Source of the DNA: Planctomycetota bacterium
GTDB taxonomy: Bacteria > Planctomycetota > Planctomycetia > Pirellulales > Pirellulaceae
DNA: 34,231 bases
Reading direction: 5' to 3'
Assembly: GCA_024276655.1 (NCBI GenBank)
Contig: JAJRWU010000059.1
Coordinates: 1-34,231 of the forward strand
Shown here: one piece after another, positions 1 to 34,231 of the stretch
Layout of the letters: the number at the start of each line of letters is the position of its first letter
How positions within the stretch are numbered: the first letter of the stretch is position 1
The notes under the pieces: generated by a model
Databases searched by the model: none
The model's input: the letters and a program-made list of their open reading frames with translations, nothing else
Told to the model about the DNA's origin: nothing
Position numbers and translations under genes: made by a program

Positions 1-1
1 A

Positions 2-133
2 ACGTTCGGCGACTTCCGCGAGGCGATCGAAAAGACTCTGAATAACCTTAACACCACCGATCAAAACGAAATCCATTCCCTCATCACCCGCAACTTCCAA
101 CTCTTCGACGATCAGACATTCCTAGCCGCGTGA
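2..133 (+). CDS. IS630-family transposase, C-terminal fragment (5' end outside window)
   Basis: An open frame runs from the left edge and ends at TGA 131-133, giving the last 43 residues of a protein. It starts TFGDFREAIEKTL and ends NFQLFDDQTFLAA. The tail pattern, an acidic/hydrophobic helix followed by LITRNFQLF, is what I recognise from the C-terminus of IS630/Tc1-mariner-type DDE transposases. The catalytic DDE residues would lie upstream and cannot be checked. Whether the element is intact is unknown. The bases around its stop codon resemble the ends of family D repeats elsewhere in the window. Confidence 0.6.
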   Translation, partial: TFGDFREAIEKTLNNLNTTDQNEIHSLITRNFQLFDDQTFLAA

Positions 134-139
134 AGTATA
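123..139 (+). mobile_element. Putative right terminal sequence of the IS630-like element
   Basis: The 17 bases TAGCCGCGTGAAGTATA contain the transposase stop codon and end in TATA, compatible with the TA target duplication of IS630 elements. They match 16 of 17 bases of the end of the hairpin element at 4779-4883 (reverse strand) and 15 of 17 at 2806-2822. The terminal-repeat role is inferred, because the other IS end lies outside the window. Confidence 0.4.
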
Positions 140-254
140 AGAACGCAACCCTTCGTTCTCGCTCGCGTTCACTCCGCGTGGCACGAATGGAACAGGAGAG
201 AACGGAGGAAACAGAGAAACGTGCGGAATCATTCGGTGTTGGCGCCGGGCAGGA

Positions 255-356
255 TCAATCGGGAAACGCCGTGTTGGAAACGCTGTCCGGCAGTTTCAAA
301 ACATTAAAGTTGATGATCAGTCCCAGCGGAATATCGAGGAGTTTCATGTAGCTTAG
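255..356 (-). pseudogene. GxxExxY protein, C-terminal remnant
   Basis: The reverse strand reads LSYMKLLDIPLGLIINFNV, then LKLPDSVSNTAFPD and a stop. GxxExxY proteins, common in planctomycetes and of unknown function, end with a helix of the form LLxYLKLxxxxxGLLINFNV, so this is probably their 3' end. The frame continues upstream only into repeat A (354-462), which is not GxxExxY sequence. The gene is therefore truncated at the repeat boundary and surely inactive. The family call rests on about 30 residues. Confidence 0.5.
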
Positions 357-462
357 CATCGAGCGGAAAATTAGTGTCGTAGCCATGCTCGCCAGAGCGT
401 GGGATGGTTCACCGCTCACCCACCGTCTGGCGACGATGGCTACACAAATGCGACCGTTATTT
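354..462 (+). repeat. Repeat A, copy 1 (hairpin repeat, right end truncated)
   Basis: Matches 30564-30687 directly and 23696-23820 in reverse. The core is a 25-nt arm at 379-403 (GTAGCCATGCTCGCCAGA then GCGTGGG) facing 419-443, with a 15-nt loop. Two internal dinucleotides (GC in the left arm, CG in the right) do not pair and give two symmetric 2x2 internal loops. The right flank TTATTTAT runs directly into repeat B instead of the TCGAGCGGTGCTTA end seen in the other copies. Confidence 0.85.
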
Positions 463-542
463 ATACCTTCTAACACAACTTGGTAGGTCAGCATCAAACT
501 CCGTGTGTGAAATGCCAAACAGGGGTTATGTTAGGAGCTCTT
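463..542 (-). repeat. Repeat B, copy 1
   Basis: About 80 bp whose reverse complement is nearly identical to 6195-6276. It runs from GAGCTCCTAACATAACCCCT to CAAGTTGTGTTAGAAGGTAT when read on the reverse strand. The repeat shows partial dyad symmetry at its ends (CCTAACA and TGTTAGAAGG). No coding potential is recognised. It abuts the truncated end of repeat A copy 1, so it may mark an insertion or deletion junction. Confidence 0.8.
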
Positions 543-660
543 AGTAATTGCGATTTGTGGATGGGATGAACCGTCTCGACGGCTTTGACTTCGACGATCA
601 AACACTTGTTGACCAAAGATATCAAAACGCAAGGGATACTCGCGTTGGAATTTTTTATAT

Positions 661-679
661 CGCACAATCATATTGTGCG
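661..679. other. 8-bp perfect hairpin in a gene-free AT-richer stretch (543-926)
   Basis: CGCACAAT and ATTGTGCG flank a CAT loop, a perfect palindrome typical of an operator or a small structured RNA. It sits about 250 bp upstream of hpt. Short open frames across 543-806 have no recognisable product and no convincing ribosome binding site, so I see no gene between 543 and 926. Confidence 0.4.
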
Positions 680-926
680 TCATACTGTTTGCGGAGGAAA
701 GCAAAGCATGCCTCGAAATGCCTTTCATGCAGCGGAAACGAGGAAACAAACAAGATTCTCCGTTCCCTCCTGTGAAATCAAGCCAGCGTAACGATGAACG
801 TTCCAATCAAATTCCGTGAACAGCCACCATTTTTCTCTTAAAAGCAAAATCTCCGACCTGCCTTCGCGGCCACGTTGCGGGCCCGCGCCTGAACACTAGA
901 ATAACTACTCATACCCTGTCCCCCAA

Positions 927-1475
927 ATGGTCTTCGAGATTTCCGCAGTGCGAACGTTGATCACCGAGGAAGAAGTCCGCCTGACGGTCGGCCGCATGGC
1001 GAGCGAAATCAACGCCTGTTATGGCCGACGGCCGCTCACCATTGTAGGCGTGCTGACCGGGAGCATCGTGCTGCTGGCCGATTTGATTCGCCTTCTGGAA
1101 ATGCCTTTGCGAGTGGGCGTGGTGCAAGCTAGCAGTTATCAGGGAGTGGAGCGCGGCCTGCTCTCGCTCAACGCCGAATTCATGCCGGAAATCACCGGCC
1201 ATGACGTACTCCTGATCGACGACATTTTCGATACCGGGCACACCCTGGCCGAAGTGATTGCCTGCGTGCGAAAGCTGGCGCCCGCCGGTTTGCGGTCGGC
1301 GGTGCTGTTGCGGAAAACCGGACGCCGGGAAGTCGCGATGCAGCCCGACTTTGTCGGTTTTCAAATACCCGACGAATTCGTGGTCGGATACGGCCTCGAC
1401 TACCACGATGAATTTCGCAACTTGCCGTATATCGCGGCGCTCGAACCGGCTGATCTGGCGAAGCAAAATCCATGA
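927..1475 (+). CDS. hpt: Hypoxanthine phosphoribosyltransferase
   Basis: Purine salvage enzyme that joins hypoxanthine (often also guanine) to PRPP to give IMP or GMP in the cytoplasm. The 182 residues have the family length. The PRPP-binding loop is VLLIDDIFDTGHT at residues 94-106. The first conserved block is VGVLTGSIVLLADL near residue 40, and SSYQG near 69-73 is the mobile-loop region. The C-terminal part has the FVVGYGLDYHDEFRNLPYI signature of HPRTs. ATG at 927 is chosen because family alignment begins just after it; no clear Shine-Dalgarno is seen. The stop codon overlaps the next gene's start by 4 nt (ATGA), which implies translational coupling to a glycosyltransferase. Confidence 0.95.
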   Translation: MVFEISAVRTLITEEEVRLTVGRMASEINACYGRRPLTIVGVLTGSIVLLADLIRLLEMPLRVGVVQASSYQGVERGLLSLNAEFMPEITGHDVLLIDDIFDTGHTLAEVIACVRKLAPAGLRSAVLLRKTGRREVAMQPDFVGFQIPDEFVVGYGLDYHDEFRNLPYIAALEPADLAKQNP

Positions 1476-2641
1476 ACGGTCTGCGGATAGCGTTGATCAC
1501 CCAGAGGTTCTGGCCGCTCGTTGGCGGCGCCGAGAAAGCGATGGAGCGTCTGGCGGTTGCTCTGCACGAGTTGGGCTGCCGGCCGAGAATCGTGACCGCG
1601 CACTGGGAGCACCGCTGGCCGCGTGAAATAGCACACTGCGAGATTCCCGTCGCTCGGCTGCCGCATCCTTTCGGACAGCGTTGGGGCGCGGTGCGTTATA
1701 TGTTGACGCTGGGTCGTTGGCTGAGAGCCCATCGCGACGAAATCGATATTGTGTATGTTTCCCGGCTTCGCAACGACGCCTACGCGTCGCTGGCGGCGCT
1801 CGGCGGCGCACCGATTCCGGTTGTCTTGCGGGCCGAAGGCGTTGGCGAAACCGGAGACCTCCACTGGCAACAACAGGCGACGTTTGGCCAGCGCATTGGC
1901 CGCCGCTGCTGGACCGCCGACGCCATCGTCGCGCCCAGCCGCACCGTCGAAGACGCGCTGCTAGACGCCGGCTGCCCGCCACAGCGCCTGCAACTGATTC
2001 GAAATGGAGTCAGCGCGGCGCCTTCGCGAACTGCCCAGCGCCGCACCACAGCGCGGAAATCGTTAGCGGAATGCCGGCCCGCATTTGCCCTGAAAGAGCA
2101 CACGCCGCTGGCCGTATTTGTCGGACCGCTGCACTACTCCAAGGGGTTGGGCGACTTGGTGGAGGCTTGGGGGCCGATTGTGGCGCAGTGGCCCAATGCA
2201 CGGCTGTGGCTGGTGGGCGATGGTCCGCACCGCCGAGAACTGAAAGAGTTTATTGAACTGCAGGGCCTAGACCATCGTATCTTTTTGGCGGGAGCTTTTG
2301 ACGATGTTGAAGAGATCCTCCAAGCCGCCGACCTGTTTGTGCAGCCAGCACATGCGGACGGAATTTCGTTGGCGTTGCTGGAAGCCATGGCCGCGGGTTT
2401 GCCGGTCGTGGCGAGCGATACTCCCGGGAATCGAGAAGTCGTGGGTGACGCGTGCGGAATATTGGCGCCGCCCCGCGACGCCGCCGCTTTGTCGAAAGCG
2501 ATTGCCAAGTCGCTGGCAAACCCCGATCTGCGAGACGAGCTTTCTAAAACCGCCCGGCAAAAGGTGGAAACCGATTTTTCCTTGTCCCGCTCAGCGGCCC
2601 GGCACTTGGAGCTTTTTGAAACGCTGGTTCGCAACAAATAA
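1472..2641 (+). CDS. Glycosyltransferase family 4 (GT-B fold)
   Basis: 389 residues with two Rossmann-like halves. The N-terminal acceptor half begins RIALITQRFWPLVGGAEKAM, with the GGAEK loop typical of GT4 enzymes. The C-terminal donor half has AVFVGPLHYSKGLGDLVEA and then ADLFVQPAHADGISLALLEAMAAGLPVVASD. The usual EX7E motif of the sugar-nucleotide site is present as D-GISLALL-E, with Asp at the first position. Transfers a sugar from a nucleotide sugar to an unknown acceptor, probably in cell-surface polysaccharide or glycolipid synthesis. It overlaps hpt by 4 nt. The 3' side is open repeat-rich DNA, so the operon probably ends here. Substrate cannot be read from sequence. Confidence 0.88.
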   Translation: MNGLRIALITQRFWPLVGGAEKAMERLAVALHELGCRPRIVTAHWEHRWPREIAHCEIPVARLPHPFGQRWGAVRYMLTLGRWLRAHRDEIDIVYVSRLRNDAYASLAALGGAPIPVVLRAEGVGETGDLHWQQQATFGQRIGRRCWTADAIVAPSRTVEDALLDAGCPPQRLQLIRNGVSAAPSRTAQRRTTARKSLAECRPAFALKEHTPLAVFVGPLHYSKGLGDLVEAWGPIVAQWPNARLWLVGDGPHRRELKEFIELQGLDHRIFLAGAFDDVEEILQAADLFVQPAHADGISLALLEAMAAGLPVVASDTPGNREVVGDACGILAPPRDAAALSKAIAKSLANPDLRDELSKTARQKVETDFSLSRSAARHLELFETLVRNK

Positions 2642-2671
2642 GCTGATTAGCCAACAACCAAAGAAAGATGG

Positions 2672-2822
2672 TATACCGCTCGCGGTGGAAAATGTCGCAT
2701 TCTTCGTTTAACGGCAAGCCGAAGGCGACTGCGTTTTATGTCCACACATTCGAGCAATACCGAAAAACGCAGTCGCCTTCGGCTTGCCGTTAAACGAGCT
2801 ATTGTTAGCCGTGTGAGGTATA
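2672..2822 (+). mobile_element. Hairpin element D1, MITE-like
   Basis: A perfect 33-bp inverted repeat (2705-2737 against 2764-2796, starting CGTTTAACGGCAAGCCGAAG) with a 26-nt loop sits inside a 151-bp unit. The unit's ends form an imperfect terminal inverted repeat. The left end is TATACCGCTCGCGGT (2672-2686). The right end, read inward, is TATACCTCACACGGC, which matches 11 of 15 positions. Both ends carry TATA, compatible with TA target duplication. The right end resembles the DNA at the IS630 transposase stop (123-139). No protein is encoded. Confidence 0.7.
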
Positions 2823-2927
2823 ACACAGATACCACGGATAACACAGCGTAAGCAATTGGAAAGTGAGAAGAAAATGCGTTGTGAACGGGCTATTGCACGG
2901 TTCGAATCCGCGGAGAAGAGTGAGCCA

Positions 2928-2970
2928 AAACTTCATGGATGGAACCCTGTTGTTTATCCATAAGTTTTGT
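2928..2970. other. Imperfect hairpin next to repeat C
   Basis: AAAACTTCATGGAT (2928-2941) pairs with ATCCATAAGTTTT (2957-2970) with one mismatch and a 15-nt loop. It lies between element D1 and repeat C1 in non-coding DNA. Nearby ATCCGTGG-type words (about 2833 in reverse, 3233-3262 forward) bracket repeat C1. There is no T-run after the stem, so it is not an obvious terminator. Confidence 0.4.
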
Positions 2971-2974
2971 TGAC

Positions 2975-3196
2975 GCCGGGTCCGAAGGTCATCCCAGCGG
3001 CGGCGTTCGTCTGGAAATCTATCCCGGAGGGATTCAAGCCATTAGCCGGTGGTCGCGCGCAGCGAACACCACCGGAGGAACTGCATCCTGGCATCCCGCC
3101 GGGATGCGGGAGTTATTGTGCGGTCGATACCGGCGGTGGCGCTGCGCTGACCGCCGGCTAATGGCTGTCAAGCCTCCGGCTTGTAACGAACCCTTG
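2975..3196 (+). repeat. Repeat C, copy 1 (multi-hairpin, ~220 bp)
   Basis: Reverse complement of 6303-6535 with high similarity throughout. It contains nested dyads. The outer arms are 3026-3054 (GGAGGGATTCAAGCCATTAG then CCGGTGGTC) and 3149-3177. Inner hairpins are CCGGTGGT/ACCACCGG, GCATCCCGCCGGGATGC and CCGGCGGT/ACCGCCGG. Open frames crossing it are by-products of the repeat and not genes. Confidence 0.85.
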
Positions 3197-3508
3197 CCCG
3201 GAGGGATGGAACCCAACGCTCGACGATCAAAATCCGTGGAATCGGTGCTATCCGTGGTTATAAAGGTAGCCAACTGAAAGCATGAACCACGGTTTACGCC
3301 GAAGAACCCGAAAAAAACAAGTTTTTACGAACTTGCGTTACAGAGAACTCCGCCCATCGCTGATCGCAAATTTGATTGCGGTCAACGGCCGCGCTGTGCG
3401 CTCGGTGTGCTCTGTGGTAAAAACGTCTTTTAGTCGGCCGCTTCGTCGGGCGGTGTCGTTGGTCGACTGCAATGTCGTGTTTTTCCTGTCTGGGTGAGCG
3501 GAGTCGCC
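3197..3508. other. Gene-free stretch
   Basis: Holds short low-GC words such as ATCCGTGG near 3233-3262, and a run AAAAAAACAAGTTTTTACG near 3311. No open frame here looks real. The final ~10 bases carry the likely ribosome binding site (GGAG, 3500-3503) of the downstream glycosyltransferase. Confidence 0.5.
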
Positions 3509-4615
3509 GTGAGCATACGCGTACTGGAAATCATTCCCACGTTGGTCCGGGGCGGCGCTGAAAAACAGCTCTCACTTCTAGCCACCGGTCTGCCGCGAGA
3601 CGCCTTCGATGTACACGTATGTACGCTCACCTCTTCCGGACCTCTGGAAGAACCGTTGCTTGCTGGCCAGATTCCGCTGACGCATATCGACAAATCGTGG
3701 AAGGTCGACCCCGCCGCCTATTGGAGGTTGCGCTCCCATATCGCGAAATTGAAACCCGATATCGTGCATACCTGGATTTTCGCCGCCAACGCCTACGGGC
3801 GGCAAGCCGCGTTTTCCGCTGGCGTTCCGGTCGTGATTGCCGGAGAACGCTGCGTCGATCATTGGAAGGCAGGCCATGAGTTCATGATTGATCGGCATTT
3901 GGCCCGCCGCACCACGCGTATCGCGACCAACAGCCGGGGCGTGCAAGATTTTTACGTCGAACATGGGCTGCCTGCCGAGAAGTTCGTCGTGATTCCCAAC
4001 GGGCAACCGGCGGCGGCGGCGCCAAATCCTTGTTCGCGGGAAGAATTGCTCCATGAATTGGGATTGCCTAGCGATGTGCATTTGGTGGGCGCGGTGGGTC
4101 GGCTCTGGCCACAAAAACGGATCAAGGATTTGATCTGGGCGGCGGAGTTGCTCAACGTGGTGCGAGAAGATTCGCACGTGCGGATAGTTGGCGACGGGCC
4201 GCAGCGTTGGCGTTTGGAGCGGGATTGTCGGCAGGTGCATCGGGGCGGGTTCGTGCATTTTCTCGGCGAGCGGCGCGACGTGCCGCGACTCATGCAACAC
4301 TTCGACTGCCTCTGGCTGGGCAGCGGCTATGAAGGCCAATCGAACGCCATCATGGAAGCCATGGCGGCGGGCGTTCCGGTCGTCGCGACTGACATCCCCG
4401 GCAACCGGGAGCTTGTCATTCCGGGCGAAACGGGATACTTGGTCAACGTCGGCGACCGCGCCGGGTTCGCCCGCTGGGCAAACGCCTTGTTTCAAGACAA
4501 AGATCTGGCCCGGCGTTTTTCCGCGGCCGCTCGCGAGCGCATCGGTAAAGAATTCTCCGTCGCGAAGATGGTCGAGCGGCATGTGGCGCTGTATCGGGAA
4601 TTATCCGGGAAATAA
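3509..4615 (+). CDS. Glycosyltransferase family 4 (second)
   Basis: Starting at GTG 3509 gives MSIRVLEIIPTLVRGGAEKQ. This start has GGAG five bases upstream and matches the normal family N-terminus. GTG 3494 would add five residues without a binding site. The 368-residue protein has the GGAEKQ acceptor-side loop, a donor half starting near VHLVGAVGRLWPQKRIKDLI, and a canonical EX7E motif in YEGQSNAIMEAMAAGVPVVA. It resembles sugar transferases of polysaccharide or lipid-linked oligosaccharide synthesis. It is flanked by repeats on the left and a terminator-like palindrome (4636-4668) on the right, so it is probably monocistronic. Donor and acceptor are unknown. Confidence 0.88.
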   Translation: MSIRVLEIIPTLVRGGAEKQLSLLATGLPRDAFDVHVCTLTSSGPLEEPLLAGQIPLTHIDKSWKVDPAAYWRLRSHIAKLKPDIVHTWIFAANAYGRQAAFSAGVPVVIAGERCVDHWKAGHEFMIDRHLARRTTRIATNSRGVQDFYVEHGLPAEKFVVIPNGQPAAAAPNPCSREELLHELGLPSDVHLVGAVGRLWPQKRIKDLIWAAELLNVVREDSHVRIVGDGPQRWRLERDCRQVHRGGFVHFLGERRDVPRLMQHFDCLWLGSGYEGQSNAIMEAMAAGVPVVATDIPGNRELVIPGETGYLVNVGDRAGFARWANALFQDKDLARRFSAAARERIGKEFSVAKMVERHVALYRELSGK

Positions 4616-4635
4616 ACGCAGCGGCCTCCCTATTT

Positions 4636-4668
4636 AGAAGCCCGGCTTTTTGAAAAAGCCGGGCTTCT
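4636..4668 (+). terminator. Palindrome G1, intrinsic-terminator shape
   Basis: AGAAGCCCGGCTTTTT (4636-4651), one G, then the exact reverse complement (4653-4668). It lies 20 bp after the glycosyltransferase stop. The GC core AGCCCGG is flanked by A and T tracts on both sides, so it could work in either direction. Same variant as 14860-14892. Confidence 0.65.
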
Positions 4669-4778
4669 CCAACGACGCTCCGGCGGGCGATTCCCGACTT
4701 GCCGCAGCGCTCGATTGTCAGTTGGCGGCTGTCGGTTTAGGATAGTGCGCTATCCAGCCAAGAAGGCGTGGCGCCATT

Positions 4779-4883
4779 TATACTTCACACGGCTAACAAT
4801 GGCTCGTTTAACGGCAAGCCGAAGGCGGCTGCGTTTGGCGGCAAGGTCGAAAAACGCAGCCGCCTTCGGCTTGCCGTTAAACG
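4779..4883 (-). mobile_element. Hairpin element D2, MITE-like (one end missing)
   Basis: A perfect 32-bp inverted repeat (4805-4836 against 4852-4883) with a 15-nt loop. The outer end is TATACTTCACACGGCTA at 4779-4795, which matches the reverse complement of the IS630 end in 16 of 17 bases. Compared with D1, the stem differs by a compensated change: GGCGGCTGC pairs with GCAGCCGCC, where D1 has GGCGACTGC and GCAGTCGCC. The far end is lost. After 4883 the sequence turns into GAAAAAGCCGGCCTTCT, half of a G-type palindrome. An open frame running through the hairpin into hisE is accidental. Confidence 0.65.
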
Positions 4884-4947
4884 AAAAAGTTTGAAAAAGC
4901 CGGCCTTCTGGTTCGAGATATCGTTGCTGTTCAAACAACCTCCAGGA

Positions 4948-5301
4948 ATGAACGACGTGAGCCACGATTCCAACGTTTTGGCCCAACTGATGGCCATCAT
5001 CGAAGACCGCAAGGCGAACCCTCCGCCCAAGTCGTACACCACCAAGTTGCTGGCGGGCGGCGTGGAGGCGATTGGCGCCAAAATTTTGGAAGAGGCGGGA
5101 GAAGTTGTTGAGGCTGCGGGAGAGGCCGGCGAAGCAGGCCGAACCCACCTGATTTACGAAGCCGGCGATGTGCTTTACCACCTGCTAGTGCTGCTCGCGC
5201 ATCGCGAGGTATCGTTGGGCGAAGTGGAAACGGAACTGGCGCGGCGATTCGGCGTTTCCGGCATCACCGAAAAGGAATCTCGCCAGCAGACGAAAGGCTG
5301 A
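4948..5301 (+). CDS. hisE: Phosphoribosyl-ATP pyrophosphatase
   Basis: Second step of histidine synthesis: hydrolyses PR-ATP to PR-AMP and pyrophosphate. The 117 residues fit a stand-alone HisE of the MazG-like all-alpha NTP-PPase fold. The metal-binding EEAGEVVEAA motif is followed by YEAGDVLYHLLVLL, whose EAGD supplies further acidic ligands. The frame is open upstream to 4768, through repeat D2. I place the start at ATG 4948, because homology begins only after it. AGGA at 4944-4947 would suit GTG 4957 (spacing 9) even better, removing three residues. Six bases separate it from hisG, so the two form an operon that covers the first two pathway steps. Confidence 0.93.
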   Translation: MNDVSHDSNVLAQLMAIIEDRKANPPPKSYTTKLLAGGVEAIGAKILEEAGEVVEAAGEAGEAGRTHLIYEAGDVLYHLLVLLAHREVSLGEVETELARRFGVSGITEKESRQQTKG

Positions 5302-5307
5302 ACCTGC

Positions 5308-6159
5308 ATGAGCAATCTTAGAATCGGAATTCCCAGCAAGGGGCGGTTGTCGGAATTGGCGGCCGACCTATTGAAACAGGCCGGTTTGAGTTTTCGGCGG
5401 CAGAATCGGGGGCTGTTCGCCCGCGTGCGCGAAATGCCGATCGATATTACTTTTTTGCGCACCGACGACATCCCCTTGCTGTGCGCCGAAGGCGCGATCG
5501 ATTTGGGAATCACCGGCGGAGACTTAGTGGCCGAAAGCGGCGCCGAACTCATTGAGCGGCTGCCGCTGGGCGTTGGCAAATGCCGGCTTGCGTTATGTGT
5601 TCCCGACGACGCGCACTTCGAATCGGCTTCCGCTTTGGACGGCAAACGAATCGCGACCAGCTTTCCGGAAGTGACCAAAAAATATTTGGCCCAGCACGGC
5701 GCTGCAGCCCATTTGGTCTCGATTTCCGGTTCGGTGGAAGTCATGATCGCGCTCGGAGTGGCCGACGCAATTGTCGACTTGGTCGAAACGGGCAGCACGC
5801 TGGCGGCCAACCGGCTGAAGATCATGGCGGAAATCGGTTCGTACGAAACGCTGCTGGTCCAGAATAAAGCCTGTCGGCGGCGGGAGCTTGCCGACCGCGT
5901 CGTGCGGCGGGTGGAGGGCGTCGTGATTGCTCGCGGCTACTCGCTTTTGGAATACAACGTGCCGCGTGAAAAATTGGCCGCCGCCGAGGAAGTCACTCCC
6001 GGTTTCGACTCGCCAACGGTCAACCCCTTGGAAGACCCAGCCTGGTGTTCGGTGCGCGTGATGGTCAAACGCGGCGCCGTGCTGGACGTCATGGAGCAAT
6101 TGGAAGCACTGGGCGCCTCCGCCATTCTGGAAACGCAAATCACGAATTGCCGGCTGTGA
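5308..6159 (+). CDS. hisG: ATP phosphoribosyltransferase (long form)
   Basis: Commits ATP and PRPP to histidine synthesis, forming PR-ATP. At 283 residues it is the long form: two periplasmic-binding-protein-like catalytic lobes followed by a C-terminal ACT-like regulatory domain, so it should be histidine-inhibited and independent of HisZ. Seen motifs: IGIPSKGRLSE at the N-terminus, FLRTDDIPLLCAEGAIDLGITG, the PRPP-binding IVDLVETGSTLAANRL, and the C-terminal VRVMVKRGAVLDVMEQLEALGASAILETQI. The ATG is six bases after hisE. Other his genes are not in the window. Confidence 0.96.
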   Translation: MSNLRIGIPSKGRLSELAADLLKQAGLSFRRQNRGLFARVREMPIDITFLRTDDIPLLCAEGAIDLGITGGDLVAESGAELIERLPLGVGKCRLALCVPDDAHFESASALDGKRIATSFPEVTKKYLAQHGAAAHLVSISGSVEVMIALGVADAIVDLVETGSTLAANRLKIMAEIGSYETLLVQNKACRRRELADRVVRRVEGVVIARGYSLLEYNVPREKLAAAEEVTPGFDSPTVNPLEDPAWCSVRVMVKRGAVLDVMEQLEALGASAILETQITNCRL

Positions 6160-6194
6160 AACCGAGCGGCGCGGGCGGTGTTGGAGTTCGGCCT

Positions 6195-6276
6195 TTAGAG
6201 CTCCTAACATAACCCCTGTTTGGCGTTTCAAACACGGAGTTTGATGCTGACCTCCCAAGTTGTGTTAGAAGGTATT
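6195..6276 (+). repeat. Repeat B, copy 2
   Basis: Inverted copy of 463-542, with a handful of base differences, placed 35 bp after hisG. It runs from TAGAGCTCCTAACATAACCC to GTTGTGTTAGAAGGTATT. It is followed after about 25 bp by repeat C copy 2. Confidence 0.8.
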
Positions 6277-6302
6277 AGGCTGTTTTTTCGGCAGCACGCT
6301 GA

Positions 6303-6535
6303 AGCAAGAGTTCGTTACAAGCCGGAGGCTTGGCAGCCATGAGCCGGCGGTCAGCGCAGCGCCACCGCCGGCATCAGCCGTGCAATCACTCCCGCATCCC
6401 GCCGGGATGCGGTATTTTAGCGCCTCGATCCTCCGGTGGTGTTCGCTCCGCTCGACCACCGGCTAATGGCTTGAATCCCTCCGGGATAAGCCTCCAGACG
6501 AACGCCGCCGCTTGGATGCCCTTCAGACCCGGCGC
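6303..6535 (-). repeat. Repeat C, copy 2
   Basis: Inverted copy of 2975-3196, with the same three inner hairpins including GCATCCCGCCGGGATGC and the same outer arms. A ~12-base tract between the first and second hairpins differs between the copies. It ends about 15 bp from the stop of the DUF1559 gene, so it forms that gene's 3' flank and might be part of its transcript end. Confidence 0.85.
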
Positions 6536-6549
6536 CAAAAAACCAGGGT

Positions 6550-7617
6550 TTATTCGTCCAAATCGCCGGAGGTAATGGTTTGAATTTGCCAAGCGGGGCC
6601 GCGCACATTCCCGCCGGGGTGTTTGGCGGCGCGGCCTTTCGACGTACACAGCAACGCATACACGCGATAGCTGACCGAATCGCTCATGAAACGCGTGCTG
6701 CCGTCACAAAATGCCGCTACGAAACCATCGGGATGATCGCTGGAGGGGCGCGCCGTGTGCCAACCTAAATCCTGGTTTTCGCGACCTTCATTGATATCAA
6801 AAAAGGGAACGCCCAGGTCGTCGGGAGTGATGGCCGTTGCGTTTGCGTTGAGTTGTTCGTTGGAGTCGTTCCGCCAGATGAAGCCCGAACGCCATTCGGG
6901 AAGCACGGTCCCCACGGCCATTAGGGCGCCGCTCGCATCGCGGCGAAGCCAAGTGTTGTCAATTTCATTGGCGAAACTCACGTCGTTGGAATTTTCGCAG
7001 ATCGCCAAGGTGTTTGAAGCGCCATCGCCGGCGTTGATGTCGTCGATCGTTTGTTCGTAATGGTTGGCGTGGTTGGCGTCAATTCGCACATCAAAGACGC
7101 CATTAGCCGCATGGTCATAGGGACGCGTGGGGGAAGAGTTGGTGAAGTTGAAGTCGGCCCGCCCGGAGTTGACGTAATAATGCAAGGGTTTATTAAGCAC
7201 GCTCAACGAATTGGAAGGGCACACCAGTAGGCTAACCATTACCGGTTTGGTCGTGCGGGGGTTCGGCGTGTTGCCGGCGGTGTTGTCGATTTGGATATTA
7301 TCGAGAATATTCTCGTAGACTGCGGTTTCTCCCAATCGGGTCAGCAGCGGGGGCACCCAGCCAACGTAATTATTAGTGCGCGGATTTGTTTTTGTTCCCC
7401 GCAGATACGAAAGTGAAGGCGGCATTTTCTTTTTGTCGGTGGCGTATTGAATCGTCGCCATCGCGATTTGTTTTTGGTTGTTCAAGCATTGGGCCCGGCG
7501 GGCGGATTCTCGCGCCATCTGCACCGCCGGCAGCAACAACGCCATCAGCATGCCAATAATGGTGATCACGACCAAGAGTTCGACGAGTGTAAAGCCTCTT
7601 CGTGTTCGCATCGTCAT
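6550..7617 (-). CDS. DUF1559 family prepilin-like protein
   Basis: 355 residues. The N-terminus [20 protein letters not shown] is a type IV prepilin/type II pseudopilin signal: the prepilin peptidase would cut at G-FTLVE, leaving a hydrophobic helix to about residue 30. It then has the planctomycete pattern [20 protein letters not shown]. The C-terminal [21 protein letters not shown] is the H-X-DG motif of the DUF1559 (SBP_bac_10-like) family. These proteins are found in very many copies in planctomycetes and their role is not established; surface or secretion-related assembly is an inference from the signal. ATG 7617 is preceded by GGAGG at 8 bases, which decides the start over ATG 7611. It appears monocistronic. 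Confidence 0.92.
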
Positions 7618-7912
7618 TTCACACGCCTCCGTAGATTTGAATGAGAGAAATGAGGAGATTCAAGCAACGGGCGCCTAACCCCGTTGTTTGAAATGCCCGC
7701 CTGTTGCATTCGGGAAAACCACCCGCGGAGAAATCGTCTTCGCTCGCACTGGGCGCCGCTTGAAGAGGAGAAATCGCCGCTGGCCAAGTGCATGGCTCCC
7801 TGCTGGGATTCTCGCATCAAATAGATTCTCTGTCGAGAGTTTTTTCGTTTATTCCTTCAGATCTTGCACGGTTTTCGCTATTTCACTATACTTCCGCCCA
7901 ACTTGTGAAGGC

Positions 7913-8003
7913 TTGGGGGTGGAAAATGTCGAATTTTTCGTGGAACGGCCTGCCGTGAAACGAGCCATTTCCAGCCGTGTGAGGTAGAGGCGTGTGAGGT
8001 AGA
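7913..8003 (+). mobile_element. Degenerate hairpin element D4
   Basis: GGTGGAAAATGTCG then TTTTTCGTGGAACGGC matches the left flank of D1, and GAGCCATTTCCAGCCGTGTGAGGTAGA matches its right flank. The long stem is reduced to CGTGGAACGGC/GCCGTGAAACG with almost no loop. The right end is duplicated in tandem (GCGTGTGAGGTAGAG twice, about 7975-8003). It looks like an internal deletion derivative. Confidence 0.55.
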
Positions 8004-8909
8004 GGTTGACGTCAGGAAGGGAAACGCCGCTGCGTCAGGGGAAAGTTTTCAGGAGGAGCGAACCTTGGCGGTTCAGGCTTCGTACCAGAAAGCGGCCTGC
8101 GACAAAATGACTGCAATGAATGCGGTCGATCAAATTAGTTGCGTTGCGGGGCCGGTCTTTTCTTCTCCTCCAGAAACAATCTGGTCGCATCGACACGCCG
8201 GTCTGTTGCCTATTGCCATCAAACCCGTGTGAAGTGGTGAAAAAGCAACAGACGCTGTAGTTTTCCAACGTGAATGTTTTCCTAGGCAAAGGCCGATGGG
8301 TCCGAAACCTCGCTTTTGGAATAACAGAATGTTTCGCGCGGCAAGGTTTGACACAATTGCATCCTAGTTACCGCGAATGTCCTATTTTCAGTCGCTGGAA
8401 GTAGAACACACCCGGGTTTAAGGATGCTGGGTTTTCGGAGTGTTTTGTATTGTGCCGATGGAAACGGCCCTGCACTTCCAGCACAGGCGGTTGATCCTTG
8501 GTTTTCAACGGTTTGAGGCATAACCGGAGCGAAACGCAAGCCAGCCGGCATTCGTTATACGCACCGCAGGCGAACAGGCGACTGTCAACGATACAAGGAG
8601 AAGGCAAGAGAATTCCGTCGAAATCGGCGGCCGTTCAGACCGATAAGTGTGTTGCTTTCGATACTGCGCTTGCGAGGTCATTTTCCCCGCGACGGACGGC
8701 CAATGCTGACACGGAATGCGGCGCCAACGAGAAAGTTGTGACGTATATTTTGGCGAAGGACTTCAACCGGAATTCGTGGTTGATTCCCCCTCCCAAAGTA
8801 TGTTCCGGTCAACTGGCGGATGATCACGATCGACCGCGCACTGAAACGCTCTTGGGTGTTTTTCGTGCGGCCGCTTGTAATCGATCCGATACGGGAGAGA
8901 GACAAACCT
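8004..8909. other. Long gene-free stretch
   Basis: About 900 bp without a recognisable gene. Open frames up to 167 codons exist on both strands but overlap each other, lack ribosome binding sites and show no family pattern. It may hold a decayed gene or the long leader of the FlgM-like gene. Nothing with tRNA, riboswitch or CRISPR shape was seen. Confidence 0.4.
8620..8646 (+). promoter_or_regulatory. Sigma-28-like promoter candidate
   Basis: GAAA at 8620-8623, a 15-base spacer and ACCGATAA at 8639-8646 match the flagellar sigma-28 consensus TAAA-N15-GCCGATAA in 3 of 4 and 7 of 8 positions. It points toward the FlgM-like gene, whose ATG is 264 bp further on. Such short matches arise by chance, and the leader would be long. 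Confidence 0.25.
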
Positions 8910-9188
8910 ATGCAGATCAACGGAATAGCTCAGATTCACGGCCCGCAAGCAGTCAACGCGCCACACAAATCGGCTTCCACGCAGGCGGCCCCCCAGAATG
9001 AAGCTGCCTACGGAGCCGACCAATTGGACATTTCCGACGAAGCGCGGTTACTGAGTTTGGCGTTGGAATCGCCCGACGTTCGCGCCGACAAAGTCTTGCA
9101 GGCGCGGGCTGCCATTGCCAACGGCGATTACGAAACCGACGAAAAAATCGGCATCGCGATTGATCGCCTGCTGGACGAAATCGGTTAA
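8910..9188 (+). CDS. flgM: FlgM-like anti-sigma-28 factor
   Basis: 92 residues starting MQINGIAQIHGPQAVNAPHK. The N-terminal half is polar and probably disordered. The C-terminal half (LDISDEARLLSLALESPDVR, then ADKVLQARAAIANGDYETDE and KIGIAIDRLLDEIG) is the FlgM pattern vRaekV..lkeaIa.G.Y..d..kiA..ll. FlgM binds the flagellar sigma factor FliA and is exported when the hook is complete. GGGAGAGAG lies about 9 bases before the ATG at 8910, which decides this start over a frame open from 8820. No flagellar gene is adjacent. The family call is good; function in this organism is inferred. Confidence 0.72.
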   Translation: MQINGIAQIHGPQAVNAPHKSASTQAAPQNEAAYGADQLDISDEARLLSLALESPDVRADKVLQARAAIANGDYETDEKIGIAIDRLLDEIG

Positions 9189-9200
9189 CATGCTCCCGCC

Positions 9201-9315
9201 CGCCGTTGGAGTGTTCGCTTTCGCGTGTTTGTGCCGCGCCGTTGGAGTTCATGCTTTAGCATGTTTTCTTCCTCGACACACTTCAAAACAGCCTGAAGGC
9301 TGAGGCTCCAACGGC
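9201..9315. repeat. Repeat E, copy 1 (double)
   Basis: Two tandem versions of GCCGTTGGAGTNCACGCTTCAG-type sequence (9201-9230 and 9238-9268), followed by GCCTGAAGGCTGAGGCTCCAACGGC (about 9291-9315). The latter's end pairs with the GCCGTTGGAG of the second unit. It begins 12 bp after the FlgM-like stop. Related copies are at 12264-12292 and 23835-23899. Confidence 0.7.
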
Positions 9316-9318
9316 GTT

Positions 9319-9435
9319 GTTTATACACAAGTTGTACGATGGCCTTCCAAGGCCGTCGAAACAGGGGCATTCAGGGAACAGACCGACGGCCTTGGAAGGC
9401 CATCGTACGTTGTCGCGGTGCAGTTGTGTGTAAAC
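9319..9435. repeat. Repeat F, long nested hairpin
   Basis: Perfect 25-bp arms at 9334-9358 (GTACGATGGCCTTCCAAGGC then CGTCG) and 9384-9408. Each arm holds its own near-palindrome GGCCTTCCAAGGCC. Outside it, GTTTATACACAAGTTG (about 9319) pairs imperfectly with the reverse complement of the GTTGTGTGTAAAC region near 9423-9435. Only one copy is in the window. Confidence 0.6.
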
Positions 9436-9528
9436 CAACGCTGGGCGGCCATGCCGGGTCTGGACAACCGACCGGGTTTGCCGGGAGAATGGCGGCGTCG
9501 CCACGCAGCCCCGCCAACCTGAAACGCC

Positions 9529-10233
9529 ATGGTTCACAATGATTTCGATACCAACGGTCTTGCCAAGTACCTGCATGTCACGCCTGCTCAGGTGAAGCGG
9601 CTGGCTGATCGCGGCAAGATCCCCGGTCGCAAGGTTTCCAGCCAGTGGAGATTCGCCCGGGCCGATATTCACCATTGGCTGGAAGACCGCATCGGACTTT
9701 CCGATGAAGAGGGTTTGGTCGAGATGGAATCGGTTTTGCATCGCTCCCAACGGCCGGACCACGAACCCCAACGAATCGGAGAAATGCTGCCGCTGGAAGC
9801 TATTCAGGTTCCGTTGTTGGCCAGAACGCGGGGCAAGGTGATCTCCGCCATTGCGGAGGTCGCGGCGCAAGCGGGCTTGCTCTGGGACCCAGCCAAAATG
9901 GCCGAAGCCGTTCGCAACCGAGAAGAACTTCACCCTACGGCGCTCGATAACGGCGTGGCCTTGCTGCACCCTCGGCGCCCGTTGCCCTCCATCATGGCGG
10001 AACCCTTTCTGGCTTTGGGGAAAACGCACCAGGGAATACCTTTCGGCGGCGACGGCTTGACCGATATTTTTTTCTTGATCGGCTCCACCGACGACGCCAG
10101 CCACCTGAAAACACTCGCCCGACTCAGCCGTTTGATTTCCCGACCCGGTTTTGTCGAGACGCTGCGCGCCGTCAACGACGCTCCCGCCGCGCTAGAGGTT
10201 GTGGAAAACTTTGAAGCCGAGATCCCCGATTGA
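9529..10233 (+). CDS. HTH domain fused to PTS EIIA (PtsN-like)
   Basis: 234 residues. Residues 8-55 (NGLAKYLHVTPAQVKRLADR, then GKIPGRKVSSQWRFARADIH) form an excisionase/MerR-like winged helix DNA-binding domain. From about 83 to 225 is a fructose/nitrogen-type phosphotransferase EIIA domain. The phosphoacceptor is probably His147 in NGVALLHPRR, equivalent to the H of the PtsN GIAIPHGR motif. It likely senses PTS phosphorylation and regulates transcription or a partner; no EIIB/EIIC permease is nearby, so transport is unlikely. The start is ATG 9529 with no strong binding site. The next gene starts 30 bp later on the same strand, so the two are probably co-transcribed. Confidence 0.85.
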   Translation: MVHNDFDTNGLAKYLHVTPAQVKRLADRGKIPGRKVSSQWRFARADIHHWLEDRIGLSDEEGLVEMESVLHRSQRPDHEPQRIGEMLPLEAIQVPLLARTRGKVISAIAEVAAQAGLLWDPAKMAEAVRNREELHPTALDNGVALLHPRRPLPSIMAEPFLALGKTHQGIPFGGDGLTDIFFLIGSTDDASHLKTLARLSRLISRPGFVETLRAVNDAPAALEVVENFEAEIPD

Positions 10234-10263
10234 CCGCCTTCTCGCAGACGATAGGAGAATTTC

Positions 10264-11088
10264 ATGCCGCCTCGCGTTTTGATCGTCGGCGCCGCGCCGA
10301 CGCCTGAATTTGCGGATTTGGTTGCCGCGGCGCGGAGTCGTTGGCGGGCGGCGCACGTCGATTCACTCCACGAAGCCGCGGCTTGCCTTGCCGCCGAACC
10401 CGGTTTCTCCTTGATCGTTTTGTTGCAATCGCGGCCGGGCCAGTTCCTCGCCAGCGACGTTCTGGCGCTGCAATTGGCCGCGCCGCTGGCGCGGTGGCTG
10501 GTTTTGCTGGGGCCGTGGTCGGAGGGCGAAATGCAAACCGGAAGCCCGCTGCCCGGCGTGGCGCGCATCTATTGGCGGCAGCGGCAGCGCTTGCTGCGCC
10601 TGCTGGACCGAATGGACTCCGGCTTGCGGACAGTGCTCAGTCTACCACCGACCGCCACGATGGCGGAGCGTATCGGACAGGCCGCCTCCGATCCGCCGGC
10701 ACGACTAGCCGCCGATTTGATCGGCATCGTGACGCCCGAAAAAACGACCTTCGACGCCCTGGCCGACGTTTGCCGAAGCGGCGGCTGTTCATCGATCTGG
10801 CTGCTTCCCCGCCAACCACCGCCCAAACTACGCACGGTGGCCGCCTATCTTTGGGACTTCACCCACGGCGACCCGCTTGAACTGCAACAGGCGCCGGTTT
10901 TCGCCCGCCTTGCAACACCGGCGCCAATCGTCGGCCTGCTCGGTTTCCCTCGCCAGAAAGACATCGCCGCGATGGCAGATCTGGGCATCGTCGAGGTCGT
11001 CGGCAAGCCATATCTTATCAACGAACTGCTCGACGCCCTGCACGCCGCCATCGAGAGCAACAACAACAGGCAAAGCCGCGTGGCGTAG
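10264..11088 (+). CDS. Degenerate double receiver-like protein
   Basis: 274 residues, no named family recognised. The N-terminal part begins RVLIVGAAPTPEFADLVAAA like a response-regulator receiver. It lacks the paired acids after beta-1 and has LIVLLQSRPGQFL where a phospho-Asp is expected. The C-terminal part (about 150-270) again looks receiver-like and ends PIVGLLGFPRQKDIAAMADL, then VVGKPYLINELLDALHAAI. That ending contains the Lys-Pro of beta-5 but no phospho-acceptor. AGGAG is seven bases before the ATG, supporting the start. It follows the HTH-EIIA gene by 30 bp and may be its partner. It is probably a non-phosphorylated signalling or scaffold protein. Confidence 0.65.
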   Translation: MPPRVLIVGAAPTPEFADLVAAARSRWRAAHVDSLHEAAACLAAEPGFSLIVLLQSRPGQFLASDVLALQLAAPLARWLVLLGPWSEGEMQTGSPLPGVARIYWRQRQRLLRLLDRMDSGLRTVLSLPPTATMAERIGQAASDPPARLAADLIGIVTPEKTTFDALADVCRSGGCSSIWLLPRQPPPKLRTVAAYLWDFTHGDPLELQQAPVFARLATPAPIVGLLGFPRQKDIAAMADLGIVEVVGKPYLINELLDALHAAIESNNNRQSRVA

Positions 11089-11144
11089 TACGGCAAAGCT
11101 GAAATAAGGCCTTGTCCGTAAATAAATTACCGGTTGTCGCGCAA

Positions 11145-11177
11145 AAAAGCCCGGCATTTTCAAAATGCCGGGCTTTT
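11145..11177. terminator. Palindrome G2, intrinsic-terminator shape
   Basis: AAAAGCCCGGCATTTT, one C, and its exact reverse complement. It sits 56 bp after the receiver-like gene (+) and 70 bp beyond the 3' end of the glycine-zipper gene (-), so it could terminate both. The flank TTAATTCGGTAGGTAAATTC is shared with 12389-12407. Confidence 0.65.
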
Positions 11178-11246
11178 AATTCGGTAGGTAAATTCGGAAC
11201 GAGTCCTAAACGCCGTTTTTGCGAACGCGCCGCACGGGAACCGGTA

Positions 11247-11909
11247 TTAATGTCCGATTTCAACGCCCCAGCTCACGCCTGGCCGATAGTACGGGTGGCC
11301 GTGCGGATACGCGTGTGGATCGTAGTAATGTTCCTCCACGATGACCGGGCGCCCATGTATCGGAGGGCCGACCGGCGGCGCCTGCATGGCGTTGATCACG
11401 ACATCGGTCACGCCGGCATTCTTGAGCGTGATCAAATCGTGTGCCGCAAGCGGGCGTTTCATGCCGTGCGTGCGAACATGCGTGGTGATGACCTGGTCGC
11501 CCAGACCGGCTTGACTCATCGCAATGACATCGGGAATATCTGCCGCGTTCGCCATGCGGCGGCCCATCCTCTGTTCCACGAGCGCTTGGTTGGCGGCAAT
11601 ATCGGCATCGACCGAATCGCCAATGGCGGAGCCCGTCATGGCGCCCACGGCGGAGCCGATCAAGGCGCCGGCCGCAGTGTTTCCGTTGGCCTTGCCGATT
11701 ACAGCGCCAATGCCGGCGCCGGTGAGTCCGCCAAAAACGGCGCCGCTCTCACGACGGTTGGCCGGACTGCGGCAGCCCAGGCACGCCACCGCCAAGAGCA
11801 GCGTTCCCAAGCGTAAGGCGAGCGTGGCGCGCCCGGTTTTCTCGCTCAAAACAACGCTCCCAATTCCGTTTGCCGACGTTTGCATGGCCATGGTCGTTTC
11901 GTACTCCAC
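11247..11909 (-). CDS. Glycine-zipper lipoprotein
   Basis: 220 residues. A hydrophobic signal ends in LLLAVACLGC (around residue 37-46), a good lipobox, so it should be lipidated and membrane-attached. Residues ~56-100 carry GXXXG-type repeats (GAVFGGLTGAGIGAVIGKAN and AAGALIGSAVGAMTGSAIGD), the glycine-zipper pattern of membrane-inserting or oligomerising outer-membrane proteins such as SlyB/YMGG types. The C-terminal part has predicted helices and a His/Tyr/Pro-rich tail (EEHYYDPHAYPHGHPYYRPG). Start is GTG 11909 with AGGA seven bases upstream; ATG 11891 or 11885 are alternatives. Envelope integrity is the usual guess for such proteins. Confidence 0.78.
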   Translation of the reverse strand: MEYETTMAMQTSANGIGSVVLSEKTGRATLALRLGTLLLAVACLGCRSPANRRESGAVFGGLTGAGIGAVIGKANGNTAAGALIGSAVGAMTGSAIGDSVDADIAANQALVEQRMGRRMANAADIPDVIAMSQAGLGDQVITTHVRTHGMKRPLAAHDLITLKNAGVTDVVINAMQAPPVGPPIHGRPVIVEEHYYDPHAYPHGHPYYRPGVSWGVEIGH

Positions 11910-12263
11910 TTATCTTTCCTACCTTTTGCCGCGACCAATTCAAATGGGGCTGTGGGCGTTCCTCGCATAGCGCGAGCGACCACCGGCGCGGCGAATAATC
12001 GCAGCAAACCCGGCCTGCGTCAAGGCAAACCGGCGTCTTTTCGAACCATCGTTCAGCGCGAAAATCGAGGCATTCCGCCGGACCGCCGTGGCCCCGACGG
12101 AGCAATGTCTAGCTCGATTAAAAGCCAAGCCCTGCAACCTATTTCGGCGTTTCGGGCTTGTCGACTTGGGCCGGAAACAGATAGCCGACGACGCTTGCCC
12201 AACGGAAACAGAATAGGCGGGCTGCGGCGAGGCGGAAGCATAGGCAAACAGGTTCTGTTGCGC

Positions 12264-12292
12264 GCCGTTGGAGTTCACGCTTCAGCGTGTTT
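12264..12292 (+). repeat. Repeat E, copy 2 (single arm)
   Basis: GCCGTTGGAGTTCACGCTTC then AGCGTGTTT, with the small hairpin CACGC-TTCA-GCGTG at 12276-12289. It matches one arm of 23835-23899. The rest of 11910-12355 contains no recognisable gene. AGAGCCGGCTCT near 12305-12316 is a further perfect palindrome. Confidence 0.65.
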
Positions 12293-12355
12293 GGCGTAGG
12301 GGCTAGAGCCGGCTCTTAGGAATCGTCCCGAAATAAGTTCCTGGTTATAGCTCGA

Positions 12356-12388
12356 AAAAGCCCGGCATTTTGAAAATGCCGGACTTTT
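12356..12388. terminator. Palindrome G3, intrinsic-terminator shape
   Basis: AAAAGCCCGGCATTTT, G, AAAATGCCGGACTTTT, with one mismatch. It lies 30 bp beyond the stop of the FHA-GAF-PP2C gene, correctly placed to end that transcript. Its flanks (TTAATTCGGTAGGTAAATTC after it, GAAATAAGTTCCTGGTTAT before) resemble those of 11145-11177, so a whole ~90-bp unit is repeated. Confidence 0.65.
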
Positions 12389-12417
12389 AATTCGGTAGGT
12401 AAATTCCGGACTATTCC

Positions 12418-14109
12418 TTACTTGAGCCGCTGGAAGCAGACCAGGCACATGTCGTCGTACTGCGCCCGTTCGCCCACATGTCCCACAACATCGGCGATGA
12501 TTCGATCGCCCATTTCAGTGAGCGAGCCATATTCTTTTCGGATCAAATTGCGGAGGCGTTCGATGGTGTAGAACTGGTCGCCGATATCCATCGCTTCGTT
12601 GAGCCCATCGGTATACATCGACAAACTTTCGCCGGGCTCCAAGTGCATGACATACTCCTCATACTCCATGCCTTCCAGAACGCCCAGCGGCAGGCAAACA
12701 TTCTCTTCTCCGTTCTCTTCCACCGACCCATCGACTTTTCGCAAGATAGGCACCATATGGCCGGCGCTGACGGTGGTCACTTCATGCTTGGTTGGATCGA
12801 GCACGACCATGATCAGCGTGACAAATCGTTCTTCAAAGTCGAGGTTGGAGAATTTATCGTTCAAATGGGTGATCGCCAGGGCGGGATTACTCTCGGTTGC
12901 GAGGCAAAAACGAATTTCGGCCGAAAGCTTGGCCATGAGCAAGGCCGCCGCGACGCCGTGTCCGACCACATCCGCCACAATCACGGCGGTGCGGCCATCG
13001 GGGAGTTGGATGTAGTCGAAATAATCGCCGCCGACATCGTGCGCGGGCTTATAATAATGGAAGAAATCGTAATCTTCGATATCGGGCGTTTTGCTGGGTA
13101 GAAAACCAGCCTGCACTTGGTGCGCCAGTTTAAGATCTCGTTCGAGCTCCTTTTGCTCCAACGCTTGCTCGTGCATTTGGGCGTGATCAATCGCGAAGCC
13201 GACCTGCGCCGCCACGCTGGCCAGCACTTCCAAATCTTCGGCCTGAAAGCGACTGCGCTGATCGAGCGTATCGATTTGCAAAGCGCCGAACGCCTTCCCG
13301 CTGGTGTCGACCAACGGGGCGCACATCATGGAGCGAATGCGGAAATCGGCAATACTCTGACTCATTTCGAAGCGTGAGTCGGTGGCGGCGTCTGCTGAAA
13401 GAATGGCCTCTTTGGTGTCAATCACCTGATTGACAATCGTGCGGCTGATGCGAATGGTGTCTTCGTTGCCGCGGCGGGCTTGTGTCCAACGCGGCACCAG
13501 CACGCCTTCCTCGTTTTTCATCACGATGAAACCGCGGTCGGCCTGCACAAAAATTTTGAACATGCTGGCAAAGACTTGCGGAAAGACCTTGTCGAGCGAA
13601 ATCGCGCCGCCCAGCCCCTGCGTGATTTCCAGCAGCGCCGCCAGTTTGGCTTCGGGCGTTGCGGTGAGTTGCACGCCGCGCATGCTCGAAGAGACATCGA
13701 GTTTCGACATGATCGTCGACTGGCTGCCCGATTCATCGTCGACCATCACGGCTGCAAAACCAGAGCCCACCTCAACCGTTTGCAAGCCGGCGTCAAGCGA
13801 AGGGACGCCAGCCGAGGAAGAATCTGAGTGAAAACGAAAGCTTACATCGCAAACCTTGAATTCATCGCCGTTGTTGAGTTGATGCCGCCCCGCCAGACGC
13901 TTCTCGTTCAAGAATGTGCCGTTGCGGCTGCCCAAATCGAGCAGGAAAAACCGGTCGCCCTCTCGGCAAACGCGGGCATGTTCGCGGCTCACAGCGCCGA
14001 CATCGATCACGACATGGCACGTCGGCTGGCGACCCAGCGTGGTTTCCGCATGAATGAGTTCGTATTGCTGCCCCTCTGCCGGGCCGCTGGTGGCGATAAG
14101 AATGGCCAT
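12418..14109 (-). CDS. FHA-GAF-PP2C (SpoIIE/RsbU-type) serine phosphatase
   Basis: 563 residues in three domains. FHA (about 1-95) has TTLGRQPTCHVVI, VSREHARV and LDLGSRNGTFLNEK, the phospho-threonine binding loops. GAF (about 170-325) contains APLVDTSGKAFGALQIDTLD. After a coiled linker (HEQALEQKELERDLKLAHQV), a PP2C-type phosphatase (about 345-563) shows HDVGGDYFDYI, VADVVGHGVAAALLMAKLSA and a final D in AQYDDMCLVC, the metal-binding acids. Related proteins dephosphorylate anti-anti-sigma factors in partner-switching systems, controlled by the sensory GAF. The FHA suggests docking on a Ser/Thr-kinase substrate. GAGGA precedes ATG 14109. A 14-bp tandem repeat lies just upstream. No partner genes are adjacent. 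Confidence 0.92.
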   Translation of the reverse strand: MAILIATSGPAEGQQYELIHAETTLGRQPTCHVVIDVGAVSREHARVCREGDRFFLLDLGSRNGTFLNEKRLAGRHQLNNGDEFKVCDVSFRFHSDSSSAGVPSLDAGLQTVEVGSGFAAVMVDDESGSQSTIMSKLDVSSSMRGVQLTATPEAKLAALLEITQGLGGAISLDKVFPQVFASMFKIFVQADRGFIVMKNEEGVLVPRWTQARRGNEDTIRISRTIVNQVIDTKEAILSADAATDSRFEMSQSIADFRIRSMMCAPLVDTSGKAFGALQIDTLDQRSRFQAEDLEVLASVAAQVGFAIDHAQMHEQALEQKELERDLKLAHQVQAGFLPSKTPDIEDYDFFHYYKPAHDVGGDYFDYIQLPDGRTAVIVADVVGHGVAAALLMAKLSAEIRFCLATESNPALAITHLNDKFSNLDFEERFVTLIMVVLDPTKHEVTTVSAGHMVPILRKVDGSVEENGEENVCLPLGVLEGMEYEEYVMHLEPGESLSMYTDGLNEAMDIGDQFYTIERLRNLIRKEYGSLTEMGDRIIADVVGHVGERAQYDDMCLVCFQRLK

Positions 14110-14141
14110 GGGGTCCTCGGGAGAATGGGGCGAATCGCCCC

Positions 14142-14184
14142 CGTTAGCACGTTGCCGTTAGCACGTTGCCGTTAGCACGTTGCC
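14142..14184. repeat. 14-bp tandem repeat, three perfect copies
   Basis: CGTTAGCACGTTGC occurs three times without a mismatch. It lies 33 bp upstream of the FHA-GAF-PP2C start codon. It is preceded by GGGGCGA-A-TCGCCCC (14128-14142), a 7-bp dyad. It could be a repeated operator or a slippage product; copy number may vary between strains. 14185-14510 shows no gene and should contain the rplU promoter. Confidence 0.8.
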
Positions 14185-14510
14185 GGTGGGGCGAACGAAC
14201 GCGAACCTATCGGGAAATGAACATCGGAGTTGGAGTGCGGCGGCGGTCGCTCGGCGGCATCGCTCCAGTCTCTTCGATTCTAGATGCGGCAACCGCCCGA
14301 AGTCAACACGCTTGCTATCGAAATTCGACCATTCTGGGGCTCGACGCCAAGCCGACCAAGCAGTAAAATGTGGGGCTTCGCACACGAAATATCGCCAACC
14401 AATGTCTCGACCGACTTCTTGACGGACGGCAGTTGCGGCCGCTCGATATAAAACAAGCCAAAAACGAACGATCGAATACGGGTTTTCCCCCGAAAGAAAA
14501 AACAGGAACC

Positions 14511-14828
14511 ATGTACGCAATTTTCAAAGACAGCGGCCGCCAGTTCAAAGTTGAAGAAGGCCAGGAACTCGAGGTCGACTATCGAGATATCGCCAAAGGC
14601 GAGGAAATCGCTTTCGACGAGGTGCTCGTCATTTCAGGCGAAGATGGCGTCAAACTGGGAAAGCCTACGCTCCAAGGCGCTTCGATCAAAGCCAGTGTCA
14701 TGGGTGGCGTCCAGGGCAAGAAGCTTGTGGTGCAAAAATTCCGCCGCCGCAAGAATTCCCGCCGCAAAACCGGCCATCGCCAACTTTACACACAAGTGCG
14801 CATCGAAAAAATTGAATCGCCCGCGTAA
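14511..14828 (+). CDS. rplU: 50S ribosomal protein L21
   Basis: 105 residues, the normal L21 length. MYAIFKDSGRQFKVEEGQEL is the N-terminal signature (YAIFKTGGKQYKV in other bacteria). The C-terminal VVQKFRRRKNSRRKTGHRQL then YTQVRIEKI is the rRNA-binding KFRRRKNYRRKxGHRQ block. L21 binds 23S rRNA in the large subunit. AGGA lies close before the ATG. Unlike the usual arrangement, rpmA (L27) does not follow: a terminator-shaped palindrome (14860-14892) and the convergent Fe-S locus come next. Confidence 0.97.
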   Translation: MYAIFKDSGRQFKVEEGQELEVDYRDIAKGEEIAFDEVLVISGEDGVKLGKPTLQGASIKASVMGGVQGKKLVVQKFRRRKNSRRKTGHRQLYTQVRIEKIESPA

Positions 14829-14859
14829 CCCGCGATAAAAACCAGCTTGCACTCAATAC

Positions 14860-14892
14860 AGAAGCCCGGCTTTTTCAAAAAGCCGGGCTTCT
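14860..14892. terminator. Palindrome G4, bidirectional terminator shape
   Basis: AGAAGCCCGGCTTTTT, C, AAAAAGCCGGGCTTCT, perfectly symmetric. It sits 31 bp after rplU (+) and 22 bp after the Rieske-SufT gene (-), so it is well placed to end both convergent transcripts. Confidence 0.75.
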
Positions 14893-14914
14893 TGTTGTTT
14901 ACGCCTTGCGCCCG

Positions 14915-15769
14915 TTAGAAAATGCCGAGTTGGTCGCGGGCGTCGTCGGTCATGCAATCGGGCGTCCAGGTGGGCTGCATTACCAATTTTAGTTCGGTGT
15001 CGGCCACGCCCGGCAACTGCCCGACCACCTGCTTGCAGTTGGCCACCAACTGAGGACCGGCCGGACACATCGGGCTGGTGAGCGTCATTTCGATATAGAC
15101 ATCCGACTGGCCAACCTCTTCGTGGGGACGAATTTCGATCTGGTAGACCAAGCCCAAGTCGACAATGTTGACGAAGAGTTCCGGGTCGATGACCTTCTTC
15201 AACTCTTCCCGAACCACCGCCTCGGAAAGTTCCGCAGGCGTTTGGCCCGCGTTAGCGCTCTCGGAGTTCGGACTTTCGGCATTGGCCTCGGAACCGCTTT
15301 CAGAGGATTCCGCCGGGCTTGCATCAAGGGCGTTGGTTGTCGACGCCGGCGCGCTTCCCAAAATGCTTTGGCTCTGGGCCGCTTGGCCGGTATTTTCGGC
15401 AGCGGTATTTTCGGCAGCGGCATTTTCGGCGGCGGCTATTTCGGCTTCCGTTTCCGCATTCGAGAGCCGCACCCAAACCTCGCCGTTTTCGACCTTCACC
15501 CGATGCGCGGCCGTGGCTTCGGTGGCGGGCATGGTTTTGGCGGCGCCGTCGCGAATATCGAACTTGGCGCCATGGCGCGGGCAGGCGATTTGAAGGTCTT
15601 CCAGAACGCCATCGCCCAGCGGACCGCCATCGTGCGTGCAGACATCGTCGAGGCAGAAAAACTCGCCGTCGACGTGAAACAACACAATCAACTGCTCGTC
15701 AACTTCAAAGGTTTGCCTGCCGGGGTCGGCGATTTCACCAACCTCGGCAACGCGAACATAATCAGACAT
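14915..15769 (-). CDS. Rieske ferredoxin-SufT (MIP18/DUF59) fusion
   Basis: 284 residues. Residues 1-100 are a Rieske [2Fe-2S] domain of the small NirD-like ferredoxin type, with Cys44-Thr-His46 and, 16 residues later, Cys63-Pro-Arg-His66. Residues ~103-190 are a low-complexity Ala/Glu/Ser/Asn linker with AENTA-type repeats encoded by 15-bp DNA repeats near 15390-15445. Residues ~195-284 are a MIP18/DUF59 domain (VVREELKKVIDPELFVNIVD, LTSPMCPAGPQL), the SufT family that helps mature Fe-S proteins. The frame is open to 15889, but MSDYVRVAEVGEIADPG at 15769 is the natural Rieske start. It is last in the suf cluster, 43 bp after sufD. I infer electron supply or cluster hand-off during assembly. 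Confidence 0.88.
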   Translation of the reverse strand: MSDYVRVAEVGEIADPGRQTFEVDEQLIVLFHVDGEFFCLDDVCTHDGGPLGDGVLEDLQIACPRHGAKFDIRDGAAKTMPATEATAAHRVKVENGEVWVRLSNAETEAEIAAAENAAAENTAAENTGQAAQSQSILGSAPASTTNALDASPAESSESGSEANAESPNSESANAGQTPAELSEAVVREELKKVIDPELFVNIVDLGLVYQIEIRPHEEVGQSDVYIEMTLTSPMCPAGPQLVANCKQVVGQLPGVADTELKLVMQPTWTPDCMTDDARDQLGIF

Positions 15770-15812
15770 GATATTTAATTCGTAAATTGCTGTTCGTAAT
15801 TCGTAATGTTGG

Positions 15813-17126
15813 CTATTCGTAATCTTGGACGCGACGAGCGATTGCCTGGCCCAACGCTTCCCGCACGCTCTCGATGGTAATGCGATCAAACACCTGTTGA
15901 AAAAAGCCGATCACGATGGCGCGAATCGCTTCCTGGCGCGTGTAGCCTCGGCAACAGGCGTAAAAAATAAGTTCTTCATCGACGCGGCCGCTGGTCGAAC
16001 CATGCGTGCAACGGACGTCGTCGGCCTCGATTTGCAGACCGGGAATGGAATCGGCCCGGCAGGAATCGGAGAGCAGCAGGTTGTCGTTGCGTTGGTAGCC
16101 GTTGGTCTGTTGGGCGTCTTTGTCGACGCGAATCATGCCCCGCCAGACGGTGCGGGAAGCGCCCTGCAAAGCCGACTTATACAAGAAGTTGCTGCGGCAG
16201 CCGGGCGCTATGTGCCGCTGTTGCGTGTGGTACGAAAGGTGCTGCTTGCCTTCGGTGAACATGACGCCGTTGACATCGCACTCGGCGCCGGGGCCGGCTA
16301 GGTCGACATGCTGGTTGACTTTCGAGAGCCGGCTGCCGAGCGCGGCGGCTGTCCATTGCAGAGAGGCGTTGCGTTCGAGAATCGCTTTTTGATGGGCGAA
16401 ATGCCAAACGCCCCGGCCCCAATTTTGCAAGTGGACAAAACGCAAACGCGAGCCCGCGCCTTGTAACACTTCCAGGGCGCCGCAGTGCAAACCGCCGGCC
16501 GATTCCTCGCCGCTTGTTTTTTCGCTGAGCAACGTGGCTTCGGCGCCTTCTTCGAGAATCACGAGCGTATGGCCGAGGTCGACGCCGCCATCGGAAAGGG
16601 CCGACATACTCAACAACGGTTCGTCCACCACGACGTTCCGCGGCACGTAGAGTAAATGACCGCCCGACCAACAAGCGCCGTGCAACGCCGCGAACTTATC
16701 AAAATGAGGGTTCGCTGCGCGGGCGAACAAATGCTTGCGGACGAGGTCGCCGTGCTGATGTACTAGTTCATCGAGCGAGCCAAAGAGCACGCCTTTCTCA
16801 CGCCACTTGTTCGCCAAGTGCGAACGCACGCCGTAACTGTCGAGCGAGACCGCTTCACCCGCTAACTCCACGTCGGCCGAGAGCAGCGACGCCGGTAGGT
16901 CGGTCGCGACGGGCGGCGATGCCGGGAGTGCGAAGCGGTCGAGCTTGAACAGACGAATGTCGGTTCTTTGCCACTCTTCGCTGTTGCGCGCCGGCCAGTC
17001 CATCTGGCAAAAGGCGTCCCACGACTCTTGCCGCATTTTTTGCAGCCAGTCGGGCTCATCGCGGTTTTTCCGGAAGGCCTCGAATGCAGCGGAATTAAAA
17101 CCAGCAGTAGTGGCGGCGCCCGTCAT
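15813..17126 (-). CDS. sufD: Fe-S cluster assembly scaffold subunit SufD
   Basis: 437 residues of the SufB/SufD family. The N-terminal helical region contains PDWLQKMRQESWDAFCQMDW and the family marker EEWQRTDI. The C-terminal right-handed beta-helix ends with ADDVRCTHGSTSGRVDEELI then FYACCRGYTRQEAIRAIVIG, the standard SufBD signature. With SufB and SufC it forms the SufBC2D scaffold on which Fe-S clusters are built. The conserved His of CTHGST is present. It is 239 bp downstream of sufB, an unusually wide gap filled by hairpin element D3. ATG 17126 is chosen from homology. Confidence 0.95.
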   Translation of the reverse strand: MTGAATTAGFNSAAFEAFRKNRDEPDWLQKMRQESWDAFCQMDWPARNSEEWQRTDIRLFKLDRFALPASPPVATDLPASLLSADVELAGEAVSLDSYGVRSHLANKWREKGVLFGSLDELVHQHGDLVRKHLFARAANPHFDKFAALHGACWSGGHLLYVPRNVVVDEPLLSMSALSDGGVDLGHTLVILEEGAEATLLSEKTSGEESAGGLHCGALEVLQGAGSRLRFVHLQNWGRGVWHFAHQKAILERNASLQWTAAALGSRLSKVNQHVDLAGPGAECDVNGVMFTEGKQHLSYHTQQRHIAPGCRSNFLYKSALQGASRTVWRGMIRVDKDAQQTNGYQRNDNLLLSDSCRADSIPGLQIEADDVRCTHGSTSGRVDEELIFYACCRGYTRQEAIRAIVIGFFQQVFDRITIESVREALGQAIARRVQDYE

Positions 17127-17209
17127 TGTTTCTCACGTGTTTCGATGGAAGACATTTTTTGAATTTGAATATGCCGCGAGGATGGAGCCAACGACATTTT
17201 TCGTTTATT

Positions 17210-17301
17210 CGTTTAACGGCAAGCCGAAGGCGACTGTGTTTTTCGGCAGAGCGTTTGGGCAGGACGGAAAAACGCAGTCGCCTTCGGCTTGCCGTTAAAC
17301 G
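17210..17301. mobile_element. Hairpin element D3 inside the suf operon
   Basis: Arms 17210-17242 and 17269-17301 (CGTTTAACGGCAAGCCGAAG and onward) pair over 33 bp with one G-T wobble and a 26-nt loop. The flanking TATA-containing ends of D1 and D2 are not clearly preserved. It separates sufB from sufD and could stabilise or attenuate the transcript. Confidence 0.65.
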
Positions 17302-17365
17302 AAGGTTTCGCAACCGGGCGAATAAGGCTTTGTCGTTAATGAAATCGGTTATCAGCGAAACCGGC

Positions 17366-18805
17366 TCAGCCGACCGAACCTTCCATTTGCAGTTGGATCA
17401 GCCGATTCATTTCGACGGCGTATTCCATAGGCAACTCCTTCACCAACGGTTCGATGAATCCGTTGACAATCAAGGTGCTGGCTTCCGCTTCGGAAAGCCC
17501 ACGACTGGTCAGATAAAAAAGCTGTTCCTCGCCAATGCGGGAAACGCTCGCTTCGTGGCCAATCGTGACATCTTGCTCAGCGACTTCAATATACGGGTAG
17601 GTATCGCTCTGACTTTCGGCGTCGAGAATGAGGGCGTCGCAAACCACGCTCGACTTCGCGCCCTTGGCGCCGTTTTCGACCCGCACCAGTCCCCGATAAC
17701 TTGCCCGCCCGCCATTCTTCGAGATCGATTTTGAAATAATCTGGCCGGTGGTGTTAGGCGCGCAATGTACGATTTTGGCGCCGGCGTCTTGATGCTGGCC
17801 GCCCGAAGCAAAAGCGATGGAAAGAATCTCGCCGCGAGCGCCCGGCTCCATCAAATACACGGCCGGGTATTTCATCGTCAGCCGGCTGCCGAGATTGCCG
17901 TCGACCCAGTCCATGAAGGCGTCTTGGTAGGCCACGGCGCGTTTCGTGACTAGGTTGTAAATGTTATTGGCCCAGTTTTGGATCGTGGTGTAGCGGCAAC
18001 GGGAGTTGCGTTTGCAGATCACTTCCACGACCGCCGAGTGCAGGCTTTCGGTGGTGTACATGGGCGCGGTGCAGCCCTCGACATAATGAATTTCCGCGCC
18101 TTCATCGACGATGATCAGCGTGCGTTCGAACTGCCCCATGTTTTCCGCATTGATGCGGAAGTACGCTTGCAGCGGGAAGTCAACCTTCACGCCCTTGGGA
18201 ATATAGATGAAGCTGCCGCCCGACCAAACCGCGGAGTTCAGCGCGGCGAATTTGTTGTCGTGCGGGGGGATGATCGTGGCAAAATATTCCCGCAGTAAGT
18301 CGGAGTGTTCGCGAACGGCGGTATCGGTGTCCGTGAAAATGACGCCCTGTTCGCCGAGTTCTTCTTTCAGCGAACCGTACACCACTTCGCTCTCGAACTG
18401 CGCTTTCACGCCGGCCAGGAATTTCTTTTCCGCTTCGGGAATGCCGAGTTTTTCGAAAGTGTCTTTAATTTCCTGAGGGACATCGTCCCAGGTTTTACCC
18501 TGCTCTTCGGTCGGTTTGAGGTAGTAGTAGATATCTTGGAAGTCGATATCGATACTGCCGCCCCATTTGGGCATCGGCTTCGATTCAAAAATCTTCAGCG
18601 CGTCGAGACGAAACTTCCGCATCCACTCCGGCTCGTCTTTCATGTCGGAAATCTGGTTCACGATTTCCGCGTCTACGCCCTTGCGGGCCTTGAAGATGGC
18701 TTTGGTTTCGGTGTGAAATCCATATTTGTTGATTTCGCCGACAGCGGCGGTATCTGCATCGCCAACAGCAGCGGTTGTTTTGGAAGCGTTCAAGTCGGTG
18801 GCCAT
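17366..18805 (-). CDS. sufB: Fe-S cluster assembly scaffold subunit SufB
   Basis: 479 residues, the usual SufB length. Seen blocks: [20 protein letters not shown] near residue 55, [40 protein letters not shown] and, in the beta-helix, [20 protein letters not shown]. The C-terminus has [20 protein letters not shown] then [20 protein letters not shown]. SufB is the main scaffold that receives sulfur and holds the nascent cluster. It starts 12 bp after sufC, so it is translationally close to it. The sequence carries YPYIEV where E. coli SufB has a Cys at the end of the same block (recalled, not aligned), a difference shared with many non-proteobacterial SufBs. Confidence 0.97.
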
Positions 18806-18817
18806 ATTACTCTCGCT

Positions 18818-19645
18818 CTAGGAAGCAATTTCAGTTTGGTTCGGTTTTTCCATCGCCTCATGGTTGGCGGCGGCGTCGGGATACGCGCCGCGAATGCGGT
18901 CGTAGCCGTGGTCATGGAGTTCCTTGGCTAGTTCGACGCCGTTGCCCGTTTCCACGATCCGCCCGCCAAGCATGACGTGCGTGTAGTCGGGATGGTTGTG
19001 CTCCAGCAGTTTGTCGTGGTGGGTGATGATCAGCAGGCCCATATCGGCGCCGCCAATATCGGCAATGCTCAGGCTGGCCAATCGAACGGCGTCGGCGTCG
19101 AGGCCGCTATCTGTTTCATCGAGAATGGCGAACTTGGGTTGCAGCATGGCCAGTTGCAAGATTTCAGCCCGCTTCATTTCGCCGCCGGAGAAGCCGTCGT
19201 TGACATAACGGCGGGCAAACTCAGGATCGATCGAGAGCTGCTCCATGCGGCTGCGCAATTCCTTGCGAAATTCTCGCATGGGGATCAGGTCTTCGCCTTC
19301 CTTGCGTTCGGGATTACGCACGTTGGTTGTTGCGTGCCGGAGGAAGTCGGCCATTTTCACGCCGGGAATCGCGACCGGCCGCTGGAAGGCCATGAACAAA
19401 CCGGCTCGCGCACGTTCATTGGGCGCCATTTCCAGAATGTTGGCGTCGTTGAGCGTGATCGCGCCTTGCGTCACTTCGTATTTGGGGTGGCCCATGATAG
19501 CCATGCCCAACGTACTCTTTCCCGAGCCGTTTGGGCCCATGAGGGCGTGCGTTTCACCGCGTGTCATTTTCAGATTCACGCCGTGGAGGATCGGTTTTCC
19601 TTCCACCGAAACGTGCAAGTTGGTAATTCGGAGGGTTTCAGTCAT
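18818..19645 (-). CDS. sufC: Fe-S assembly ATPase SufC
   Basis: ABC-type ATPase of the SufBC2D complex that drives conformational change of the scaffold. It has Walker A GPNGSGKST (residues 37-45), a Q-loop in FMAFQRPVAIPG, signature FSGGEMKRAEILQ, Walker B KFAILDETDSGLD and the H-loop in LLIITHHDKLL. The Asp-Glu-Thr-Asp-Ser-Gly-Leu-Asp stretch is typical for SufC. The frame opens at TTG 19669, but MTETLRITNLHVSVEGKPIL at ATG 19645 is the normal start. The C-terminus (about 20 residues after DRIRGAYPDAAANH) is slightly longer than usual. It precedes sufB by 12 bp. Confidence 0.97.
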   Translation of the reverse strand: MTETLRITNLHVSVEGKPILHGVNLKMTRGETHALMGPNGSGKSTLGMAIMGHPKYEVTQGAITLNDANILEMAPNERARAGLFMAFQRPVAIPGVKMADFLRHATTNVRNPERKEGEDLIPMREFRKELRSRMEQLSIDPEFARRYVNDGFSGGEMKRAEILQLAMLQPKFAILDETDSGLDADAVRLASLSIADIGGADMGLLIITHHDKLLEHNHPDYTHVMLGGRIVETGNGVELAKELHDHGYDRIRGAYPDAAANHEAMEKPNQTEIAS

Positions 19646-19705
19646 CGATATCAACGCAAAAGCTCCCAACCAGTTTTCGGAAAAAAGGAAAAACGCATCG
19701 TGAGT

Positions 19706-20347
19706 TTATTTAATCTTTTGATGGCTTTGCAGCGGCTTGCCATCGGCTGGCGCCGCCACATACCCCGTGTGGTGCGGAATCGGCAGTTCGTCTTCCACTT
19801 TCATGCCTGGCCGGCCCAAAAGCCCTTGCCCCAGAAAACTACCGCCGCGAGACGACTCCTGCCGAGCGATTTTGTGTCCTCTGATTTTGTCTTGAATGCG
19901 CATCAGGCCTTCTAGCAACGCTTCGGGACGCGGCGGGCAGCCCGGAACATAAACGTCGACCGGAACCACTAAGTCGACCCCCTTCACCACGTGGTAGCCC
20001 CACTTGAAATAGGGGCCGCCGCCCACGGTGCAGGCGCCCATCGCGATGACAAATTTTGGATCGGGCATTTGGTTGTAGAGCCGTCTGACCCGACTGGCCA
20101 TTTTGTAGGTGACCGTGCCGGCGACAATCATTAAGTCGGCCTGACGCGGCGTGGCGCGAAAGGCGCCCGCGCCAAAGCGGTCGATATCGTAGCGGCTGGC
20201 GCCGGTCGCCATCATTTCGATCGCGCAACACGCCAAGCCAAACGTCATCGGCCAAACGCTCGATTCTCGCGCCCAGTTAATCGCCTGCTCAACCGATGTG
20301 GTGAACACGCCTTCTTCAAAGCGGCCTTCAATCCAGGGTTCTGTCAT
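19706..20347 (-). CDS. nuoB: NADH-quinone oxidoreductase subunit B (orphan copy)
   Basis: 213 residues. NuoB of complex I holds cluster N2, the last [4Fe-4S] cluster before quinone. All four ligands are visible: Cys40-Cys41 in [10 protein letters not shown], Cys106 in GACTVGGG and Cys137 in [14 protein letters not shown]. The C-terminal ~45 residues (after [13 protein letters not shown]) are extra compared with a minimal NuoB and may be lineage-specific. No other nuo gene is in the window. It is embedded between sufR (127 bp upstream) and sufC (60 bp downstream) on the same strand, so it probably shares control with Fe-S assembly. Whether it is the only nuoB in the genome is unknown. Confidence 0.93.
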
Positions 20348-20474
20348 TGTTGTTTCATGCCCGAAACGGAGTGTTTGGAAATAGGGTTAGCAGTCCGTCT
20401 ACTATACCAATTTCATCCGCCCGCCCGCCATGGGCCGCTGCGCCGGAATCCCCGACAAAACCACGCATGGCGGC

Positions 20475-21158
20475 TTAGTTTCTACTGGCCTCGAACGTGC
20501 AACAAGCGTCGCCATCGAGACGGCACTGGCTCAATTGCACCTTTGTATTAAGTAATTCCGAAAACACCATTCGCTCCAGGCTACAAATGGCGCGATCTTT
20601 TTCAGCCAAGTCAGGGTAAGGGCACGCCCAAACGGAGAGCACGGGGAAATCGACCGAAGCCCCGCCGTTTTTCGCCCCGCCATTTTTCTCCCCACTGTTT
20701 TCCACCGTGCCGGCGCCGCATCGCACGCTCATCGGGAGCTGACGCTCTGCAAAAAGTGCTTGCACCTCTAACATCCGTTCCTCAACAGTTTCGCCAGACA
20801 CTTCACCGGCATAAAGGCTGGCTAAGCGTTGCGACAACCTCGAAATCAACCCTTGCTGCACCTCAGCATCCTCGATGGCACGAATTTCCTCCCACAAGGC
20901 GATGGCTAGGTCGGCGAAGTTGGTCCCCGCTTTTTTTCTGCCCTTCGACGTCAACCGATACGAATGGACCGGCCGGCCCCGCCCCCGATTTACAGCCACG
21001 CGGTCAACATAACCACCTGCCATAACCCGGGTTAGTCGCTGCCGAACTGCCGTCGCCGTGACAGACAATGCCTCCGCCAGCTCCACCACTGTCATGGCGT
21101 CGCGCATGCGAAGCAAATCGAGAAGCGTCGAATCGGAAGACACTAATGGTTCATTCAT
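20475..21158 (-). CDS. sufR: SufR-type Fe-S-sensing transcriptional repressor
   Basis: 227 residues. Residues ~10-75 form a DeoR/MarR-like winged helix (LLDLLRMRDAMTVVELAEAL, SVTATAVRQRLTRVMAGGYV, GRGRPVHSYRLTSKGR). The C-terminal domain has CPYPDLAEKDRAIC (Cys-X12-Cys), followed by a Cys in QLSQCRLDGDACC. These cysteines fit the SufR pattern that binds a [4Fe-4S] cluster. SufR represses the suf operon when clusters are plentiful. An insert SGEKNGGAKNGGAS near residue 155 looks like a replication-slippage product. It is the first gene of the cluster, transcribed with nuoB and sufCBD or from its own promoter, and divergent from the AGCS gene. Confidence 0.82.
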   Translation of the reverse strand: MNEPLVSSDSTLLDLLRMRDAMTVVELAEALSVTATAVRQRLTRVMAGGYVDRVAVNRGRGRPVHSYRLTSKGRKKAGTNFADLAIALWEEIRAIEDAEVQQGLISRLSQRLASLYAGEVSGETVEERMLEVQALFAERQLPMSVRCGAGTVENSGEKNGGAKNGGASVDFPVLSVWACPYPDLAEKDRAICSLERMVFSELLNTKVQLSQCRLDGDACCTFEASRN

Positions 21159-21253
21159 AACGATGCCTGCAAAACAGGACTGATGCAGCGAGGTCGGCCA
21201 ACATCAAAGCCATCTCTCGCCGCCGCCCACGTCATTCACCAAATAATACCAAT

Positions 21254-21266
21254 TAAAATCATTTTA
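21254..21266. promoter_or_regulatory. AT-rich palindrome in the sufR/AGCS divergent region
   Basis: TAAAAT-C-ATTTTA is a perfect 13-bp dyad in the only strongly AT-rich stretch (about 21240-21290) of the 287-bp divergent intergenic region, 96 bp before the sufR ATG. It is a plausible operator or promoter element for sufR and its neighbours. It does not match the CAAC-N6-GTTG operator known from cyanobacterial SufR. Confidence 0.35.
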
Positions 21267-21445
21267 GACAAGTAGATGTTTGTAAAATATCGCCTCGCTC
21301 GATCGCTCACCGTAAAACATTGACTTTTAGAGGGTTATACGATAGAAGCATTGCTCCCACGTTCCGATTAAACGCGATGCCTCCGGCGCCGTGAGAGCCT
21401 TTATTCTCCGAGCGACCGAATCGCGCACTGTCGAAAACAGGCCCC

Positions 21446-23698
21446 ATGAAAACATCAATGGTATTGTTACGCAAATCGCCTCTTCTACCTAGTCGCCTTG
21501 GCGGCGGCATCGGGCGAAGCCTGCATACTGGATGGGCGGGCGCGGGAAGGCAATTTCTGGAGGGATGCCGGTTGGCCGTTTGCCTTTGTTTTTGTCTCTC
21601 CATCATAGGCACGCCGCCCGGCAAATTGCTAGCACAGGACCCGGCGGCGGCCGTTGTGTCTGAGTCTTCGGCGCCCATTCCTTCCGCCACTTCACGAAAA
21701 GTGGAGGCGGTTGAAGAAACGCCCGGCGCGCTGGAGTGGATTGAGCAGCGTTTTGGCGATGCCGTCAGCCTAATGGAAAAGGTCTTTTTCTACAATCTTT
21801 TTTCCCACCAGCGGGAAACCATCCAATTCGACCAGCAGGAGTTTTACACCCGCCCATTCGAGGCCAAGGGCCAACCGCTCACGCTGCTGCAACGCAACGG
21901 CGGCGAACTGCCGGAGTCGCTCGATGAAAATGCGGTCCGCCGCTTGCTGGCGTTAGGAAAAATCAGTTCCGGCATCGGCCCCGGTTTGCTCGACGACCGG
22001 AAGGTCGATTTTATCTCGGTTCCGCTGAACACCGATAAATACGTGTTGGAAGATGGCCGGTACCGCAAAGAGTTGCCAATGCGGCAGCGACTGGGCGAAG
22101 CGGGCGACGATGTGCTTTCCGAAGCCGACGTTGCCGCGGCGGCCGCGCGAGGTTGGTTGAAAACCGACGCCGAGAATGCGGCCGACTCCGCCAAGCCGTA
22201 CTTAATTACCGAATCCGCCGGCGGCGCGCCGTTGGTCGTGCTGTGGCTGGCATGCGGCGCGGTGTTCTTCACGGTCTTCATGGGCGGCTTCAACATTTGG
22301 GGGTTTCGCCACGCGATCGATGTGGTGCGAGGCAAGTACGATAACCCCGATGAACCAGGCGAAGTCACGCACTTTCAGGCGTTGGCGTCGGCGCTTTCGG
22401 CCACGGTCGGCTTGGGCAACATTGCCGGCGTGACGATCGCGATGACCGTCGGCGGGCCCGGCGCCTTCTTCTGGATGTTGGCCTGCGGCGCCTTCGGCAT
22501 GACGAGTAAATTCGTGGAATGCACGCTGGGTCAAAAATATCGGCAAGTCAAACCCGATGGCACCATTCTCGGCGGCCCGATGCAATATCTTCGTGTGGGG
22601 CTGGCGGAAATGAAGCTCAAGTGGCTGGGCGTGGTGCTGTCGCTGGCCTTCGCCGTGATGTGCATCATGGCTAGCTTCGGCGGCGGCAACATGTTTCAAG
22701 CCAATCAGTCGGGGCAACAAATGCTGACGCTCATTCAGGCTGGGCGGCAAGCACAGTTGGACGAATTGAACCTGCAAATCAAGACAGCCGCCAACCGGGA
22801 AGACGACAACCAACTCCAATCGCTGCACGCCGAAAAAGATTCGCTCAAAGCGGAAATGGAGGATTTTGAGCAGGTATTCATTCCAGGCTTTGGACTCGTA
22901 CTGGCTTTTTTGGTGGGTATCGTGATCATCGGCGGGATCAAACGCATTGCGGCGGCGGCGGAGAAGATCGTGCCCACGATGTGCCTCATCTACATGGCGG
23001 CGTGTCTGTATATCATCGTGTCCCATGCCGAACTGGTGCCGGGGCTGGTTGTGCAGATATTCAGCGAGGCGTTCCATCCCCAGGCGTTCGGCGGCGGCTT
23101 GCTGGGAGTTTTGGTGGTGGGCGTGCAGCGAGCGGCTTTCAGTAATGAGGCGGGCGTGGGCAGCGCGGCAATCGCGCATAGCGCCGCGAAAACGACGGAG
23201 CCGGTGCGGGAGGGAGCCGTTGCTCTGTTGGGGCCTTTTATCGACACGATAGTCGTTTGCTCGATGACCGCCCTGGTGATTCTAATCACCGGCGCCTGGA
23301 ATAATGAACAGTGGGTGGTCGAACAAGGGCTGGCCGGCACGCCGCTGACTTCGAAAGCTTTTGGCCAAGAAATTTCCTGGTTCCCTGCCGTGCTGAGCGT
23401 GGCGGTGGTGCTGTTCGCCTATTCGTCGATGATTTCCTGGAGCTATTACGGCGAGAAGTGCTGGGAGCATTTGTTTGGCGTCCGCAGCACGATGGTCTAC
23501 AAAACGCTCTATGTGGGCTGTGCGTTTCTGGGAACGATCGTCAATCTTGGCGCGGTGCTCGACTTTTCCGACATGATGATTCTGACCATGGCCTTTCCCA
23601 ATATTCTTGGACTGATTTTGCTGTCGCCAAAAGTTCGCGCCGATTTGCGCGACTATTGGCGGCGTTACGAAGCCGGTGAGTTCAAGAAGTACGGTTAG
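21446..23698 (+). CDS. AGCS-family sodium:alanine symporter with exported N-terminal extension
   Basis: 750 residues; the family is normally about 450-500. Residues ~40-64 are a signal-peptide-like hydrophobic stretch (LAVCLCFCLSIIGTPPGKLL then AQ). Residues 65-255 are a soluble region of unknown fold. The transporter core starts near 260 and has the AGCS motifs GEVTHFQALASALSATVGLG then NIAGVTIAM, and FSNEAGVGSAAIAHSAAKTT. A coiled-coil insert (about 428-478, QLDELNLQIKTAANREDDNQ onward) separates NMFQANQSGQQ from GFGLVLAFLVGIVIIGGIKR. It imports alanine or glycine with Na+ or H+. The stop codon TAG lies in the first bases of repeat A copy 2. Start ATG 21446 has only a weak binding site. Confidence 0.9.
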   Translation: MKTSMVLLRKSPLLPSRLGGGIGRSLHTGWAGAGRQFLEGCRLAVCLCFCLSIIGTPPGKLLAQDPAAAVVSESSAPIPSATSRKVEAVEETPGALEWIEQRFGDAVSLMEKVFFYNLFSHQRETIQFDQQEFYTRPFEAKGQPLTLLQRNGGELPESLDENAVRRLLALGKISSGIGPGLLDDRKVDFISVPLNTDKYVLEDGRYRKELPMRQRLGEAGDDVLSEADVAAAAARGWLKTDAENAADSAKPYLITESAGGAPLVVLWLACGAVFFTVFMGGFNIWGFRHAIDVVRGKYDNPDEPGEVTHFQALASALSATVGLGNIAGVTIAMTVGGPGAFFWMLACGAFGMTSKFVECTLGQKYRQVKPDGTILGGPMQYLRVGLAEMKLKWLGVVLSLAFAVMCIMASFGGGNMFQANQSGQQMLTLIQAGRQAQLDELNLQIKTAANREDDNQLQSLHAEKDSLKAEMEDFEQVFIPGFGLVLAFLVGIVIIGGIKRIAAAAEKIVPTMCLIYMAACLYIIVSHAELVPGLVVQIFSEAFHPQAFGGGLLGVLVVGVQRAAFSNEAGVGSAAIAHSAAKTTEPVREGAVALLGPFIDTIVVCSMTALVILITGAWNNEQWVVEQGLAGTPLTSKAFGQEISWFPAVLSVAVVLFAYSSMISWSYYGEKCWEHLFGVRSTMVYKTLYVGCAFLGTIVNLGAVLDFSDMMILTMAFPNILGLILLSPKVRADLRDYWRRYEAGEFKKYG

Positions 23699-23820
23699 CA
23701 CCGCTCGATAAATAGCGGTCGCATTTGTGTAGCCATCGTCGCCAGACGGTGGGTGAGTGGTGAACCATCCCACGCTCTGGCGAGCATGGCTACGACACTA
23801 ATTTTCCGCTCGATGCTTAG
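23696..23820 (-). repeat. Repeat A, copy 2 (most complete)
   Basis: 125 bp, inverted relative to the other copies. Arms are 23729-23753 and 23769-23793, with the same GC/CG non-pairing dinucleotides. The outer ends TAGCACCGCTCGATAAAT and, on the other strand, TAAGCATCGAGCGGAAAAT share the complementary word CCGCTCGA/TCGAGCGG, so the unit has its own terminal dyad. Its first three bases are the stop codon of the symporter gene. Confidence 0.85.
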
Positions 23821-23834
23821 GCGGGCGCCAAGCG

Positions 23835-23899
23835 CCGTTGGAGTGTACGCTTCGGCGTGCGTCCGAGACGAAAACACGCTGAAGCGTACACTCCAACGG
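23835..23899. repeat. Repeat E, copy 3 (full hairpin)
   Basis: CCGTTGGAGTGTACGCTTCG then GCGTG (23835-23859) pairs with 23875-23899 over 25 bp with one mismatch and a 15-nt loop. It lies 15 bp after repeat A copy 2 and 40 bp before the ATP-grasp gene, so any leader of the cofactor operon starting upstream would contain it. Confidence 0.7.
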
Positions 23900-23939
23900 T
23901 GGGCGGCAAAGTGTGTTCCCGCCCCATTTTTTCGAGGCT

Positions 23940-24977
23940 ATGGTGCGAGTTTTTTTGTATGAATTTATCACCGGAGGCGGCTTGCTTACCGCAGGCGAAG
24001 GTCCGCCCGCCGGCTCCCTGCTGCAAGAGGGCGCCGCCATGTTGGCGGCGCTCGCGGAAGATTTTTCCCGTATCTCGGGCGTTACTGTTGATGTGTTGCA
24101 CGATGCCCGCCTGCCCGAATTCGACCTCCCCCGGCGGCGCGTGTGGCGCGTTTCTCAGCCGCAAGACGAACTGCGTCTGTTCAAGCGTTTATCGGCCGAA
24201 GCCGACGTCACCGTGCTGATCGCACCCGAGACCAACGGCCTGCTCACCCGCCGTGTTCAGCTTGCCGAAGCCGCCCACGCGCGGCTGCTCTCGCCTGGTT
24301 CGACGCTGGTGGAATTGGCCTCCGATAAAAATCGCACCGCCGCGTATCTGGCTGTGCGGGGCATTCCCGTTCCTCGCGGCGAGGTGTTGCAGCCGGGCGC
24401 GCCTTTGCCGATCGATTGCCCCACGCCGTTTGTTTGCAAACCGGCGCGGGGCGCTGGGTCGGAGGGCGTGGCGCTGCTTCAAAGCCGCGACAATTGGCGC
24501 CCCGCCGAGCCGCCAACACACCAGCGGATTGAAGCCTACTGCCCGGGAATCCCCGTGAGCTGCGCCTGGATTGGCGGAGCACACGTGCAAATTTTGGAGC
24601 CCTGTTTACAATATTTGAGCGACGATGGTCGTTTCACCTACCAAGGCGGTCGACTCCCGTTAGAGGCGGGTCTGCGGCGGCGAGCCCGTGCGCTCGCCCG
24701 GCGCGTGGCGGAGGCGCTGCCCCCGGCAAGCAGCTATATTGGCGTCGACATGGTTCTGGGCCGAGCGTCTGACAACAACACACATCACGATGTCGTGATT
24801 GAAGTAAATCCTCGCCTAACCACTTCGTATGTCGGCTTGCGGGCGGCGTGTCGAGGTAATCTGGCGGAAGCCATGTTGCACGCTCGGGCCGGCAAATCGA
24901 TGGACCTCGACTTTTCGCCCGGCTGTTGGGAATTCGACGCCTCGGGCAATGTCTCGCAGTTGCAGGACGACCGGTAG
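23940..24977 (+). CDS. ATP-grasp ligase, MfnD-like (tyramine-glutamate ligase type)
   Basis: 345 residues from ATG 23940 (MVRVFLYEFITGGGL). The frame opens earlier at 23913, but homology begins at VRVFLYEFITGGG. It has an ATP-grasp layout: N-terminal domain to about 115, a DKNRTAAYLAVRGIPVPRGE start of the central domain, FVCKPARGAGSEGVALL as the glycine-rich nucleotide loop, and the C-terminal metal site VVIEVNPRLTTSYVGLR with the typical E-x-N-P-R. ATP-grasp proteins of this kind occur in H4MPT/methanofuran clusters. In methanogens MfnD joins glutamate to tyramine. The gene leads a three-gene cassette, with 15 bp to the next. The assignment rests on the fold motif plus neighbours. Confidence 0.82.
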   Translation: MVRVFLYEFITGGGLLTAGEGPPAGSLLQEGAAMLAALAEDFSRISGVTVDVLHDARLPEFDLPRRRVWRVSQPQDELRLFKRLSAEADVTVLIAPETNGLLTRRVQLAEAAHARLLSPGSTLVELASDKNRTAAYLAVRGIPVPRGEVLQPGAPLPIDCPTPFVCKPARGAGSEGVALLQSRDNWRPAEPPTHQRIEAYCPGIPVSCAWIGGAHVQILEPCLQYLSDDGRFTYQGGRLPLEAGLRRRARALARRVAEALPPASSYIGVDMVLGRASDNNTHHDVVIEVNPRLTTSYVGLRAACRGNLAEAMLHARAGKSMDLDFSPGCWEFDASGNVSQLQDDR

Positions 24978-24992
24978 CACGGAAAATCTCTC

Positions 24993-26036
24993 ATGGCTTG
25001 GCTGGGTTTGGATATTGGCGGCGCGAACATTAAGTGCGCCACCGCTGGCGGGTTCGCCCAATCGCGCGCGTTCCCGCTGTGGCAAGAGCGGCGGCGCTTG
25101 CCCGAAACGCTGGCCAGCATGTTTTCCAAGATCGAATCTGACGGCGTTGCTTACGATGGCGTCGTCCTGACCATGACCGGCGAGTTGGCCGACTGTTACG
25201 CCGACAAAGCGGAGGGAGTCGCGCATATTTTGGAGAGTGTTTCTCGGGCCGTGTTGGGACGCCGTATTTTGGTTTATCTGACCGACGGGCGGTTCGTAGG
25301 TTTGGAGGAGGCTCGGCAAGAAGCGTATTTGGCGGCGGCGTCAAACTGGCGGGCGCTCTCGCAATTCGTGGCCAGATTCAGCGCCGGGCGACCGGCGGTG
25401 CTGGTTGATATTGGCTCCACCACCACCGATATCATTCCCATCGCCCATGGGCGCCCGGCCACGACTTCGCGCACCGATACGAACCGGCTGCAACGCGGCG
25501 AGCTGATTTATACCGGCGTTTCTCGAACGCCGGTTTGCGCCGTTCTGCAACAGACGAACTATCGCGGCGGGCGCTGCCCCTTGGCTAAGGAGTGGTTCGC
25601 CACAATGCACGATGTGTACCTTGTTTTGGAAGACCTGCGGGAAAATCCGCTCGCTCGCGATACCGCCGATGGCCGTCCTCAAACCATGGCGGCGAGCGTC
25701 GCTCGGCTGGGCCGCGCCCTTTGCGCCGACCAGCGGGAATTCGATCTGCGCGATGCCCGCACGCTGGCCCGCACTGCCGCCGTGGCGCAACAGGAAGAAC
25801 TTCTGCAAGCTTTGCGGCAAGTGGTTTCCGGCCAGGCGAATTTTCAGATGGCGGTGCTTTCCGGCGAGGGAGAATTTCTGGCCGACCGACTCATCCAACA
25901 AGCCCAACGCGCAGGTATGCTACCGCCTGATTTGGCAATCGTTTCGCTGAAAGATAAAATCGGCGAGGCGGAATCTCGCTGCGCGCCGGCTCATGCTTTG
26001 GCGGTGTTGGCGGAGGAGCAATTCCCATTGCCATGA
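24993..26036 (+). CDS. H4MPT-linked C1 transfer pathway protein, MfnF-like (hydantoinase-like)
   Basis: 347 residues with an ASKHA/hydantoinase-A-like ATPase fold. N-terminal [20 protein letters not shown] is the first phosphate loop, [20 protein letters not shown] follows, and [20 protein letters not shown] is the second. [17 protein letters not shown] follows the latter. I recognise this as the family named H4MPT-linked C1 transfer pathway protein in methylotrophs and planctomycetes. The archaeal counterpart MfnF makes the ether bond joining tyramine and furan units of methanofuran. It ends in a 4-nt overlap (ATGA) with the kinase gene, so the two are coupled. Confidence 0.85.
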
Positions 26037-26629
26037 ACCACTTACGCGTGGTGAAAGTTGGCGGTAGTTTACTGGAATGGCCAGGGCTGCGCCCTGCGTT
26101 GGATTCTTGGTTAGCGAGCGATCCGACGCCCGCCGTTTTGATTTGCGGGGGAGGGCGCCGGGTCGAGGCGGTGCGCTGTTCGTGGCGAGTGCGGAAGCTC
26201 ACCCAGCAGGCGGCGCACTGGCTTTGTATTGAGGCCATGGAAACCACCGCCCGGTTACTGGCTGAAAATATCAGCGCCGTTCTGACCGACGCCCGCCAAG
26301 AATCGGAGTTGCGTCAACAGGCCCGGCGGCATGGCCGAGTGGTTGTTGATGTCGCGCCTTTCCTGCGAAATGTCGAACCGATCATGGCCGGCCCTGCGCT
26401 GCCGCAAAACTGGAGCGTCACGAGCGATTCCATTGCCGCCCGCCTAGCCCAATGGCTACAGGCCGAACAACTCGTGTTGTTGAAATCGGCCGACCCGCCA
26501 CAAGGCGACTGGCAAAGTTGGGCCGATGCCGAGTATGTCGACACATGGTTTCCCCGAGCGGCCGCCGACTACGGCGGCGCTGTTAGGGCGGTGAACCTGC
26601 GAAGCCGAGCATTCGACCAGCGCCCATAG
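26033..26629 (+). CDS. Amino-acid-kinase-fold kinase, MfnE-like
   Basis: 198 residues, short for the aspartate/glutamate/uridylate kinase fold. VVKVGGSLLEWPG at residues 6-18 is the first ATP loop (K-x-G-G-S), AVLICGGGRRVEAVR the second glycine-rich loop, and TSDSIAARLAQWLQAEQLVL then LKSADPP the nucleotide-binding C-terminal block. Archaeal MfnE of this family phosphorylates 5-(aminomethyl)-3-furanmethanol phosphate to a diphosphate, the partner substrate for MfnF. It overlaps the previous gene by 4 nt and ends the cassette. Assignment is good for the fold and supported by neighbours; the exact reaction is inferred. Confidence 0.82.
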   Translation: MNHLRVVKVGGSLLEWPGLRPALDSWLASDPTPAVLICGGGRRVEAVRCSWRVRKLTQQAAHWLCIEAMETTARLLAENISAVLTDARQESELRQQARRHGRVVVDVAPFLRNVEPIMAGPALPQNWSVTSDSIAARLAQWLQAEQLVLLKSADPPQGDWQSWADAEYVDTWFPRAAADYGGAVRAVNLRSRAFDQRP

Positions 26630-26668
26630 CCGCCGGCGAATCAGGGAGTTTTGTCCAATCCCCAGATA

Positions 26669-26824
26669 CTATTGTTTCTGACCACGCAGCATTTGCACGC
26701 CGCCCCACACCACCAAGCCAGCGCCGAGCGCCATGATCGCGGGTGAGCTATTGGCGCCGATCAAGGCCAGCTTTCCGGTAGCGCCGCCAATAATAAACAC
26801 AACTCCGATTACTACGTTCCACAT
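26669..26824 (-). CDS. 51-residue membrane protein
   Basis: MWNVVIGVVFIIGGATGKLA, LIGANSSPAIMALGAGLVVW and GGVQMLRGQKQ form two hydrophobic segments (about 2-20 and 27-47) joined by a short polar loop, with a basic C-terminus. AAGGA lies seven bases before ATG 26824. The frame runs on upstream to 26935, but that part has no membrane or family features and the binding site decides for 26824. No family is recognised. The convergent arrangement with the kinase gene (stop 26629) leaves about 40 bp between ends. Confidence 0.6.
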   Translation of the reverse strand: MWNVVIGVVFIIGGATGKLALIGANSSPAIMALGAGLVVWGGVQMLRGQKQ

Positions 26825-27051
26825 GATCATTTCCTTCGCGGAAGGCGCCAAGCAAAAACCCCGCGCGAGTAATTCGCTCAGGCGGATACCGTCAACAGAA
26901 ATAGCGAATGTAAACTTCCTCGCATGCGGCGTCAATGTTTTCTTCGTTTTCTTCCAAAAATCCCCAATTGCAATCCAGACCGTACGAAGACGTATACGAT
27001 GGAAGCGTCGTTATCGAGCGCTCGTTTTATACCGCGAACGGTTGCCCCCTC

Positions 27052-27106
27052 CGCGGGAATGACCGTTTGCGGATTCACTCGCTTGCGCTTCGTGCTGGTA
27101 TTAGGT
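27052..27106 (+). repeat. Repeat H, copy 1
   Basis: 55 bp (CGCGGGAATGACCGTTTGCG then GATTCACTCGCTTGCGCTTC and GTGCTGGTATTAGGT), whose reverse complement recurs at 30496-30550 with two or three differences. Apart from this repeat and palindrome G5, 26936-27296 contains no recognisable gene. Confidence 0.75.
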
Positions 27107-27130
27107 GCATTGCGTTTTTCTTGATTGCCA

Positions 27131-27163
27131 AAAAGCCCGGCATTTTCAAAATGCCGGGCTTTT
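27131..27163. terminator. Palindrome G5, intrinsic-terminator shape
   Basis: AAAAGCCCGGCATTTT, C, AAAATGCCGGGCTTTT, a perfect copy of the 11145-11177 sequence, followed by TTAACCCGGTAG. It precedes the DUF4139-like gene by 134 bp, so here it is not behind any gene read on the plus strand and may insulate the downstream promoter instead. Confidence 0.55.
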
Positions 27164-27296
27164 AACCCGGTAGATTTTCATCCGCCGCTCCCCCAAGGAG
27201 CGTTCGAGGAACCATTGTTCGATCGTCGCCTTTCACAGAGCGAAAGACGACGATAAAAAATTGCGGCAACTTACCGCCACTGCAAGGGAGATTTTT

Positions 27297-29174
27297 ATGT
27301 CGATCCTCACGCGTGTCATGATTTGGGCGGTGTTGTTTTCAGCGGTGGGTTGCCGAACCGGGATTGGGCAAGAGCAGGTAAAGGAGAAAGCGAAGAGGAA
27401 GGAGAATCCTCATCAACTCCAACTGCAAACCCACAAGGTGATTGTTTTCAAGGATGGATACGCCCTGATCGTGAAACACGCCACCGCCGTGACCGATGAA
27501 AACGGCGACGTGTTTACCCACGAAGCGCCCGACGCCGCCGTGCTGGGTTCGTTTTGGTCGGTGGCGGAAAAGGGAGAAATGTTGTCGTTGAAATCCGGCT
27601 GGGAGACGATCGAATCGCGGAAAAACGTACAACTCCCCTGCGCCAGCCATTTGGAAGTGCTGGAGGCGAACGTCGGCAAGCGGGTGCGGGTCGTGCGCAG
27701 CAGCGGGCTGACCCACGAAGGCGTGATCGACCGCGTGCTGATGCGTCCCATGGCGGAACAGCCTTTGCGCCTGCCGCCCAACGATCCGTTTCTCCATTTA
27801 TTTAGCGCTCGGTCCGATCTGCTGAGCCCTCCAACAATCCCCTCGCCAATAAACATCATCAACCAACAGGGGCAGTTCTTCATCTTACGCAGTAACGAAC
27901 AAGACGTGCTTCTGCCGATTTCCGATATTCGTACGCTCACGATCGATAAAATGAACACGACCGTTGCGCGGGAGGTTCGGCGAAGCGAGCGCGTCAAACG
28001 GATTACCTTTCGTTTCGCCGAGCCGAATCAGCCTTGTGAATTGACGATCATGTATTTTCGGCCGGGCGTCCGCTGGATTCCCACCTATCGCATCGATCTT
28101 CATGAAAAAGAAGCAAGGAAAGGGACGGCGAAAGGGACGGCGAAAGGCGGGGCGAAAGGCGGGGCGAAAACGGCCAACATCCGCCTGCAAGCCGAAATCC
28201 TCAACGAAGCCGAAGATTTTGACGCCCCGGTCGACGTGGTTGTGGGTTCGCCGAATTTTCGTTTCCGCAACACGCCCAGTCCGCTGGTGTTGGAAAACAC
28301 CATGCGCAACGCGCTGGCGCAAGCCGAACCGCAACTCATGGGTCAGCTTCGCATGGGAAATAACCTGTTCAACGCGCAGTTCCAACAACGCAGCGGCGAA
28401 AGCAGTCGGCCGATTCCCAATCGGGAGGCGAATGCGCCGGCGGCGCAGGTCGTGTTGCCCGCCGAACTCAGCGCCGGCGGCGTGCAGGAACTTTTTGTGT
28501 ACCACCTAGCCCGGCTGCATCTGAAGAAAGGCGAGCGGGCGTCGCTGCCTCTGTTTGCCGCCGAAGCGTCGTATCGAAATGTTTATACCTGGGAGGTTCA
28601 CGTTCAGCGAAACGCATTTACAAACACGCCCGCCGGCGCGGCGGTCCGCTCGCCATTGCGTCTATCCACGAACCAGGTTTGGCGGCAGATCGAACTAGCC
28701 AATCGAACGCCATTCCCCTGGACCACCGGTCCGGTGATGATCATGCAAGACGGCCTGCCATTGGCTCAAGAGTTGCTAACGTACACATCAGCCGGAGAGG
28801 GCGTGCGCGTACCGCTCACCATTGCAGTCGATTTGAAGGGCTCCTTCGCGGAAGAGGAAGTTCGCCGCCAATCGAACAAACTCCATTGGAATGGAGACCA
28901 ATACGCCAGGATCGATCAATTGGCGAAGGTCGTGCTGCGCAACAACAAAAACGAGGATGTTGATGTTGAAATCACGCTGCGCATGGGCGGCAAGATCGAC
29001 GCCGCCGAACCCGAAGGCAAAACTCGCGTTAGCGGGTATCTGGCCGACGACTGGCGCAACTATCGCGGCGACGGGGCGGTCAACAATAGTTCGCGGGTGC
29101 TCTGGAAAACACAAATCAAGGCCCGCGAAACGGCCAAGTTCCGCGCGGAGTATCATTATTTTCTCCGCCAATGA
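27297..29174 (+). CDS. DUF4139-like exported protein
   Basis: 625 residues from ATG 27297, which has GGGAG seven bases upstream; the frame opens at 27261. MSILTRVMIWAVLFSAVGCR is a short signal with a possible lipobox (AVGC). The rest is predominantly beta. An N-terminal region HKVIVFKDGYALIVKHATAV and a C-terminal region (RQIELANRTPFPWTTGPVMI, KVVLRNNKNEDVDVEITLRM) resemble DUF4139 proteins, whose function is unclear. Near 28110-28165 a 12-bp DNA repeat encodes KGTAKGTAKGGAKGGAK, a basic low-complexity loop. It faces kbl on the opposite strand 33 bp away. Family membership is moderately sure; role unknown. Confidence 0.6.
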   Translation: MSILTRVMIWAVLFSAVGCRTGIGQEQVKEKAKRKENPHQLQLQTHKVIVFKDGYALIVKHATAVTDENGDVFTHEAPDAAVLGSFWSVAEKGEMLSLKSGWETIESRKNVQLPCASHLEVLEANVGKRVRVVRSSGLTHEGVIDRVLMRPMAEQPLRLPPNDPFLHLFSARSDLLSPPTIPSPINIINQQGQFFILRSNEQDVLLPISDIRTLTIDKMNTTVAREVRRSERVKRITFRFAEPNQPCELTIMYFRPGVRWIPTYRIDLHEKEARKGTAKGTAKGGAKGGAKTANIRLQAEILNEAEDFDAPVDVVVGSPNFRFRNTPSPLVLENTMRNALAQAEPQLMGQLRMGNNLFNAQFQQRSGESSRPIPNREANAPAAQVVLPAELSAGGVQELFVYHLARLHLKKGERASLPLFAAEASYRNVYTWEVHVQRNAFTNTPAGAAVRSPLRLSTNQVWRQIELANRTPFPWTTGPVMIMQDGLPLAQELLTYTSAGEGVRVPLTIAVDLKGSFAEEEVRRQSNKLHWNGDQYARIDQLAKVVLRNNKNEDVDVEITLRMGGKIDAAEPEGKTRVSGYLADDWRNYRGDGAVNNSSRVLWKTQIKARETAKFRAEYHYFLRQ

Positions 29175-29207
29175 GGCCTTGGTTGGGGTTCGGCGCATCG
29201 TCGTTCA

Positions 29208-30389
29208 TCAGCCGAGCAACTGCTTAACTTCGGCAAATTTTTCCAAGGCGAAGTCAAGATCTTCCCGCGTGTGGGCGCCCGATATTTGCGTGCGAATGCG
29301 GGCTTTGCCGCGCGGCACGACAGGGAATGAAAAACCGATCACGTACACGCCGCGCAGCAGGAGTTCGTCGGCCATGCGGGCGGCTAATGCGGCGTCGCCG
29401 AGCATGATCGGCGTGATCGGGTGTTCGCCGGGAAGCACATCCAACCCCAACTGTGAAACACCTTGGCGAAAATAACGCGTGTTGCTTTGAAGACGATCTC
29501 GCAGTTCGGTCGAGTCGCCGAGCATTTTCAACACTTGCAGCGAGGCCGCCACGATTGGCGGCGCCACCGAATTCGAGAACAGATAGGGCCGCGAACGCTG
29601 CCGCAACAGTTCGATGATTTCCTTGCGTCCGCTGGTGTAACCGCCACTGGCGCCGCCGAGCGCCTTGCCCAGCGTACCGGTGAGAATATCGATGCGGCCC
29701 TGCACGTTGTGGTGTTCGTGCGTGCCGCGACCGGTTTTTCCCATGAAGCCGACGGCGTGGGAATCGTCGACCATCACTAGGGCGTCGTACTTATCGGCCA
29801 GATCGCAAATCGCGGGCAGATTCGCCAGGTAGCCATCCATCGAGAACACGCCATCGGTGGCGATCAGGCGAAACCTTGCCGATTGGGCCGCCTGCAATTG
29901 TGTTTCCAAATCGGCCATGTCGTTGTTCCGATAACGATACCGCCGCGCCTTACAAAGCCGAATGCCGTCAATAATACTGGCGTGATTCAATTCGTCGGAA
30001 AGGATGGCGTCTTGGTCGCCGAGCAGCGTTTCGAAGAGTCCGCCATTGGCGTCGAAACACGAGGTGTAGAGAATGGTATCGTCGGTTCCGAGAAATTGGC
30101 TCAGCGCCGCTTCCAATTCGCAATGGATCTGTTGCGTGCCGCAGATAAACCGCACCGAAGCCAGGCCGTATCCCCAGCGGTCGAGACCGGCGTGCGCCGC
30201 GGCAATTACCTCAGGATGTTCGGCCAAACCCAGATAGTTATTGGCGCACATGTTGAGCACCGGCGGCGCATCGCCCACGCGCACATGGGCGTCTTGCGGC
30301 GTGCTGATCGTGCGTTCTGATTTGTAGAGTCCGCCCGAGCGAATTTGATCGAGCCGGGTTTGAATATCTTCCCGCAGGCGGCCGAACAT
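29208..30389 (-). CDS. kbl: Glycine C-acetyltransferase (2-amino-3-ketobutyrate CoA ligase)
   Basis: 393 residues, PLP-dependent alpha-oxoamine synthase family. It splits 2-amino-3-ketobutyrate with CoA into glycine and acetyl-CoA, the second step of threonine breakdown. The PLP lysine is Lys242 in [31 protein letters not shown] carries the Asp and His that hold the cofactor, and [13 protein letters not shown] the N-terminal family block. The end [17 protein letters not shown] is typical of Kbl. Its usual partner tdh (threonine dehydrogenase) is not next to it; repeats H2 and A3 fill the upstream side. BioF or HemA-type activity is less likely given the close match to Kbl motifs. Confidence 0.93.
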
Positions 30390-30495
30390 AGTGTTTTTTC
30401 CCAGAGTTTGATTTGGAAGTTCTTTAAGATAACTTTAACATCGTGCGGGAGATTACCGTATATGGCTCACTAGGGCGAGCGGCAGATGAAAATTT

Positions 30496-30550
30496 ACCTA
30501 ATACAAGCACGAAGCGCAAGCGAGTGAATCAGCAAACGGTCATTCCCGCG
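30496..30550 (-). repeat. Repeat H, copy 2
   Basis: Inverted copy of 27052-27106, located 106 bp upstream of kbl and only 13 bp before repeat A copy 3. The copies differ by isolated base changes. Confidence 0.75.
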
Positions 30551-30563
30551 TGGGTGGGTAGGT

Positions 30564-30687
30564 TAGCATCGCGCGGAAAATCAGTGTCGTAGCCATGCTC
30601 GCCAGAGCGTGGGATGGTTCACCGCTCACCCACCGTCAGGCGACGATGGCTACACAAATGCGACAGTTATTTTTCGAGCGGTGCTTA
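30564..30687 (+). repeat. Repeat A, copy 3
   Basis: Arms 30589-30613 and 30629-30653, with the same pair of GC/CG internal mismatches and one extra substitution (GTCAGG for GTCTGG) in the right arm. The outer end TCGAGCGGTGCTTA is intact. 30688-30938 holds no recognisable gene and should contain the promoter of the zinc-ribbon protein. Confidence 0.85.
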
Positions 30688-30938
30688 TTTTCCGCCGCTC
30701 ACCTAGATTCGACTCCCTCCGACTTTTTTCTTCGTAACCGTATATCGGTTATTCGCTGTGGGATAGACTGTTATCGCAAATTCCCGCAGCGCCGTGAACG
30801 GTTACTTTTCCTCGAATTGTGGCGGCGGCAAAGGCTGGCTGTCGGAGGCGGCGGAGAATGATCTGAGAATCGTCCTGCAAAACAGCGCGGCGGCTGCTAA
30901 ACTAGAGGTAATCATTGCTCCAAATTGAGGACTTTTGC

Positions 30939-32579
30939 ATGTCGTTCGGCCGCTGCCCCTATTGTTCCGACGAAATTTTGCTCCCCGACAAGGCCGCTCC
31001 CTTCTCGCGCGTTCAGTGCCCGCTATGCCGGGAGGAATTCGTGCTCTCGGAGGTTTTGGACCGTTTGCCGCCCCGGTTGATCGTGCTGGATGCGGAAGAC
31101 TCCGAAGATTCCGAAGGTTCCGAAGATTCCGCCGAAATACTCCAGCCCGCCCCCGCCTCTCTGACCACGATAGCGCCGGATACGTCGTCGCCCGAAGATT
31201 TCAAAATAGCTCCCCTCGAAAGCGATCAAGACAGTAGCGGGCCAGAAGGTAGCGGGCCGCAAAAACCGGCGGCGCCTGTACAATTCGCGATCAACGCCGG
31301 CGATGATTACGAAGAGCAACCGACCGGCAAACGCATCGTCACTGGTGGGAGGAATAAGAAGAACCCGCTGGTCGAGGTGGTGAAAATAGCGTTGGGCGGC
31401 GTGGCCGGAATATCGATCGCGCTGCTGATTCTTTTATGGTTGCCGGGCAAGTGGCAGCGAGATCCTTTCAAGATCGGCGCGAAAATCGGCCAGTACGCGC
31501 CTTTCATCGTCCCCGCCAATTTTCGCCCTGGCTGGAAAGCGGAAGACGATATCGAGTTTGACGAAAACGCCGCTGACGACGCGGGCTTTGCCGCCAGCGC
31601 CAAAAAATTTGAAGAGGCGCTCGCCAATGCACAGTCTGCTCCAGAAGATCTGCCCGGTTTTTCCAACGCCTTCCAACATCCTCCCGACCCCGCCGACAAT
31701 TCCTCAGCCGATACGGCGCCGACCGCGTCGAACGAGGCGCCGCCATTGCCGGGGCTGCCTTCCGAACCAGAATCGGTAACCGCGCCAGCAGATGCTCCGG
31801 CAGCGCTGGCCGATGAACCAGCGGCGCCACAACCGGTCGATCCTCTCTCGGCGGCGAACATTCAATTAGACCTCAGCATCGGCGCCAAGCCGGCGCCGGC
31901 AAAGCCCGATGCTTCCTCCTCCGCGTCCGCTGAAAAACCCGCCGCCCAAAAACCAAACGCCGCGGAACCGAAAAGTGAAACGGAGGAGGCGTCCGAAAAA
32001 AAGAACGATAGCGGGGAAGGGCCTTCTGTTTCCAACGATGCCGCCGCTCTGCAAGCCGCCTTGGAAACGCTCACGGTCACACAGCAGGAGCTTGTTACCG
32101 CGACTGAGGAGAATCTTGGCGCCGCCGCTGATGTTTATTACCGCGCCCTGGCGGCGCTGGGCGAAGTGCTGGCGGTGACGCCCGACGAGAACAATGACGA
32201 TGTAAAACAGACGTTGGCGAGAATCGATGACGCGTTGGGGCCACAAGTGCTTCAAGAAAAAAAGTACGCCCTCGCTATTCGCGACTTGGGTCTGAAGCGG
32301 CTGACGGACGCCGAAAATCACACCGGCGTGGCGCTGATCGGCTCGATTCAAGCGATTGAAGCATCGGGCGGCCTGTTCCTCACAACCTTAAAACTGTTTT
32401 CGTCGGAAAAAACGGTCACGCTCCTGCACCAGCAAGATCCTGGCGAGCGTTTTGCCGTTGGCGCGCGTGTGGTTGTGGTGGGCGAGTTGTATCCTCACGC
32501 TGAGGAAGCTTCGCCGGAATTTCCAAAAGACGCGCCGCCAGTAGTGCTGTATCCTCGCGTGGTCGTGCTGGCCAAGTAG
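30939..32579 (+). CDS. Zinc-ribbon, single-TM protein with low-complexity linkers
   Basis: 546 residues from ATG 30939; an upstream TTG 30915 start is possible. Residues 6-30 form a zinc ribbon (Cys6-X2-Cys9 and Cys27-X2-Cys30, CPYC and CPLC). After an acidic tract with EDSEDSEGSEDS repeats, a single transmembrane helix spans about 147-170 (VKIALGGVAGISIALLILLW). The zinc ribbon is probably cytoplasmic. A long Pro/Ala/Ser/Glu-rich linker (about 245-380) leads to a C-terminal folded region (about 385-546) with helices and a beta-rich end (TVTLLHQQDPGERFAVGARV). I do not recognise the C-terminal family. Planctomycete genomes hold many proteins with this layout. No partner gene is evident; the amidase follows 82 bp later. 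Confidence 0.7.
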   Translation: MSFGRCPYCSDEILLPDKAAPFSRVQCPLCREEFVLSEVLDRLPPRLIVLDAEDSEDSEGSEDSAEILQPAPASLTTIAPDTSSPEDFKIAPLESDQDSSGPEGSGPQKPAAPVQFAINAGDDYEEQPTGKRIVTGGRNKKNPLVEVVKIALGGVAGISIALLILLWLPGKWQRDPFKIGAKIGQYAPFIVPANFRPGWKAEDDIEFDENAADDAGFAASAKKFEEALANAQSAPEDLPGFSNAFQHPPDPADNSSADTAPTASNEAPPLPGLPSEPESVTAPADAPAALADEPAAPQPVDPLSAANIQLDLSIGAKPAPAKPDASSSASAEKPAAQKPNAAEPKSETEEASEKKNDSGEGPSVSNDAAALQAALETLTVTQQELVTATEENLGAAADVYYRALAALGEVLAVTPDENNDDVKQTLARIDDALGPQVLQEKKYALAIRDLGLKRLTDAENHTGVALIGSIQAIEASGGLFLTTLKLFSSEKTVTLLHQQDPGERFAVGARVVVVGELYPHAEEASPEFPKDAPPVVLYPRVVVLAK

Positions 32580-32661
32580 TCTTTAGGACCCATTCTCTTA
32601 TAGTCGCGTTTCTCTCCGCGAATGAGCGACATTAATTTCCCGAGCGCTCCTTGCCTGCCCT

Positions 32662-34206
32662 ATGGAATCTATTCTTCAACTCGGGGCGGGGGAGTTGGCG
32701 GCGCGCATCGCTGGCGGCGAACTGTCGTCGCGCGAGGTGGTCGGCGCGTTCATCGCCAGAATTGAATCGGTCAACGGCGCGGTCAACGCGGTCGTGACGC
32801 CCCTGTTCGAGCAAGCGATGCAGCAGGCCTTGGCGGCCGATGAGGCCCAGCAGCGTGGTGAACCGCTGGGGCTTTTGCATGGCGCGCCGATAACCATCAA
32901 AGATTCGTTTCACGTCGCCGGCGCGCCGCATTCCGTGGGCCTGACGCACCAAACGCGGCGGTTGGCCGAGCAAGACGGCTCCATCGTGGCCACTCTGCGC
33001 CGGGCGGGTGCGATTATCGTGGGGAAAACCAACGTCTCGCAACTGATGCTTTTTCACGAGACCGACAACCCCGCATACGGCCGCACCAACAATCCCTGGG
33101 ACTTGGCGCGAACGCCCGGCGGCAGTTCGGGAGGCGAAGCGGCCATTCTCGCCGCGGGTGGTTCTCCGCTGGGCATCGGCGGCGACATGGGCGGCAGCAT
33201 TCGCACGCCTTGCCACTTTTGCGGCGTGCATGGCATCAAGCCGACCAGCCGCCGTTTTGCCAAGAGCGGCGCGGTCGTATGTTTGCGGGGCATGGAGTCG
33301 ATCCAATACCAACCCGGCCCCATGGCGCGGCGCGTGGCCGACCTCGAACTGGCCCTGCGCGTTCTCTCGCAACCAGTCGGACCGCCCGACGCCGAAATGC
33401 CGCCGCTGCCGCCGCCCATTGCCGCCGACTGCAACGTTGCCGCCATGCGCATCGGCTACTGGACCAACGACGGTTTCCACTCGCCCACGGCGGCTATCCA
33501 ACAAGTGGTGCGCGACGCAGCAGATATACTGCGAGCCCAAGGCGCTACCGTGTTTGAAACGGCGCCGCCCGATGTCGAACAGGCCATGCGCGTTTATTTT
33601 GGACTCGTCAGCGCCGACGGCGGCGACAGCCTTCGCCGCCTGCTGGCGGGCAGCGAAGTCGATGTTCGCGTGCGAAAGCTCTTGAAACTGGCGAGCATGC
33701 CCAGCGCCGCGCGGAAGGTCGCCGGGCCGTTGTTGCGGGCGTTCGGCAAACGCCGCGTCGCCCGCCTGCTCGAATGGGCGGCGCCTTTATCGGCCGCCGG
33801 CTATTGGCGGATGGAGTACGAACGCCAGCAGATGACCGATCAATTCGTCGCCCGGTTGCACGCCGAGCGGCTCGATGCGATTCTCTGCCCGCCGCACGCG
33901 TTGCCCGCCTTTCCGCATGGCGAATCGGTCGAGGCGATGTCGGCGGCGAGCTATAGTTTTTTGCCCAACCTGTTGGGTGTTCCGGCGGGAGTCGTGGCGG
34001 CGCGAACCGTTGAAGTTGCCGCCATCCCCCATTCGTCGGACGACCGGAATTCCACGAAGCCGGCCGACGCAACAACAACACTTCCGCTAGGCGTGCAGGT
34101 ATTGGCGCCGCACTGGCGCGACGACAGCGTATTGGCCGTGATGGCGGCGTTGGAATCCGCCTTTGAAGAACAGCCCGAATACCCGCTGCACACGCTCGTC
34201 GGCTGA
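32662..34206 (+). CDS. Amidase-signature family hydrolase
   Basis: 514 residues with the Ser-cisSer-Lys triad: Lys80 in PITIKDSF, Ser155 in the TPGGSSGGEAA block, and nucleophile Ser179 in GIGGDMGGSIRTP. The family includes GatA, fatty-acid amide hydrolases and general amidases. Here the layout (N-terminal AGELAARIAGGELSSREVVG, a ~65-residue helical region VRKLLKLASMPSAARKVAGP in the middle) is closer to fatty-acid-amide-hydrolase-like amidases than to GatA. gatB/gatC are absent, so transamidation of tRNA is unlikely. No signal peptide is seen, so it is probably cytoplasmic. Start ATG 32662 lacks a binding site but begins the family alignment. Substrate unknown. Confidence 0.9.
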   Translation: MESILQLGAGELAARIAGGELSSREVVGAFIARIESVNGAVNAVVTPLFEQAMQQALAADEAQQRGEPLGLLHGAPITIKDSFHVAGAPHSVGLTHQTRRLAEQDGSIVATLRRAGAIIVGKTNVSQLMLFHETDNPAYGRTNNPWDLARTPGGSSGGEAAILAAGGSPLGIGGDMGGSIRTPCHFCGVHGIKPTSRRFAKSGAVVCLRGMESIQYQPGPMARRVADLELALRVLSQPVGPPDAEMPPLPPPIAADCNVAAMRIGYWTNDGFHSPTAAIQQVVRDAADILRAQGATVFETAPPDVEQAMRVYFGLVSADGGDSLRRLLAGSEVDVRVRKLLKLASMPSAARKVAGPLLRAFGKRRVARLLEWAAPLSAAGYWRMEYERQQMTDQFVARLHAERLDAILCPPHALPAFPHGESVEAMSAASYSFLPNLLGVPAGVVAARTVEVAAIPHSSDDRNSTKPADATTTLPLGVQVLAPHWRDDSVLAVMAALESAFEEQPEYPLHTLVG

Positions 34207-34231
34207 CGCCCGGCCTTCTCTTGCCCGCCAG

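Follow-up and report, generated by a model that had tools for sequence, protein, structure and literature searches.

A probable bacterial-type methylofuran synthesis block, Orf1-Orf9-Orf21, in a Planctomycetaceae-related bacterium

Three adjoining genes in a 34,231-nucleotide stretch of DNA (the window) from a Planctomycetaceae-related bacterium very probably form the Orf1-Orf9-Orf21 block that serves methylofuran (MYFR) synthesis in bacteria. Methylofuran is a cofactor that many bacteria use for formaldehyde oxidation. A predicted role in methylofuran or methanofuran synthesis, as the first-pass annotation of this DNA had proposed, is supported alike by the family matches, the content of the genome and the conserved order of the genes. 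The layout given there was also exact when compared with the ORF calls: all three genes lie on the same strand in the order ATP-grasp, MfnF-like and kinase, with a 15-bp gap between the first two and a 4-nt overlap between the last two (Table 1).

Table 1. Position and family assignment of the three genes in the window
Gene product	Position	Strand	Remarks
Orf1/MfnD-like ATP-grasp ligase	23940..24977	+	345 aa; PF02655 + PF18301; best NCBIfam model NF040722 (MfnD)
MfnF/Orf9-like protein, H4MPT-linked C1 pathway family	24993..26036	+	TIGR03123; NF040623 (MfnF)
MfnE/Orf21-like amino-acid-kinase-fold protein	26033..26629	+	PF00696; NF040622 (MfnE)

The ATP-grasp frame spans 23913-24977 when extended to a GTG at 23913 and has an internal ATG at 23940. 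The ATG is probably the better start, because the homologue on QIKY01000176.1 (L025:101-1138, 90% identity) begins with MVRVFLYEF at the matching position, and the ORF there does not reach further upstream.

Directly upstream of the block lies a 113-base intergenic element (23708-23820) which is 97% identical, in inverted orientation, to window positions 352-464; the latter copy is also matched at 92-98% on several further contigs of this genome among the matches listed. Other dispersed repeat families of roughly 80-240 bases, again among the matches listed, recur at 2704-2797, 4804-4884 and 2966-3197/6304-6542. The minus strand at 18818-21158 is an Fe-S assembly neighbourhood that includes a NuoB-like gene. 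Read along that strand, the first gene encodes a SufR-like regulator (below cut-off at 40 bits), the next a NADH dehydrogenase subunit of NuoB type that passes the NuoB subfamily cut-off, and the last SufC (316 bits).

All three proteins matched Pfam families above the curated cut-offs, namely ATP-grasp_3 (E=1.5e-22), Hydantoinase_A (E=2.2e-25) and AA_kinase (E=4.5e-8), with E-values that exclude chance, and the ATP-grasp protein also carries a pre-ATP-grasp domain. The top NCBIfam models were MfnD for the first protein, TIGR03123 followed by MfnF for the second, and MfnE for the third. These are the enzyme types that had been named from the sequence, and an assignment of the three proteins to unrelated families, which had been put forward as the finding that would speak against the proposal, is ruled out. 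The middle protein exceeds the cut-off of TIGR03123 (“probable H4MPT-linked C1 transfer pathway protein”; 282.8 bits vs 244.1). The equivalog cut-offs were not reached by the ATP-grasp protein (52.4 bits vs 400 for MfnD), the middle protein (197 bits vs 520 for MfnF) or the kinase (41.2 bits vs 300 for MfnE). Proteobacterial Orf1 proteins also fall under the MfnD cut-off in four of four cases (48.6-61.3 bits), and a low score is therefore normal for a bacterial member of this family. The earlier assignment stands for family types, order and spacing, but is corrected in that these are Orf1/Orf9/Orf21 proteins of the bacterial kind, whose scores fall far short of the archaeal equivalog cut-offs.

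Sequence matches in the PDB were 3c0b/3cet, a conserved archaeal protein, for the MfnF-like protein (E=1.1e-42), 3df7, a putative ATP-grasp protein (E=6.2e-8), and 7qrh, an aspartate/glutamate/uridylate kinase (E=1.6e-5). The kinase can be aligned to the Azoarcus kinase and two planctomycete homologues, with the common stretches K-x-GGS, GGG, a TSDS-type motif and LLKS/LVKS.

The genome that contains the window (5.96 Mb in 328 contigs, listed as 96% complete) was searched for the rest of the pathway. Matches over cut-off were found for Ftr/fhcD (PF02741, 192 bits; TIGR03119, 390 bits), fhcA (737 bits), fhcC (247.7 bits), mch (391.5 bits), fae (240.7 bits), mfnB (Pfam cut-off; PF04476, 183.7 bits) and a methylene-H4MPT-dehydrogenase-family protein (Mpt_N/MtdB family, PF09176; 117.6 bits). 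Five more TIGR03121 matches and a second fhcC match on contig C282 (33.7 bits) were below cut-off. Among 14 control genomes, the same cut-offs were passed by fhcD, fhcA, fae, mfnB and fhcC in two each, by mch in three and by PF09176 in none. An absence of Fhc, which the first-pass annotation had regarded as decisive against its reading, is rejected, as fhcA, fhcC and fhcD are present; a query with fhcB gave no match on the stretches examined around the pathway genes of this genome. Most of the companions that the annotation had suggested looking for were thus recovered (mfnB, fhcA, fhcC, fhcD, the MtdB-family gene and mch); MfnA gave no match over cut-off.

Profiles that we built from proteobacterial plasmid proteins detected OrfY/MyfA on contig C65 (159.2 bits) and Orf17 (122.3 bits), with a second, weaker Orf17 match on C131 (60.2 bits). 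Next to mch lies the gene of a RimK-type ligase with 215.8 bits on MptN, against a cut-off of 350, and 31% identity to the ligase that likewise adjoins mch in Azoarcus; its position and similarity are as MyfB/Orf5 would be, making it a putative MyfB/Orf5 homologue. On NCBIfam models, the mfnB, orf17, myfB and MtdB-family proteins stay under equivalog cut-offs or give loose matches only: 94-118 bits for mfnB, 103.7 bits vs a cut-off of 179.85 on TIGR00734 for the Orf17 homologue, and weak SDR matches for the MtdB-family protein. The pathway genes outside the window are spread over contigs C270, C323, C75, C45, C264, C93, C65, C282 and C274. The mch-myfB pair excepted, the stretches around them gave no match to further C1 genes from a 21-protein reference set, although the shortness of C65 and C264 (4.5 and 5.3 kb) limits the detection of neighbours there. 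The contig that carries fhcA (C323) also encodes a protein with a weak aldehyde ferredoxin oxidoreductase match (L014:2567-4393; 102.8 bits vs a cut-off of 868).

According to PMC8141765, the ATP-grasp proteins related to MfnD may number two in proteobacteria: MyfA/OrfY and Orf1, the latter being closer to MfnD. The same text describes MyfA as resembling MfnD in part, and as both are ATP-grasp enzymes the protein in the window could be read as MyfA (OrfY), which adds the second glutamate, instead of an Orf1/MfnD-like ligase. We consider this highly unlikely and reject the assignment, since a distinct OrfY is encoded on C65 and an Orf1 profile, built with the window protein among its members, gives that protein 406.6 bits, compared with 38.1 bits from an OrfY profile. 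The MfnD model separates the two in the same direction (52.4 bits for the window protein, 27.8 for the C65 OrfY). In a tree of 25 ATP-grasp proteins (18 Orf1, 5 OrfY and 2 MyfB, with archaeal MfnD left out), the window protein falls inside the Orf1 group (split 93/87; group intact in 89% of 200 bootstrap trees) and OrfY is separate at 100/100. The long OrfY and MyfB branches meet in this tree, as flagged by a program warning, and only the split between Orf1 and OrfY is relied on. By these sequence comparisons, the window ATP-grasp groups with proteobacterial Orf1 and not with MyfA/OrfY. Searched singly against its own genome, it retrieved only itself at E up to 0.01; the OrfY of this genome was found only via the profile search.

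The proteobacterium Azoarcus sp. KH32C has counterparts of all three genes, of the same families and in identical order, in a cluster that comprises orf17, orf1, orf9, orf21 and orf22. On its plasmid pAZKH (L060), the ATP-grasp, MfnF-like and kinase genes are followed by that for (5-formylfuran-3-yl)methyl phosphate synthase (mfnB); the record gives product names, and the orf names were assigned here. The gene order noted in the first-pass annotation is therefore real, but not special to this genome. The Azoarcus proteins are 29-33% identical to those of the window, and their genes overlap by 14 and 10 nt. A further ATP-grasp gene is located nearby, as are fae and mch. The C1 genes of Azoarcus are clustered, whereas those found here outside the block are on different contigs of a draft assembly. 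A contig scan with the MfnF protein gave one locus, QIKY01000176.1 (L025) from the MAG of Planctomycetaceae bacterium isolate SZUA-33, which has the three genes in order with 90-93% protein identity and no difference noted in them.

Across the phylum, we sampled 147 genomes with a completeness of 85 or more, the present one included. TIGR03123 matches occurred in 17 of these and were full-length in 15, again including the present genome; 14 of the 15 were over cut-off. Two genomes (G100 and G112) with only short 20-22-bit matches were left out of the 15, and one (G058) was kept at 235.6 bits, just below cut-off. An Orf1-type ATP-grasp gene directly adjoins mfnF in 12 of the 14 other planctomycete loci. 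The exceptions are L055, where about 290 bases separate mfnF from the upstream end of the contig, and L045, where no ATP-grasp was found adjoining mfnF. The kinase was detected next to mfnF in only three of these 14 loci (L043, L049 and L055). Two planctomycete genomes contain single ORFs of 512 and 516 aa (L049:2260-3798 and L056:9381-10931, respectively) that each match two proteins from proteobacterial C1 clusters, the RFAP synthase and the DUF447 protein, which suggests a fusion.

Plasmid records contained MfnF matches in 35 cases and ATP-grasp matches in only 23. HisA/HisF-like, ATP-grasp and hydantoinase-family genes were found together in all four proteobacterial plasmid loci examined, which had been picked by their ATP-grasp match out of these 23 records. 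The pairing of ATP-grasp and mfnF is common but not universal, because the plasmid search gave no ATP-grasp match for the records with MfnF from Rhizobium (n = 6), Phyllobacterium (n = 4) and Sinorhizobium (n = 1).

The low scores on the archaeal MfnD and MfnE models and the scattering of the remaining pathway genes over many contigs would also fit a remnant or repurposed block, in which the three enzymes serve another pathway and no furan cofactor is made. Such an origin is very improbable: the related MAG has all three frames open as well, at 90-93% identity, the ATP-grasp and MfnF genes remain neighbours in distant planctomycetes, and the cofactor-using fhcA, fhcC and fhcD are present.

If the block functions in MYFR synthesis, its role can be outlined from known pathways. 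Every enzymatic step in this organism is derived from the archaeal and proteobacterial pathway, with the order of steps and the enzyme functions following PMC8141765. The archaeal MfnD, MfnE and MfnF belong to the same enzyme families, with presumably the same chemistry. The furan phosphate produced by MfnB would be aminated (MfnC), and the MfnE/Orf21-like kinase would convert the resulting aminomethylfuran phosphate to the pyrophosphate. The Orf1/MfnD-like ATP-grasp would join L-glutamate to tyrosine or tyramine (as MfnD does for tyramine). The MfnF-like enzyme would then couple aminomethylfuran pyrophosphate to Glu-tyrosine or Glu-tyramine, giving MYFR-Glu1, to which MyfA would add a second glutamate before MyfB lengthens the chain. 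The finished cofactor would serve Fhc in the conversion of formyl-H4MPT to formate. Compared with archaeal methanofuran synthesis, the scores here are far below the equivalog cut-offs and no MfnA is over cut-off; homologues of MyfA and MyfB are present, from which a polyglutamate chain like that of bacterial MYFR would follow.

MfnA bears on whether the core contains tyrosine or tyramine. The MfnA model TIGR03812 gave six matches in the genome, none of them over cut-off. The best match was dropped as MfnA, being a glutamate decarboxylase (TIGR01788, 702.6 bits), and the second (L019), which resembles aromatic amino-acid decarboxylases among others, is a weak candidate for a tyrosine decarboxylase. 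The lack of MfnA does not decide the core type of this genome, because some tyramine-type strains also have no recognisable MfnA homologue according to the passages of PMC8141765 considered here. These passages further call the tyrosine:glutamate ligase of tyrosine-type methylofuran synthesis still unknown, and report that most tyrosine-type strains are without MfnD and that the tyrosine-type producer Methylomicrobium album has a second MfnD-like protein. As no MfnA is over cut-off, we tentatively raise the rather doubtful possibility that the Orf1-type ATP-grasp is the tyrosine:glutamate ligase; planctomycete MYFR could then be tyrosine-type.

H4MPT genes in planctomycetes were reportedly described in 2004 by Chistoserdova et al., a paper cited in PMC5020050 and PMC3505017. 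The statement of the first-pass annotation that Planctomycetes carry such genes is borne out by PMC5020050, PMC3505017 and PMC9874027, in which H4MPT-linked genes of Planctomycetes are already published. Among the papers listed for planctomycetes together with methylofuran, H4MPT, methanofuran or formaldehyde, titles and opening abstract lines mention no measurement of the cofactor in a planctomycete.

The locus is a genuine but ordinary example of an arrangement already seen in other bacteria, and the block reveals no new pathway. It places in a planctomycete lineage most of the H4MPT/methylofuran C1-transfer gene set, including homologues of both glutamate-chain enzymes, and it offers Orf1 as a candidate for testing which amine enters the planctomycete cofactor.
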